From: Bryobacterales bacterium
GTDB taxonomy: Bacteria; Acidobacteriota; Terriglobia; Bryobacterales; UBA6623
Length of the DNA stretch: 57,458 nucleotides
Direction: 5' to 3'
NCBI GenBank assembly: GCA_026713545.1
Contig: JAPOOG010000121.1
Coordinates: 1-57,458, forward strand
Made by a program: the position numbers and the translations under genes. Every line of letters starts with the position of its first letter. The first letter of the stretch is position 1. Shown piece by piece: positions 1-57,458 of this stretch. The notes beneath the pieces were generated by a model, which worked only from the letters and a program-made list of their open reading frames with translations, was not told where the DNA came from and did no database searches.

Positions 1-2
1 AG

Positions 3-161
3 TACATCTGGTCGTACTGGAAGCAGCACGAGTTGCCGAATGTCTGTCCCAAAGACTACGGGGAGTTGAGCCGGCGCGCCCGCCGGGCGCTGCGCCGCAT
101 GCAACGTAGACCGCGCTTGCTCACGGCCTTCTGGAAACAGTCTTCTCTTTGCTTCGATTGA
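3..161 (+). pseudogene. IS630-type transposase, C-terminal fragment
   Basis: An open frame enters from the left edge and stops at TGA 159-161. It encodes about 52 residues ending in an Arg-rich stretch (RRARRALRRMQRRPRLL) and an aromatic tail. This matches the extreme C-terminus of IS630-family DDE transposases of the type that read W..LK...LPN.CP.....L. The N-terminal part lies outside the window, so it cannot be said whether the element is intact. A second, different IS630 remnant follows about 100 bp downstream. Confidence 0.6.
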
Positions 162-262
162 CGGGGTATTATGCGGGACTCAATAGAAGCAGATCCGCAC
201 GCTGGGCAACACTCTCTCAGCATTTTCTCATTGAAGGATGAGCCTGAAGAAGCAAGGGACTG

Positions 263-634
263 GTGAGTGGCTGGAGCTCCTTTCTGGAAGTGGAGCCCTT
301 GACGGGGCGCCGCCACGTCGAGGCGAGGGAAAGGCGCACGCGCCAGGACTGGGCTCGCTGGATCCGCAGCATGCTGACGGAACGCTATCCGCAGGCCGAG
401 CGGCTCGAAATCCACTACACGCCCAAGCACGGCAACTGGCTCAACATCGCCGAGATCGAGTTGAGCGCCCTGGGCGGCCAATGCCTCAACCGGTGGATGC
501 CCGACCTTGCCACCGTGCGTCACCAGATGCGCGCCTGGGAGCAGCATCGGAACAATCGGGAGGTCACCGTCGATTGGCAGTTCACCACTCGAGATGCTCG
601 CATCAAGCTGAAAACCCTATATCCGAAAATCTGA
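263..634 (+). pseudogene. IS630-type DDE transposase, internally deleted remnant
   Basis: The 123-residue frame carries the C-terminal half of an IS630-family transposase: EPLTGRRHVE, then ERRTRQDWA, then HYTPKHGNWLNIAEIEL, then VDWQFTTRDARIKLKTLYP. The family normally has about 30 residues, including the catalytic LDNLNTH aspartate, between the ERYPQA segment and RLEIHYTPKH. Here the two segments are joined directly, so the second catalytic Asp is lost. The N-terminal half with the helix-turn-helix is also missing. It is a dead remnant lying within 100 bp of the RND gene start, so it has probably replaced that gene's native upstream region. Confidence 0.7.
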
Positions 635-727
635 ACGATAAACTGTACTAGTAGGTATCGTACTCAAACTCTTGCTCCAGCCCGCCGACACGTGGGTGCT
701 TCTCCATACCCGCTCCGACCCGTACCA

Positions 728-3700
728 ATGAGTATCAACCGAAGCAACCACGCCGAACCCGGTGGACCGATTGCCTATATGGCGGGCAACAGCGTCGCGT
801 CCAATCTGCTGATGCTCGGCATTGTTGCTGCGGGCCTCGTGTCGCTGACGGGCCTCGAGCAGGAAGCGTGGCCTACGGTGCCCTTCAACCAGTTCGAAAT
901 CTCCGTGCCGTTCCCCGGTGCAACGCCCGAAGAGGTGGAGGAGGCCATCGTCGTCAAGATCGAGGATGAGGTCAGGGGACTGGCGGACGTGAAGGCGGTC
1001 AGGTCCGTAGCGGCCCCGGGAATGGCGTCCGTCAGGGTCGAAGTCAACTCGGGTACGGACATGGGCGCGAAGAAGGATGAAATCGAGTCGGCGGTCGGGC
1101 GTATTCAGACGTTCCCGGGTGGAGCCGAGCGGCCCCAGATCCGGGAAATGACCAACGCCCAGAGCATGATGCGCCTCATCCTCTACGGCGACGTTCCCGA
1201 GCGCTCGCTGAAGGAGCTCGCCTACCGTATTGAGGACGATCTCGCTTCGCTCCCGAACGTGTCCCAGGTTGAGACCAGCGGTGTGCGCAACTACGAGATC
1301 TCGATCGAAGTGCCACTGCAGTGGCTGCGGGCTCTTGGGCTTACTCTGACCGAAGTCGCCAATACGATTCGCCGCGGATCCCTGGATCTGTCTGCGGGCA
1401 GCATCAATACCGAGCAGTCCCAGGTGCGGATTCGGACCCTCGGTCAGAGCTACGATCAGCAGGATTTCGAGGACATAGTCATCCTTGGCCGCGAAGACGG
1501 CACGGTGGTGCGCCTGGGTGATATTGCCGAGGTGCGCGATGGCTTCGAGGACTCAGCTTTGCTCATGCGGCACCAGGGCCACCCAGCCGTGTTCATCGAG
1601 GTTTCGCGAGCCGACGGCGAGAGGGTGATGGATGTGGCGCGCGCCGTTCGGGACCATGTTGCGAACGAGATAACGCCCTCGCTCCCCGATGGCGTGGGCA
1701 TCAACATCTGGAACGACGACTCTTCGATCTTCGCGGAGCGCGCCCTCATTCTCCTCAAGAATGGAGCCTTGGGGCTGTTGCTGGTCTTGATCGCGCTGGG
1801 CCTTTTTCTCGAAGTCCGGCTGGCGTTTTGGGTCGCCGTCGGTCTCGGCGTTTCCGGGATCGGCGCCTTGGCCGCCATGATGGTGTTCGACATCCCACTC
1901 CATGAGGTTTCGCTCTTCGCTTTCGTGCTCGCCATCGGAATCGTCGTGGACGATGCGATCGTCGTGTCCGAGCACATTCACCTGGAGCGAATGCGCGGCA
2001 CGCCGGGGGTTGTTGCGGCGATCCGGGGCACACGACGAATCAAGGTGCCACTGGTCTTCGCGGTGCTGACGACGATCGTGGCGTTCCTTCCGCTGCTCTT
2101 CATACCCGCGGGGTTCGGAGAGGTCTGGAAGGCACTGCCGATCATTGTCATTGCCACGCTGATGTTTTCGCTGGTCGAATCGCTGCTGGTACTGCCCAAC
2201 CATCTATCCCATCATCTGCATGGCCCGGATTGGGTGCCCAGTACGGGCATGGAACGATTCGTCGCCCGGATCCAGAATCGTGTCGATGCCTGGTTGAACA
2301 GCTTTGTACAGGGGCCTCTGGATCGCGGGATACAGCTCGCGACGGACTGGCCCGGGGTGACGGTCTCGTTGGCTGTCGCGCTGCTCATCCTGAGCATTTC
2401 CCTCCTTCCGGCCGGCATCGTCGCGACCACCTTCGCAACAGCGGTCGAAGGCGACTTTGCAATCGCCACCCTCGAGATGCCGGACGGAACGACCGCGCAG
2501 CAGACGTACGCAGTGGCACAACAACTGGAATCAGCCGGTCGCCGGGCCATGGAGCGGCTTTCCGAAGGCCGGCCCGAGGATGCGCCTCCTCTGCTGTCCG
2601 GAGTTACGGTCGTCGTCGGTCAGCGGTCGCGGATCGAAACCGGGGGCCTCAACCCCTCGCCCACCCTGAACCCGGAAGCCAATGTCGCCACCATCGAGTT
2701 CAAGCTCCTGAGCGCGCAGCAGCGGCGCATCACTTCGGGAGAAGTCGTGCAGGCATGGCGCGAGGAGGTGGGTGTCCTGCCTCATGTGCGCGCGGTCACC
2801 TTCATCAGCGAGATCTACACACTGGGCAACCCGGTCGAGGCCGCTCTGTCCCACCCGGATCCGGAACGCCTGGTCGAGATCGCATCTGCCACAGTCACTG
2901 GCCTGGGCGGAGTCGCAGGCGTCTTCGACATACGCTCTGATCACACTCGCGGTATCCCGGAAGTTCAGGTGGGATTGCTTCCCGAAGCGCGCACCCTCGG
3001 CCTCACGCTTGATGATCTTGCCTGGCAGACGAGAGCCGCCTTCTTTGGCGCGGAGGCCGTGCGGGTGCAGCGAGGACGTGACGAAGTTCGGGTTTATGTG
3101 CGGCTGCCCGAGGAGCAGCGTAATGCGATCACCGACGTCGAGAGCTACCGGCTCCGCACGCCAACCGGTGCCGACGTGCCGGTGAGCAGCGTGGCTTCGC
3201 TGAGTTTGGGCACATCGCCGCCGGCCATCCGGCGCCAGGATGGCCAGCGCATTATCACGGTTACCGCTGATGTGGATCCCAGTGTGATTTCCGCCGCGAC
3301 CGCCAATGACATTGTGGAGAACACTATCCTCGCGGAACTCATCGACGAAAACCCGGAACTCACTTACACCTTCGGAGGTGAACAACAGCAGCAGCTCGAC
3401 TCTTTGGGCGGTCTCTTTCGCGGATTCGTGATCGCGTTGCTCATGATCTTCGCGCTGCTGGCCATTCCGCTCCGCTCCTATACCAAACCGTTCATCATCA
3501 TGGCCATCATCCCGTTTGGGTTCATCGGCGTGATCCTGGGTCACTGGGTCCTGGGGGTAGCCTTGAGCGCGGAATCCTTTGTCGGGATATTCGGCCTCGC
3601 CGGCGTGGTGGTGAACGATTCGCTGGTGATGATCGATTTCACCGATCAGAAACTCAGGGAAGACATTCCGGTGCGAACCGCGATCATAGAGGGCGCGAAG

Positions 3701-3907
3701 GGTCGGTTTCGCCCGATCATGCTTACTTCCTTGACCACCTTCCTTGGCTTCACCCCCCTTATTCTCGAAGACGCCATTCAGGCGCAGTTCTTTGTTCCCT
3801 TCTCCGCCTCGATCGGCTGCGGCATCCTCTTCACCACGACCATCATCATGTTTCTGGTGCCCGCGCTTTCCTCGTTCCATCTGCGCCTGACCTCGGCGCG
3901 GGGCTGA
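728..3907 (+). CDS. RND-family efflux permease (AcrB/HAE1-like), copy 1
   Basis: Inner-membrane proton-driven RND permease of about 1059 residues, the normal length for the family. The first transmembrane helix follows a short N-terminal GGPIAYMAGN segment. The porter domain lies at roughly 40-330. TM4 carries the paired acidic residues of the proton relay (GIVVDDAIVV), as in AcrB. The C-terminal half repeats the fold and contains GVVVNDSLVMIDF and GRFRPIMLTSLTTFLG. I start at ATG 728 rather than further upstream because the second RND copy aligns from there (MNQND...GEPAGPIAF against MSINR...AEPGGPIAY). No good Shine-Dalgarno sequence is visible and an IS630 remnant ends about 90 bp upstream. 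The substrate cannot be read from sequence, but its position beside a sterol methyltransferase suggests lipid or sterol transport. No intact membrane fusion protein gene is present nearby. Confidence 0.9.
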   Translation: MSINRSNHAEPGGPIAYMAGNSVASNLLMLGIVAAGLVSLTGLEQEAWPTVPFNQFEISVPFPGATPEEVEEAIVVKIEDEVRGLADVKAVRSVAAPGMASVRVEVNSGTDMGAKKDEIESAVGRIQTFPGGAERPQIREMTNAQSMMRLILYGDVPERSLKELAYRIEDDLASLPNVSQVETSGVRNYEISIEVPLQWLRALGLTLTEVANTIRRGSLDLSAGSINTEQSQVRIRTLGQSYDQQDFEDIVILGREDGTVVRLGDIAEVRDGFEDSALLMRHQGHPAVFIEVSRADGERVMDVARAVRDHVANEITPSLPDGVGINIWNDDSSIFAERALILLKNGALGLLLVLIALGLFLEVRLAFWVAVGLGVSGIGALAAMMVFDIPLHEVSLFAFVLAIGIVVDDAIVVSEHIHLERMRGTPGVVAAIRGTRRIKVPLVFAVLTTIVAFLPLLFIPAGFGEVWKALPIIVIATLMFSLVESLLVLPNHLSHHLHGPDWVPSTGMERFVARIQNRVDAWLNSFVQGPLDRGIQLATDWPGVTVSLAVALLILSISLLPAGIVATTFATAVEGDFAIATLEMPDGTTAQQTYAVAQQLESAGRRAMERLSEGRPEDAPPLLSGVTVVVGQRSRIETGGLNPSPTLNPEANVATIEFKLLSAQQRRITSGEVVQAWREEVGVLPHVRAVTFISEIYTLGNPVEAALSHPDPERLVEIASATVTGLGGVAGVFDIRSDHTRGIPEVQVGLLPEARTLGLTLDDLAWQTRAAFFGAEAVRVQRGRDEVRVYVRLPEEQRNAITDVESYRLRTPTGADVPVSSVASLSLGTSPPAIRRQDGQRIITVTADVDPSVISAATANDIVENTILAELIDENPELTYTFGGEQQQQLDSLGGLFRGFVIALLMIFALLAIPLRSYTKPFIIMAIIPFGFIGVILGHWVLGVALSAESFVGIFGLAGVVVNDSLVMIDFTDQKLREDIPVRTAIIEGAKGRFRPIMLTSLTTFLGFTPLILEDAIQAQFFVPFSASIGCGILFTTTIIMFLVPALSSFHLRLTSARG

Positions 3908-4119
3908 CGGCCGGTGGGGAAAGTGGCGTGCACACCGAGGTCTCACCGGGAGAACTAGCCGGCGAGGTTCCCGGTTGACGGGGCGCGTGAGGCAGGTGCC
4001 CCGACGATTGGCCCGGGGGTATTCTGACCGAACCTCAAGAATGAGAGCTGTGAAGCGACGCGTTTTCGCCGGGATGCATCGCCGTCGAACGCCGCGCTAC
4101 CTTGTCTACAGGCCGCTGG

Positions 4120-5172
4120 TTACCCCCGAAGAGGCCGGCGCGCCACGAAACAGTAGAGCGGCGTGAAGATCCCGGCCCGGCCCCCGGCGACATAGGCGTT
4201 TGCGGTCCAATCCAGCAGTTCGACGACCTCCGTCGAGCCCTTCGGGAACACACCGAGAAATTCGGCCATCCTGGATCCCCTCTTCACCGCCTTGCGTCCC
4301 ATTGGAATCCGGCGGAAACCGCCGCCGAGCAGTCCGCGCCGGGTTTCCATGGGCTGATACCACGGCGTGATCGGACCGTGCTGGTCGACCGAGAGGTCCA
4401 ACCCCTCCATGACTTCGAATCCCGCGGTTTCGAGCGCCCGGTTTACCTCCCGAAGCGTCGCGATTTCCTTGAGCGCGATGCCGTGCATGAGTTCCCGCTT
4501 GATGGCGCGATGCCGATCGTCACTGGGATCGAATATGTCCGTCATGCACATTTCCTGGCCCCAGAAGAGGGCTCCGGGTTTCAGGACACGGTAGATTTCG
4601 GCGAACGCAACCACCTTGTCGGCCGCGTGGCAGGTCGATTCGATCGCGTAGCCACGGTCGAAGGTCTTGTCCGCGATGGAGCTCATTTCCATGAAGCTGC
4701 ACACCAAGCAGTCGGTCATGTCATCGAGCCCCGCGGCGGCGTTCAGCCGCTTGGCGTTGTTGCACTGGACTTCACTTATGTTCACCCCGACGACCCTGAC
4801 ACCGGCCTCGCGGGCCACCCGGCGCATCGGACCGCCGATTCCGCAGCCGATGTCGACTACCGTCATGCCCGGGCGCAGTTCGAGCTTGGAGATCATGAGT
4901 TGCTGGTGCCGGATCTTAGAGTCCTCCAAGCTCTCCCCAGGCGACAGCGGCGCGAAGTGCAGGGATTCTCCCCAACCCAGGACCATGAACTCGCTACAAA
5001 GGTCGTAGTATTCCTTGACGGTCTGTGTATGGTCGTAGCCCCCTTCGGAATCCTGGTCGGACACCCTGTTGGTCCATCCTTCGAAGTCCTGCACGCGGTG
5101 GGCGACGTTCGACCCGTCGAAAGCGGCCTTCAGCGCATTGGATAGTTCGCGGAGTTGCCTAGCGAACCTCAT
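4120..5172 (-). CDS. smt: Sterol 24-C-methyltransferase (SMT/ERG6 family)
   Basis: Predicted S-adenosylmethionine-dependent enzyme that methylates the C-24 side-chain position of sterols. All four SMT signature regions are visible in the 350-residue protein. Region I is GWGESLHFAPLSPGES (66-81). The SAM-binding motif is VVDIGCGIGGP (105-115). The third is YAIESTCHA (175-183). The fourth is CMTDIFDPSDD (209-219), the counterpart of the fungal and plant W.MTD.YD segment. The start at 5172 is chosen over a longer frame to 5265 because GGAG sits 8 nt upstream of this ATG. The length is slightly under eukaryotic ERG6 (about 376-383). It converges with RND copy 1 and diverges from a GPP34-P450 fusion. 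Ordinary ubiquinone/menaquinone or cyclopropane-fatty-acid methyltransferases lack regions I and IV, so I favour a true SMT. C-24 SMTs have been reported in uncultured bacteria. Whether this one adds one, two or three methyl groups is not readable. Confidence 0.85.
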   Translation of the reverse strand: MRFARQLRELSNALKAAFDGSNVAHRVQDFEGWTNRVSDQDSEGGYDHTQTVKEYYDLCSEFMVLGWGESLHFAPLSPGESLEDSKIRHQQLMISKLELRPGMTVVDIGCGIGGPMRRVAREAGVRVVGVNISEVQCNNAKRLNAAAGLDDMTDCLVCSFMEMSSIADKTFDRGYAIESTCHAADKVVAFAEIYRVLKPGALFWGQEMCMTDIFDPSDDRHRAIKRELMHGIALKEIATLREVNRALETAGFEVMEGLDLSVDQHGPITPWYQPMETRRGLLGGGFRRIPMGRKAVKRGSRMAEFLGVFPKGSTEVVELLDWTANAYVAGGRAGIFTPLYCFVARRPLRG

Positions 5173-5354
5173 GGCAGGTTCTCCAGTAACTCCAGGAAGG
5201 ACGGTCAAGTAGGCAAGTGACGTGCTTAGGCCGCATAGCTCACCAAAGGAGGGGGCATGGGGCATGAAATTGTGGCAACATGTTTGTTATCAGTAATTCA
5301 CGTGCTACCCAAGAACACACACTGTATCACAATCGATCTCCCCAAGCAGGGCCG

Positions 5355-6205
5355 TCGGAAAGTGCGTGCCGCTTTGACGGCGGCCGGATGTCCTCCGATG
5401 GCGGGACCCTGCTGCTGCGGGCCTGCGGGCCGTCGACCGGCACGTCGGCCTGACCCGGCATCTGGCAGCCTGCTTCGCTGATCACCGCAATCCCAGTCGC
5501 TGCGAGCATTCCCTGCGGAGCCTCCTCGTCCAGCGTCTGTTTGGCCTCGCGCTCGGCTACGAAGACATCGATGATCACGAACGCCTGCGCGAAGACAACC
5601 TGCTGGCGCTGGCCGTGGGCATCCGCTGGCCGGTTCCAGCACCCTCGACCGGCTCGAGCTGGGCACCCCCGAACAGGCCGGTCAGGACCGCTACAAGCGG
5701 ATCGTGGCCGACCACCAGCAGCACGACGCGCTGCTGGTGGAACTGTTCCTAGACAGCTATGCCGAGGCCCGAGGCGCCCGAGGAGATCGTGCTGGACGTG
5801 GACGCGACCGACGATCCGCTGCACGGTCGGCAGGAGGGACGGTTCTTCCACGGCTACTACGACTGCTATTGCTTTCTGCCGATTTATGTCACGTGTGGTG
5901 CGCACATCCTGTGCGGGCGGCTGCAGACGTCGAATCGGGATGCGGCGGACGAAGCGGTGGAGAAGATCGAGCGGATCGTGGAGCAGATACGGCAGCGCTG
6001 GCCACGTGTGCGGGGGACTCGGGCTTCTATCGCGACGAGCTGATGGCGTGGTGCGAGGGGCAGGCCGGGGTGGACTACGTGTTCGGATTGGCGCGGAACC
6101 GCCGGTTGCAGCCTGCGTTCGCGCAGCAAGCGGCGGGTGGTGGGCAAGGCGGAATGGCTGCCGGGCCAAGTGCGCGGGGACTCCCACGATTCGGAAAGGG
6201 GTATG
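5355..6205 (+). pseudogene. IS1380-family transposase remnant
   Basis: Consecutive pieces of one IS1380-type transposase occur in different plus frames: RFDGGRMSSDGGTLLLRAC near 5370, then EHSLRSLLVQRLFGLALGYED, LDRLELGTPEQAGQDRYKRIV, EEIVLDVDATDDPLHGRQEG near 5790, GDSGFYRDELMAWCEGQAG near 6020, and a final KRRVVGKAEWLPG. The frame changes between these blocks show several small insertions or deletions. The 3' third is missing. The element is dead. It lies exactly between the divergently oriented SMT and GPP34-P450 genes, so it splits what would be their shared upstream region. Confidence 0.75.
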
Positions 6206-6379
6206 CTACAAAGGGAGAGCTAAGCCATCTGTTCGCTCGCCCCGTTTCTCGATGGCTGGCGCATTGTCGGACGAGGGCAACGACATTTGTGTCGCAGAGG
6301 CTTGATGAGCGGTGTGCCCGGCTAACCGACTCCCAGCAAACGTCCCGGACTTGAGTCGTCCATTCCGGATTGGAGAATT

Positions 6380-8401
6380 ATGAGCGCGCCCACGCAGATC
6401 CCGATACGGCTTGCCGAAGAGCTGATCCTCCTGATGCTCAACGAACGGAGCGGCTTTCTGGAAATGGTTCCGGGTTGGGCTTTCTCCTGCGTTATGGCGG
6501 GTGCCGTAATCGCCGATCTTACACTGGAGGATCGGATCGACACCGATTTGAAAACGCTCTATCTGGTTGATCCCACTCCAACCGGAGACGACCTGCTCGA
6601 CCCGACGCTCAAGGAAATCGCCGAATCCCAGGAGACCGCGGACACGCAATACTGGATCGAACGCAACACGGGCCGTTCCGACGAAATCGTCATGTCCACG
6701 CTCGATCGCCTGGTGGAGAGGAAGATCCTGGACTACGAGAGCGGCGGGTTTTGGGGGCTCTCGCGCTCCGTTTCACGTTCTGGAACATACCAGACACACG
6801 ACTTGCAGATCCGCCAAGAAGCCAAAGCAAGAATCCTGAGCGTCATCTTGAACGACGTCATCCCGGACCCGCGCGATGCCATCCTCATTGCCTTGATGCA
6901 TACGTGCGGAGGTTTCAAGCTGCTGCTTGAGCCGGAAGACTATGAGGAGAAGCTGGAGCGCATCGAGACGATCGCCAAGCTGGATCTGGTAGGGCGGACG
7001 GTTGCCAGTGCGGTGAAGGATAGTACCGCGAAACCGAAGACCCGCCGTGTTCTTCAAACCAAACCCATTCCGAAGCTCCGAATCTTCGACGCCCTGCGAC
7101 AGCGTGACTTTCGCACAGGCAATATTCCAAAGGCGATGAACGGCATCTTCCGGAAGTACGGGCCGGTCGTCGAGCTTCCATTCAAAATGCGCAAGTCGAC
7201 GTTAGTGGCCTTGATGGGGCCGGACACCAATCAGTGGGTCAACAAGCACGGGCGGTTCTACCTTCGCTCGAAGGACTACATCCAGGATCTGGAACGCGTC
7301 TTCGGCGCTTCGCGAACCTTGCCGGGCCTGGATGGCGCTGATCACTACAAGATGCGCAAGTCTCTGCAAGGCGCCTATTCCCGTGCCGCCCTTACGCGAC
7401 GGCTACCGGAGTTGGTCCACCTCTGCAGACGGTCGCTGAGCCGATGGAGTGAAGGCGAAGTTTTCGGCGCAGCCGAGGCCTTCCAGAACCACGTCAGCAG
7501 TCAAGTCTCGCATCTGATGATCGGAGTGGATTGCAGCCATTACGTCGACGAACTTCTTGAATATGAACATCGCGCGTTGGTGACGCAAGTTCAGGGCGCA
7601 CTGCCGAAATTCATGCTGTCGACGCCAAAGATGAAACGCTATAGAAAGCGCGTCCGTGAACTCCATGAGGCGATAACCGCATCGCATACGCCGGCGCAGC
7701 GGAGGGGGAAGCCGCCGGATATTGCCGACGCAATCCTCGAACTCCACAGGAACGACCCGCAGTTCCTGCCGGAAACGGACATCACCTTCCCGTTTGTGGC
7801 GGCAATGGTGGCTAGCATCTATCTCGGGAGCGGGCTCGCCTTCGCCGTCTATAACATGGTTCGACACCCGGATCTGTACGAGAAGATTCATCGAGAAGCC
7901 GAGTTGCTTTTCGGTAACGGGCGTGAACCGGAAGCGAAGGATTTCAGCCTCGATAGCCTCGACGTCACTCACCGCCTCTGCATGGAGTCCGCGCGCGTGT
8001 ACCCCGTGATTCCCTGGCAGTTGCGAACGGTCATGAACGAGTGCATTGTGAGTGGCTTCCAAATACCGCCCAAGACGCATCTATTGATTTGCCAGACCGC
8101 AACGCACTACGCCGACGATCTGTTCAAAGACCCGCTGGAATTCGATATAGACCGTTATTTGCCGGATCGAGCCGAGCACACGAAGCCGGGCGCCTATGCT
8201 CCTTATGGCCTGGGCACGCACACTTGCCTTGGAAATCGGTGGGTGGAACTTCAGATGGCCGTCAATCTCCTGCTCGTTGCGTACCACCTGAAGCTGGAAG
8301 TGGTGCCCGTAAACTACAAAATCGGAATCAATCCGTTCCCCACATCCGCCCCCAACAAGAAGATGAAGTTCCGAGTCGCTGAAATCACGAATCCGATCTG
8401 A
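6380..8401 (+). CDS. GPP34 (GOLPH3-like) domain-cytochrome P450 fusion protein
   Basis: A 673-residue two-part protein. Residues about 8-205 resemble the GPP34 fold (RLAEELILLMLNERSG, VDPTPTGDDLLD, LDRLVERKILDY, DPRDAILIALMH); its eukaryotic member GOLPH3 binds phosphatidylinositol-4-phosphate on Golgi membranes. Residues about 225-670 form a cytochrome P450: ESAR (536-539) is the K-helix ExxR, and APYGLGTHTCLGNRW holds the heme-thiolate Cys616. The I-helix reads SIYLGSGLAFAVY, so the usual acid-threonine pair is replaced by Gly-Ser (483-484). The I-helix context and tail recall CYP51/CYP7-type enzymes, but I cannot assign a CYP family. GGAG four bases before ATG 6380 supports the start. It diverges from the sterol methyltransferase, so an oxidation of a sterol or related lipid at the membrane is the natural inference. 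No redox partner is encoded in the window. Confidence 0.8.
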   Translation: MSAPTQIPIRLAEELILLMLNERSGFLEMVPGWAFSCVMAGAVIADLTLEDRIDTDLKTLYLVDPTPTGDDLLDPTLKEIAESQETADTQYWIERNTGRSDEIVMSTLDRLVERKILDYESGGFWGLSRSVSRSGTYQTHDLQIRQEAKARILSVILNDVIPDPRDAILIALMHTCGGFKLLLEPEDYEEKLERIETIAKLDLVGRTVASAVKDSTAKPKTRRVLQTKPIPKLRIFDALRQRDFRTGNIPKAMNGIFRKYGPVVELPFKMRKSTLVALMGPDTNQWVNKHGRFYLRSKDYIQDLERVFGASRTLPGLDGADHYKMRKSLQGAYSRAALTRRLPELVHLCRRSLSRWSEGEVFGAAEAFQNHVSSQVSHLMIGVDCSHYVDELLEYEHRALVTQVQGALPKFMLSTPKMKRYRKRVRELHEAITASHTPAQRRGKPPDIADAILELHRNDPQFLPETDITFPFVAAMVASIYLGSGLAFAVYNMVRHPDLYEKIHREAELLFGNGREPEAKDFSLDSLDVTHRLCMESARVYPVIPWQLRTVMNECIVSGFQIPPKTHLLICQTATHYADDLFKDPLEFDIDRYLPDRAEHTKPGAYAPYGLGTHTCLGNRWVELQMAVNLLLVAYHLKLEVVPVNYKIGINPFPTSAPNKKMKFRVAEITNPI

Positions 8402-8554
8402 GCGCGCAAGCGCGCATCGGGGCCGCCTCTTTAACCGGATGGCTCCAAGCGCGTCACGCCGGGCTTGATCGAAAATGCTTGTGTACTCTGGTGTCGGCAG
8501 TACAGACTCGGCTCAAGCGGATAGCTTTAGGTGGCACAAGTGGCGCCAGCACGT

Positions 8555-11500
8555 TCACATGGCTGCCGCTGCCCTGCGGCGTGGCGAGTTGGCACGCAGA
8601 TAGACAGTGATCAGCGCCGGCACGAGCAACATCAGGATCCCGGTCGTAATCATGATGCCGACCCCGAGAGAGGCGGCGAAGGGGACCATGAACTGTGCCT
8701 GGATCGCTCGTTCGAGAATAAGCGGCGTGAAGCCGAGAAAGGTGGTCAGCGAGGTCAACATGATGGGTCGGAAGCGTCCCTTGGCGCCTTCGATAATCGC
8801 TGTCTTCGTAGAGGCACCCTGCCTGCGCCGCTGGTCGATGAAGTCGATCATGACCAGCGAATCGTTGATGGTGACGCCGCTGAGCCCGAAGAAGCCCATG
8901 AACGATGCGGCACTCATGGGGACTCCCAACACGAGGTGTCCGAGGACGACGCCGATGAAGCCGAACGGAATGATGGACATCACGAGAAACGGTTTGATGT
9001 ATGACCCCAGGGAAAGAGCCAGCAGTGCGTAGATCGCGAGCATGGCGAGAAAGAAGCCGCGGTACAGCGCGTCCAGCGACTCCAACTGCTGCTGCTGTTC
9101 TCCTCCGAAAGAGAAAGTCAACTCAGGGTTGGTTGCGGTCAGTTGCGCGAGGATCGTATTCTCGAGGATGTCATTCGCTTGGCCGCCCGAAATCACATTC
9201 TCGTCCACATCCGCAGTCACCGTCACGACGCGCTGACCGTCCTGGCGCCGGATCGCCGGCGGTGACCTGCCCATTGTCATTGATGCCGCGTGGCTGAGCG
9301 GGACCTCCCCCCCCCCGACCGGGTGCGGATCAGGTAGCCTTCTACGTCCGTTATCGCATCGCGCTCGTCGTCAGGCAGTCTCGCGTAGACCCGCACCTCT
9401 TCCCGGTCGCGCTGCATTCTCAACGCCTCCACGCCGAAGAATGCCGCCCGCGCCTGCCGTGCCATCTCCTCGACCGTGAGGCCAAGTGTTCGCGCCTCCG
9501 GCCGCAACTCGAGCTGAATCTCCCCGACGCCCGGTGTATGATCGGACCGGACATCGAAGACGCCTGCCACGCTGCGAAGGCCTTCAACTACCGAGTCCGC
9601 GATTTCCACCAGGCGCTCCGGGTCCGGATGCGACAACACTGCTTCCACAGGACTGCCGAGATCGATGACCTCTCCGCTGAATTCGATCCCCCGAACGTAG
9701 GGAAGAATCCCCACCTCTTCCCGCCAGGCCTGCACGATCGCGATAGTGGACATGTTCCGTTGATGGGCGCTCGAGAGCTTGAATTCGATGCTGGCGATGT
9801 TTGCTTGCGGATTTTGGGTAGGAGTCGGGTCAAGCCCTCCTCCTTCGACACGGGGTCTCTGCCCCACGGTTACGTTCACGCCCGAGAGCAACGAGGAAGC
9901 ACTGTCCGGTCGTTCCCGATCCAGGCGTTCCAGAACCCGCCGTCCCGCACGCTCCAGTTCCATTGCCACTTCATAAGTCCGATCGGCCGGCGTCCCGTCC
10001 GGCATTTCAAGAGTGGCGGTGATGAAGTCGCCCTCCACGACGGGGGCGAAGGTAGTTGGGACAATACCTGCCGGTACCAGGGACAGGCTGACAACGAATA
10101 GGCCAACGATCCCCGCCACCACAATGCCGGGATGATTCGTCGAGAAGCGCAGCGCTCCATCCAGGGGGCCGTCCAGGAATCTGTTCAACCATCGATCAAC
10201 GAAGTCTCGGATCCACGCGAAGAAACGATCCACCAGGTTGGACGGCTTCCACTCCGGTCCGTGCAAGTGGGATAAGTGATTCGGCAGTATCAGGAGCGCT
10301 TCAACCAGCGAGATCAGCAGCATGCCGATGACGATCACGGGCAATGCGCTCCACACTTCTCCAATGCCCCCGGGGATGAAGAGCAGGGGCGTGAACGCCG
10401 CCACCGAAGTGAGAACCGCGAAGATCAACGCCTTCTTGATCCGTCGCGTGCCTCGAATCGCTGCGACGACTCCCGGCACTCCCCGATTGCGTTCGTAGTG
10501 GATGTGCTCGGCCACGACGATGGCATCATCGACGATGATGCCGATAGCCAGAACGAACGCGAACAGTGAAATGGTATTGATCGCAAGGTCGAGCGCCAGC
10601 ATCACCGCCAAAGCCCCGATGCCCGAGGTGATCAGGCCGGCGACGACCCATAGTGCGAGCCGTATCTCGAGAAACAGGGCCAGCGAGATGAACACCAGAA
10701 CGATGCCCATAAGACCGTTCCGGAGGAGGATGTCGGCCCGCTCCGAGTAGGTCTGAGAGTCGTCGTTCCAGATGGTGATCCCGACGCCATCGGGCAGGGA
10801 TGGAACAATCACGTTCGCGATGTGCTCGTGTACGGCTTCGGCAACATCCATCACCTGCTCGCCCTCGGCCCGGTAGACTTCCACGAAAACCGCCGGGCGA
10901 CCTTGGTGCCGCAGGATCAGGTCGGTATTCTGGAAGGCATCACGCACATCGGCGATATCTCCGAGGCGCACAACTGTGCCGTCTTTCCGGGCAATGACGA
11001 TGATCTCCTCGAAGTCGAGCTGGTCGTAGCTTTGTCCGATGGTCCGGACTCGCACCTGGGCGTCCTGCGTATCGATACTGCCGGCCGAAAGGTCGAGGGA
11101 ACTGCGGCGGACGGCATCCGCGACATCGTCGAGCGTCAGCCCGAGGGCTCGCAGACGGATGATCGGCACTTCGATCGAGATCTCATAGTTTCTCGTCCCG
11201 GTGGTCTCGACCTGGGACACGTTGGGCAGCGTCCCCAAGTCGTCTTCGATCTGGTGGGCCAACTCCTTCAGCGAGCGCTCGGGGATGTCGCCAAAGACGA
11301 TCAGACGGATCATGCTGGTGCGGTTGTCCATTTCCCTGAACTGCGGGCGCTCGGCTGCGCCGGGAAACGACTGAATGCGCCCGACCGCGGACTTGACCTC
11401 GTCCATGGCCTCGCCGATGTCCGCTCCGGTCTTCAATTCGACCCTCACGGATGCGAGTCCCGGGGCCGCCAAGGACTTGACCGCCTTGGCATCCTCCAAC

Positions 11501-11751
11501 GCCTCGACCTGCTCCTCGATCTTGACAACGATCGACTCCTCCACCTCCTCGGGTACGGCGCCGGGATAGACTACGGACACTTCGATGGTATTGAAGGGAA
11601 CGGTCGGCCAGGCTTGCCGCTCCAAGGCCCCCAGCGCCACCAGACCGGCCGCCAATATGACGACCATTGACAGATTGGCGGCAACGCGGTTGCTCGCCAT
11701 GAAGGCAATGGGACCTGCCGGCTCCCCCTGGTAGGCGTCGTTTTGATTCAT
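8555..11751 (-). pseudogene. RND-family efflux permease, copy 2, frameshifted at a G10 tract
   Basis: Paralogue of the RND permease at 728-3907, with long identical stretches (SLDLSAGSI, VRTIGQSYDQ, FALVLAIGI-type TM4 with VDDAIVV). The upstream frame runs from ATG 11751 to a stop near 9277. The downstream frame resumes near 9300 with EVPLSHAASMTMG and ends at 8555. The break lies in a run of ten G on the coding strand (9307-9316). With eight G (or eleven) the reading frame is continuous, and eight aligns residue for residue with copy 1 (RTRSGGEVPLSHAAS against RTPTGADVPVSSVAS). It is therefore a recent disruption, a phase-variable gene or a sequencing error. I start at MNQND rather than the ATG 18 nt upstream because it aligns with copy 1 and has AGG about 8 nt upstream. 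Confidence 0.85.
9307..9316. repeat. Homopolymer tract C10/G10 inside RND copy 2
   Basis: Ten consecutive C on the plus strand, G on the coding strand. The tract falls in the porter-domain coding region at exactly the point where the reading frame is lost. Poly-G tracts of this length are classical slipped-strand sites for phase variation, and are also a common sequencing error. Confidence 0.9.
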
Positions 11752-11754
11752 CGA

Positions 11755-12010
11755 CTGCACCTGCTGCATGTGCGGGAGGGCTGCGAGCCTAAGCGGCTGG
11801 AATCAGCTTGTACTTGAACTTCCATTCCTTTCAATTCGGTGGCCGGGTCGCCGGTGAAACCAGCCATACTACGTTCGCATGGCTCGAACGGTCCCTGGGA
11901 CTCCGATTCCACGACCGAAAACTCCTCTTCCCCGGTCCGTACGAAGCTTCCGGTCCACGAGTGTTTGCGCCGGCCGAACTCGATCCCGGAAGGAGGACAG
12001 CTTGGGGCTT
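11755..12010 (-). other. Possible membrane-fusion-protein (HlyD-like) C-terminal remnant
   Basis: The 350-bp gap between the outer membrane factor and RND copy 2 is where the periplasmic adaptor of a tripartite pump is often encoded. A minus-strand frame here reads FVRTGEEEFSVVESES, then GFTGDPATELKGMEV, then ADSSRLG. That spacing loosely resembles the C-terminal end of RND membrane fusion proteins (RTG..E..FVVE, GFTGD.ATEI..G, GQSRL). No start codon, N-terminus or lipoyl/hairpin region remains. The resemblance is weak and this stretch may simply be noncoding. Confidence 0.3.
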
Positions 12011-12102
12011 TCCGGAGCCTTCGCCAAGACTTCCGAGAGGAAGGCCCACGCAGAAGCGGCGGAAAAGGAGCCACGGACGCAAAAATGGTAGGCGCAGCTT
12101 GA

Positions 12103-13569
12103 TCAGTTCAGATGCTCTTCGGCAAGGGTTGGCGGAAGGAGAGCTTCAGGGCTGCCCGCTGGGGCGCTCGGATCAAAACCGCCACCCAGCGCCAGATGGA
12201 GGTCGATCCGAGTATCGAGCAGGAGACGTTGCAGGGTCAGGATCTGACTCTTGGTGTTGAGGATTCGGCGGTCGGTCTGCAACACCAGCAGCATATCCCC
12301 CTTCCCATGGCGATAACGAAGCCGGGCCTGGTCCCGAACCACTCGGTCCTCCGCAATCGATGCTTCCAGCTTTCGCAGCCGATCTCGCAACAAGCTTTCT
12401 ACCGACAGCGCCGTCTCCACCTCGCCGAAGGCCTGCAGGACGGCGCCGGTATAGGTCTCCAGGGCCTCCAGGGAACGGCCTTGCGCGATTTCGACCTCAC
12501 GCCTGCGGCGTCCTCCTTCGAAAAGCGGCTGAACCAGGTTGCCCAACAAGCCCCAGACGGCGTATTCCCCATTCACCAGACTCAGCAGTGATTCGGTGGC
12601 CATTCCACCCGTTGTGGTGAGACTCAGTCGGGGATGAAGGGCCGCTCGAGCCTGGACAATGCCGGCGTCGGAGGCCAGCAGGCGCCGCTGTGCCGCGATG
12701 AGATCGGGTCGGCGGGTCAAGAGTTGAGAGGGAATACCGGCCGGAACAGCGGAGGAAATCCCGGGAAGGTTTTCCCGAACCCTCAACTCCCCTTCCGGAT
12801 AGCGCCCGACCAGGAGTTCCACTTGGCGGATGCTGCGTTCCAATTGCTCGCGTCGGAGATCGACGACAGATTCAGCGGCAGACAAGTCCGACAGCACGAG
12901 ATTTATTTCCAGGGCCGGTAAGAGACCTGCCTCGATACGGTTTCGTACCCACTGGGATGTCGTCTTGTAACTGGCAACGATCTCACGGGCCAAGGCCATT
13001 TGAAGACTTGCCTCCGAGCAGGCAAACCAGGCCTTGGCCGTCTGGCCCGCCAACGAATGCCTCGCTGCCGCAAGGTCCGCCGAATTCGCGGAGGCAAGCG
13101 CCCCGGCCCGAATCTCGCCGCTTCGGATTCTCCCCCAAACGTCCGCCTCCCAGTGGATGTCCAGGCCGACACCAAGGTTGGTAAAAGTGGCTTGCGGGAC
13201 CCGGCCCTCAAAACCCGGCAAGGGAAGCCCGATGAAATTTTGACGTTGGCGGCGGCCGTTGATTGCGAGTCCCAGTGCCGGCATCCGCTCGGCGCCGGCG
13301 ATCCGGGCTTCGATGAGAGCCGTCTCCAATCGGGCGGCGACAGCTCGGAGTTGGGGATTGTTGCTGAAGGTCTCTTCGATCAACGCATCCAATTGCGGGT
13401 CCTGAAACTGTTTCCACCAATGGATGTCCACCGTTCCCTCTACCGCCTCTCCCGCGTTCCACGACGGTGGAATCGGCAGGCTGGGTTGACGTTGGGGCGG
13501 CGCTGTGGGGCGAACGCACCCGTTTCCCCAAAGGAGCAGTGCCAACAGAAGAAGGTGAGTGGATCTCAT
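12103..13569 (-). CDS. RND outer membrane factor, NodT/OprM-type lipoprotein
   Basis: Outer-membrane channel of a tripartite efflux pump, about 488 residues as usual for the family. The N-terminus is a signal peptide with a Leu-rich core ending GNGC, a degenerate lipobox. Two OEP repeats follow: the first begins near WWKQFQDPQLDALI and the second near LLTRRPDLIAAQRRLLASDAGI. LLTRRPDL is a strong NodT/OprM hallmark. QPLFEGGRRRREVEIAQ occurs in the second half. I prefer ATG 13569 (MRSTHLLLL) to the ATG at 13584 because it gives a compact signal peptide. It is transcribed towards RND copy 2, so it was probably the first gene of an OMF-adaptor-RND operon whose later genes are now damaged. Confidence 0.9.
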   Translation of the reverse strand: MRSTHLLLLALLLWGNGCVRPTAPPQRQPSLPIPPSWNAGEAVEGTVDIHWWKQFQDPQLDALIEETFSNNPQLRAVAARLETALIEARIAGAERMPALGLAINGRRQRQNFIGLPLPGFEGRVPQATFTNLGVGLDIHWEADVWGRIRSGEIRAGALASANSADLAAARHSLAGQTAKAWFACSEASLQMALAREIVASYKTTSQWVRNRIEAGLLPALEINLVLSDLSAAESVVDLRREQLERSIRQVELLVGRYPEGELRVRENLPGISSAVPAGIPSQLLTRRPDLIAAQRRLLASDAGIVQARAALHPRLSLTTTGGMATESLLSLVNGEYAVWGLLGNLVQPLFEGGRRRREVEIAQGRSLEALETYTGAVLQAFGEVETALSVESLLRDRLRKLEASIAEDRVVRDQARLRYRHGKGDMLLVLQTDRRILNTKSQILTLQRLLLDTRIDLHLALGGGFDPSAPAGSPEALLPPTLAEEHLN

Positions 13570-13646
13570 CCGTAGTGTTCCCACGATGGAATCGGAGTTC
13601 TGGCCCCGGGTTCCTGGATCAGCGGTCCCTCATGATCCTCCAGATA

Positions 13647-13658
13647 AAACAATTGTTT
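13647..13658. promoter_or_regulatory. Perfect 12-bp palindrome upstream of the outer membrane factor
   Basis: AAACAATTGTTT is a perfect palindrome lying 78 bp upstream of the efflux operon start, in a strikingly A/T-rich patch (13640-13690) inside GC-rich DNA. TetR-type efflux repressors bind palindromes in such places, but no regulator gene is present nearby. Minus-strand GGAGG and an ATG opening a four-codon frame (MRDR, stop) lie just downstream. Operator function is a guess from position and symmetry. Confidence 0.3.
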
Positions 13659-13731
13659 GAAATGTAAGATCATTCTAAAAAAATTGGCGCGACTGTGAAA
13701 TCAATGCCGTACCGCCGCGAATGGTCGAAAC

Positions 13732-13998
13732 TCATGTCGGCCGCCGCCGGTAGGCGTCTCCCCGATAGGCGATGCGAACGACCAGCACGACGAGCTCATC
13801 ACCCCGCACTTCGTACAAAACGCGACGGTCGCCGATGCGAAGCCGTCGCAGCCCACGCATGTCGCCCTTCAGAACCGTACCGAGATGGGGGGTCTCCGCC
13901 AGCCGGTCGATGGCCGCGACGATTCGTGTCCGCTCTGGCTTGGCGACACGTTTCAGCTCCTTGGCCGCACTTTCCTTAATCCGTATCGAGAAGCTCAC
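13732..13998 (-). CDS. RelE/ParE-family toxin
   Basis: An 88-residue basic protein of the RelE/ParE superfamily: FSIRIKESAAKELKRV at the N-terminus, LKGDMRGLRRLRIGDRRVLYEV in the core and a VVLVVRIAYRGDAYR C-terminus. RelE-type members cleave mRNA at the ribosome; ParE-type poison gyrase; the sequence alone does not decide. The start is GTG 13998 inside the 3' end of the antitoxin gene, giving a 23-bp overlap that implies translational coupling. A longer frame reading upstream from 14157 is only the antitoxin in another frame. Confidence 0.85.
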   Translation of the reverse strand: MSFSIRIKESAAKELKRVAKPERTRIVAAIDRLAETPHLGTVLKGDMRGLRRLRIGDRRVLYEVRGDELVVLVVRIAYRGDAYRRRPT

Positions 13999-14200
13999 GC
14001 CGGACCTGGTCCCAGTCCAGCACCGGATCGCTGGGATCGCGGAGCCGGTCGATGGCAACGGAGAGATCGTCGAAATCTTCGAGGTAATGTTCGACTGCCA
14101 GGCGGATGACATCCGCCCGACTGCGCCGGAGTTGTTGCGCTGCCGTATCCAGCGCATCGACCATAGGGTCCGGTAAGCGCGCAGTCACCTGCTGGGGCAT
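13976..14200 (-). CDS. Ribbon-helix-helix antitoxin partner
   Basis: A 74-residue protein with an N-terminal strand (QQVTARLPDPMVDALDTAA) followed by LRRSRADVIRLAVEHYLEDF, the usual RHH/CopG DNA-binding layout. The C-terminal tail would wrap the toxin. The ATG at 14200 is chosen over 14227 because GGAGG lies four nucleotides before it. It overlaps the RelE/ParE gene and is first in the pair, as expected for an autoregulating module. Confidence 0.8.
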   Translation of the reverse strand: MPQQVTARLPDPMVDALDTAAQQLRRSRADVIRLAVEHYLEDFDDLSVAIDRLRDPSDPVLDWDQVRRELLDTD

Positions 14201-14519
14201 GGAACCTCCAAAGTCGCCCAATGTCACTCACATCAATTTACTGCAAGACGAGTGAAGGATCAATCCGGCTTTCGTGCGATTTGGCGCCGGTCGTTCTCGC
14301 ACCGGTTTGATCGCGCAGATTCCGGACACTCCCGATGAACCTGGTCCGGTCTGCCCTGCCGATAGGGAGATCATCTGGGGCGGTGTGCTCCCTGCACCGC
14401 AGCGACCTCATTTCAGGATCATCCTTGGATTGGAAATGCTGTGATGGCGTCGTACAGATAGAATGTAAAGCGGCTCGCAGAGGATGGTGGAGAGTGGTGG
14501 TCCAAAGGGGTGAAGGCGG
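14201..14519. other. Intergenic stretch, no gene recognised
   Basis: About 320 bp between the toxin-antitoxin start and an Mrr-like pseudogene. Short frames exist on both strands but none has a recognisable motif, a ribosome binding site or family-like composition. The promoter of the toxin-antitoxin pair should lie at its left end. Confidence 0.4.
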
Positions 14520-15175
14520 ATGGAAAGAAATGGGTTTGTCCTGCGCATCGCGCCAAGCGGGGAGGATCGAGTCTCCGAGGCGTTGGAGAAAGATCACCTG
14601 ATTATCGGATGGGCGGAAGCGGAAGGCCTTCTTGCCCCAAAGCTTGAATGGAAAGGATTCCGGGAATCATTCGCAAGCAATACCACGCCCATGATAAGGA
14701 TCTGCGGGGGGTTGGCAGCGCGGGCGGGCACATGTGGCGTTTCATTCGCGAAATGAAGGCCGGCGATCTGGTTGTGGCTCCGCACGGCGCGGAGTGAGGA
14801 GGATGGCGATCCGGCTGATCTCCGCCGACGAACGACAAAGCCGACGAGCGCAAATGTCCGTCGCACGAAGGGTTACGCGCCACTTCCTCTCGGCTGCGCG
14901 CAGAGCGAGGTGCCGCCTTCCTGAAGCGGCTGGGCAGTACGCAATCGGTCCAGAGGCGCGTAACGCCGCCTGCGTGACTTTTACCACGGGCTGCTACGTG
15001 GGTGAAGTCACGGGCGACGCTTTTTATGATCCAAGCAAGGTAAAAGAGGACTCGGCATACCGCCGACCGGTCAAGTGGCGGAACGGCAAGATCCCCATTC
15101 CGAGAACGTACGCCACGTCTACCCTCCTGTCACGTATGAAGACGCGCGGGACAAGTGCTGCTCTGATTTCGTGGT
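14520..15175 (+). pseudogene. Mrr-like restriction protein, N-terminal region, broken
   Basis: The pieces read MERNGFVLRIAPSGEDRV, then LEKDHLIIGWAEAEGLL, then after a one-base loss MWRFIREMKAGDLVVAPHG, and after an inserted block YVGEVTGDAFYD, then AYRRPVKWRNGKIPIPR and LSRMKTRGT. This order matches the N-terminal substrate-recognition region found in some Mrr-type modification-dependent restriction enzymes (IGW, GDLVV.P, V.W). It is broken three ways: a frameshift near 14668, an insertion of about 195 bp with stops at about 14797-14990, and loss of everything after about 15175, including any nuclease domain. Confidence 0.5.
14797..14990. repeat. Repeat-derived insertion splitting the Mrr-like gene
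   Basis: This block separates two parts of one protein-coding frame. It carries an inverted repeat, GTTACGCGCC at 14872-14881 and GGCGCGTAAC at 14955-14964. Its right half (CCTGAAGCGGC.....GCAATCGG, then GGCGCGTAACGCCGCC, then GTGACTT, then GGGCTG) is nearly repeated at 40548-40616. It behaves like a short non-autonomous mobile repeat. Confidence 0.6.
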
Positions 15176-15250
15176 CTATTGGGATTAGCGTGCAGTCCGC
15201 CTCTTCCGGACATCGACCACTTACTGGATGAGACAGGCAGGTACCCGAAG

Positions 15251-15742
15251 ATGGCTGCGAAAAAGACCCTGTATCTGGCGAATCCCTATGGTTTCTCCGC
15301 GCAGCAGCGAGAAGGGCCACTGGCGGCGCTGGTGGCTGCCCTGGAAGCGCTGGGGGCCGAGGTATGGGAGCCGTTCGCCCGCAACAGCCAGATCAACCCG
15401 GCAAGCCCCGGTTGGGCCTACCAGATCGGCCAAGCCGACCTCCGCGACGTGCGCAACGCCGACGGCTTTTTCGCGGTAGTGAACGGATGTCCTCCGGACG
15501 AGGGAGTGATGGTGGAGTTGGGCATGGCGATCGCCTGGGAGAAGCCGGTCTTCCTGTTCCGGGATGACGTTCGCCGATGTTCGGAAAGTGAGGCCTATCC
15601 GCTGAACCTGATGGTGTTCACAGGATTGCCGGGGGAGGGCTGGCAAGCGTATTGGTACACCTCGATTGAAGAGATCGCCGATCCCGGCAAGGCGCTCGTG
15701 CGCTGGCTGAACGACGGGGCGCCATCACGCACGAAAAGGTGA
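15251..15742 (+). CDS. Nucleoside 2-deoxyribosyltransferase-like protein
   Basis: A 163-residue protein with the layout of the nucleoside 2-deoxyribosyltransferase/TIR-like fold family: LYLANPYGFSAQQREG at the N-terminus, DLRDVRNADGFFAVVNG in the middle and PDEGVMVELGMAIAWEKPVFLF carrying the conserved Glu used as nucleophile (GV..ELG.A). Members transfer deoxyribose between bases or hydrolyse nucleosides or nucleotides. ATG 15251 is chosen because the family motif begins at once; AGGCAGG lies about 11 nt upstream. It stands alone next to the broken Mrr-like gene and converges with the PQQ-propeller gene. Confidence 0.8.
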   Translation: MAAKKTLYLANPYGFSAQQREGPLAALVAALEALGAEVWEPFARNSQINPASPGWAYQIGQADLRDVRNADGFFAVVNGCPPDEGVMVELGMAIAWEKPVFLFRDDVRRCSESEAYPLNLMVFTGLPGEGWQAYWYTSIEEIADPGKALVRWLNDGAPSRTKR

Positions 15743-15749
15743 GAGCCAC

Positions 15750-17180
15750 CTAGTCGAGCTTGGCCAGACAGTAGAGTCCCCAGTCCGTGCGGAGATAGAT
15801 CTTGTTGTCGACGATGGCCGGCGTGGCATAGGCGGCGGCGCCCATGTCATTCGTCTGGATCACTTCCCAATCGGGGCCGGATTTGAGCACGGAGACTTTG
15901 CCGGCTTCGCTGAGCATGTAAATCTTGCCGTCGGCCGCCACCGGGGCCGAGAAGTATCTGTCGAGCGCTTCCATCAGCCTTGCCTGCTTGAGGACTTCCC
16001 CCGTCTTCTTGTCCAGAGCCGTCACGATGCCTCCATCCTTGACGAGGTAGACGATGCCGTCGTAGAGCAGCGGCGACGGCACATTGGGCAGGGTCTTGTA
16101 ATGACGCCAGCGGAAGGCGCCTTCTGTCATGTCTCCCTTGCCGCCCAGGCGGATCGCGTTCATCGCGTTGACGGAGGCGCGCTTGTTGCGGTAGTGATGC
16201 CAATCGCGCGCTCCCATGAAACCGTTCAGGTCTAGGTCGTAGTTGTTCCAGGTTTTCCGCATCGCAGGGTCGGGGGCTTCCTCTTGGCTGAACTTTCCGT
16301 CACCGTCCTTGTCGTACAGCTTGAGGGCCTCCTCGAAGGGGATCACGTCTTCTTGCTGGCCGAGGTCGGCGCGTCCGGCCCAGTTCAGCAGGTATATGGT
16401 GTCCTCATCCATGACGGGGGTGGGTTTGAGCTGCCAAGTGAGGCCGCGCACCCACCAGGACTTCTCGCCGCTGGCGACTTTGTAGGCGATGAGCTCGTAG
16501 GAGCCGGGGACGATGGCTTCAATCCCGCTGCCGTCCTTTGGGTCATACAGGACGGGCGTCGAGAAGCCGCGCGTCACGAAATCGCGTTCGTTGCGCCATA
16601 AAATCCTGCCGCTGTCTTTGTCGACGGCGATCATGAACGAGTCCGATTCGGAATCGCAGATCAGGATGATCTTGCCCTCGGCGAGAATCGGCGATGCGCC
16701 CATGCCCATGGGGTTGTTGAAAGGCCCGAGTGGAATACGCCAGCGCTCGTTGCCGTCGGGGCCATATGAGAGCAGGCCGACATCCTGAAAAAAGACGTAG
16801 ACGTTCCGGCCGTCCGTGGTGGCGCTGGGCGAGGCAGGGCCGTTCGATTCGTGCAGCTCGCCTTCGAGATCCCGGACGATCTCGCGGCGCCACTGGATGC
16901 GTCCGGTCTCGCGGTCGAGCGAAAACGTGAAAACGCTTTTGCCCTCCCAGGCGGTCAGGAAGATGGCGTCGCCGCCGAAGACCGGAGATGAGTGTCCCCT
17001 GGGGATTGCGGTCTTCCAGACGACGTTCTTGTCGGGCCCGAACTCCACGGGCAGATGGGTGTCATTGGCGACACCGGCTCCGTTGGGTCCGCGGAAGCGT
17101 GTCCAGTCGACTGCGTACAGCACCCCGATGGTGAGCGAGAAAGCAATGACGAAGGCGAACGATCGAATAAAAGTGCGCAT
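15750..17180 (-). CDS. Secreted PQQ-type beta-propeller protein with EF-hand insert
   Basis: A 476-residue exported protein: signal peptide SFAFVIAFSLTIGVLYA, then the DWTRFRGPNGAGV opening typical of PQQ-like propellers, and repeated blades (SLDRETGRIQWRREI, AVDKDSGRILWRNE, ALDKKTGEVLKQA). A canonical calcium loop, DKDGDGKFSQEE, sits near residue 290, with a degenerate second one (DLDLNGFMGARD) about 25 residues later, between blades. Such propellers either bind PQQ in dehydrogenases or act as BamB-like scaffolds. The dehydrogenase active-site set is not evident, so catalysis is not claimed. ATG 17180 has GAGGT six bases upstream and is preferred to the in-frame GTG at 17186. It is the last gene of a run of minus-strand envelope genes. 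Confidence 0.85.
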   Translation of the reverse strand: MRTFIRSFAFVIAFSLTIGVLYAVDWTRFRGPNGAGVANDTHLPVEFGPDKNVVWKTAIPRGHSSPVFGGDAIFLTAWEGKSVFTFSLDRETGRIQWRREIVRDLEGELHESNGPASPSATTDGRNVYVFFQDVGLLSYGPDGNERWRIPLGPFNNPMGMGASPILAEGKIILICDSESDSFMIAVDKDSGRILWRNERDFVTRGFSTPVLYDPKDGSGIEAIVPGSYELIAYKVASGEKSWWVRGLTWQLKPTPVMDEDTIYLLNWAGRADLGQQEDVIPFEEALKLYDKDGDGKFSQEEAPDPAMRKTWNNYDLDLNGFMGARDWHHYRNKRASVNAMNAIRLGGKGDMTEGAFRWRHYKTLPNVPSPLLYDGIVYLVKDGGIVTALDKKTGEVLKQARLMEALDRYFSAPVAADGKIYMLSEAGKVSVLKSGPDWEVIQTNDMGAAAYATPAIVDNKIYLRTDWGLYCLAKLD

Positions 17181-17233
17181 AGTCACCTCGAATCCAAGAC
17201 TATAGCGCAGGAGTTGGCGGAGGCGGAGATTGT

Positions 17234-18205
17234 CTATGCGCCGAGGGCGGCGAAGAAAGCGAGGGCTTGCTCTTCGGCCCAGAAACGGGGCCAGTGCCGA
17301 GACAGAAATGCAACGTGACCGCCGTAACGCGTGCGCAGCAGCTTGACGTGCGGGTTCTGTTCGAAGACGGGTTCCGCATAGCTGTCCGGTGGTATGAAGG
17401 GGTCATCGTCGGAGTGGATCAGAAGCGACGGAACACGCACCCGCGGCAGGAACGAGGCGCAGGAGCACTTCTCGTAGTAGTCGTCGGCATTACGAAAGCC
17501 GAAAGCGGGCGCGGTGACATATTCGTCGAATTCGTAAATGGATCGAACGTGCTCGGTGGAGAAGGCTCGATAACGCTCAGGCATCAACTCCTGCTTCTTC
17601 CGCAGGGTCTGCCGCAGCATCCTCATGAAGCGCCACTCGTAGACGCGATTGTGCAGACGGCCGAGTTCGCGTGCACAGAGCCCGAGGCGGATCGGTACGG
17701 AGATTCCGCAGATCCCCCGAACGTGCGGCGGCGGCTCGTCACCCCATTCTCCAGCCAGTTTCAAGGCGATGTTGCCGCCCATCGAGAAGCCCAGGATGTA
17801 CAGTGGCGCGGGCGCGAGTTCGTCAACGATAAAGCGCAGATCCCAGGTGAGCCCCGAGTGATAGAGCGTGGGCGAGAGGTGCTCGGTGCCGCCGCAGTTG
17901 CGGACGTTGGGGCGAAGGACGTTGTACCCCGCGCCCGCGGCAAGAGCGGCCTGAGTCGACCGCCTCACGTAAGGCGCGGTACTGGAAGCGGCGAGGCCAT
18001 GGAGGATGAGCAGGGTGGGGACGCTTTCAGCGTCTTCAAAACGGTTCTCGTGTGCGAGCACCTGAACGTCCGGCTCGGTTCGAAACAGCCGCTCGCGCGC
18101 CGGGAATCGCGGGTCTTCCTTGGGCAGGGGCCAATAGCGTCCGAGGACGGTTTGCACGTGTCCGCTACGTAGGAGAGGCCGATACGGCGGCTGGTCGAGG
18201 GTCAC
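17234..18205 (-). CDS. YheT-type alpha/beta hydrolase
   Basis: A 323-residue hydrolase. The N-terminal YRPLLRSGHVQTVLGRYWP, the oxyanion strand LLILHGLAASS, the nucleophile elbow GFSMGG (Ser141), the acid HSDDDPFIPP and the terminal GGHVAFL histidine match the YheT/ABHD1-3 group. Bacterial members are poorly characterised; eukaryotic relatives act on phospholipids and short-chain esters. The frame opens with GTG 18205. It follows the thioredoxin-like genes on the same strand with 43 bp between and precedes the PQQ-propeller gene. Confidence 0.85.
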   Translation of the reverse strand: MTLDQPPYRPLLRSGHVQTVLGRYWPLPKEDPRFPARERLFRTEPDVQVLAHENRFEDAESVPTLLILHGLAASSTAPYVRRSTQAALAAGAGYNVLRPNVRNCGGTEHLSPTLYHSGLTWDLRFIVDELAPAPLYILGFSMGGNIALKLAGEWGDEPPPHVRGICGISVPIRLGLCARELGRLHNRVYEWRFMRMLRQTLRKKQELMPERYRAFSTEHVRSIYEFDEYVTAPAFGFRNADDYYEKCSCASFLPRVRVPSLLIHSDDDPFIPPDSYAEPVFEQNPHVKLLRTRYGGHVAFLSRHWPRFWAEEQALAFFAALGA

Positions 18206-18247
18206 TCCGAAGTGGTGAGGACGACGTTTCCCCGAGGAGGCTTTCTG

Positions 18248-18802
18248 TCAGGAGGCCGGCTCTTGCAGATACTGCTCGAGCAAACGGCGCAAGTTCGTGT
18301 AGGAATAGTAGTTGCGCTCTCTGCCGGTATGTTCCTCACGAATCGTGCCGGAGCGATCGACGATCAGCATGTGAGGGTAGAAGGGCGGTCGCGCCATCAC
18401 CGAGAAGCCCCCGAATTGCGCCCATAGCGCGCGGGTGCCGACGGTAACAGGGAAGTTCGGTTCGAACCGCTGCACGAAGGATCTCATTTCCGTCTTGGCC
18501 TGACGGTTCGTGGCGATTCCGATGACCTCGAGTCCACGCTTCTTCGACTCCTCGTAGATGGCTTTCAGCGCCTGAGTAGCCGCGTGGCAACTCGGGCAAC
18601 TGGTCGACATGAACATCACGACGACCACCTTGCCCTTGAGCTGATCGAGCCGCCACTGCTCGCCTTCCCAGGTCCGAACCTCGAGGGAGCCGGCCGCTCG
18701 CGGCAGCTCAGCGGCTTGCAGCACAAGAGAGGCCCCTGCGAACAGAAGCAGAACGGTACTGAGAATCCTGAACACGGCTGTCTGCTGAGGGACGGTCCGC
18801 AA
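18248..18802 (-). CDS. TlpA-like exported thioredoxin-fold protein
   Basis: A 184-residue protein with a hydrophobic export signal (ILSTVLLLFAGASLVLQA) and a TlpA/AhpC-TSA type thioredoxin fold. The redox motif is CPSC (Cys69, Cys72) after VVVMFMSTS, followed by LEVIGIATNRQ and the cis-Pro region PFYPHMLIVD. Likely a periplasmic thiol-disulfide protein. It begins five bases after the stop of a homologous gene at 18807-19340. The pair looks like a tandem duplication with changed redox motif (CPSC against CPHC). Confidence 0.85.
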   Translation of the reverse strand: MRTVPQQTAVFRILSTVLLLFAGASLVLQAAELPRAAGSLEVRTWEGEQWRLDQLKGKVVVVMFMSTSCPSCHAATQALKAIYEESKKRGLEVIGIATNRQAKTEMRSFVQRFEPNFPVTVGTRALWAQFGGFSVMARPPFYPHMLIVDRSGTIREEHTGRERNYYSYTNLRRLLEQYLQEPAS

Positions 18803-18806
18803 AGGC

Positions 18807-19340
18807 TTAGCTGGTCTTCCCGGCGGGCTCGTTCAGCAGTGCTTCCAACTCGGCCTGGATGTTCACGGCCTGGTTGCTGTAGAACTGCCGGTCACCGCCT
18901 TCGTGTTCATGCCGAATCCGTCCGTTCCGGTCGATAAAGAACATGTAAGGGACATAGAAGCGTGCCATCAGCGAAAGGCCGGCGAAGCGAGCGCACTCGA
19001 AACGGCTGGAGACCGTCAAGGGAAAATTCGCGCCGAAGGTGCGCCGAAACTCTTCGATATCGGTGGTTGCCGATTGGTTGGTAGCCAAGCCGATGATCTC
19101 CAGCCCCCGAGGCCGCAGCCGCGTATAGATCGGATTCAGGATTTGCGTGGTTTTCTGGCAGTGAGGGCAGGTGGTGCTGAAAAACATCACGGCAACGACT
19201 TTGCCCTTGAGGTTCTCCAGGCTCATGGTTTGGCCGTCCACCGTCGTGAACTTGAGCGACGGCGCGGGGCGGGGCGCTTCGCCGGCCGTCAGCGAAACGC
19301 ACAGGATCAGGGCAATTAATGAAACTTTCAGAACTCGCAT
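18807..19340 (-). CDS. TlpA-like exported thioredoxin-fold protein, paralogue
   Basis: A 177-residue sister of the next gene downstream. The signal peptide VSLIALILCVSLTAGEA is followed by LKFTTVDGQTMSLENLKGK, the redox motif CPHC (Cys58, Cys61), LEIIGLATNQS and the VPYMFFIDRNGRIRHEH end strand. The longer side-chain motif and DsbA-like His in the active site predict a more oxidising couple than the CPSC paralogue. It lies 15 bases after the HELAH metallopeptidase gene, so co-transcription is likely. Confidence 0.85.
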   Translation of the reverse strand: MRVLKVSLIALILCVSLTAGEAPRPAPSLKFTTVDGQTMSLENLKGKVVAVMFFSTTCPHCQKTTQILNPIYTRLRPRGLEIIGLATNQSATTDIEEFRRTFGANFPLTVSSRFECARFAGLSLMARFYVPYMFFIDRNGRIRHEHEGGDRQFYSNQAVNIQAELEALLNEPAGKTS

Positions 19341-19355
19341 GATGCTTTCTAGCGC

Positions 19356-20675
19356 CTAATTCGCAGCATGGAAGGCGAGGGATCGTTCTCGAGCGGGTGG
19401 CTTCACTCTATCATCCGGCAAGCCTTCGATGCTAGTAAAGACGGTATCCATACGGGCAAGACGGAACGAACCTTCTTCTGAGCGTCCCGTGACCTCGCTG
19501 TCGGTCTCGGTATCGAACTCGACCTCGCCCCACTTCTTCTTGCAGATCATCTTGTACAGATCGAGGTAGCGAGCCGCGTCTTCCGGCCGCTCCCAGCGCA
19601 CGGCGTAGGCGAGCACTGCCTGTCCGGTCTTCCTGTGCTCGAGGATTTCGTAGCGTCCGCCGCGCCATCGGGGCGAGAGATCGTCGGCGATCTCCCGGGT
19701 CAGGAACTGCTTCAGAAGGATACGGTGATCGAGTTGACCGATCTCTCCGTAATGGATGCGCCGGAAGCCCTTCGGGAGCTCGAGTTTCGGCAAGCCAGGG
19801 TGGTTGGCGAGCCGCTTCTCGAGATAGCTGTCCGGTTCGAGGATGTGCTGCGACGTGCTCGGCGGACGGCGAAAGATCTCTGAGAACGCCTGGGCCCCCA
19901 GCTTGTCGATGATCTCCTGTTGGAACAACAGCCCCTCGGCGTAGGGGAAAAGCATGGTTTCGCGCAGGAACAGGGGTGCTGCCGAGAAAACCGGGAACTG
20001 GTCCGCCTCTACCTTGGATGCGCTCGCGGCGGCGATCGCGAGCAGCCGGTTGCCGACCATCGAGCGGCCGCTTTGCCGAAGGACGTGCTCGGTCATCAAC
20101 CAGGATGCCTGTCCTTCCATGACGGCTGAGCGCGCGATGTCCTCTTCTGAACTCCTGGCTCTCTTGACGAACCGCTTGAGATTGAAGTGCTGGTCGGCGA
20201 GGGCGTGAGCCAGCTCGTGGACGAGCGCAAACTCCTGCATCTCCTCCGGTGTCCATGTCGCGAGGTAGAGGCGGCGGGTTTTGAAGTCGTAGAGCGCAAT
20301 GGCTTGCTCCGTCAGGACGTCAACGACCTCGCCCTTCAAGTCGAAGTCATCGCCAACGAAGCCGAACAGCTTGAGAAACAGCTCCTCCCGACGGACTTCC
20401 TCAGGATTGCTGTTCTGGGCGATGCGGGATTCGATGAGTTCCCGGATCTCGTCGCGTGTCAACAGCTCCCTCGGGACCGGCTTGCGGACCTCGAGGCCGG
20501 TGATCTCGCTCAGACTGGCGAGCATGCCGTCGACCTGCGAGAAGAGTTCGGTGTTTCGCTTATCGGCAAGCTCGGTTTCCTGGCCCCATATCGGATATCC
20601 GACCGCCAGCACGGCCACGGCGATTGCGCCGAGCAGTCTGCCGAAGAGGATCTTACTTGAAGATGAGTTGAACAT
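19356..20675 (-). CDS. Exported HExxH zinc metallopeptidase-like protein
   Basis: A 439-residue protein with an N-terminal hydrophobic segment (LLGAIAVAVLAVGYPIW). LVHELAHALADQHF (HELAH 153-157) is a gluzincin-like zinc site and Glu187 in AVMEGQASWL is a plausible third ligand. Upstream, an EF-type YLATWTPEEMQEFALVHE context is common in acidobacterial secreted peptidase-like proteins. I cannot assign a peptidase family. Its start overlaps the end of the POTRA-protein gene by 23 bp, which ties it to outer-membrane biogenesis. The catalytic HE is intact, so it may be active. Confidence 0.7.
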   Translation of the reverse strand: MFNSSSSKILFGRLLGAIAVAVLAVGYPIWGQETELADKRNTELFSQVDGMLASLSEITGLEVRKPVPRELLTRDEIRELIESRIAQNSNPEEVRREELFLKLFGFVGDDFDLKGEVVDVLTEQAIALYDFKTRRLYLATWTPEEMQEFALVHELAHALADQHFNLKRFVKRARSSEEDIARSAVMEGQASWLMTEHVLRQSGRSMVGNRLLAIAAASASKVEADQFPVFSAAPLFLRETMLFPYAEGLLFQQEIIDKLGAQAFSEIFRRPPSTSQHILEPDSYLEKRLANHPGLPKLELPKGFRRIHYGEIGQLDHRILLKQFLTREIADDLSPRWRGGRYEILEHRKTGQAVLAYAVRWERPEDAARYLDLYKMICKKKWGEVEFDTETDSEVTGRSEEGSFRLARMDTVFTSIEGLPDDRVKPPARERSLAFHAAN

Positions 20676-21951
20676 CCACGGCCTTCTCGACTTCGTCCGT
20701 TTTCATCTGCCAGTCGGTCGTTTGCAGGTTGTCGAACATCTGCTCGGCGCGTACACGATTGAGAAAGATCGCAGGGTAGTGCTGGTTGAAGTGATCGCCT
20801 GCATTCAGCGCCCAGCGCTTGCGGACGGCCGCCTCGGCCACCAGATCGAGCCCCTCGATCTCCAGCTTGCGAAAGACATATCGATAGCCCGGGTCGAGTC
20901 TCATGACGATGTCGACGGTTTTCTTCTCGGGGTTCGTTGTCGAGTCGTATTGTGAGCGGATGTTGATGAACCCGTTGCCCTTGAACTGCTCTTCATAGCG
21001 CTGGAGAGCCTCGCTGACGAGCATGAGGTTGGCCGTGTCGCCGGGCTGAAACTTGATGAGCTTCGCCATATCCTCCGGCTTGATGAAGGAGGTTTGCGGA
21101 GGTACGACCTCGCCGAATTTGTACTCCGGCCCCTCGTCCACTTGAATCGTGACAATCAGTCCCTTGGATGCCGTGTCCGGCTCGATGCTGCACGGGCAGA
21201 ACTTTACTTCCAGGCGTCCGACCTGCTCGTACAAGGGCTTGATGTTGTACTTGAGCAGCTCCAGCAAGCGCCGCTCGCTGTAGGTGACCCCCATCGCCAC
21301 GCTGTTGAATTTTTGCTGCAGCGTCAACGCCGGAACCACTTTCGCGTTTTCGAATCTCGTGAAAGCGATATTCTGGATCGTACCCTCCGGACGGTACAGT
21401 ATTTCGAACTCTTCGTCGCTGAGGAGGTTGAGGTCGCCGATGATCTTGGTCTGATTGCCTTGTTCGATCCAGAGTTCCTGCAGCAGATCGCCGATGCGGC
21501 GCGCCATGATGCCGGTGGGTGGGACTTTCGGTCCGAACAGCGGGATGTTCTCGCGCAGGCGGGTTCGGATCTCCTCTTCGGAGATATCGAAGCCTTCGAA
21601 GCGCACCGCATAGAGTTCCGGCGCTTCCTGAACCGTGAAGGTCACGGTATAGCCATCGTCCTTGGGGCCGTAGCGAAACGCGTACCCTTCGAAAACGCCG
21701 GTCTTGTCGAGTCTGCCGACCGCGCTCTCGAAATCCGCACGGTTCACCATCTGACCGCTGTCAAGGCCGAGCACCTCGATGATGTCTTCGGTTGCGAAAT
21801 TTTCGTTGCCGTCGATGAGGATCTCGCGGAGCGGGAACTTGTTGTTCTCGGGAGCTTCCGGAGATTCTCTCGCGGCCGTGCCGGTGGTCGGTTGCGCCGC
21901 CGCAACGATGCCGAAAACCACGATGAACAAAGCCGAAGAAAGCGCTTTCAT
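20653..21951 (-). CDS. POTRA-repeat outer-membrane biogenesis protein without barrel
   Basis: A 432-residue exported protein built of BamA-like POTRA modules: FPLREILIDGNENFATEDIIEVLGL opens the first, DEGPEYKFGEVVPP and RKLEIEGLDLVAEAAVRKRW lie in the last two. BamA-type proteins continue with a 16-strand barrel of roughly 400 residues, but here the frame stops after VQLIFK with no barrel. The start ATG 21951 is chosen because it opens a clean signal peptide (LFIVVFGIVAAA); the longer frame to 22227 runs through the divergent gene's promoter. It heads the minus-strand envelope gene run and overlaps the metallopeptidase gene. It may be a periplasmic chaperone or adaptor. Confidence 0.75.
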   Translation of the reverse strand: MKALSSALFIVVFGIVAAAQPTTGTAARESPEAPENNKFPLREILIDGNENFATEDIIEVLGLDSGQMVNRADFESAVGRLDKTGVFEGYAFRYGPKDDGYTVTFTVQEAPELYAVRFEGFDISEEEIRTRLRENIPLFGPKVPPTGIMARRIGDLLQELWIEQGNQTKIIGDLNLLSDEEFEILYRPEGTIQNIAFTRFENAKVVPALTLQQKFNSVAMGVTYSERRLLELLKYNIKPLYEQVGRLEVKFCPCSIEPDTASKGLIVTIQVDEGPEYKFGEVVPPQTSFIKPEDMAKLIKFQPGDTANLMLVSEALQRYEEQFKGNGFINIRSQYDSTTNPEKKTVDIVMRLDPGYRYVFRKLEIEGLDLVAEAAVRKRWALNAGDHFNQHYPAIFLNRVRAEQMFDNLQTTDWQMKTDEVEKAVDVQLIFK

Positions 21952-22098
21952 TGCCGCGTGGGGAATTGCTCCGAGTCCATCCAGTATGCCAGAATTCAGG
22001 GCCTTCTCAAGAGAAGACGGGGTGCAGGCAAAACTCGTTGCGTTGCCGGGCGGATTGCATCCGGGGTCTGACAATCGAGAGCGATGCGAGAGGTCGAG

Positions 22099-23874
22099 AT
22101 GAGCGAGAGTCTTCAGGAGTTCGGTCGGAGCTTGTTTGGTGAGTTCGGGAATGGGGAGTTGAGCGATGCGGCGCGCCATCGCGCTGCCGCGAGGGTCGGA
22201 GCCGATGTCGAGGGGTTGCGCCTCCACCTGCCGTCATTGACCCGGGAGCCGGGCGATCCTCGCGTATTGCATCTCGTGGCGGATCGGGACGGAGACGAGC
22301 GTCAATCCACCCTGCTGACATTTACGCGCGTCACGGATGGCGAAGTTCAGGTTCGTGAACAGTCCTTCCTGCCGACGGACCGCGAATCCGTGCGTACGTT
22401 GGCCGCCAAAGACCCCCTGTTCCTGCCCCGTCCCCAAAAGGATCTACCCGCCGTGGCGGTGGGCAACCGTCATCCCGAGATCGCTCTGCCGGCTGTGTTT
22501 GACGCGTTCGAACGCATCCTCGGCGAGACCGGCGTCAACATGGCCAGCACGGTGCAACTTTCCGCAACGCGGGAGATGACCATCGACGAAGAAATCGCGG
22601 CTCGCGACGGCGAGGATCCGACCGCGATCGGCCACACCCGCGTATCGATCGAGCATCTCTACCACAGTGGTCTGTGGGCTGCGATTCGGGCTGGCTGGAG
22701 GAACGGCTACTCCGCCGAGGCCGACCACTTCATCGTCAACGGCGCAACGCCCGAGGAATCCTCCCGATCGATTGAAGCTACCCGGGAAGCCATTCGCCGG
22801 GCCTCCGGATATACCAAGTTCACGACCGATTCTTCACGGCTTTTCGAGCTGCGGGCGGATACCCGGCACCCGAGCGCCTGGACGGATGCGGAGGTGGAGC
22901 AAGCTTTTGCCGGGACGCTGACGCGGGATGAACGGCGCTGGCTGCTGAACGAATTCGCCGCTCCGCTGCGGGTCGAGAATCGCGAATATCGCTTTTCTCC
23001 ATCGGAAGTGCGCCGGCTGGCGGTCAAGTTCGGCGAAAGCCTGAAACTGAACGAAGAGTTGTACGACTTCATCCGCGAACAGAAATCCGGTGCGGACTTC
23101 GACTTCGAGCCTTCGATTGACGAAGCGGCAACGCTTACTTCGCCGAAGGAGTTGTTCTTTTACATGCACTGGCTGCGGCAGCGGGGACGTCCGGCAAGCC
23201 TTGTTCCGCCGAACCTGGGATTCAAGAAGAGGCAGGCGTATCCGGAAGCGCTCGACGAGTTGAAAGCGTATGCGGCCGGCAAGATGTGGCCGGAACTCGT
23301 GCCGGCCGTAGAAGGCGGCTTCGGAGGCGATCCGGTAGCCGAACTTGAAGGCCGAGTGCGCGAACTGGCGGCGGTGGCGCGGCACTTCGATGGCACTCTC
23401 AGCATCCACTCGGGAAGCGGAAAGCAGGCGCGCGTACTCGAGATGATCGGGAACGCGACAGCCGGCCGGGTGAACTACAAGATATCCGGTGAACTGCAGT
23501 TGCAGCTTCTCGATGTGCTGTCGGAGCAGCCGCAGGGGAACTCGTGGCGGGGACTCTATCGAAGGATGGTCGATCGCTGCCATGAATTCGCCTCACGGAA
23601 CGCATTCGGTGAGGAGAGCGCCTTGGCGGACCTCTATCGCGGCAAGGGGCTTGGGTACTATCTGGGTGATCGCGGCAAGGGCCGCGTTGACGGCAACCTG
23701 TTCCTTGTCTTCTGGATAGGCAACCTGGTGGGTACGCGCGACCGCGATGCCCCCGGCGGCGGCATCCGGTTCTTCAAGGAAAAGATCGACGAATTGCCGG
23801 CGGATCTTCTGGCCGAGATCCGCCGCCGCAACGCCGACTACATTGTGTGGTTGGCGCGCCGTTTGCAGGCTTGA
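22099..23874 (+). CDS. uxaE: Tagaturonate/fructuronate epimerase (UxaE)-like protein
   Basis: A 591-residue cytosolic protein. The blocks VNMASTVQLSATREMTIDEE, DHFIVNGATPEES, ASGYTKFTTDSSRLFEL and RHFDGTLSIHSGSGKQARV resemble the UxaE family, which interconverts tagaturonate and fructuronate in hexuronate catabolism and binds metal through His and Asp residues in such motifs. The length is above the usual ~500, so a divergent member or related sugar isomerase is possible. ATG 22099 is taken over 22084 because GAGAGG lies seven bases upstream. It is divergent from the POTRA gene with 148 bp between starts. No other uronate genes are in the window. Confidence 0.55.
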   Translation: MSESLQEFGRSLFGEFGNGELSDAARHRAAARVGADVEGLRLHLPSLTREPGDPRVLHLVADRDGDERQSTLLTFTRVTDGEVQVREQSFLPTDRESVRTLAAKDPLFLPRPQKDLPAVAVGNRHPEIALPAVFDAFERILGETGVNMASTVQLSATREMTIDEEIAARDGEDPTAIGHTRVSIEHLYHSGLWAAIRAGWRNGYSAEADHFIVNGATPEESSRSIEATREAIRRASGYTKFTTDSSRLFELRADTRHPSAWTDAEVEQAFAGTLTRDERRWLLNEFAAPLRVENREYRFSPSEVRRLAVKFGESLKLNEELYDFIREQKSGADFDFEPSIDEAATLTSPKELFFYMHWLRQRGRPASLVPPNLGFKKRQAYPEALDELKAYAAGKMWPELVPAVEGGFGGDPVAELEGRVRELAAVARHFDGTLSIHSGSGKQARVLEMIGNATAGRVNYKISGELQLQLLDVLSEQPQGNSWRGLYRRMVDRCHEFASRNAFGEESALADLYRGKGLGYYLGDRGKGRVDGNLFLVFWIGNLVGTRDRDAPGGGIRFFKEKIDELPADLLAEIRRRNADYIVWLARRLQA

Positions 23875-23887
23875 TGATGCCGCTCGA

Positions 23888-24070
23888 TCAGCCGTGGCCG
23901 AAGTACATCAGCCAGCCAAGCCCGAAGATCGCTGCCACAAAGTAGCCGAATACGGTCACGCCGTACCGAATGCGCTCTTTGTCGGTGTTGCGTCCGACTA
24001 CGCCCAGCACGATCGAGGCGAAGAAGGCGAACAACAGCGCCGCTTGGAGATGGGAGAGGCTTAGGAACAT
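23888..24070 (-). CDS. Small two-helix membrane protein
   Basis: A 60-residue hydrophobic protein with two predicted helices (ALLFAFFASIVLGVV and TVFGYFVAAIFGLGWLMYF) joined by a charged RNTDKERIRYG loop. Its ATG overlaps the upstream gene's TAA in a TAATG junction, so the two are translationally coupled. No family recognised. It probably acts with the neighbouring membrane protein. Confidence 0.65.
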   Translation of the reverse strand: MFLSLSHLQAALLFAFFASIVLGVVGRNTDKERIRYGVTVFGYFVAAIFGLGWLMYFGHG

Positions 24071-24477
24071 TATGGTTTCTGGCCGGCCGCGATCTCGTAG
24101 GCGTCGATGACCGCGAGGATGTTCAGCAACCCGGCGCAGGCCAGGAACTTCGTTCCGTAGTCCGCCACCGCCGTCGCCATCTGCTGTTGTTGGTAGCCCA
24201 ACCAGGTCGCCAGGAAGTAGAGCGCGCCGTTGGCGACATCCGCAAGGTAGCCTCCGCAGTGGATGACCGTCGTGAAGAGGTCGCCGGTTTGCGGTTCGAA
24301 CATCCGTCCGCGCATCAGCAGCCCGAAGATGAACATGCTCGCAATCGCGAACAGCAGCAGGCCGCCGTGGTTCCAGCGCTTGAGGTAGAAATGTCCCGCC
24401 CCCGGCACGAGCCAGCCCAATAGCACCGGCGCCGCCCATTGCTGGACCGGCGGCATCGCCTTTTTCTGCTTCGGCAT
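24070..24477 (-). CDS. Multi-pass membrane protein, possibly DUF6677-like
   Basis: A 135-residue protein from the ATG at 24477 (MPKQKKAMPP). APVLLGWLVPGAGHFYLKRWNHG is a TM2-like opening with the pattern G...PG.GHFY, followed by LLLFAIASMFIFGLLMRG, a loop (EPQTGDLFTTV) and two more hydrophobic stretches. The last segment (CAGLLNILAVIDAYEIA) closes it. Similar short proteins occur in acidobacteria; the function is unknown. TAATG coupling links it to the 60-residue protein downstream. Confidence 0.65.
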   Translation of the reverse strand: MPKQKKAMPPVQQWAAPVLLGWLVPGAGHFYLKRWNHGGLLLFAIASMFIFGLLMRGRMFEPQTGDLFTTVIHCGGYLADVANGALYFLATWLGYQQQQMATAVADYGTKFLACAGLLNILAVIDAYEIAAGQKP

Positions 24478-24730
24478 CGGTTGAACCTGATCCCAAAATA
24501 TCACACACCATGACGGTTGCTTGTTCACGGCCTGTGCGTCCGGAGAGAAGCTTTAGGGGGTTCGTCGTTCCGGCAAGCACGAGCAAGGTTCTCCAAACGG
24601 AGTCGGCGTGGAGTCGCATTGCGCCGGTAGATGCCGCCGTGGGGCGTTCCCTCCTGCGGACTGCTCGCTGGCCGTTACGGTACGGATCGCCGTGCCTCCG
24701 CTCGGTTGACTTTGTCTTCGTCCCAACGAT
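24478..24730. other. Intergenic stretch, no gene recognised
   Basis: Apart from the palindrome at its right end, the 356 bp between the divergent starts at 24477 and 24834 shows no coding signal. It should contain both promoters. Confidence 0.4.
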
Positions 24731-24773
24731 AGCCTGCATGTCTCACCACGCTGCGTGGTGAGACATGCAGGCT
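24731..24773. repeat. Perfect 21-bp inverted repeat with one-base centre
   Basis: AGCCTGCATGTCTCACCACG plus C, a single T, then the exact reverse complement. The arm is the terminal sequence of the longer repeat family at 31188-31372 and elsewhere, so this is a head-to-head pair of repeat ends with no interior. It would form a very stable hairpin and could act as a terminator-like or REP-like structure between divergent genes. Confidence 0.85.
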
Positions 24774-24833
24774 AATGTGACCGCAAGGCTTCCGGGACTC
24801 CGGCGTCCCGGAAGCCTCTCGAGCGAGGAAACC

Positions 24834-25742
24834 ATGAAGATCGTCGTCACGGGCGCCACCGGTTTTGTTGGCCGCAGGCTGTCTGAAAAGCTCAAGCAGG
24901 CGGGCGGTCGGGTGGTCGCTCTCACGAGGGACGCGGAGGGCGCCGCCTCGAGGGCGCCCGCTATTGATTCAGCCTGCGCCTGGAATCCTCTTTCGGATGC
25001 GCCTCCCGCCGAGGCTTTCGACGGCGCCGATGCCGTTGTCCATCTCGCTGGCGAGACGGTCGTGGGCCGTTGGACGCGGGACAAGCGCGACGCCATTCGC
25101 GACAGCCGTGTCATCGGCACGCGCAACCTCGTCAATGGACTGCGCGATCTGCCGGCCAGGCCGCCGATGCTCGTTGCCGCCAGCGCCGTCGGTTTCTACG
25201 GAGACCGGGGCGACGAGGAGCTCGACGAAACCTCGGCTTCCGGCGGAGATTTCCTGGCCGAGCTCTGCCGCGCCTGGGAAGCGGAGTCGAGCAAGGCGCG
25301 GGAATTCGGGATGCAGGTGGCTCAAGTGCGCATCGGGGTTGTCCTGGCCCAAGGCGGCGGCGCGCTCGACGCCATGCTTACGCCCTTCCGGCTCGGCGCC
25401 GGCGGGCCGCTCGGGTCGGGTCGTCAATGGTGGTCTTGGATCCATCGCGACGACCTCTGTGATCTCGTCCTGCATTTGATCCAACGCGGCGAGTCGGGTG
25501 TCTACAACGGCACTGCGCCGCATCCGCTGCGCCAAAAGGAATTCGCGCGCGTCCTCGGCCGTGTCCTGCGCCGGCCCAGCTTCATGCCCGCTCCGGCGTT
25601 CGCGCTGAAGATCGTGCTCGGCGGATTCGCCTCGGAGCTGCTTTCCAGCAAGAAGGTCTTGCCCACGGCAACGCAAGCGGCCGGTTTCTCCTACCGGTTC
25701 GCCGATTTGGAACCTGCCTTGCGCGCGGCGCTCGATCGCTGA
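24834..25742 (+). CDS. TIGR01777-family epimerase (YfcH-like)
   Basis: A 302-residue extended short-chain dehydrogenase. MKIVVTGATGFVGRRLSEKL is the Rossmann GxxGxxG opening, DAVVHLAGETVVGRWT and SRVIGTRNLVNGL follow, and SAVGFYGDRGDEELDE and WIHRDDLCDLVLH are TIGR01777 hallmarks. The C-terminal FALKIVLGGFASELLSSKKVLP is the DUF1731 segment. Its substrate is unknown. ATG 24834 follows GCGAGGAAACC; a longer in-frame start at 24765 would sit inside the palindrome and is rejected. Confidence 0.9.
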   Translation: MKIVVTGATGFVGRRLSEKLKQAGGRVVALTRDAEGAASRAPAIDSACAWNPLSDAPPAEAFDGADAVVHLAGETVVGRWTRDKRDAIRDSRVIGTRNLVNGLRDLPARPPMLVAASAVGFYGDRGDEELDETSASGGDFLAELCRAWEAESSKAREFGMQVAQVRIGVVLAQGGGALDAMLTPFRLGAGGPLGSGRQWWSWIHRDDLCDLVLHLIQRGESGVYNGTAPHPLRQKEFARVLGRVLRRPSFMPAPAFALKIVLGGFASELLSSKKVLPTATQAAGFSYRFADLEPALRAALDR

Positions 25743-25906
25743 GCGCACGGGGGGTCGTGATGCGGGTCGAGCCCCCCTCGCCCCAGATCTCGCGGAAGCC
25801 TTTCGCGTAGGGTAGCCTCGGCGCGCTAGTCCGCCCCCGCCCTGACCATGCGGACCAACCGTTACGAAGTGATCCCCGTCGCGATGCTCCTATACGAGCA
25901 GCTTCG

Positions 25907-26233
25907 TTACGCCTGGAAAGAACTGCCGCAGCCGCAGGTGGAGGAGACGTTCGGGTTCTCGAACTTGAAGCCAGCGCCTTCGAGGGTCTCGATGTAGTCC
26001 ACACGGCAGTTGTCGAGGTAGAGCATGCTCGCCTGGTCGACGAACACCTTCAGGCCGCCGTTGAACGTGTAGGTCTTGTCGAGCGGCAAGCGGCTGTTCT
26101 CGAAAGCCATCGAGTACTGAAAGCCGGAGCAGCCGCCCCCGACCACGGAGATGCGCAGTCCCTGGGGCTTCGGGTCCTGTTGGCCCATGATCTCGTGGAT
26201 CTTCGTGACAGCCATTTCAGTTAATTCGACCAT
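25907..26233 (-). CDS. erpA: A-type Fe-S cluster carrier (ErpA/IscA)
   Basis: A 108-residue HesB/IscA-fold protein. The three ligand cysteines are present: Cys35 in GGGCSGFQY, and Cys100 and Cys102 in STCGCGSSF. It delivers Fe-S clusters to apo-enzymes. The length and the STCGCGSSF terminus fit the ErpA/IscA type better than SufA or NfuA. It is monocistronic as far as the window shows. Confidence 0.9.
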   Translation of the reverse strand: MVELTEMAVTKIHEIMGQQDPKPQGLRISVVGGGCSGFQYSMAFENSRLPLDKTYTFNGGLKVFVDQASMLYLDNCRVDYIETLEGAGFKFENPNVSSTCGCGSSFQA

Positions 26234-26397
26234 GCTCGTGTATCTCCTTCAGTTCTCATGTACCGGGAGGAAATCCCTTCCCGGAACGGTTGCTCCTGCC
26301 TTCCACTCTAGATTATACGACATTCGTCCCAGCAATGCCGTCCCGTAGACGCTTTCGGAATTCTCCCTTTCGGTGGAACGATCCTGCCAGGTACAGC

Positions 26398-27423
26398 TTA
26401 GTAAGCCCAGCGCCACAACGACGCGCCGGCTGTCAGTCCGGCGCCGACGGCGCACATCACAACCAGGTCGCCCTTCTTCAGTTGACCGTTGTCGAGGACC
26501 TTTTGCGCGGCCAAAGGAAGCGTCGCTCCGGTAGTGTTGCCGTATTCCCCGATGACGTTGACGGCTTTGTCTGCGGGCATCCCCAGCTTGCTGGCGACTG
26601 CCGAGATGATGCGGCCGTTGGCTTGATGGAGCAGAAGGTAGTCCACATCTTCGGGCGTGAAGCCGTTTCGCTCGATGAGCTGCGTGCATACGTCCGTCAT
26701 CTTCCGCACGGCGTACTTGAAGACCTGCCTTCCGTCCTGCTGGACATAGTGCATGCGCTTCTCGACGGTCTCGGGACTCGCGGGGCGCCGGCTGCCTCCG
26801 GCGGGCATGCAGAGCCAGTCGCCGCCGGAGCCGTCAATTTCATTGATGTAGTCCAGCAGGCCCAGTCGGGGGTCTTCGGAGGGCTCGAGCAAAATCGCGC
26901 CGGCTCCGTCGCCGAACAGCACGCACGTGGCGCGGTCTTGATAGTCGATGATCCTCGACATCGTGTCCGCGCCGATGACCAGGACGCGTTCCTGCGCTCC
27001 GCTGGCGATCATCTGTGCTCCGGTCGTCAACCCGTAAAGGGTTCCCGAGCAGGCCGCAATCAGGTCGAAGCCCCAAGCGCCTTTCGCCCCGAGCCGGTCC
27101 TGGACGAGGCATGCCGTCGAAGGGAACATCATGTCGGGCGTGACCGTGCAGACGATCACGGTATCGATGTCGCTGCCTTCGAGGCCTCGCTGTTCGAGCA
27201 CCCGTCTGGCCGCCTCCACCGACATGTCGGACGTGGCGACCTCGTCGTCCGCAATGTGTCGACTCCGGATGCCGGTTCGCGCAACGATCCATTCATCCTT
27301 CGTGTCGACGATCTTCTCGAGGTCGGCGTTCGTCAGCGTCTTCGGCGGCACGTAGCAGGCGATCGCTGAAATCTTGACCCGGCGGACACGGCGGGAGTTC
27401 TGCGAGGGTCCTGCGGTAGGCAT
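26398..27423 (-). CDS. fabH: 3-oxoacyl-[ACP] synthase III (FabH)
   Basis: Initiates type II fatty acid synthesis by condensing acetyl-CoA with malonyl-ACP. The 341-residue protein has the complete Cys-His-Asn triad: Cys125 in AACSGTLYGL, His266 in LLHQANGRI and Asn296 in EYGNTTGATLP. WIVARTGIRSRHIA and GDGAGAILLE are also typical. It is about 15 residues longer at the N-terminus than most FabH; the ATG at 27423 is the only good start. It is divergent from the SprT-like gene. Not next to plsX or fabD, which is unusual. Confidence 0.92.
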   Translation of the reverse strand: MPTAGPSQNSRRVRRVKISAIACYVPPKTLTNADLEKIVDTKDEWIVARTGIRSRHIADDEVATSDMSVEAARRVLEQRGLEGSDIDTVIVCTVTPDMMFPSTACLVQDRLGAKGAWGFDLIAACSGTLYGLTTGAQMIASGAQERVLVIGADTMSRIIDYQDRATCVLFGDGAGAILLEPSEDPRLGLLDYINEIDGSGGDWLCMPAGGSRRPASPETVEKRMHYVQQDGRQVFKYAVRKMTDVCTQLIERNGFTPEDVDYLLLHQANGRIISAVASKLGMPADKAVNVIGEYGNTTGATLPLAAQKVLDNGQLKKGDLVVMCAVGAGLTAGASLWRWAY

Positions 27424-27538
27424 GGGAAGGGAGGGTTGATCGGCGGCGGGCTCCCGTGGAGGGCTGCCAAAGACCCTTTATGATACAGCCAAACGACTGC
27501 GGCTTTGCCGTCGGGGCAATCGTTCGCCTCCGTCCTCG

Positions 27539-28249
27539 ATGATTCAGACCTCGTTGCTGTTCGAGACCGTTGAAGAGATCTATCAACGGGTCTTCCGCGA
27601 AATCAAGCCCCGCACGATTCTGCCGGAGATCGTGGTCCGCTTCTGCTCCTACGTCCACATGGACAGCAGGATTCGCCTCGACGGCGATCACAAGCGCATC
27701 GAAGTGCGCATCAGCGACCAGTTGGCGGGAGCCCCCGCGCCCGTCCAGGAGGCGCTGGCGCATATCCTGCTCGGCAAGCTGTACCGCAAGAAGATCGCGC
27801 CGAGCTACAACCGCCGCTACCGCCTCTACACCCAGCGCGAAGACGTGCGCCGCAAGGCCTTGCTTGTCAAACAGCTCCGCGGCCGCAAGCAGATTCTCGC
27901 CGCGCGGGGCAAAGCCTACGACCTCGAAGAAATGTTCGACCGTCTCAACGAACGGCTCTTCGACAACCTCCTGGCGCGTCCCCGATTGACCTGGAGCCTC
28001 CGTCGCTCACGACGCTCGCTCGGTCACTGGGACCCGGTTCATAACACCATCGTGATCAGCCGCATCTTCGACGAGCCGGAGGTCCCTCGCTTCCTCGTCG
28101 AGTACGTCCTCTATCACGAGATGTTGCATCTCAAGCACCCGGTCGAGTACGCCCGGGGCCGCAAGCGCGCCCACACGAAGCAGTTCCACGCTGACGAACG
28201 CAAGTTTCCCAGCTACCAGGAAGCCGTCGCGCTACTCAAGCTGCTCTGA
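27539..28249 (+). CDS. SprT/M48-like HExxH metal-dependent protein
   Basis: A 236-residue protein with YVLYHEMLHLKHP (HEMLH 193-197) near the C-terminus, followed by HTKQFHADERKFPSY, resembling the zinc site of SprT-like and YgjP-like proteins (HE..H...H). The N-terminal half (EIVVRFCSYVHMDSRIRL...) is not recognised. The motif order fits SprT-like acidobacterial proteins; whether it is proteolytic is unknown. ATG 27539 is just upstream of the conserved region and lies about 115 bp from the divergent fabH start. Confidence 0.7.
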   Translation: MIQTSLLFETVEEIYQRVFREIKPRTILPEIVVRFCSYVHMDSRIRLDGDHKRIEVRISDQLAGAPAPVQEALAHILLGKLYRKKIAPSYNRRYRLYTQREDVRRKALLVKQLRGRKQILAARGKAYDLEEMFDRLNERLFDNLLARPRLTWSLRRSRRSLGHWDPVHNTIVISRIFDEPEVPRFLVEYVLYHEMLHLKHPVEYARGRKRAHTKQFHADERKFPSYQEAVALLKLL

Positions 28250-28417
28250 TGCGTTCCCGTCTCCGCAACAAGGAGCGCGCCCTTCGGCGCCCGTCAAACA
28301 GTCCGAGAAACCCCGGCCCGCCGGAATCCATCATCGCGGGACAGGGTTTGAGGCCATGACCGATTACTTTCTCGGACGCAGGGCGTCGTTCCTGCTCTTC
28401 TGCTGGCTTCACCCGGA

Positions 28418-29197
28418 TCACGGGTTGTCCAGCTTCCACTGAATCTGCCGCAGCATCCCCTGGAACATGCGGGCGTCCTTCGGCGCCAACCGTAGCCGGC
28501 TGACCCAGCGCCGCAGCTTGCGCAACTGCGCATCACGGTTCTCAGGGAGGATGAATCCACCCGCCTCCAGCATCGGAACGAGCATCTGAGTAATGCGGTC
28601 GCGCTCATCCGCGCCGATCGACGCCGGCGTCTTCAGGCCGGGCACCGTCCTGGAATGGCGAGTGAGCTCGTAGCAGCATAACGCCACGGCCTGGCCCAGA
28701 TTCATCGACGGGCATCCCTCTTCGGTCGGAATGGTCAGGATCCAGTCGCAGTGGCTCAGGTGGTCGTTGCTCAGGCCGAACTTTTCCGATCCGAACAGCA
28801 AGGCCGCCGTACGGTCTGCCAGATGGGTTCGCAGGGGGAGGGCGCCCGCGGCTAGCAGGCGCTGCACGTGATCCTCGGCGCGGCCTCGCATCGCCGATGT
28901 CCCTACGACGAGAGAGGCATCGCCGAGCGCCTCCGGCAGGCGCGGCCTCACTTGCGCCTGCCGCAACACCTCCGCCGCTCCTGCGGCCGATCTCGCCTCG
29001 CGAAAGGCCTTTTCATAGGGATCGACCAGCCAGAGGTTCGAGAAGCCGAAGTTCAGCATGGCCCGCGCGGCAGCCCCTATGTTCAGCGGGTTGCGCGGCT
29101 GAACGAGCACGATGCGCAATCGTTCTTGCCAACTCACGGACGGTGAAATCGCTGTTGCGGCAACAGCTTCGAAACCAGCATCGTCTTCGAAGCCCAC
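28418..29197 (-). CDS. trmJ: tRNA (cytidine/uridine-2'-O)-methyltransferase TrmJ
   Basis: SPOUT-class methyltransferase acting at position 32 of tRNA. The three knot motifs are visible in 259 residues: RIVLVQPRNPLNIGAAARAM, ALLFGSEKFGLSN and IPTEEGCPSMNLGQAVALCCYE. The C-terminal extension (LRKLRRWVSRLRLAPKD) is the helical tail of TrmJ rather than of TrmL. Its start lies 18 bp from the divergent foldase gene. Confidence 0.88.
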   Translation of the reverse strand: MGFEDDAGFEAVAATAISPSVSWQERLRIVLVQPRNPLNIGAAARAMLNFGFSNLWLVDPYEKAFREARSAAGAAEVLRQAQVRPRLPEALGDASLVVGTSAMRGRAEDHVQRLLAAGALPLRTHLADRTAALLFGSEKFGLSNDHLSHCDWILTIPTEEGCPSMNLGQAVALCCYELTRHSRTVPGLKTPASIGADERDRITQMLVPMLEAGGFILPENRDAQLRKLRRWVSRLRLAPKDARMFQGMLRQIQWKLDNP

Positions 29198-29200
29198 TAG

Positions 29201-29206
29201 TATAAT
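29201..29206 (+). promoter_or_regulatory. -10-like TATAAT ten bases before the foldase start
   Basis: A perfect TATAAT lies between the divergent trmJ and foldase genes; its last base is nine bases before ATG 29216. Transcription would begin around 29212-29214, giving a leader of only two or three bases. No convincing -35 element was found at the usual spacing. Confidence 0.4.
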
Positions 29207-29215
29207 GATCCGAGT

Positions 29216-31156
29216 ATGTTCAACCTCTTCCGGAGTCGCAAACGGGCTGTCCGCTACGTGCTCGGCGGCATTCTGACCCTCGTCGCCTTCTCGATGGTGA
29301 TCACCCTCATCCCGGGTTTATTGAGCAACCCGGCCGAAGCAACGGATGTCACGCTCGGCGAAGTCGACGGCCGGCCGATCACGGCCCAGAGGGTCGTCTC
29401 GCATATGGCCACGATGGGCGTGTCCTCCGATCTGCCCTTCAATAGCATCCTGCTGTCGTCAACCAACGCTTTGGATGAGCTTGTGGAGAGAGAAGTGCTC
29501 CTGACGGAAGCCGAGAGGTTCGGCCTTTATCCGGATGAGCAGGAAGTGGCCGAGTGGATGCAGTTGCAGATGCCGTTCCTCTTTCCCGAAGGCGTCTTCG
29601 TCGGCGCCGCTGTCTATACGCGGTACGTTCGACAGAGCTTCAAGCTCGGCATCCCGGAGTTCGAGCATCAGCTCGCCCGGAGTTTGGCGGTCGACACCCG
29701 GCTGAAGCGGCTCGTGACCAGCGACATTCTCGTCACGACTCCCGAGTTGGAAGAGGTCTATCGCGCCCGCAACGAACAGGCGAGCATCGAATACATCAAG
29801 GTCTCCGCGGCGGACTTTACACGGCAGGTCCGGGTCACGGACGAAGAGTTGCGGGACGCCTACGAAGGCGAGAAAGCGCAGCACGGTATTCCGGAACGCA
29901 GGACCGTCAAGCTGCTCTTGGTGGACGACAGCGGCCTTCCCGTTCCCGAGGTGCCGGAATCACGTCTTCGCCAGTACTATGCGCAAAACCGCGCCACCTA
30001 CCGCGACTCCCGGAAAGCGCGGGCGAGTCACATCTTGTTCACGACCCTCACGGAATCGCCCGGTGGCGAGAGTCCCGATCAGAAAGCCAAGGCCGAGGAC
30101 GTGCTCCGGAAGATTCGTGACGGCGCCGACTTCGCGCTTATGGCGAAGGAGCACTCGGACGACACGAATGCCGCGGACGGGGGCGATCTCGGCTTGTTCA
30201 GCGCGGGAGAGTACCCGGCGCCGTTCGAGCAAGCCGTATTCAATCTCGAGCCCGACGCCGTCAGCGATGTCGTCAAGACCGAGGTTGGCTACCACATCAT
30301 CAAGCTGCACGAGAAGGTTCCTGCGAGGACCCGGCCCTTCGATGAAGTGCGGGACGAGCTGCTCGCCACGCTGCGCCAGGAGACGATACAGCGCGATCGC
30401 TTCGCGCTGACCGATCGCGTCTCGGCGGCTGCCCGCGAAGCCGGAACCGACTTGGAGGAGGTGGGGCGGCAGTTCGACCTGGAAGTCCGCACCCTTCCGC
30501 CCTTCAGCATCAACGAGCCGCCCGCCGAGCTCTCCGGCGACCAGGCGTTCCTGAACGCGCTGTTCGACAACGAGCCGGGCAATCCGGCGTTGAGCACCGC
30601 GGGCGGCATTACGAAGATCGGTGTCGTCAGTGCTGTCGACCCCACCAGGCCGGCGGAGTTCGAAGAGGTGCGCGACAAGGTTCGGGAAAGCGTGGTCACA
30701 CAGAGAAGTATTGACCTTGCGCAGCAGCGCGCCCAGCGGATCGCGGAAGAAGCCCAAGAGCCCGGCGCTTCGTTGCGGCGAGTGGGGTCGCGTTTCGGGT
30801 CCCGCGCCCAAAGCAGTGAGTTCTTCAAGAGCAGCGATATCGTGGAAAACATCGGGCGCGCCTCGATACTCGGCCCCGATCCTTTCAGCGGCGAGCCCGA
30901 CTTGGTTGTTGGGCCTCGCAGGGTCGGGAACGACTTCGTCGTCTTTCGCCCCCTGGAGCGCAAGGAAGCGGATATGGGCCGCTTCGCGAACGAGCGCGAA
31001 GACATCCGCAAAACTCAGCTCGACACGAAGCGGGAAGCCGCCTTCCGCGTCTATACGGAGGCCAAGGTCGCCGCCTATGAAGCGGCGGGGCGCGTTCGGA
31101 AGCACCAGGACCGCATTCGCGACTTCGCTCGGCTCTACTCCCGAGGCAGAACGTAG
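29216..31156 (+). CDS. PpiD/SurA-type membrane-anchored peptidyl-prolyl isomerase
   Basis: A 646-residue periplasmic foldase. One N-terminal transmembrane anchor (YVLGGILTLVAFSMVITLIPG) precedes a SurA_N-like helical region, then a parvulin domain at about 255-365 containing ASHILFTT, FALMAKEHSDD, GGDLGLFSAGEYPAPFE and EVGYHIIKLHEK. The long tail after 370 contains a second, degenerate parvulin-like stretch, as in PpiD. It helps outer-membrane and secreted proteins fold. It fits the POTRA, TlpA and peptidase genes found elsewhere in the window, though it is not in their operon. Confidence 0.88.
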   Translation: MFNLFRSRKRAVRYVLGGILTLVAFSMVITLIPGLLSNPAEATDVTLGEVDGRPITAQRVVSHMATMGVSSDLPFNSILLSSTNALDELVEREVLLTEAERFGLYPDEQEVAEWMQLQMPFLFPEGVFVGAAVYTRYVRQSFKLGIPEFEHQLARSLAVDTRLKRLVTSDILVTTPELEEVYRARNEQASIEYIKVSAADFTRQVRVTDEELRDAYEGEKAQHGIPERRTVKLLLVDDSGLPVPEVPESRLRQYYAQNRATYRDSRKARASHILFTTLTESPGGESPDQKAKAEDVLRKIRDGADFALMAKEHSDDTNAADGGDLGLFSAGEYPAPFEQAVFNLEPDAVSDVVKTEVGYHIIKLHEKVPARTRPFDEVRDELLATLRQETIQRDRFALTDRVSAAAREAGTDLEEVGRQFDLEVRTLPPFSINEPPAELSGDQAFLNALFDNEPGNPALSTAGGITKIGVVSAVDPTRPAEFEEVRDKVRESVVTQRSIDLAQQRAQRIAEEAQEPGASLRRVGSRFGSRAQSSEFFKSSDIVENIGRASILGPDPFSGEPDLVVGPRRVGNDFVVFRPLERKEADMGRFANEREDIRKTQLDTKREAAFRVYTEAKVAAYEAAGRVRKHQDRIRDFARLYSRGRT

Positions 31157-31187
31157 TTCTCTCTTCGCACTTCCTTGGTTGCGGCTT

Positions 31188-31372
31188 TAGCCTGCATGTC
31201 TCACCACGTGGCGAGGTGAAGTGCGTGAGAGGGCCGTCAGGACGAGGCGCGAGCCCCTTGGCGCGCACAAAACACGGCCCTTAAGGTTTTTCACGAAACA
31301 CGAGTCACGAAACACGAGTCACGGCCTTTTTATCGCGTGCTCCGACCGTCGGGTGGTGAGAAATGCAGGTTA
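31188..31372. repeat. MITE-like intergenic repeat, complete copy
   Basis: Left end TAGCCTGCATGTCTCACCAC, right end GTGGTGAGAAATGCAGGTTA: imperfect terminal inverted repeats of about 20 bp. The 145-bp interior has GAAGTGCGTGAGAGGGCCGTC, GACGAGGCGCGAGCC, CACGAATCACG-type microrepeats and ACGGCCTTTTTATCGCGTGC. The right end supplies the TAA stop of the bshB1 gene (complement of TTA at 31370-31372). No coding capacity. Confidence 0.8.
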
Positions 31373-32086
31373 GAAGCTGGGTACGCCCATCTTTACGACG
31401 TCGTCGACCCTCAACATTTCGCGCACGACGAAAGGTTCGCCGTACTTCGCGTGGATCAGCATTCCGTAGTGGCGGGCGGCTGCCCGAATCCGCTCCGCGA
31501 CGGCCTCCTGCTCGGGAAACAGCTCCGCCCCCGCCGGCCTCGTCTCATACTGCGAACGGTAGCGGAAGAGGGCTCGCTGTCGGCGCTCGAACTGCGCGCT
31601 GATATCCACGACGAAGCTCGGCTGCACGTCGGCGTAGATGGATGAGTACAGAACCTTCTGCGGCCGGTGCGGTTCCCCGCCGATGTCGAGCTTCTTGAGG
31701 CCCGCCAGGAAGCAGGCCTCGGTTCCGATCTCCGAAGCGCGGCTGTGATCCGGGTGGCGGGCTTCCCCATAAGGCAGGATGACGACCCGCGGCCGCAACT
31801 CGCGGATCTTCGCCGCCAGCTTCTTCCGCGCTTCGAGAGTGTTTTCCAGGCGCGCGTCCGGTAAGTGCAGGTTGTGGCGCTCGGCCAGCAGCATCTCGGC
31901 CCCCGCTGCGGCGGCTTCCGCGAGGCGCTGCTCGGGGCTGCCGCGCGTTCCCATCTCGCCCGCGGTCAGGTCCACGACGGCGGTCCGGTACCCTCGCTCG
32001 GCGGAACGGATCAATGTGCCGCCGCAGGTCTGCTCCACGTCATCGGGATGAGCCGCGACCGCCAGCACGTCGATGGGTCTGCTCAT
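31370..32086 (-). CDS. bshB1: Bacillithiol biosynthesis deacetylase BshB1
   Basis: Zinc deacetylase that removes acetyl from GlcNAc-malate in bacillithiol synthesis. The 238-residue LmbE-fold protein has the metal motif AAHPDDVE (His13, Asp16) and the catalytic GEARHPDHSRAS. TAVVDLTAGEMGTRGSPE and LGRYRSQYET-like LFRYRSQYETRPAG are BshB1-type. Bacillithiol occurs in Firmicutes, Deinococcus, Bacteroidota and some Acidobacteriota, which helps constrain the host. The glutaredoxin gene lies 16 bases upstream on the same strand. bshA and bshC are not in the window. Confidence 0.88.
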   Translation of the reverse strand: MSRPIDVLAVAAHPDDVEQTCGGTLIRSAERGYRTAVVDLTAGEMGTRGSPEQRLAEAAAAGAEMLLAERHNLHLPDARLENTLEARKKLAAKIRELRPRVVILPYGEARHPDHSRASEIGTEACFLAGLKKLDIGGEPHRPQKVLYSSIYADVQPSFVVDISAQFERRQRALFRYRSQYETRPAGAELFPEQEAVAERIRAAARHYGMLIHAKYGEPFVVREMLRVDDVVKMGVPSF

Positions 32087-32102
32087 GAATCTTCCTCGGC
32101 TT

Positions 32103-32354
32103 TCAACGTCCCGGCAGCGCTTTCAGGAAGGCCCGCGGACTCCAATGATGCCGCAAGGCTTCGACTCCATTCACGGTCACGACCGGCACGTCGTGATCGT
32201 ACCTCTCCCTGAGCCTTGCGTCGCGGTCGATGTCGACCTCCGTCAGCATAAAACCATGTTCCTTTCGCAGTGTCTCCAACTGTGTCCGCACCTCCTCGCA
32301 GAGATGACAACCATCCCGCGAGTATAGAATGACCTGGGCTGTTTCCATCTCCAT
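32103..32354 (-). CDS. Glutaredoxin-family protein
   Basis: An 83-residue small thiol protein with a CHLC redox motif (Cys16, Cys19) in YSRDGCHLCEEV and the cis-Pro segment DVPVVTVNG. It resembles the DUF836/glutaredoxin-like group. Its proximity to bshB1 suggests a bacilliredoxin-like or thiol-homeostasis role. Two further in-frame ATGs (32357, 32348) make the exact start uncertain. Confidence 0.75.
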   Translation of the reverse strand: MEMETAQVILYSRDGCHLCEEVRTQLETLRKEHGFMLTEVDIDRDARLRERYDHDVPVVTVNGVEALRHHWSPRAFLKALPGR

Positions 32355-32389
32355 CAACGAAAGCGCGGGCTGCCGGATCGGCCGGTGCT

Positions 32390-32629
32390 TGACAGTCCAT
32401 GGTGAAATCCCGTGTAGCGCCGGGAACGGCGAGGCGCGAGCCGCTGGGCGCGCGCGGGTCTAGCGGCCATATCGCCTCCTTCACCCCTCGGGTCACGAAC
32501 CATGGCTTTTTCCGGCATTTCTTCTGGAGCGAACCAGGCCCCCCGCCAATGGTTTTCACGAATCACGAGACACGAATCACGGCCTTTTCCTCGCGTGCTT
32601 CCCCGTCAGCGAGCGGGAAAGGCGGGTTA
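32390..32629. repeat. MITE-like intergenic repeat, diverged copy
   Basis: Shares with the other copies GGCGAGGCGCGAGCCGCTGGGC, the CATTTCTTCTGGAGCGAACCAGGC segment, GGTTTTCACGAATCACGAGA and CACGGCCTTTT, then a right end GCGGGAAAGGCGGGTTA. The final TTA forms the stop codon of the rhomboid gene on the minus strand. The left terminus is poorly conserved. Confidence 0.65.
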
Positions 32630-33328
32630 ATAGTAGTAGGCCTTTCGATAACGCCGCCGGCGTGGCCGTAACCAGATCAACACCGCGCCGGCCACGAACC
32701 CTCCGACGTGCGCCCACCACGCGACGCCTCCCGTGCCGGCGCCCCCGGTCTCCGCCGCCCCGCTGAAGAACTGAATCGCAAACCAGTAGACCAGCATCAA
32801 CACGGCAGGCAACTCGATCGTCGTGATGAACACGAAGATCCAAACCAGTGTCGTGATCCTGGCGGACGGAAACCTCACCAGGTAAGCGCCCATGACCCCC
32901 GCGATTGCGCCGCTCGCTCCGACCGCCGGCACCATCGATTCCGGGTTCGCCAGAATGTGCGCCAGGGATGCCAGGAGCCCGCAGGCCAGATAGAACAGCA
33001 AATAGGCGAAGTGCCCCAGCTCGTCTTCGACGTTGTCGCCGAAGATCCACAGAAACCACATGTTCCCGATCAGATGGAGCCAGCCTCCGTGCAGAAAAAT
33101 CGAGGTGAAGACGGGACCGATTCCCTCGATCAACGGATAGCCGCCCGCCAACGCTTGCTCGGCGCGCAGGGGAATGGCCCCGAATGTTTCGACAAAAGTT
33201 TGCTGCGCGCCCGGCGATTCGATCGCCAGCCAGAATTGATAGATGAAAACCGCCACGTTCACGACGATCAGCGCGAGCGTGATGAACGGCGTGCCGAAGC
33301 GCGGAGCGTCGTCGCGAAGCGGAAACAT
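32627..33328 (-). CDS. Rhomboid-family intramembrane serine protease
   Basis: A 233-residue six-helix membrane protein. The catalytic dyad is Ser139 in VGASGAIAG and His207 in WWAHVGGF; HLIGNMWFLWIFG is the helix-2 signature. It cleaves transmembrane substrates in the inner membrane. ATG 33328 is used; the longer frame upstream is antisense to the PfkB kinase gene. Its stop is provided by a MITE-like repeat. It lies five bases after the kinase gene, so the two are probably co-transcribed. Confidence 0.9.
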   Translation of the reverse strand: MFPLRDDAPRFGTPFITLALIVVNVAVFIYQFWLAIESPGAQQTFVETFGAIPLRAEQALAGGYPLIEGIGPVFTSIFLHGGWLHLIGNMWFLWIFGDNVEDELGHFAYLLFYLACGLLASLAHILANPESMVPAVGASGAIAGVMGAYLVRFPSARITTLVWIFVFITTIELPAVLMLVYWFAIQFFSGAAETGGAGTGGVAWWAHVGGFVAGAVLIWLRPRRRRYRKAYYY

Positions 33329-33333
33329 GGCGG

Positions 33334-34287
33334 TTAGACGTGCGCGATGCGCTCGGAGAACTCCGGCGAGGAATGTCTCTCGCCCGACTCCATCAATGCG
33401 CGGGCCTCTGTGGCCGATGCGATGCCGCCTCGGGCCCCCAAGGCCCGGCAGTTCAAGGCCGCCATCGCGTTCGAAAAATCGAGAACCTCTTCCAGCGGAT
33501 ACCCTTCGAGCAGCCCATAGCAGAATGCCCCGTGGAACACGTCCCCGGCTCCGGTGGTGTCCACGCAGTCCACGACGAACGCCGGCGAATACAGAAAACG
33601 CCCGCCGATATATGCCAGTGCTCCCCGGGAACCCAGTGTCATCGCGGCCACCTGCATGTTGTGTTCTGCCTGCAGGAGTTCGAGTGCCCGGAAGGGGTCC
33701 TGCTCTCCGGTCCAGCGTGCCGGGAATTCCGCGGAGGCGACGAGATAGTCGACCAGCGGCAGCACGCGGTCGAAACCTCGGTAGATCGTGTCCACGTCGA
33801 CCGTTACGGGAATGTCGGCTTCTCTCGCGATGGACGCGGCTCGCTCGACCGCCGGCGTATCGTGACCGTCGATGTGGAGCAACCGGGCGCAGGTGATTTG
33901 GTCTTCGTCGATCTGATCCGGATCGATCCGCAGGCAGTCGTCCCGGCGCCAGAAGATGGTGCGCTCCCCGGTCTCTTCGTCCACGACGATGTAAGCTGAC
34001 TGGTTGGCGCAACCCCTTCTCACTTGCAGGTGCTCCAGGTCGATCCCGCTCGACTTGAGGCTTTCGAGTTGAATCCGCCCGCGCTCGTCGTCGCCGATCG
34101 ACCCGATGTATTTCGTCCGCAAGCCGAGGGCTTGGCAAGTGGCGATGGCGCTCGCCACCTGCCCGCCCGGGCTGAGGACTTCCCTGGTGAAGGGCGTCTT
34201 GCCGCCGTGCGGCGGAAACCGCGACACCATCAGTACGGTGTCGGTGGCGTTCAGGCCCACGCCCACAATGTCGAACCGAGCTTCCAC
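33334..34287 (-). CDS. PfkB-family carbohydrate kinase
   Basis: A 317-residue ribokinase-fold kinase. FDIVGVGLNATDTVLMV opens it, SPGGQVASAIATCQALG is PfkB signature 1 and DCVDTTGAGDVFHGAFCYGL holds the catalytic Asp of signature 2. The sugar substrate is not identifiable. The start is GTG 34287 because no ATG occurs before the conserved N-terminus; the frame continues upstream only as antisense of the aminotransferase. It is upstream of the rhomboid gene and divergent from the aminotransferase. Confidence 0.88.
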   Translation of the reverse strand: MEARFDIVGVGLNATDTVLMVSRFPPHGGKTPFTREVLSPGGQVASAIATCQALGLRTKYIGSIGDDERGRIQLESLKSSGIDLEHLQVRRGCANQSAYIVVDEETGERTIFWRRDDCLRIDPDQIDEDQITCARLLHIDGHDTPAVERAASIAREADIPVTVDVDTIYRGFDRVLPLVDYLVASAEFPARWTGEQDPFRALELLQAEHNMQVAAMTLGSRGALAYIGGRFLYSPAFVVDCVDTTGAGDVFHGAFCYGLLEGYPLEEVLDFSNAMAALNCRALGARGGIASATEARALMESGERHSSPEFSERIAHV

Positions 34288-34440
34288 GAACCCATTGTAC
34301 GGGCGCTTCAAGCGGCGGGCCCTCTCCCTCTGACCGTCTTCATGGACTGAGCGGCTGGACGGGTCGACTGGGTCGGACGTGTTCCCGGGGACGGGATCTT
34401 GGCGCGCCGGCCCGCGGACTCCGCACGGGATAATGGGTTC

Positions 34441-35733
34441 ATGACGCGGGACGAGATCATACTGGCTTCCGAGAGATATTTGTTCCCGGCGGTCGCGCAC
34501 TACTTCAAGGAGCGGCTGGTCATCAGCCGGGCCAAGGATCAGTACGTCTGGGACGCCGACGGGCGGCAGTATCTGGACTTCTTCGGCGGGATCGCCACGA
34601 TCAGCGTGGGGCACCTCAATGACAAGGTGCGCGCCAAGGTCCACGAGCAGGCCGACACGCTGCACCATGTCTCGACGCTCTATGCGACCGAGCCGCAGGC
34701 GGCGCTGGCCGAGACCGTGGCGTCGCTGACGCCCGGCGGCGCGCTGACCCGGTCGTTCTTTACCAATAGCGGAACCGAGGCCAACGAAACGGCGATCATG
34801 CTGGCCCGCTGCTACACGGGACGCAGCGAGATCGTCGCGCTGCGGCACGGCTATCACGGCCGGACGGCGCTCGGGACGACGTTGGCGGGGCAGGGTATCT
34901 GGCGCGGCAGCACGGCGCCGCAGCCGGGCGTGGTCCATGCCCACAACGCCTATTGCTACCGCTGTCCGTTCGGGTTGTCGTACCCGTCCTGCGAAGTCAA
35001 ATGCGCCCACGACGTCGAGAACGTGATCCAGACCACGACGACCGGACAGATCGCGGGCTTTATCGCCGAACCGATCCAGGGCAGCGGGGGCTTCATCACT
35101 CCGCCGAAGGAGTACTTCTCGATCGTCGATGAGATCGTGAAACGCTACGGCGGCATCTTCATCAGTGACGAGGTGCAGACCGGCTGGGGCCGGACGGGGG
35201 GCCGCTGGTTCGGCATCGAGCAGTACGATGTGGTGCCCGACGTCATGACGGCCGCCAAGGGGATCGCGAACGGCCTGCCCCTGGGCCTGACCGTGGCTCG
35301 GCCCGAGGTGGCGGATTCGATGCGGTTTCTCACGCTGTCGACGTTCGGCGGCAGCCCGATTTCCGCCGTCGCGGCCTCGGCCGTGATCGACTATGTGCGG
35401 GAGCAGGATCTGCTCACGAACAGCGAAGAGGTGGGAGCCTATCTGCGGGCGCGGCTGGAGGAGCTGCGGCGGAAACACCCCCTCATCGGGGACGTGCGCG
35501 GCATGGGCTTGATGCAGGCGCTGGAGCTCGTCAAAGATCGCGAGACGAAGCAGCCGGCCCCCGACGAAACCATGGAGGTGCTGGAGGCCGCGCGCCGCAA
35601 CGGGCTGCTGATCGGCAAGGGCGGGCTCTACGGCAACGTGATCCGGGTCTGCCCGCCGCTGAACATCGCCGGGAGCGATGTCGATGAGTTCGTCAGGTTG
35701 CTGGACACCAGCCTTGGCGAAGCGGTGGCCTAA
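34441..35733 (+). CDS. Class III PLP aminotransferase (AGXT2-like)
   Basis: A 430-residue pyridoxal-phosphate enzyme. FFTNSGTEANETAIMLAR binds cofactor phosphate, ISDEVQTGWGRTG holds the PLP Asp243 and TAAKGIANGLPLG the Schiff-base Lys273. The CYRCPFGLSYPSCEVKCA insertion is typical of alanine-glyoxylate or 3-amino-2-methylpropionate aminotransferases. The exact amino donor is not resolvable. ATG 34441 opens the conserved N-terminus; the Shine-Dalgarno sequence is weak. Its TAA stop is shared with the left end of a MITE-like repeat. Confidence 0.88.
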   Translation: MTRDEIILASERYLFPAVAHYFKERLVISRAKDQYVWDADGRQYLDFFGGIATISVGHLNDKVRAKVHEQADTLHHVSTLYATEPQAALAETVASLTPGGALTRSFFTNSGTEANETAIMLARCYTGRSEIVALRHGYHGRTALGTTLAGQGIWRGSTAPQPGVVHAHNAYCYRCPFGLSYPSCEVKCAHDVENVIQTTTTGQIAGFIAEPIQGSGGFITPPKEYFSIVDEIVKRYGGIFISDEVQTGWGRTGGRWFGIEQYDVVPDVMTAAKGIANGLPLGLTVARPEVADSMRFLTLSTFGGSPISAVAASAVIDYVREQDLLTNSEEVGAYLRARLEELRRKHPLIGDVRGMGLMQALELVKDRETKQPAPDETMEVLEAARRNGLLIGKGGLYGNVIRVCPPLNIAGSDVDEFVRLLDTSLGEAVA

Positions 35734-35893
35734 GCCTGTATTTCTCACCACGCGGCGAGGCGAAGTATGTGAGAGGGCCGTCAGACATTTCTTCCTGGAG
35801 CGAACCAAGTGCCCGCCAATGGTTTTCACGAATCACGAATCACGGCCTTGTTATCGCGTGCTTCGGACGTCATGTAGTGAGAAATGCAGGTCA
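35731..35893. repeat. MITE-like intergenic repeat, copy ending inside an antitoxin
   Basis: Left end TAAGCCTGTATTTCTCACCA overlaps the aminotransferase stop; right end TAGTGAGAAATGCAGGTCA runs into a truncated HigA-like gene. The interior keeps GGCGAAGTATGTGAGAGGGC, ACATTTCTTCCTGGAGCGAA and CACGGCCTTGTTATCGCGTG. Confidence 0.8.
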
Positions 35894-36072
35894 GGGCCTG
35901 CCCGATACGCAGCGCCGTATCCGCCGTGATCGACCGGCGTCCGTGGACGATCTCGTTGATGCGGCGCGGGTGGAACACCGATCGCTTTCGCCAGACGATA
36001 TTGGCTGATACCGAGCTCGTCGAGAATTTCCGCCAAGTGTTCTCCGGGATGAATCGAGTCGATCTGGTTCAT
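35894..36072 (-). pseudogene. HigA/VapI-type XRE antitoxin, frameshifted and truncated
   Basis: MNQIDSIHPGEHLAEILDEL then GISQYRLAKAIGVPP is the start of a HigA-family antitoxin. A frameshift after VPP follows, and the next frame continues RRINEIVHGRRSITADTALR to IGQAL. There the right end of the MITE-like repeat begins and the last third (usually about 25 residues) is gone. No HigB-like toxin is found beside it. Confidence 0.75.
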
Positions 36073-36119
36073 GAGTTTGCTCCCTATCGCCAACTTGACC
36101 GCTTCTTCGACTGCCGGGA

Positions 36120-37091
36120 CTAACGATCCGCTCGACGAGTGGCCCAGTACAAATCCGTTACCCATTGCGGTGGCTCGGGATCGCCTCGGAAGCTGATGTT
36201 ATTACCAATGCTCTTCATCCATCGAAACAACCAGGTTGGCCCGTGGGTTGTCACCAATGTGTCTTCGGTTGCATAGACTGGGTCCGTCATCGCTTCATCG
36301 AGCGTAATGAAGCGATACCCGCGCTCTTTCCAGTTGGTCAACATGATGTCCAAACAATCGGCGTTGATGTCGTTTGTGTGGATAAGCAGTGTCTGTGCAA
36401 CTTCCCTCCCGAATATTTCCACTGAGATGCGCTCGGCGAAATTGGTCACGGCAAGGTTGTAAGCCATGTAGGACTCGCGCAGCCGTTCTGCCAAGGCAGA
36501 ATCGCCGTTTTGCTTGGCCTGCACATACGGCACATTGAAGATGAAGTCGCTGTTTTCGATTGTGTGTTTTGCGATCCGATATCCCCGCGCGGCAAGGAAT
36601 TTTTCAATCGCTTCCTTTTTACACCTCGTGTCGCCCGTATGGTTCATCGGATGCCGAAAGTAGAGCTGATAAGGATTATGTGGCTCCATCAGGCGACGTG
36701 TGATGACTTCACCCTTTATGATCTCGTCCTGGAACTCGTCGATAGTCAGGTCGTTGAAATCCTGATGGGAATAGGTGTGGTTGCCCAATGTCACTCCGGC
36801 ATCCACCCACCGCTGCAACAAAGCGATGCGCTGATCGACCTCGCTTGTGGCATGCAACCTGGACTCGACCACGAAACCAATGGCGGGGACTTTGTGTTCT
36901 CCGAGCGAACGCAGAATCGCTTTCGTCGTCCGTTGCGCTCTTGTCAGGACCACGGTCTCAGTTGTCTTGACGAAGGGCAGGTCGTCAATCGTGACGGCCA
37001 TTGTGCGCTCGGGTATCTTTCGCTCCTGAGACGAGACCGCTCCAAACATAGCGAGTAACAAGATCCAAATCAATAGCATTCGAGTCATCAT
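36120..37091 (-). CDS. Exported polysaccharide deacetylase (NodB family)
   Basis: A 323-residue protein with a signal peptide (LLIWILLLAMFGAVSS). AVTIDDLPF provides the catalytic Asp pair and GNHTYSHQDFND the metal-binding HxxxH; LYFRHPMNHTGD follows. It would remove N-acetyl groups from an amino-sugar polymer such as peptidoglycan or chitin-like polysaccharide in the periplasm. Its base composition is clearly lower in G+C than its neighbours (many AT-ending codons), consistent with recent acquisition. Confidence 0.85.
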   Translation of the reverse strand: MMTRMLLIWILLLAMFGAVSSQERKIPERTMAVTIDDLPFVKTTETVVLTRAQRTTKAILRSLGEHKVPAIGFVVESRLHATSEVDQRIALLQRWVDAGVTLGNHTYSHQDFNDLTIDEFQDEIIKGEVITRRLMEPHNPYQLYFRHPMNHTGDTRCKKEAIEKFLAARGYRIAKHTIENSDFIFNVPYVQAKQNGDSALAERLRESYMAYNLAVTNFAERISVEIFGREVAQTLLIHTNDINADCLDIMLTNWKERGYRFITLDEAMTDPVYATEDTLVTTHGPTWLFRWMKSIGNNISFRGDPEPPQWVTDLYWATRRADR

Positions 37092-37100
37092 GCCTTGGGC

Positions 37101-37441
37101 TTAGCCTGGATTTTTCAGTGAGCTGTGGAAGGGCGCTATCTCCCAGCGGGTTTGAACCCCGCCCGGGAACTGTCGCTCCAGCTGGCCTGCATTTCTTACC
37201 ACGCGGCGAGGCGAAGTGCGTGAGAGCACCGTCAGGACGAGGCGCGAGCCGCTGGGCGTCGGCAACACGGCCTGTATGGTTCTTCATGAATCACGGCTTT
37301 TTGGGTTTCACGAGACACGAAACACGACCTTTACGGTTCACCGGCCGTCAGACATTTCTTCCTGGAGCAAACCAGGCCCGCGTCAATGGTTTTCACGAAT
37401 CACGAGACACGAGACACGAGACACGAATCACGGCCTTTTGT
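37101..37441. repeat. MITE-like repeats, two adjoining partial copies with microrepeats
   Basis: TTAGCCTGGATTTTTCAGTG at 37101 is one left end. GGCCTGCATTTCTTACCACG at 37184 is another, continuing with GCGAGGCGAAGTGCGTGAGA and GACGAGGCGCGAGCCGCTGG. The block ends in CACGAATCACGAGACACGAG with the octamer ACGAGACA in several tandem copies, then CACGGCCTTTTG. It fills the 393 bp between the deacetylase and the tRNA; nothing coding is seen. Confidence 0.7.
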
Positions 37442-37484
37442 TGACGTTGCGCAAAGCGCTGACGAGAATAAGGCATACCCCAAG

Positions 37485-37561
37485 GCGCCCGTAGCTCAGC
37501 TGGATAGAGTGTCTGCCTCCGGAGCAGAAGGCCGCAGGTTCGAGTCCTGCCGGGCGCGCCA
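37485..37561 (+). tRNA. tRNA-Arg (anticodon CCG)
   Basis: A 77-nt cloverleaf: acceptor arms GCGCCCG and CGGGCGC, discriminator G and an encoded CCA, D-arm GTAGCTCAGCTGGATAGAG, anticodon stem TCTGC/GCAGA closing the loop CTCCGGA, and T-loop GGTTCGAGTCC. The anticodon CCG reads CGG. Its 3' end is duplicated 524 bp downstream. Confidence 0.95.
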
Positions 37562-37568
37562 TTCACCC
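37549..37568. repeat. Putative attL: tRNA 3' end and flank
   Basis: GCCGGGCGCGCCATTCACCC, the last 13 bases of the tRNA plus seven flanking bases, recurs exactly at 38073-38092. A direct repeat of a tRNA 3' end is the classical footprint of tRNA-targeted integration. Confidence 0.7.
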
Positions 37569-37637
37569 CTTTTGTTTTCTGCGCCCGTCTGCCTTTCCTC
37601 TTATTTTTGAGGACGGCATCGTGAAGCAGCCGCGCCG

Positions 37638-37877
37638 TCAGGTTTCACGACCTTCGACCTTGCCGAGCGCATCGTCGAGTTGGTCGAGGACGGCGAGCCC
37701 TGCTTTCACCGACCCGCGGGCTGCCATTGCGCGAAACCTCGCCTCGGTGTCGTGCTGGGTCACCGCGATGGTCGAGAGTTCCTCCATCAGCTTGTTCAGG
37801 CTGACACCGCGGCTCCGGGCGAGTTCCTTCAATCGATGGTGGGTGTCTTTGGGTAGACGGATGGTCAGCGTCGACAT
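37638..37877 (-). CDS. CopG/HicB-type antitoxin
   Basis: A 79-residue protein: STLTIRLPKDTHHRLKELAR then GVSLNKLMEELSTIAVTQH is a ribbon-helix-helix DNA-binding fold, with a helical C-terminal tail. A strong GGAGG lies upstream of the ATG. It follows a PIN-domain fragment by three bases, so it is probably the partner antitoxin. Both lie inside the putative tRNA-Arg islet. Confidence 0.75.
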   Translation of the reverse strand: MSTLTIRLPKDTHHRLKELARSRGVSLNKLMEELSTIAVTQHDTEARFRAMAARGSVKAGLAVLDQLDDALGKVEGRET

Positions 37878-37880
37878 CTG

Positions 37881-38090
37881 TTATTCCTCCGGGATCAGTT
37901 CACCGGGTGTCACGACGCGCGTCTCCGGAAAGTGCAGCTCCCTGCGCTCGAAGTCTCGCCGATTGTGGGTGACGATCGCTTGAGCGCCGCCGGCCACGGC
38001 CAGCTCGAGCACGTGGTTGTCGGCCTCGTCGGGTAGATTCGGTCGCCAGAGATAATACACACGCACATAACGGCCGGGCGCGCCATTCAC
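37881..38090 (-). pseudogene. PIN-family toxin, N-terminally truncated
   Basis: RVYYLWRPNLPDEADNHVLE LAVAG then AIVTHNRRDF and ELHFPETRVVTPGELI form the C-terminal half of a PIN-domain RNase (the DEAD.H.....A and the T.N..DF motifs). The first half with the initial catalytic Asp is absent. The apparent MNGAPG start is read from the 20-bp attR-like repeat. The toxin was cut at the islet boundary and is presumably inactive. Confidence 0.75.
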
Positions 38091-38092
38091 CC
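38073..38092. repeat. Putative attR
   Basis: Exact second copy of the 20-bp tRNA-Arg 3' end sequence, located where the PIN gene is truncated. No integrase remains between the copies. Confidence 0.7.
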
Positions 38093-38111
38093 ATCTGCAG
38101 TACAGTGCGCT

Positions 38112-40352
38112 TCAATACCGGCGGATCCGGGAGATCCGGATTTCGCCGATCTGCCCGAAGAAGTTCCCCGGTCCCAACCAGTTGAATTTGCCCCCGTAGC
38201 GGGCGCGGCCGGCCAGTCGGCTGCCCACCGAGAACTGGGCGATGTGGCGGCGATTGTTGACCAGCCTGCGTCCGTCCGGGCTTTTCATTTCCCAGATCAG
38301 TGTGCCGTCGAGGAAGAGTTGGTGCAGGTCTTCCTCATGGGAGTACTGCCAGGCGACGTGGTGCCAGGCGGTGTCGTGGATCCCCACCCATTCGGGGTCC
38401 GCCGCGATGCCCGCCGGACGGCTGTAGGGGTGCAGGTCTTTCAGGGCCTGCTCCGGTTCCGCTCCCAGGAAGTGCACGCCCGGAGCCATGCTGCCGTCGG
38501 GTGAGCCTCGGTCGGACAGGTACAGTTCCCAAACGCCTCTCTCCGTGTTGTCGTAGGTGCCGCAGACGTGCCCGTAGTGGAATTCCTGCCCGTACTTGTT
38601 GATCGGGCCGCCCGGACGCACCCACGCTTCCACCGTCCATTCCTTCTCGATGGTCTTCAGGTCCACCTTGTCGTTCCACTGGGGTCCGATGAACCCCCCT
38701 TCCCCGCCGCCGATGAAATGGGGATACCTCCCCCATCCAGGGGTCTCCACTCGCGTGTCGCCTTTGCTGTTGACCCAGGTCAGAGTCAGTTCCGAATCGC
38801 CCATGACGTCCGGAATGAACCTTCCGCTGGGGCCTTGCCAGTCCCACAAGGCCACGGTGTGCTTGTCGGGGCCCAGCCGGCGGAGCCCTTCATCGACGAC
38901 CTTCAACCGGAATGCGCGCGAGGCCCTCTGTCCCGCGGCATCGGTGGCCTCGAGCTGAATCCGTTGCAGCTCCGGAGTAGTGGCCGTGCCGCTGAGTTCC
39001 CCGTTCTCGCGGTTCAGTGAGATCCCCGCCGGCAACGTTCCCTGCGTCGTCCGCCAACGCACCGGCGCCACCATATGGCGGGTTTTGAGAACCTCTCGAT
39101 ACGGGCTTCCCCGGAAGGCCAGAGGGAGCGAAGACGTGGCCACTTCGCCTTCCGGTACGGTCAGGGCGAAGGTGTGCTCGTCGCTGTGGCCGGCGTCATC
39201 CGTCGCTCGCAGGGTGAACGCCCGTTCCTGGGCCGGTTCGGTCGGAGTGCCTTCGATCGTTCCTTGCCGCCCCTCAAAGCGAAGTCCATCCGGCAACTCT
39301 CCGGCCAGCTCCCAGCGAACGGCCCCCTCGGCCGCATCGGTCGAGAACCTCACCTCATAAGGGGCATGCAGTCCGGCTTCGGGAAGCAGCCGTTCCACGA
39401 CCGTCAGTTCCTCGGCGGCCGGGTAGCGCATCACGCTCGAGATGCGAAGTTCATCGATCTCCCCTTCGAAGTCGTACGTCTTGATGTGGTAGGGAGGCTC
39501 GCGTGAATTGAGGATCCCCCCGACCACGAAGGGAAGATCGTTCCGCTCGGCGTCGTTCTTCCCCCGCCGCGGCGGCGTGCCCTTCCAGATCAGCTTCCCG
39601 TCCAGGAAGAAATAGTGCGTCTGGTCTTCGTAGCGGAACTGCCAGGCCACGTGGTGCCATTCCTCATCCTGAATCGCGGCCTCATGCATGACGGTTCCGT
39701 AATCGGCTCTTCTTCGTCCCGGGTAGACCAGGACGTCGCTGTCCGGCGCGCGCTTCTGCGATCCGGTAAACCGCGACGCCGGCAGCAGACCCGGCTTCAC
39801 CGGCCATATCTCCAGCCAGGAGTGCAAGCTGAAGTCCCAGCCGCCTCGCACCCCATGGATCAAGCCGAATCCTTCGTCGTCGGTGCCGCAGATTTTCGCG
39901 AAGGGGCCTGCGGTTCCTGAACCGCGCGGGCGGTAGGTGGCGGGGTGATCCAGTTGGATACCGCTGAGGGCGAATCCCCGGTAACGCACCCAGGCTTCCA
40001 CCGTCCACGCTCGCTCGCAGGTGCGCAGCTCCAGTTTGTCGTTGTTGACCGGGCCGATCAACAGGTTGGCGTCGTCCTCCCGCACTTCGAACCGGGCCGT
40101 GGAGCCGAAGCCCGGGCGTTCCCCCCACAGGAAATCTTTATGGGCTCTCAGGGTCAGGGCGGGATCGCCCATGGCGTCCCGCGTCTGGGCGCCCTGCCCC
40201 TCGTCGAAGTGATACAGCGCCACGGTGTGCTCATCCGGGCGAAAGGGCTCGCGCAGCGAAGCCGGCAAGGGGTCCGCCGCATGGGACCGGACGGCCCAGA
40301 CTCCCATCATCACCAGCACCGTCCAACCAGCCGATCTCAGGAGATTCTTCAA
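38112..40352 (-). CDS. Secreted protein with two LamG domains and two Ig-like (He_PIG) modules
   Basis: A 746-residue exported protein. Two concanavalin/LamG lectin-like domains (first: HTVALYHFDEGQGAQTRDAM, WHHVAWQFRYEDQTHYFFLDG; last: HTVALWDWQGPSGRF, WHHVAWQYSHEEDLHQLFLDG) flank two putative-Ig modules (LPDGLRFEGRQGTIEGTPTE and LPAGISLNRENGELSGTATT). It should bind or scaffold carbohydrates outside the cell. I start at TTG 40352, which gives KNLLRSAGWTVLVMMGVW as a signal peptide. ATG 40394 is possible but has no ribosome binding site. It lies just downstream of the islet's attR-like repeat. Confidence 0.85.
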   Translation of the reverse strand: MKNLLRSAGWTVLVMMGVWAVRSHAADPLPASLREPFRPDEHTVALYHFDEGQGAQTRDAMGDPALTLRAHKDFLWGERPGFGSTARFEVREDDANLLIGPVNNDKLELRTCERAWTVEAWVRYRGFALSGIQLDHPATYRPRGSGTAGPFAKICGTDDEGFGLIHGVRGGWDFSLHSWLEIWPVKPGLLPASRFTGSQKRAPDSDVLVYPGRRRADYGTVMHEAAIQDEEWHHVAWQFRYEDQTHYFFLDGKLIWKGTPPRRGKNDAERNDLPFVVGGILNSREPPYHIKTYDFEGEIDELRISSVMRYPAAEELTVVERLLPEAGLHAPYEVRFSTDAAEGAVRWELAGELPDGLRFEGRQGTIEGTPTEPAQERAFTLRATDDAGHSDEHTFALTVPEGEVATSSLPLAFRGSPYREVLKTRHMVAPVRWRTTQGTLPAGISLNRENGELSGTATTPELQRIQLEATDAAGQRASRAFRLKVVDEGLRRLGPDKHTVALWDWQGPSGRFIPDVMGDSELTLTWVNSKGDTRVETPGWGRYPHFIGGGEGGFIGPQWNDKVDLKTIEKEWTVEAWVRPGGPINKYGQEFHYGHVCGTYDNTERGVWELYLSDRGSPDGSMAPGVHFLGAEPEQALKDLHPYSRPAGIAADPEWVGIHDTAWHHVAWQYSHEEDLHQLFLDGTLIWEMKSPDGRRLVNNRRHIAQFSVGSRLAGRARYGGKFNWLGPGNFFGQIGEIRISRIRRY

Positions 40353-40514
40353 TGTCCGCCTGCCTTCTGCCTTTCTCCAAGCCGGAAACCGCATCCAAAG
40401 AGGGGCAATGCGGATGTCAAGTACAAGAGTCTGACGTTCCGAAACGAATCCGCCCCAGTATACAGAACGGCGCTTGGCGGCCCGTGACAAAAGTCACGTG
40501 GCAGGCGCGCTATC

Positions 40515-40620
40515 CTGGGAGCGCGGGCATCCTGCCCGCATCTGAAGCGGCCACGCGTTGCGCAATCGGCCGAGGGCGCGTAACGCCGCCCGTGCGACTT
40601 CCACGACAGGCTGTCTGATA
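40515..40620. repeat. Intergenic repeat with GCGCGGGC hairpin and GCGCGTAACGCCGCC core
   Basis: CTGGGAGCGCGGGCATCCTG with GCCCGCA is shared with copies at 42571 and 43237. The right half CTGAAGCGGCC to GGCTG closely repeats 14921-14993, the segment that interrupts the Mrr-like gene. Confidence 0.6.
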
Positions 40621-40655
40621 GGGTGTGACCTGTCAAGTCCTGGCACGGCAACTCC

Positions 40656-40790
40656 GTTAGCCTGTATTTCACGCCGCGTGGCGAGGCGAAGAGCGTGAGA
40701 GGGCCGTCAGGACGAGCGGAGCATACACGAATCACGGCCTTTTCTGTTTTTCACTAACAACTAACAACTGACAACTAACCACTGCCTTTC
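40656..40790. repeat. MITE-like intergenic repeat, partial copy
   Basis: GTTAGCCTGTATTTCACGCC, then GCGAGGCGAAGAGCGTGAGA with GGCCGTCAGGACGAGC, then CACGAATCACGGCCTTTTCTG. A short AACTAAC/AACTGAC tandem tract (40748-40786) leads into coaE. There is no inner third or right terminus. Confidence 0.65.
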
Positions 40791-40808
40791 CCGGGTTATC
40801 ATCAACCG

Positions 40809-41411
40809 ATGCTCAAAGTGGGCTTGACGGGCGGCTTGGCGACGGGCAAGAGCTACGTGTCGGCTCGTTTGGCGGAGTTGGGCTGCCATGTCATCCAGGC
40901 GGATACGCTCGGTCACGAGGTCCTGCGCCGGGGCACTGAAGCCTACGACGGTGTCGTCTCCGAGTTTGGCGAGGGGGTTCTCGGCGCCGGGGGCGAAATC
41001 GATCGCAAGTTGCTGGGGGCGGTGGTCTTCCCGGATGACGCGAAGCTGGCGAGGTTGAACTCGCTCGTCCACCCGCACGTCTTCAGGCGGCAGCAGGCTT
41101 TTTACGAGGCTCTCGAGCGGGACGATCCGCACGGAATCGGGGTGGTCGAGGCGGCTATCATGATTGAGAGCGGCAGTTACAAGCGCTACGACCGGCTGAT
41201 CGTCACGGTTTGCCCGCCGGAAATGCAGGTGCGGCGATTCATCGAGCGCGGCGGGACGGAGCAGGCAGCCCGCGACCGCTTGGCGCGCCAACTGTCGATC
41301 GAGAAGAAACGCGCTTTCGCCGATTTCATCATCGACACCTCGGGCGGCTTTGCTGAAACCGACGCCCAAGTCCGCGATGTATACGAACGGTTGAAACGGG
41401 AAGCGTCATGA
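40809..41411 (+). CDS. coaE: Dephospho-CoA kinase
   Basis: Last step of coenzyme A synthesis. The 200-residue protein has the P-loop GLTGGLATGKS at the N-terminus, VIQADTLGHEVL and LNSLVHPHVF in the substrate lid, and DRLIVTVCPPEMQVRRFIER in the C-terminal half. Length is normal. It overlaps the HtrA gene by four bases (ATGA), so the two are co-translated. Confidence 0.93.
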   Translation: MLKVGLTGGLATGKSYVSARLAELGCHVIQADTLGHEVLRRGTEAYDGVVSEFGEGVLGAGGEIDRKLLGAVVFPDDAKLARLNSLVHPHVFRRQQAFYEALERDDPHGIGVVEAAIMIESGSYKRYDRLIVTVCPPEMQVRRFIERGGTEQAARDRLARQLSIEKKRAFADFIIDTSGGFAETDAQVRDVYERLKREAS

Positions 41412-42562
41412 GACGGCAGATCGGATGGAGACCTTTCTGGCTCGCCGCCCTGATGTCGGCGGCCTTCGTGTTGTGGACGACTTCGCCGCGTTGGCTGGCC
41501 CCTGAGGCGCCGCTGCTTCCACCGGCCGATCCGTTCTGGACCGAAGCCCAATCCAGCGGCTTGACCCAGGAAGAACTGGCGGATATCGACATCTACAACC
41601 GGGCGGCCAGCGCCACCGTGAACGTCACCAGCACGGTGCTGCGCCAGAACTGGTTCTTCGATGTGTATCCCTCGAGTGAGTCGGGTTCGGGTTTCCTGAT
41701 CGATGACCAGGGCCGGATCCTGACGAACCATCACGTCATCAAGGGCGGGTCGAAGATCCGGGTCACCCTTCTGCATGACGAAGCGAGTTATGACGCCGAG
41801 CTCCTCGCCTTCGACGAGGCGAGCGATCTGGCGCTGATTCGCATCGAGCCCGATAAGGAGATTCCGTACCTGACGATCGGTGATTCCGAGAACCTCAAGG
41901 TGGGCCAGAAGGTGTTGGCGATCGGCAACCCGTTCGGGCTCGAAGGCACCTTGACGACGGGCGTGATCAGCTCGCTGGGGCGTACGATTCGAGACAACGA
42001 CTCCCTGCTCGAGGACATGATTCAGACCGACGCGGCAATCAATCCGGGCAACAGCGGAGGCCCGCTGCTCGACAGCAGCGGCCATGTGATCGGTGTGAAC
42101 ACCGCGATCTACGGCCCCGGAGGCAATATCGGAATCGGATTCGCGATGCCGATCAGCCGCGTCAAGCCGCTGTTGCAGTTCGTCTTGTCCGACGGTTCGT
42201 CGCGGCCCGCCGAGCCATTGGGGCTTCGTTCGCTCTATCTGCCCACTCGCCTTTCCAACGCTCTCGAGCTGGCCGATCAGCCGGGCTTCCTGATCGTCGA
42301 CGTGAACCGCGGTTCGGCCGCTGCGGAAGCCGGACTGCGCGGGGCCGACCGCGAGGTGATCGTGTCGAACTACCGCATTCCCGTCGGCGGGGATCTGATC
42401 GTTGCCGTGGATGGGCGCCGCGTGACCCATCGGCGCGTCATGTCGCAGGCGCTCTCGCTCAAGGCGGGAGGCGATACGGTCAAGCTGACGATCGTTCGCG
42501 AGGGCCGCGAGATGGACGTGACCATGAAGCTGCGGGCCCGCTCGCGAGGCATCCGTTTGTAG
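41408..42562 (+). CDS. HtrA/DegP-type serine protease
   Basis: A 384-residue envelope protease with one N-terminal membrane anchor (FWLAALMSAAFVLW). The trypsin-like domain carries His109 in ILTNHHVIKG, Asp140 in ASDLALI and Ser216 in NPGNSGGPLL. One PDZ domain follows at about 275-375 (GFLIVDVNRGSAAAEAGL, GDLIVAVDGRRV). A single PDZ and an anchor suggest a DegS-like architecture. It shares an ATGA junction with coaE. Confidence 0.92.
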   Translation: MRRQIGWRPFWLAALMSAAFVLWTTSPRWLAPEAPLLPPADPFWTEAQSSGLTQEELADIDIYNRAASATVNVTSTVLRQNWFFDVYPSSESGSGFLIDDQGRILTNHHVIKGGSKIRVTLLHDEASYDAELLAFDEASDLALIRIEPDKEIPYLTIGDSENLKVGQKVLAIGNPFGLEGTLTTGVISSLGRTIRDNDSLLEDMIQTDAAINPGNSGGPLLDSSGHVIGVNTAIYGPGGNIGIGFAMPISRVKPLLQFVLSDGSSRPAEPLGLRSLYLPTRLSNALELADQPGFLIVDVNRGSAAAEAGLRGADREVIVSNYRIPVGGDLIVAVDGRRVTHRRVMSQALSLKAGGDTVKLTIVREGREMDVTMKLRARSRGIRL

Positions 42563-42570
42563 CCGCCGCC

Positions 42571-42598
42571 CTGGGAGCGCGGGCTGCGAAGAAAAAAC
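42571..42598. repeat. CTGGGAGCGCGGGCTGCGAA repeat, copy 1
   Basis: The 28-bp word CTGGGAGCGCGGGCTGCGAA plus GAAAAAAC recurs at 43237 with one base change. It flanks the coiled-coil protein gene on the left. Confidence 0.6.
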
Positions 42599-42669
42599 TG
42601 ACCTGAACCATCCTCCTGATCAAGCGGCGTTGACGCCGGTACGGCTGTTTCCCGTTTGTATGGTCCACG

Positions 42670-42700
42670 AGCGGGCGAAGGAAAAACCTGCCCGCATCAT
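42670..42700. repeat. Related repeat end GCGAAGGAAAAACCTGCCCGC
   Basis: GAGCGGGCGAAGGAAAAACC then TGCCCGCATCAT matches the right half of the copy at 43237-43277. Confidence 0.55.
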
Positions 42701-42732
42701 CCGATCACCTCCGCGCCCGCGGGGCGTTTTCC

Positions 42733-43044
42733 TCACGGGAAGAAGGCGATCTTGACGAGCAGCGCGAGGATAACCGGTCCATACGCGAACTTGAGAACCG
42801 CCATATCGCGCTCCAACTTCCCGAACCGCTCGCCCATATCGCGCTCCAACTTCCCGATCCGCTCGCCCAACTCATGCTTCACCTGCTCGATGCGCTCGCC
42901 CAGTTCGTCCCGGAGTTCCCTCAAGTCCTCCTTCGTTGCAATCTCGCCGCCAACCGGAATCGCGCCCGCCGCCGCTTTGGCCTTCTGTTCGGAAGTTCCG
43001 GCTTCGATCAGCGCATCGTAAACCTCAGCGACCATCAGGCTCAT
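42733..43044 (-). CDS. Coiled-coil membrane-anchored protein (DUF1640-like)
   Basis: A 103-residue protein with an N-terminal helical module (MVAEVYDALIEAGTSEQKAKAAAGAI), a central coiled coil of near-identical heptad units (RELRDELGERIEQVKHELGE, RIGKLERDMGERFGKLERDM) and one C-terminal transmembrane helix (FAYGPVILALLVKIAFF). The layout is that of bacterial CCDC90/DUF1640-like proteins. The role is unknown. Repeat copies flank it on both sides. Confidence 0.75.
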   Translation of the reverse strand: MSLMVAEVYDALIEAGTSEQKAKAAAGAIPVGGEIATKEDLRELRDELGERIEQVKHELGERIGKLERDMGERFGKLERDMAVLKFAYGPVILALLVKIAFFP

Positions 43045-43524
43045 CGCTCTCCCTCCTCACTTGAGCGTCCGACGGCGGCCTCCCTCGACGCGGGGCGAAA
43101 CTTGGTTGGCGTCCACGTTTTTACGGACTGCTCAAACGGAGGCCGCTTGGACTCACGTGGATCCGTTGGCGTCGGTCGATCGTGGTTTCTCGTCCCGCCC
43201 GGATTCCCAATCAGGATGCTACCACAAGCCGTCGTCCTGGGAGCGCGGGCTGCGAAGGAAAAACTTGCCCGCATCATCGCCAGGCTTTACCTGCGAACCG
43301 GGCGCCGCCTCCACACCCTCCACCATGCGCGCCTGCGCGAACCGCAAGGGGCTTTGGTGCGATTCGCTCCCCCAGGCGTGGACGGAGGTTGTGGTTGTGC
43401 GCGCCGCGCCGGCCGTATCCGGCGGTCAATGGTCCGCGATAATGATCGGGGCGCGGTGAAACGGGTCGCGAGAACCCGGACGTTGAACGCAAAAGCGTTC
43501 GTACTGAAAGCTGGAGGTGAGATC
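43045..43524. other. Intergenic stretch with one repeat copy
   Basis: About 480 bp between the coiled-coil gene and the thiolase. The only recognisable element is the repeat copy at 43237-43277. The plus frame is open but its composition does not look like the thiolase's and no family matches. Confidence 0.4.
43237..43277. repeat. CTGGGAGCGCGGGCTGCGAA repeat, copy 2
   Basis: CTGGGAGCGCGGGCTGCGAA then GGAAAAACTTGCCCGCATCATC: the fullest copy, with GCGGGC and GCCCGC able to pair as a hairpin. Confidence 0.6.
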
Positions 43525-44640
43525 ATGGGCAATCGGGTTGCCGTCGTCGCGGGCGGCCGGACTCCCTTCGTGAAGGCCGGCAAGGCCTTCAAGCGCCTGG
43601 GTCCCTTGAAATTGGCGGCTCGCGCCGTCACGGGGTTGCTCGAAAAGCACGAAGTCGATGCCGCCTCGATCGACGCCATCGCCTTCGGAGCCGTCGTCCC
43701 AGAGCCGGGCAGGCCCAATCTGGCCCGCGAGATCGTTCTGGAAGCGGGACTGCCGAGGGCGATCGAAGCGCAGACGATGTCCTCCTACTGCATCACCGGT
43801 TTGCGCACCATCACGGCCATCACAGAAGGCATTGCTTCCGGCCGCATCGAAGCCGGCATCGCCGGCGGAGTGGATTCGTTGTCCCATGCCGACCCCGCAA
43901 CCTTCCGGGAACCGTCCACCGGACTGTCGATGGGCGAGCACATGGAGATCACCTGCAAGCAGTGGGGTGTCTCGCGGGAACGTCAGGACGAAGTCGCGCT
44001 GGCCAGCCACCGCAACGCCGTCGCTGCCCGCGAGCGGCTCGGCGAGCAGATCTTTCCTCTCGAAGGCGTCGAGCACGACACGGGTCCGCGAACCGGCACG
44101 TCGATGGAAGCCCTGGCCAACCTGAAGCCCGCCTTCGACCCGCGCGGCACGGTCACGGCCGGTAACGCCTCGCCGGTCACCGATGGCGCTTCGGCCGTGT
44201 TGTTGATGAGCGAGGACCGCGCGGCGTCGGAGGGCCGCGAGCCGCTTGCCTTCGTCCGCGCCATGCGGTACGGCGCCATCGATCCGGGTGAGGGCTTGCT
44301 GATGGCCCCCGGCATCGTGGTGCCGCGCCTTCTCGAGCGAAGCGGCCTGCGCCTCGCGCAGATCGACCTGATCGAGATTCACGAGGCCTTCGCCGCCCAG
44401 GTCCTGACCAACGTCATGGCCTGGGAACAGGGCTGGCAGGCGGCTCCGACCGGCGCCGTGGACTGGAGCCGCGTCAACGTATCCGGCGGCTCCATCGCCG
44501 TCGGGCATCCCTGGTCCGCCACCGGCGGCCGCATCGTCACCGCCCTGGCCTGCGAGATGGCCCGCCGCAACGCCCAGTTCGGCCTAGCAAGCATCTGCGC
44601 CGCCGGAGCCATGGCCGGCGCCCTCATCCTGGAGCGCTAG
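43525..44640 (+). CDS. Acetyl-CoA acyltransferase (thiolase, FadI/FadA type)
   Basis: A 371-residue thiolase, slightly short of the usual 390-430. The acyl-accepting Cys89 is in SSYCITGLRTIT (the family's N.YC.SG). NVSGGSIAVGHPWSATGGRI, IEIHEAFAAQV (His) and SICAAGAMAGALI (Cys358) complete the active site. It cleaves 3-ketoacyl-CoA in beta-oxidation or condenses two acyl-CoAs. GGAGGTGAGATC before ATG 43525 fixes the start. Its last 141 bp are duplicated at 45621-45761. Confidence 0.9.
   Translation: MGNRVAVVAGGRTPFVKAGKAFKRLGPLKLAARAVTGLLEKHEVDAASIDAIAFGAVVPEPGRPNLAREIVLEAGLPRAIEAQTMSSYCITGLRTITAITEGIASGRIEAGIAGGVDSLSHADPATFREPSTGLSMGEHMEITCKQWGVSRERQDEVALASHRNAVAARERLGEQIFPLEGVEHDTGPRTGTSMEALANLKPAFDPRGTVTAGNASPVTDGASAVLLMSEDRAASEGREPLAFVRAMRYGAIDPGEGLLMAPGIVVPRLLERSGLRLAQIDLIEIHEAFAAQVLTNVMAWEQGWQAAPTGAVDWSRVNVSGGSIAVGHPWSATGGRIVTALACEMARRNAQFGLASICAAGAMAGALILER
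44500..44640. repeat. Thiolase 3' end, copy A of a 141-bp direct repeat
   Basis: Matches 45621-45761 over 141 bp with 7 differences, most of them synonymous in the thiolase frame, including TAG against TAA. Confidence 0.9.
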
Positions 44641-44780
44641 CGAGCAGTGGACTCCCTCCCTGTTCGCCGTCCGCGAACGGCCGGATTCTCACCCGGCATC
44701 GCTGGAAGATCGAATCATGAAGGTGAACGGCACTTGGTTAAGTAGAATGCTTTGAACGATGTGCCATGCAACCCGATCGC

Positions 44781-45146
44781 TCAGGGCCAATCTCCGGTAG
44801 AGGAGATTGCCCGCGACATCCGCTCTGTCGCGGCGCCCAACTCCGGCAGGTCCTTTTCGACTACGCTCCAGACGACCGCCAAATCGATCCCGAGATAGTT
44901 GTGCGCCAATACATTGCGGAAGCCGGAGATCGCACTCCATGGAACGGCAGGCTCTGTTGCTTTGAGCGGACCGCTCAGCCGCTGTGTCGACTCGGCAAGT
45001 GTTTGCAGATTGCGCACGACCGCATCCTGCACCAGGTGTGAGTCGCAAAACCTTGTTCGATCTCCCCCGGTGTACTCCTGAATGCGCTCGATACACTGGC
45101 GAATATGTCCCAAGAGCAACCGGTCGGACCCCGTGCCCGGCTTCAC
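44781..45146 (-). CDS. hepT: HEPN-domain toxin (HepT, DUF86)
   Basis: A 121-residue all-helical HEPN protein. The RNase motif RxxxxH appears as RNVLAHNYLG, with LLGHIRQCIERIQEYTGGDR at the N-terminus. HepT is an RNase toxin neutralised by AMPylation by MntA. Its start overlaps the MntA gene's end by four bases. It lies between the two copies of the thiolase 3' end. Confidence 0.88.
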   Translation of the reverse strand: MKPGTGSDRLLLGHIRQCIERIQEYTGGDRTRFCDSHLVQDAVVRNLQTLAESTQRLSGPLKATEPAVPWSAISGFRNVLAHNYLGIDLAVVWSVVEKDLPELGAATERMSRAISSTGDWP

Positions 45147-45427
45147 AGCGTTTGCGCTTCTTTCAGTATGCGGTCGCGTATCTCGGGGTGGAGACTGTTT
45201 TCGGTCACCACTTCTACCCGGCGGTTGAGGAGACCCTGTACATCCATCAACAGGGCGCCGAGCGCGAGGCCCGTCCGCTCGGGAGACAGTGAAACCAACA
45301 GATCGACATCACTCGCATCGTCGGCGTCACCCCTGGCCATGGACCCGAAAACCCGCACGTCGCGGACGCCATGGCGATCAGCGAGGTCGAGAATTTTGGT
45401 GCGGTGATTTTCGATCAGCGGATGCAT
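45143..45427 (-). CDS. mntA: Minimal nucleotidyltransferase antitoxin (MntA)
   Basis: A 94-residue protein with the MNT catalytic motif FGSMARGDADDASDVDLLV (GSx10DxD), enough for a minimal DNA polymerase-beta fold nucleotidyltransferase that AMPylates HepT. It is transcribed first, then hepT with a four-base overlap. There is a 190-bp gap before the second thiolase repeat, with a 63-residue frame I cannot assign. Confidence 0.88.
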   Translation of the reverse strand: MHPLIENHRTKILDLADRHGVRDVRVFGSMARGDADDASDVDLLVSLSPERTGLALGALLMDVQGLLNRRVEVVTENSLHPEIRDRILKEAQTL

Positions 45428-45620
45428 CGCGTGCGCCTCATGTCCCGAATATCAATCCGGCCGGTGTACGTCGCCTCGCCACGGTTCCGCCGGCCGCGCC
45501 GAACCTGCACACAGACACGTTCAGCGGTTTTCTCCATGGGCCGCTGACGAACGCCGGCAGGACGACATCCCCGTAGTCGATGATAAAGGATCTTGTGATT
45601 TCAGGTTCCCGATCTTTCGC

Positions 45621-45761
45621 GTCGGGCATCCCTGGTCCGCCACCGGCGGCCGCATCGTCACCGTCCTGGCCTGCGAAATGGCCCGCCGCAACGCCCAGTT
45701 CGGCATCGCAAGCATCTGCGCCGCCGGAGCCATGGCCGGCGCCCTCATCCTCGAACGCTAA
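45621..45761. repeat. Thiolase 3' end, copy B of a 141-bp direct repeat
   Basis: An orphan copy of the last 46 thiolase codons plus TAA stop, without the upstream part of the gene. It marks the right boundary of the HepT/MntA insertion. Confidence 0.9.
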
Positions 45762-46124
45762 GCCGCGAGTCGGGTGCTATTTCTGCTCTCGATGGAATGT
45801 CCTCCCCGCCGCCTGTGTTGCCGAAACAGCGAACCCAAGGCAAGAACGTCGCAATCGCCGATGGATAACCTCTTCATCCGCTCGCTGCTCGGAGCACTTG
45901 GCCTAAACTGGAATCGAACCTCCGAGTGGAAGCACGGAAGATTCCTGCGGCTGCGCCCTCGCCGATCCCTCCGCGAGACGATCGCTCTCCAGCAACCGCC
46001 GAAGAGGACTGGCATGCCTTGGCCGCTTGGAATGCCCAGGTCGGCGCACGGATCATGTTTCTGAACGAGAGAGAACGCTGATGATCCGGAATCATAATTC
46101 AGGGGCGGAGATGCGGCACGACAC
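45762..46124. other. Intergenic stretch before the DISARM-like array
   Basis: 363 bp. A plus frame from about 45890 to TGA 46079-46081 reads plausibly (EDWHALAAWNAQVGARIMFL) and looks like the C-terminal end of an unidentified protein, but no start or homologue is recognised. The promoter of the helicase operon should lie here. Confidence 0.35.
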
Positions 46125-49100
46125 ATGAAGGCCTTCCAGTTTGATCGCCACATCGTTGAAAGTTACGAAAATTTCTCTCGCTCTTTCAGCAGGATTAGGG
46201 CGGACGATCTGCATGATGAGATCGAAAGCGAATATGCCGCAGGCCGCTTCTGGCCGGACGCCCTTCTTTCTCTGAACCCGCACTACGAAGAGGGGCCGAC
46301 GGCCGAAGATCTTGTTGGCTCCGGCGACCTTTGTCTGGAGACGGCTCAAGTCTTCCGTTTCGGATCGACCCCAATCAGGTTTTACAGGCACCAGGCACAG
46401 GCCATCGCCAAGGCCTGCGCCGGCCAGAGTTACGTGGTGACGACGGGAACAGGGTCGGGCAAATCCCTCTGCTTCTTTGTCCCGATCGTCGATGCCGTCA
46501 TCCGGGCCCGCAAGGCCGGTCACTCGCCGGGAACACGCGCGATCATCGTTTACCCCATGAACGCGCTCGCCAACAGCCAGATCAAGGAAATTGACAAGTT
46601 CATCGACCAGTCGGGCTTGCCGGAAAACCTCAAGCCGGTCGTCCGGCGCTACACCGGGCAGGAAAGCCGGGAAGACCGCCGGCGAATTGCGGACCATCCT
46701 CCCGATGTTCTCCTGACCAACTTCATGATGGCCGAGCTTCTTCTGACTCGGCAGGATGACGTCGATTCCCAGGTCATTGCCAACGCCGCCGGCCTTGAGT
46801 TCATCGTCCTCGACGAGCTGCATACCTACCGTGGCCGCCAGGGTGCAGATGTCGCCATTCTGGTCCGGCGGCTGCGGGATCGCTGCACGCCGGACAAGGC
46901 GCCCATCTGTATCGGGACCTCCGCCACGATGGCCGGCGGCGACATCGCTGACAGCAAGGCCGAGGCGGTTTCGGAAGTGGCCTCGCGTCTGTTTGGGGCA
47001 CAAATGGGCCCGGATGCCGTGATCGACGAGTCGCTTCGCCGTGCCACGGACGACCAACTCAAAATCACGGACGTGGAGCCACAGCTCCAGGCGGTGCTCG
47101 CCGCTGATCTTCCCGATCGGCTGACCGACGCCGGCCTGCGCACGCACCCGCTTGCGGTCTGGGCGGAGCTCGCGCTCGGCCTCGACGATGGCCAGGTCTT
47201 GAAGCGGCGCCGGCCGATGCCCTTCGGCGACGCCGCCAGGCTGCTTGCTGAAGCCGGCGGTGCCGGCACGGAACGCTGCCGCCGCGTCCTGGAGAGCTTC
47301 CTGACCCGGGTCAGTCTCCCCGAAAAGGACCGCGGCGGCACGGGCGAGGACGCCTTCCTGGCCTTCAAGCTCCATCGCTTCATTGCCGGTGCGGGTGAGG
47401 TCTACACCACACTGCGTTCAAAGCCGCGTAGGGTGCTGCTGGAGGGGCAGATCGAGGACCCGGATGCTCCGGGTACCCGGCTCTACTCCATCCGCTTCTG
47501 CCGTGAATGCGGTCAGGAGTATTACGTGGTGACGAGAACGGAGCGGGAAGAGGGCTCTCGCTACCTGCCGCGCAACATCGATGACACTCCCGTCGACAGC
47601 GACGACCACACCGAGGTCGCCGGGTACCTGACGCCGGCCGGGCTCGCTGACCCGGACTATCGCTTCGACGGCTCAATCGAGAGTTTTCCGGAAGGCTGGA
47701 CGGAAGAGCACCGGGGTTTGCTCAGGCTTCGTTCGTACCGTAAGAAGAAGGTTCCGGCGCTGGTGAAAGTCGCGGACAGCGGCCTTGCTGCCCATGACGG
47801 TGAGCCGTTCTGGTTCATCCCCGGCAAGTTCGCCTTCTGCGCTTGTTGTCTTCACGAGCCGCCCGGAAGCATGCGCGAGCGCAACAAGCTTGCGGGCCTC
47901 ACCGCCGAGGGCCGAAGCTCGGCCACGACGCTTGTCGTTTCCAGCGCTCTCGAATGGTTGAACCAACCCGGCCACGCCGTTCCCGAGGACAAGCGCAAGC
48001 TCCTCGGCTTCACCGACAATCGCCAGGACGCCGCGCTTCAAGCGGGGCATTTCAACGATTTCCTCTTCGTGAGCCTCCTGCGCGGAGCCATTCTGCGCGC
48101 CGTTCTCGATGTCGGCGACGAGGGCTTGCGGGATGACGAGTTCGGCTTGCGGGTTCAGAGGGCGTTGGGTTTTACGGCCGCGAATAGGCCGCTTCGTACG
48201 GAGTGGATGCTGAACCCCGAGGCCGGGGCCGTGATTCGCAGCGATGCCCAGCGTGCGTTGGCCAAGGTTCTCGCCCATCGCGTCTGGACCGATCTGCGCC
48301 GGGGTTGGCGCTTCACCAATCCGAGCCTGTCCGTGCTGAAGCTGATCGAGGTCGATTTCGTGGGGCTCGATGACATCGCCGCGGACGTGGATAGGCTCGC
48401 GGCCATTTTGCCTCAGCTCGGCTCCTTGGATCACGACGCTCGCAAGAAAGCGATCAGAGCGCTGCTGGAGGCCATGCTCGAAGGCTTGGCTGTCGGCACC
48501 GAGGCGCTCGAACTGGCTGTTCTCGATACCGTTGCCCAGAGGTCGCGTTCGCTTCTGCTGGCTCCCTGGGCGATCGACGGCAAGGAAACGGTGCGGGAGC
48601 GCACTACCCTGTACGTGGAATACCACGGCAGGAAAGAAACCGCGTTGCGTGAAGAACGGATGGTCCTCCGAGCGGGGCCGCGGTCACGCATCGCGTCCCT
48701 CCTCAACCGTGAGAGCGTCATCGGAATCAAGCTGGACGGCGAAAGCTACCTTGCCTTCGTCGAACGCCTTCTCGGCATGCTGGCTGATGAAGGTCTTGTC
48801 ACTTTGGCTGAAAGTGAGGGCGGCCGCAGGGGCTGGCGGCTGTCGCCCTCGGCCGTCCGTCTCGTTCCCGGTGAAGCCGTTCGAAATCAGGCCGCTGTCG
48901 GCAACCCTTACTTCCACGGCCTCTATTCCCGCATTGCCGCTGGTCTCGCGCAGAACTCCAGCGCGTTGTTCGGGATGGAGAGCCGCGAGCATACGGCCCA
49001 GGTGACCCAGAAGCAGCGGGAGTGGCGGGAATGGCGTTTCCGCTTCGAAGACGACGATCAAAAGCGTATCGCCGAGTACGAAGCCGAAATCAAGGCCGGC

Positions 49101-51299
49101 GGAGAGTCGAAACAGCTTCTCCCGGCCCTGTTCTGCACGCCCACCATGGAGTTGGGGGTCGATATCTCGGCGCTGAATGCGGTCTATCTCCGCAATGTTC
49201 CGCCGACCCCCGCCAACTACGCGCAGCGCGCCGGCCGTGCGGGGCGATCAGGCCAGGCGGCGGCCATCTTCACCTACTGCGCGGCCCAGTCGCCGCATGA
49301 CCAGTATTTCTTCGAGCGGCGCATCGACATGGTGGCCGGCGCGGTTCGCCCCCCGGCGCTCGACATCACCAACAAGAACCTCGTCACTTCGCATCTCCAG
49401 GCGATCTGGCTTGCCGTGGCCGGGTTGGCTCTCTCGCCGGACATCCCCAAGATCCTCGACCTCAAGAAACCGGGCTATCCCCTCAAGGACGAGATCCGCA
49501 AGGTCGTCCGGGCTCCCGGTCTGATCGAAAAGGCGTGCGCCCCGCTGCGTCGTGTCCTCGACCGGATCCTCTCATCGCAGGACGGCCGCTTGCCGGTCTG
49601 GATGGGTGACCCTGCCGACTTTGTGAAGGAGGTTGCCGCTCACGCGCCGTCCGAATTCGACAACGCCTTCGGACGATGGCGCGAACTCTATCACTCCGCG
49701 CGCACCCAATTGATCGAGGCCAACAGCCAGTCGCAAGTGCCGGGCCTGTCCAAAGCGGACCGGCGCAAGATCAAGGCGGCGCAGATGCAGGCCACGGACC
49801 AGCTCGCCATTCTCGAACAGGGCAAGGCGGCCAACAGCTCGGACTTCTACTCGTACCGCTACCTCGCGACCGAAGGTTTCCTGCCCGGCTACAATTTCCC
49901 CCGGTTGCCCCTCTACGCCTTCGTTCCGGGCGAGGGCAAGTCCGGTTCCTTCCTGCAGCGCGCCCGCTTTCTTGCCATCTCCGAGTTCGGTCCTCGCAGC
50001 CTCATCTACCATGAGGGCCGTGCCTATCGCGTCGTCAAGGCGAAACTCCCTCCCGAGGTCCGGACCGGCGACGGTCAGGAGCTGGCGACGAAGGACCTCG
50101 CGATCTGCTCCAACTGTGGGGCGGCGCACGATGATGAGGTCGAACGCTGTCACGCCTGCCATGACCTGATGGCCGCGGCGTTGCCTGTCAGACGCACGCT
50201 CAGGATCGACAATGTCGAAACGGCGCCGGCCGAGCGCATCACCGCCAATGACGAGGAACGCATTCGTCAGGGCTTCGAGATTCAGACCGTGTTCGCATGG
50301 CCGCGAAAGCATGGCCGCGTCGAGGTCATCGAGGCCTCCTTCCAAACCGGGAGTGCGACCCTGTTCACGCTGCAATACGCCAACAGCGCGGATATCAGTC
50401 GGATCAACAAGGGCCTGAAGCGCCGCAGCAACAAAACCGTGCTCGGTTTCTTGATCGACCCGCGCACCGGAAGGTGGGCCAAGACCGAGGACGAGGACCC
50501 GCAGGAAGACCCGCCGCCCGACAAGGTCCCGCCGGTGCGGATCGTCCCGATCGTCCGGGATCGCAAGAACGCCCTTCTCTTCCGGTTCGAAGATCCCGGT
50601 CGCTATGACCCGAAGACGATCGTCACGCTGCAGCATGCCCTCCTGCGGGGCATCGCGGTCGAGTTCCAGCTCGAGGAGGGCGAAATCCTCGGGGAGCCCT
50701 TGCCCGACAGGGACAACCGGCGCGCTGTCCTCGCCTATGAGGCGACGGAGGGCGGCGCCGGTGTGCTGAGCCGCCTGATCGAGGAACCGGATGCGCTGAA
50801 CCGGGTCGCCAGGAAAGCGCTCGAGCTCATGCATTTCGACGAGGTCGAGGCCGCCGTTGATGCCGGTGACCCCGGCCTTCTCAAGCAAGACGATGAAAAG
50901 GCTTGCGTGCGGGGCTGCTATCGCTGCCTGCTCTCCTACTTCAATCAGCCCGACCACGAGATGATCGACCGCACCGGCAACGAGGTCAGGCGGCTGTTGA
51001 TCGAGCTGGCGCGCGGAACGGTCGTGCTGGCGTCTGCTCCGGACGGCCCGGCTGCGCAGCGCGGCTGGTCGGAGGTCTTCGACCAACAGGGCGTTCCCGC
51101 GCCGGACACGACGCGCCTGGACCTCGCCGATGTCACCTTCCCTTTCGCTTGGCGCAGCCACTACGTTGCCGCCAAGGACGGCGCCATCCCCGAGACGCTG
51201 AGGGCCGAGGCGGACGCCCGGGGATGGGTTCTTTTCGAGCTGCCGTCCGACCCGTCCGAAGGACTGCCGGCCGAATTGATGGCCGCCTTGCGGGATTGA
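46125..51299 (+). CDS. DEAD-box helicase with DUF1998-type C-terminus (DISARM/MrfA-like)
   Basis: A 1724-residue superfamily 2 helicase. Walker A TGTGSGKS (107-114), motif II DELH (230-233), motif III SAT (266-268). Motifs V-VI (TPTMELGVDISALN, QRAGRAGRSGQ) lie near 1000-1045. A CRECGQEYY pair sits near 465 and a zinc ribbon (CSNCG...CHAC) near 1330. The C-terminus has CVRGCYRCLLSYFNQPDH near 1595, the cysteine signature of DUF1998/MZB. In DISARM the helicase (DrmA) and DUF1998 protein (DrmB) are usually separate; here the functions appear fused, and MrfA-like DNA repair helicases share this layout. It is followed after four bases by a SNF2 helicase and then a methylase, which favours phage defence. 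Confidence 0.8.
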   Translation: MKAFQFDRHIVESYENFSRSFSRIRADDLHDEIESEYAAGRFWPDALLSLNPHYEEGPTAEDLVGSGDLCLETAQVFRFGSTPIRFYRHQAQAIAKACAGQSYVVTTGTGSGKSLCFFVPIVDAVIRARKAGHSPGTRAIIVYPMNALANSQIKEIDKFIDQSGLPENLKPVVRRYTGQESREDRRRIADHPPDVLLTNFMMAELLLTRQDDVDSQVIANAAGLEFIVLDELHTYRGRQGADVAILVRRLRDRCTPDKAPICIGTSATMAGGDIADSKAEAVSEVASRLFGAQMGPDAVIDESLRRATDDQLKITDVEPQLQAVLAADLPDRLTDAGLRTHPLAVWAELALGLDDGQVLKRRRPMPFGDAARLLAEAGGAGTERCRRVLESFLTRVSLPEKDRGGTGEDAFLAFKLHRFIAGAGEVYTTLRSKPRRVLLEGQIEDPDAPGTRLYSIRFCRECGQEYYVVTRTEREEGSRYLPRNIDDTPVDSDDHTEVAGYLTPAGLADPDYRFDGSIESFPEGWTEEHRGLLRLRSYRKKKVPALVKVADSGLAAHDGEPFWFIPGKFAFCACCLHEPPGSMRERNKLAGLTAEGRSSATTLVVSSALEWLNQPGHAVPEDKRKLLGFTDNRQDAALQAGHFNDFLFVSLLRGAILRAVLDVGDEGLRDDEFGLRVQRALGFTAANRPLRTEWMLNPEAGAVIRSDAQRALAKVLAHRVWTDLRRGWRFTNPSLSVLKLIEVDFVGLDDIAADVDRLAAILPQLGSLDHDARKKAIRALLEAMLEGLAVGTEALELAVLDTVAQRSRSLLLAPWAIDGKETVRERTTLYVEYHGRKETALREERMVLRAGPRSRIASLLNRESVIGIKLDGESYLAFVERLLGMLADEGLVTLAESEGGRRGWRLSPSAVRLVPGEAVRNQAAVGNPYFHGLYSRIAAGLAQNSSALFGMESREHTAQVTQKQREWREWRFRFEDDDQKRIAEYEAEIKAGGESKQLLPALFCTPTMELGVDISALNAVYLRNVPPTPANYAQRAGRAGRSGQAAAIFTYCAAQSPHDQYFFERRIDMVAGAVRPPALDITNKNLVTSHLQAIWLAVAGLALSPDIPKILDLKKPGYPLKDEIRKVVRAPGLIEKACAPLRRVLDRILSSQDGRLPVWMGDPADFVKEVAAHAPSEFDNAFGRWRELYHSARTQLIEANSQSQVPGLSKADRRKIKAAQMQATDQLAILEQGKAANSSDFYSYRYLATEGFLPGYNFPRLPLYAFVPGEGKSGSFLQRARFLAISEFGPRSLIYHEGRAYRVVKAKLPPEVRTGDGQELATKDLAICSNCGAAHDDEVERCHACHDLMAAALPVRRTLRIDNVETAPAERITANDEERIRQGFEIQTVFAWPRKHGRVEVIEASFQTGSATLFTLQYANSADISRINKGLKRRSNKTVLGFLIDPRTGRWAKTEDEDPQEDPPPDKVPPVRIVPIVRDRKNALLFRFEDPGRYDPKTIVTLQHALLRGIAVEFQLEEGEILGEPLPDRDNRRAVLAYEATEGGAGVLSRLIEEPDALNRVARKALELMHFDEVEAAVDAGDPGLLKQDDEKACVRGCYRCLLSYFNQPDHEMIDRTGNEVRRLLIELARGTVVLASAPDGPAAQRGWSEVFDQQGVPAPDTTRLDLADVTFPFAWRSHYVAAKDGAIPETLRAEADARGWVLFELPSDPSEGLPAELMAALRD

Positions 51300-51303
51300 C
51301 CGG

Positions 51304-54069
51304 ATGACTGTCTCGTTTGCCCCAGGCGATCTTGTCCGGGCCCGCGGCCGGGAATGGGTTGCCTTGCCGCCCCCGCGCGACGGCCTGCTCGCGCTGCGGC
51401 CCCTTTCCGGCAACGAGAACGACAGCGTTCTTCTCGATCCCCGGCTCGAAATCCAACCCGTAGCGCCCGCCCGCTTCGATCTGCCCGAAAACGCTCGTCC
51501 GACCGTCCAATCGAAAGCCGCCCTGCTCGCTGACGCGCTTCGCCTGACTCTCCGTCGGGGGGCCGGGCCTTTCCGGTCGGCGGCGCAGCTCGCCTTCGAG
51601 CCCAGGACCTATCAACTCGTGCCGCTGCTGATGGCGCTTCGCCTGCAAGTGCCTCGTCTCCTGATTGCCGATGACGTGGGTATCGGCAAGACCATTGAAG
51701 CCGGTCTCATTCTGCGGGAACTCCTGGATCGCGGCGAGGTCGATGCCTTCTCGGTGCTCTGCCCGCCTCACCTCGTCGAGCAATGGGTGATCGAGCTGAA
51801 GTCCCGCTTCGGCATTGACCCCGTGGCCGTGACGGCGGGTTCGGCCGCGCGGCTCGAGCGCCGCCTGCCCGTGGCGCAGACGCTCTTCGATGCATTCCCC
51901 TTTACGGTCGTCAGCCTCGACTACATCAAGGCCGAGAAGCGCCGGGAGGGCTTTGCCCGGACTTGTCCCGATTTCGTGATCGTTGATGAGGCCCATGCCT
52001 GCGTGGGCACCCACAAGGGCAGGCAGCAGCGGTTCGCGCTGCTCAAAGGCCTCACCCGCGATCCCGAGCGGCGCATCATCATGCTGACCGCCACGCCGCA
52101 CTCGGGCGATGAGCAGGCGTTCTCGCGCCTCTTGTCATTGATCGATCCGTCCTTCGAATCCTTGAGTTTCGACGACGCCCGTTACCGCGAGCGCCTGGCG
52201 CGTCACTTCGTGCAGCGGCGCAGGATCGATCTGGTGTCGGGCGAGTGGGGCGAGGAACGCGCCTTCCCGAAGCACGAAACCACCGAGGAGCCGTATCACC
52301 TTTCGAAGGCTCATCTCGATTTCCAGGATGCCGTCCTCGATTACTGCCTGGGTGTGGTCTCCCGGTCGGGAACCGGCCGGCGCGCGCGCCGCCTGGCCTA
52401 CTGGGGGACGCTGGCGTTGATGCGTTGCGTCGGCTCGTCTCCCGCCGCGGCCCTGAGCGCGCTTCGCAATCGCATGTCCGCTGAAGCCGACCGCCTCGAG
52501 TCCCAGATCTACGATGAGGACGGCGATGACGAGGACGCCGTCGATCTCGAGCCGAGCGCCGCGTTCGGCGCCGATACCGTCCTGTCCGGCCTTCTCCGGC
52601 ACGCCGGGCGGTTGGCGAAAGAGCCCGACCCGAAGCTCGACGCCCTGATCGGCGTCCTCGCACCCCTCCTTAAGAAGGGCGCGAACCCCGTTGTCTTCTG
52701 CAGGTTCATCGCCACCGCAGAGCACGTTTGCGGCGCCCTCCGGAAGGCCTTCCCGAAGCTCCGCGTCGAGTCCGTCACCGGGGTGCTCACGCCGGACGAA
52801 CGGAGAAACCGGGTCGCCGATATGGCGGCCGGGCAAGACGGCAAAGCGCCCCGGCGTATCCTGGTGGCCACCGACTGCCTCTCGGAGGGGATCAACCTCC
52901 AGCAGCTTTTCGACACGGTCGTTCATTACGACCTTTCCTGGAACCCGACCCGCCATCAGCAGCGCGAGGGCCGCGTCGACCGTTTCGGCCAGCCCGCCGG
53001 CCTCGTCCGTTCGATCATGATGTTCTCGCCCGACAGCGCCATCGACGGCGCTGTCCTCGACGTGATCCTGCGCAAGGCCGAGGATATCCGCAGGGCCACC
53101 GGAGTGACCGTACCCCTCCCGGATGAACGCGGCCCCGTCACCGATGCCTTGATGGCCTCGATGATGCTCCGGCGCGGCGACAGGAAGCAGATGGCGCTCG
53201 ACCTGCGCCTCGATGACGGCTCACGCCTCATGGCGGGCCGTTGGCGGGATGTCGCCGAGAAGGAGAAGCGCTCCCGTACCCGCTTCGCCCAGAACGCGAT
53301 GAAGCCGCGGGAAGTGGCTCCCGAGTGGGAGAAGGCAAGGAGCTTTCTCGGCTCGCCCGAGGCTGCTCGTACTTTCGTCGAGCGCGCCATGGCGCGTTTC
53401 GGCGTCCCGCTCGAATCGCGGCGGACGGCCCTCCTGGCTCATGTTCACGCGCTGCAAGGCGGACTGCGCCAGCGACTCTCCCGGCAGGGCATGTCGGACA
53501 CCGTGCGCCTCGCTCCGTCCGAGCCGGCCCCCTCGGGGACTTCGCTTCTCACGCGGACGCATCCTCTCACCGCCACCCTCGCGGAGGCGCTGGTCGAGGC
53601 GTCCCTCGATTCCGAGACCCTCTCAGGCCTGGGGATCGGCCGGGTGGGGGCGTGGCCGACCCCCGCCGTGGATCGCGTGACCCGCATCGTGCTTCTGCGC
53701 CTCCGCTTCAAGCTCACCGTCCACGCCCGCAAGGAGCGCCTGCTGCTGGCCGAGGAAGCCGCCTTGGTCGCCTTGCGCGACCGCGCCGTCGCCGCGTCGG
53801 GCGATGCCGCGCGTGCGCTCCTCGATACGCCCGCCGCCGCCGATCTGGCGCCGCAAGCGCGGGGCCGGTTGATCGCGGGCGCCCGGGAAAACCTCCCCGG
53901 CCTCCTCGCCGGACCGATCTCCGAGTTCGTCCGCGCGCGAGCCGCTGAGCTCGCCGAAGACCATGCCCGGCTGCGTGCTGCCGCGGGTTCGGCGTCGCGC
54001 GTCAGCGTGCAAGCCGTGCAGCCCCCAGATGTCATCGGCCTCTTCATCCTGGTGCCGAGCGAGGGCTGA
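51304..54069 (+). CDS. SNF2-type helicase (DrmD-like)
   Basis: A 921-residue SWI2/SNF2 ATPase: IADDVGIGKTIEAGLILREL near residue 120, DFVIVDEAHAC near 225, IIMLTATPHSGDEQAF near 265, and the C-terminal lobe LVATDCLSEGINLQQLFD with QQREGRVDRFGQP near 553. The C-terminal 300 residues contain no nuclease motif I recognise. Such a translocase, together with a DUF1998 helicase and adenine methylase, is the class 1 DISARM combination. It starts four bases after the helicase stop and ends three bases before the methylase start. Confidence 0.82.
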   Translation: MTVSFAPGDLVRARGREWVALPPPRDGLLALRPLSGNENDSVLLDPRLEIQPVAPARFDLPENARPTVQSKAALLADALRLTLRRGAGPFRSAAQLAFEPRTYQLVPLLMALRLQVPRLLIADDVGIGKTIEAGLILRELLDRGEVDAFSVLCPPHLVEQWVIELKSRFGIDPVAVTAGSAARLERRLPVAQTLFDAFPFTVVSLDYIKAEKRREGFARTCPDFVIVDEAHACVGTHKGRQQRFALLKGLTRDPERRIIMLTATPHSGDEQAFSRLLSLIDPSFESLSFDDARYRERLARHFVQRRRIDLVSGEWGEERAFPKHETTEEPYHLSKAHLDFQDAVLDYCLGVVSRSGTGRRARRLAYWGTLALMRCVGSSPAAALSALRNRMSAEADRLESQIYDEDGDDEDAVDLEPSAAFGADTVLSGLLRHAGRLAKEPDPKLDALIGVLAPLLKKGANPVVFCRFIATAEHVCGALRKAFPKLRVESVTGVLTPDERRNRVADMAAGQDGKAPRRILVATDCLSEGINLQQLFDTVVHYDLSWNPTRHQQREGRVDRFGQPAGLVRSIMMFSPDSAIDGAVLDVILRKAEDIRRATGVTVPLPDERGPVTDALMASMMLRRGDRKQMALDLRLDDGSRLMAGRWRDVAEKEKRSRTRFAQNAMKPREVAPEWEKARSFLGSPEAARTFVERAMARFGVPLESRRTALLAHVHALQGGLRQRLSRQGMSDTVRLAPSEPAPSGTSLLTRTHPLTATLAEALVEASLDSETLSGLGIGRVGAWPTPAVDRVTRIVLLRLRFKLTVHARKERLLLAEEAALVALRDRAVAASGDAARALLDTPAAADLAPQARGRLIAGARENLPGLLAGPISEFVRARAAELAEDHARLRAAAGSASRVSVQAVQPPDVIGLFILVPSEG

Positions 54070-54072
54070 CCC

Positions 54073-57000
54073 GTGGCGCGCAATCAGGATAGCGGCATGT
54101 TCTCCTGGCCGTCGCTTTCGCTGGAGGGCAATCTGATCGCGCCGGCGATGGTCGCCAGGATCGACCGCCGCGAGGCTCCCGAGCAGGACGAAGTCAGTTA
54201 CGGGGTCCGCAAGGGCCTCACCATCAGGGAGGAGATTTCCCTCTCTTTCCGTGTGGGCCAGGCGCACTTCGATGCCTTCGCCAGGCTTGACACCCCCTCG
54301 GCGGAGGCGACCCGCCGCTTCGCGCTCGACTTCCTGAGGGAGACCTTCGGGTTCGACGATCTCGCCGATGCGTCCGGGCTGCTCGCTTCGATCGCCGGGG
54401 GCCGGGTGCCGGTCGTCGTCGTGCCCCCGTCGGAGGCTCTCGACCGGCGCAGCCCGACCCTTTCGATCGACCGGTCGCGCTCCCCGGCCATTGCTCTTCA
54501 GGACTATCTCAACGAGCGGGAGGACGCGCTCTGGGGCATCGCAACCAACGGCGTCCATCTGCGGCTGCTCCGCGACAACGCCTCGCTCACCCGGCCCGCC
54601 CATATCGAGGCCGATCTCGCCCAGATCTTCGCCAACGAGGATGCCGCCTCCTTCGCCGCGCTCTGGCTCATCGTCCACCGCTCCCGTTTCGGCTCGGCGG
54701 GCAGCCCCGCTGCCGACTGCGCCCTCGAACGCTGGCGCGAGACCGGCGCGCGGGAAGGCGAGGCCGCGCGGGACCGGCTGGCCGGGCAGGTCGAGATCGC
54801 CCTGCGCGTTCTCGGCTCGGGTTTCCTCGAAGCGAACCCCGGCCTCGCAGCCCGGCTTCGGTCGGGGGAGCTGCCGCTGATGGCGTGGTTCAATGAGCTT
54901 CTCCGCCTCGTCTACCGCCTCATCTTCCTGATGGTGGCCGAAGACAGGGACCTCCTCCATCCCGCCAGCTCCAGGGCGGCCGCGCGGTGGCTCTATGCGG
55001 AAGGCTACAGCCTCGCGCTCCTCAGGGCGCAAAGCGCGCGCGGTTCGACCTGGGACAGCCGCCATGACCGCTACGAGGGCATGAAGGTGGTCTTCCGCGC
55101 GCTCGCCGACGGCGAAGCCTCGCTCGCCCTTCCCGCCCTCGGCGACCTCTTCGACGCCGATCAACTGCCGCGTCTCGCATCCGCGCGCCTGCGCAACAGC
55201 GCCTTCATGGAGGCCGTCTATCGCCTCTCCTGGCTCTCCGGCCGTAGCGGCATCGTGCCGGTCAACTGGCGCGCGATGGAGACCGAGGAGCTGGGCTCGG
55301 TCTACGAATCCCTCCTCGAGCTACAGCCGCAGCTTGCCGACGGCGGACGCGCGCTCGTCTTCGCCTCCGACCTCTCCGAGAAGAAGGGCCATCAGCGCAA
55401 GACCACCGGCTCCTACTATACCCCGCAGAGCCTCGTTCAGTCGCTGCTCGACACCGCTCTCGACCCCGTGCTCGACCGCGCCGAGGCCGCTACCGAGGAC
55501 CCTGCGAAGGCTTTGCTCGAGCTCGCCGTGATCGACCCCGCCTGCGGCTCGGGACACTTCCTGCTGGCCGCCGCCCGGCGCATTGCCACGCGTCTCGCAC
55601 GCATCCGCGCCGAGGGCACGCCCTCGCTCGCCGACTTCCGCCATGCGCTCCGCGACGTGGCCCGCTGCTGCATCCACGGCGTCGACCGCAACCCCATGGC
55701 CGTCGAGCTCGCCAAGGTCGCGCTCTGGATCGAGACGGTCGACCCGGGCCGCCCGCTCGGCTTCTTCGACGCGCAGATCCGTTGCGGCGATGCCCTGCTC
55801 GGCGTCTTCGACCGGAAGGTCCTCGAGGACGGCGTCCCGGACGCCGCTTACAAGCCGCTGACCGGCGACGACAAGCCTACTGCCAGATACTACCTCAAGG
55901 CCAATCGCGACGCCAAAACGGGCCAGGGTTCAATCGACTTCGGAACGGGCAGGGCGGCAATGCCTGCGATGAAGCCGCTGGCGGCGGCCTTCTCCGCCTT
56001 CCGCGAACTGCCCGAGGACACCGTCGAGCAGGTCGGAGCCAGGGCGGCGCGGTATGGGAAGCTGCGCAGGAGGCCGGCCTTTCTCCGCTTGCAAACGGCG
56101 GCGGACCTGTACGTCGCCGCCTTCCTGCTGCCGAAGACCGGCGGCGCGCCCGCCAGTGTCTCGACGCGCTCCGTTCCGGTCACCGATGATGTCTGGCGCG
56201 CCCTCGGCGCGGGCGCGGCGCGGCATCCGATGGCCGATGCGTCCCAGGCCGCCCGCCGGGCCAAGGCCTTCCATTGGCCGCTGGAGTTCCCGGACGTCAT
56301 GGATCGAGGCGGCTTCGACGTGGTGCTGGGCAATCCGCCGTGGGAACAGATTCAACTAGATCCACGCGAATATTTTGCATCTCGCTATCCCGATATATCG
56401 GATGCGCCAAATATGGCTGCCAGGGAACGTTTGATTGGTGCACTTAAAGATAAAGATCCTGTGCAATATGACCTATATCAGTCGGCAATACATGATATGA
56501 AGGCCTACCAAGCTTTTATTCATAAAAGCCAACGATTCCCGACCTCAAGCTTCGGCAGATTGAATACAGCACCGCTTTTTGCTGAGTTCTGCAACGACCT
56601 TATTTGTAGTTCTGGACGTGTTGGAATTATAGTGCCGACAGGTATAGCAACAGACTCTTTCAATCAGCATTTTTTTAATAAACTGATTGATGGAAACCGC
56701 TTGGCTGGCTTAGTGGATTTCGAGAACCGGGAGGCCGTATTCCCGGGCGTTCATCGCTCCTACAAGTTCTGCCTGCTCACCCTGAGCGGCGCCGGGCGGC
56801 CCTACCCGCGGGCCGAATTCGCTTTTTTCCTGCACCAGGCGGAGCAGCTCGGTGAGAAGGAGCGGCGGTTCACGCTCTCGGCTGAGGACTTCGACCTATT
56901 CAATCCCAACACGCGAACCTGCCCCATCTTCCGCACCGGACGCGACATGGAGATCGCCCGCAAGATGTACCGACGCGCAGGAGTATTTTGGAAGGAGGCG

Positions 57001-57458
57001 AAGGGCGGAGAACGGGAGGTAAACCCATGGGGTGCATCCTTCCAACTCATGTTTATGATGAACACCGATTCCCACTTGTTCCGCACGCGCGAACAGCTAC
57101 AGGGAGAAGACTGGCGGCTTGAGGGCAACGTGTTCCTGCGGTGCGAGGAGCGCTATCTGCCCCTTTACGAAGCCAAGCTATTCCACCAGTACGACCACCG
57201 CTTCGCCACATTCGAAGGAGTTTCGGCTGAAGCCGTCCGGGGCGGAAACGCCCGTCCCATGACTTCGGATGAGAAAGCAGACCCTCGGACGGTCATCATC
57301 CCCCGTTACTGGGTGCCGGAAAAAGAAGTGCAAAAAAGACTTGACAAAAGCGAATTCAACACATATCCATTCTTAGAAGCCGAGCCGAGCCGAGCCGAGC
57401 CGAGCCGAGCCGAGCCGAGCCCAGCCCACCCGAGCCCAGCCCAGCCTCGCCGAGCCCA
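54073..57458 (+). CDS. N6-adenine methyltransferase, DISARM class 1 DrmMI/Eco57I-like, 3' incomplete
   Basis: The frame opens at GTG 54073, three bases after the SNF2 stop, and runs off the window; at least 1128 residues are encoded. VIDPACGSGHFLLAAARR (about 486) is the AdoMet motif and VVLGNPPWEQIQ (NPPW 754-757) the amino-methyl motif; the KTTGSYYTPQSLVQSLL entry and FLMVAEDRDLL lie upstream. It would methylate host DNA so that the helicases spare it. Codon use changes abruptly to A/T-rich at about 56345-56730. The last 80 bases are a pentanucleotide repeat and not normal protein, so the true 3' end is not seen. Confidence 0.8.
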   Translation, partial: MARNQDSGMFSWPSLSLEGNLIAPAMVARIDRREAPEQDEVSYGVRKGLTIREEISLSFRVGQAHFDAFARLDTPSAEATRRFALDFLRETFGFDDLADASGLLASIAGGRVPVVVVPPSEALDRRSPTLSIDRSRSPAIALQDYLNEREDALWGIATNGVHLRLLRDNASLTRPAHIEADLAQIFANEDAASFAALWLIVHRSRFGSAGSPAADCALERWRETGAREGEAARDRLAGQVEIALRVLGSGFLEANPGLAARLRSGELPLMAWFNELLRLVYRLIFLMVAEDRDLLHPASSRAAARWLYAEGYSLALLRAQSARGSTWDSRHDRYEGMKVVFRALADGEASLALPALGDLFDADQLPRLASARLRNSAFMEAVYRLSWLSGRSGIVPVNWRAMETEELGSVYESLLELQPQLADGGRALVFASDLSEKKGHQRKTTGSYYTPQSLVQSLLDTALDPVLDRAEAATEDPAKALLELAVIDPACGSGHFLLAAARRIATRLARIRAEGTPSLADFRHALRDVARCCIHGVDRNPMAVELAKVALWIETVDPGRPLGFFDAQIRCGDALLGVFDRKVLEDGVPDAAYKPLTGDDKPTARYYLKANRDAKTGQGSIDFGTGRAAMPAMKPLAAAFSAFRELPEDTVEQVGARAARYGKLRRRPAFLRLQTAADLYVAAFLLPKTGGAPASVSTRSVPVTDDVWRALGAGAARHPMADASQAARRAKAFHWPLEFPDVMDRGGFDVVLGNPPWEQIQLDPREYFASRYPDISDAPNMAARERLIGALKDKDPVQYDLYQSAIHDMKAYQAFIHKSQRFPTSSFGRLNTAPLFAEFCNDLICSSGRVGIIVPTGIATDSFNQHFFNKLIDGNRLAGLVDFENREAVFPGVHRSYKFCLLTLSGAGRPYPRAEFAFFLHQAEQLGEKERRFTLSAEDFDLFNPNTRTCPIFRTGRDMEIARKMYRRAGVFWKEAKGGEREVNPWGASFQLMFMMNTDSHLFRTREQLQGEDWRLEGNVFLRCEERYLPLYEAKLFHQYDHRFATFEGVSAEAVRGGNARPMTSDEKADPRTVIIPRYWVPEKEVQKRLDKSEFNTYPFLEAEPSRAEPSRAEPSPAHPSPAQPRRA
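57378..57458. repeat. GCCGA-type pentanucleotide repeat at the window end
   Basis: AGCCG units repeat perfectly from 57378 to 57420, then degenerate (AGCCC, ACCCG). The repeat encodes a meaningless AEPSR string in the methylase frame. It is likely an assembly or sequencing artefact at a contig end, but a real repeat expansion cannot be excluded. Confidence 0.75.

Follow-up and report, generated by a model that had tools for sequence, protein, structure and literature searches.

The open reading frame at positions 6380–8401 of the DNA analysed here (the window, a stretch of 57,458 nucleotides from a Bryobacterales bacterium) encodes one true fusion protein, in which a GPP34 domain of the GOLPH3 type is followed by a cytochrome P450 (Table 1). 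The context suggests a sterol-tailoring system that is membrane-bound and has not been described before, and our main reading, which we hold at a probability of roughly one half, is that the fusion acts as the haem enzyme of a mobile cassette for tailoring and exporting sterols or steroids in sponge-type symbionts. A search of the open literature, most subscription journals lying outside our reach, turned up no paper on the fusion, on the series of I-helix variants described below or on the cassette; within that scope all three appear new, each part belonging to a known family. Many of the literature matches for 'Gpp34' concern an unrelated protein name.

Table 1. Features of the window discussed in the text, with positions counted from its first nucleotide.
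Feature	Position	Strand	Basis or remark
RND (AcrB-type) efflux permease, part of the recurring cassette	692..3907	+	neighbour of the fusion
Sterol methyltransferase (SMT)-type protein, 381 aa	4120..5265	-	Sterol_MT_C 59 bits (cut-off 21.7); GWGESLHF, DIGCGIGG and IESTCH motifs
DDE transposase remnant (DDE_Tnp_1_4), between SMT and fusion	5704..6354	+	not thought part of the function
GPP34-cytochrome P450 fusion protein, 673 aa	6380..8401	+	single uninterrupted ORF; full-length relatives
GPP34 (GOLPH3-type) domain, residues 11-213	6410..7018	+	Pfam 112 bits; fold Z 18.9 to GOLPH3
Loop P31-x-W33...C37 (residues 29-41), window-subtype; A40 at the GOLPH3 R90 position	6464..6502	+	profile alignment, conservation
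Short beta-hairpin, residues 117-128, with F124-W125; aligned with GOLPH3 190-201; proposed membrane contact	6728..6763	+	alignment, model, conservation
Cytochrome P450 domain, residues 241-645	7100..8314	+	Pfam 121 bits; fold matches
I-helix A478-S-I-Y481-L482-G-S, remodelled, acid-alcohol pair gone	7811..7831	+	alignment, 50 fusions and 4 ordinary P450s
ExxR motif E536-R539, kept	7985..7996	+	alignment
Haem-binding loop YGLGTHTCLG with C616; Y where F is usual	8204..8233	+	alignment
Second RND permease, C-terminal part of a gene broken into two frames	8555..9280	-	241 aa
Second RND permease, N-terminal piece	9277..11769	-	830 aa
Outer-membrane efflux protein (OEP, TolC-type)	12103..13584	-	neighbour of the fusion

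A single reading frame joins GPP34 to a P450

Both halves of the protein scored well above the cut-offs of the Pfam profile search. GPP34 (PF05719) matched residues 11–213 with an E value of 5e-32 and 112 bits against a cut-off of 29.1 (115 bits when this half was searched alone), which excludes the background-level score that the first-pass annotation had named as refuting for the first 205 residues, and the P450 family (PF00067) matched residues 241–645 with an E value of 6.5e-35 and 121 bits against a cut-off of 22.8. The GPP34 half, folded alone with 22 relatives as the input alignment, gave a predicted structure (pLDDT 84, pTM 0.85) that matched the solved chains of GOLPH3 (Z 18.9 over 198 residues, 2.9 Å) and Vps74 (Z 17.6), the next and unrelated chain reaching only Z 3.7. 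The model of the full-length fusion had a pLDDT of 75, with low confidence at the haem loop and at residues ~298–317 and ~394–418, and its P450 half (residues 226–673) matched solved P450s at Z ~30. At this level CYP170A1, CYP46A1, BM3 and CYP51 were tied, and naming the substrate by fold was rejected for that reason. The fusion claimed in the first-pass annotation, which had proposed profile searches of both halves and structure prediction as checks, was thus borne out by both approaches. The home genome (5.6 Mb, 99% complete) gave one GPP34 match and one P450 match, and both were the fusion protein.

The fusion is conserved and has moved between phyla

Among 84,980 species genomes we found 20 fusion loci, 19 of them near-full-length and one truncated where its contig ends. 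The encoded relatives were 45–97% identical to the window protein, several lay on complete chromosomes, and the record titles of the carriers named Acidobacteriota, Rhodothermales, Gammaproteobacteria, Latescibacterota and Aminicenantes. dN/dS ranged from 0.05 to 0.33 for the GPP34 half and from 0.08 to 0.24 for the P450 half; on these ratios, purifying selection acts on both halves. The possibilities that a frameshift had joined two genes, raised in the first-pass annotation, or that the protein is a chimera were ruled out by the near-full-length relatives in 19 other records, the complete chromosomes and the low dN/dS. A second, shortened fusion (548 aa) was seen at locus L033:4718-6364 (+) of genome G007; its P450 lacks the ExxR region and it is probably decaying.

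In maximum-likelihood trees, with outgroups limited to those GPP34 and P450 proteins fetched for the analysis, the GPP34 halves of the fusions formed one clade (95/92), as did the P450 halves (100/99). The two trees were congruent, which is consistent with one fusion event, and the fusion appears to have arisen once. The fusions of the window genome (Acidobacteriota) and of L007, a complete Rhodothermales chromosome, were 84% identical at the protein level and 87% at the DNA level (dS ~0.36–0.40), whereas the PrsA proteins of these genomes, taken as a housekeeping comparison, were 51% identical. This disparity indicates that the fusion has moved between phyla by horizontal transfer. Binning error as the source of the cross-phylum pattern was ruled out for the complete chromosomes L006 and L007.

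GPP34 reading frames of fusion size (~550–740 aa) were present in 12 of 150 Bryobacterales genomes, all 12 within the window's own family (18 genomes); those of the own family that were read encoded GPP34-P450, whereas the GPP34 proteins read from the other family had no P450. Such frames also occurred in a few other acidobacterial genera, in ~20 of 244 Rhodothermales-class genomes and rarely in Gammaproteobacteria, counts for which length was mostly the sole criterion. The record codes RHO and COS fit Rhopaloeides odorabile and Coscinoderma matthewsi, sponges studied in PMC8163846 (we infer the link from code to species), and one carrier's record title contains the word 'sponge'. A check of the records coded 'jk18', 'p16', 'SB06' and 'CO36' gave no confirmation that they come from sponges. 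Judged from these record names and the one title, many carriers are apparently sponge symbionts.

The fusion recurs in a sterol-type setting

The first-pass annotation had placed the fusion beside a sterol methyltransferase, and an SMT-type gene indeed lies ~1.1 kb away. It is divergent from the fusion and a decayed transposase lies between them, so the two genes do not form an operon in the window. A decayed DDE_Tnp_1_4 element occupies the same position at L002:1234-2166, and hence in both genomes of the genus. The second RND permease of the window (8555-11769, minus strand) consists of overlapping reading frames of 830 and 241 aa, reflecting either a frameshift or decay.

Across the loci, two subtypes of the fusion (distinguished by motif below) differed sharply in their neighbours. 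Within the fetched flanks, at least one of an RND permease, MFP, OEP, Rieske oxygenase or SMT lay near the fusion at 33 of 36 loci of the window subtype but at none of 11 canonical loci (Fisher p 2e-8, with kinship uncorrected); the three window-subtype loci that had none of these partners were two short contigs and L126. RND parts and the Rieske oxygenase were the commoner partners, and the recurrence beside SMT genes that had been proposed as a check was seen, though in a minority of fusion loci. The first-pass annotation had noted neither of these commoner partners, nor the altered I-helix or the transfer between phyla. At L033 an SMT shares 4 bases with the shortened fusion. The Rieske neighbour carries a KshA_C domain (96 bits), its best solved match is the 3-ketosteroid 9alpha-hydroxylase KshA (E 4e-25), and its best NCBIfam match is the sterol C-4 demethylase SdmA, far under the cut-off. 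Its CxH/CxxH and DxxHxxxxH metal sites were intact in 25/25 neighbour copies, and nine of ten distinct SMTs kept all three SMT motifs.

The same partners tracked the fusion at the level of whole genomes. The window contig has no Rieske gene, the home genome's KshA_C copy being on contig C134. Among the 150 Bryobacterales genomes, KshA_C Rieske genes were found in 10, all among the 11 window-subtype carriers (p 9e-15; ten of these carriers were read, and G042 was assigned by its ORF length and by a Rieske gene ~1.2 kb away), and SMTs in nine, all of them window-subtype carriers (p 7e-13). Within the own family the co-occurrence with carriers gave p 3e-4 for KshA_C and p 2e-3 for SMT, and none of these values is corrected for kinship. 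The sterol-type setting supposed for the fusion was thus upheld by recurring SMT and KshA_C Rieske partners.

Genes for making sterols accompany the fusion in a few carriers. At L126 it lies beside a squalene epoxidase, an oxidosqualene cyclase (TIGR03463, 727 bits) and an MMPL transporter that matches the sterol-sensing domain, and in the gammaproteobacterial carrier G014 a fused squalene epoxidase-oxidosqualene cyclase occurs together with a separate CYP51-like gene. At L035:4677-8069 (-) the epoxidase-cyclase fusion of a gammaproteobacterial carrier is a single 1130-aa protein adjoining a CYP51-like P450, and cyclase reading frames of similar length occur in G015-G017 and G042. De novo synthesis was rejected for the home genome, in which (at 99% completeness) no full-length squalene/oxidosqualene cyclase was found; any sterol substrate there would come from outside and would probably be derived from the host. 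SMTs of sponge symbionts methylate sterols in vitro, and the sterol clusters of those symbionts (SMT, sdmA/sdmB and oxidosqualene cyclase) resemble the cassette in its SMT, its Rieske-type oxygenase and, in some carriers, its sterol cyclase (PMC10070321). They differ in that the main text describing them makes no mention of GPP34, P450 or efflux, and in that most fusion carriers of the window's own family lack the epoxidase-cyclase pair.

Two other readings of the cassette bear on its substrate. Detoxification and efflux, in which toxic compounds of the host (sterols, terpenoids or other sponge chemicals) would be altered by the oxygenases and then pumped out, fits the RND pump parts present in most loci, a multidrug RND-family match of the window permease that falls below its cut-off, and a TetR-type regulator at L012. 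We think it unlikely, as the addition of carbon by an SMT is not typical of detoxifying enzymes, and as the squalene epoxidase and oxidosqualene cyclase beside one copy indicate synthesis. A non-sterol isoprenoid or lipid (a hopanoid, carotenoid or fatty acid), with repurposed SMT-like and KshA-like neighbours, is in our view about as unlikely. The best NCBIfam matches of the P450, all far under the cut-off, do include terpene oxygenases (pentalenene oxygenase at 94 bits), and a squalene-hopene-type cyclase is present, with the epoxidase-cyclase pair absent, in several carriers; however, the home genome also yielded no full-length hopene cyclase match, and Sterol_MT_C and KshA_C domains co-occur closely with the fusion. 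A substrate of sterol or steroid type is, in our judgement, likely.

The I-helix of the P450 half is remodelled

The window protein contains both motifs by which P450s are recognised, the haem loop FxxGxxxCxG (with Y for F) and ExxR. The haem cysteine (C616) was present in 50/50 fusions and ExxR in 49/50, the exception being L033, which has a deletion. In the alignment the ordinary monooxygenase I-helix, (A/G)Gx(D/E)T(T/S), was absent from the window protein, which has ASIYLGS instead. This difference separates the two subtypes: the canonical fusions (L028, L032, L100-L103, L110, L112, L114, L123 and L124) have an ordinary-type I-helix, such as GLDTTAS, whereas the window subtype shows ASIYLGS, ASVYV, TAMYM, TGQYL, AGHYL and, in four sequences, AGHYT, having lost the acid in all members and the threonine in nearly all. 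Two features of the GPP34 half, a fixed P-x-W loop (W33) and an F(W/Y) hairpin, likewise mark the window subtype, and the canonical subtype has neither. Along the tree the I-helix change looks stepwise, the acid giving way to Tyr (Y481) and then Thr to Leu, Val or Met. The graded series AGHYT, AGHYL, ASIYL is a natural experiment in the loss of the residues of oxygen activation.

Since the acid and threonine are lost but the haem cysteine and ExxR stay fixed, the ordinary proton relay is most likely not in use in the P450 half, and the altered I-helix suggests unusual haem chemistry. In CYP74, CYP8A1, CYP5A1, CYP152 and CYP107A1 the catalytic threonine or acid is altered or missing and the haem thiolate is kept; the fusion resembles these enzymes in this pattern. 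Candidate reactions are oxygen activation assisted by the substrate, the use of peroxide and isomerase chemistry of the type carried out by the P450s CYP74 and prostacyclin synthase. Alternatively, the P450 half could be a pseudoenzyme that binds a sterol as a sensor or carrier. The loss of the I-helix acid from all window-type members and of the threonine from nearly all would suit such a role, but the invariant haem cysteine, the near-invariant ExxR and the low dN/dS make it quite improbable, and we favour an active haem enzyme.

Among the best sequence and fold matches were CYP46A1 and the CYP51 of Methylococcus capsulatus, which share the P450 fold, the haem cysteine and ExxR with the fusion. 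The Methylococcus enzyme differs in its I-helix (AGxHT against ASIYLGS) and is only ~18% identical; the fusion lacks its ferredoxin domain and has GPP34 in front. CYP51 identity was rejected on the missing AGxHT, and the CYP51-like genes of the gammaproteobacterial carriers show AGQHTS. Like the fusion, CYP102/BM3 and the CYP51-ferredoxin protein have an extra domain in the same chain as the P450, but there the extra domain supplies electrons, whereas GPP34 is N-terminal and is not a redox domain.

Any membrane docking would probably not depend on PI4P

GOLPH3 binds the Golgi membrane through a PI4P pocket (W81, R90, R171 and R174) and a hydrophobic beta-hairpin (residues 190–201) (PMC13408441, PMC12494035). 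The GPP34 half shares with GOLPH3 and Vps74 the common fold described above, a profile match (E 7e-17) and a short hairpin at the membrane-inserting position. In that profile alignment the pocket residues correspond to P31, A40, D101 and V104 of the window protein, so that R90, R171 and R174 are all absent, and R90 is also missing from the other bacterial GPP34s aligned. The fusion further differs from GOLPH3 and Vps74 in its attached P450 and in that bacteria lack the COPI context. PI4P binding through a GOLPH3-type pocket is, with these residues not kept, unlikely, and PI4P docking was rejected. The bacterial hairpin is shorter than that of GOLPH3 but keeps the aromatic pair F124-W125, which makes docking by the hairpin the best remaining form of the membrane-docking idea; on this evidence we lean slightly towards PI4P-independent docking of the fusion in this way. 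The earlier suggestion that GPP34 docks the P450 onto a membrane therefore survives in part, its PI4P component having fallen with the pocket and the hairpin remaining plausible.

The same residues bear on the alternative that GPP34 is a protein-binding module, which would attach the P450 not to the bilayer but to another protein, such as the RND permease, the Rieske oxygenase or a protein that supplies electrons. GOLPH3 has an established role in binding the basic tails of Golgi enzymes as clients (PMC13408441, PMC12494035), the PI4P pocket is lost, and some gammaproteobacterial GPP34 proteins already carry a C-terminal, apparently membrane-spanning stretch; against this, the window subtype keeps the aromatic pair of the hairpin. 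We consider docking on a protein doubtful and prefer the hairpin. An established role for bacterial GPP34 proteins was not found in the open literature, and a GPP34 domain joined to an enzyme inside a lipid-type cassette offers a concrete handle on the role of the domain outside the Golgi.

Other arrangements of GPP34 were seen in Gammaproteobacteria. At L026:4229-5422 (-) and L029:4428-5609 (-), both in carriers, proteins of ~395 aa have GPP34 followed by apparent transmembrane helices and lie beside genes with CxxCH-type haem motifs, and at L119:7607-13135 of genome G527 three consecutive reading frames match GPP34, with no P450.

A possible function for the cassette

The reading to which we gave an even chance can be set out as a sequence of steps. 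The GPP34 half would hold the enzyme at the inner membrane by its short hydrophobic hairpin and not by PI4P; there the P450 half would work with the Rieske oxygenase, and with the SMT at loci that have one, to modify a sterol that most carriers would obtain from the host and a few would synthesise de novo; and the product would leave through an RND-MFP-OEP pump. The P450 reaction itself may be substrate-assisted or of the peroxide or isomerase type. What tells against this scheme is that Rieske and RND proteins also act on non-steroid substrates, that the fold matches name no substrate, that the SMT is a minority partner and in the window does not share an operon with the fusion, and that the window contig has no Rieske gene.

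A bolder version, speculative and in our view unlikely as a whole, is that a transferred sponge-symbiont cassette takes up host sterols, which a GPP34-anchored haem enzyme working without ordinary oxygen activation (for example, as a sterol peroxide or hydroperoxide isomerase) would alter together with the KshA-type oxygenase and the SMT before the product is exported. Some sponge sterols would then be partly bacterial, and bacterial GPP34 would be a PI4P-free anchor. The cassette bears on whether bacteria shape the unusual sterols of sponges, which are used as molecular fossils of early animals. An FAD amine-oxidase-type protein also recurs in the cassette, at L007:6432-7850, with similar proteins in L008, L010, L011, L016, L097, L098, L107 and L111.
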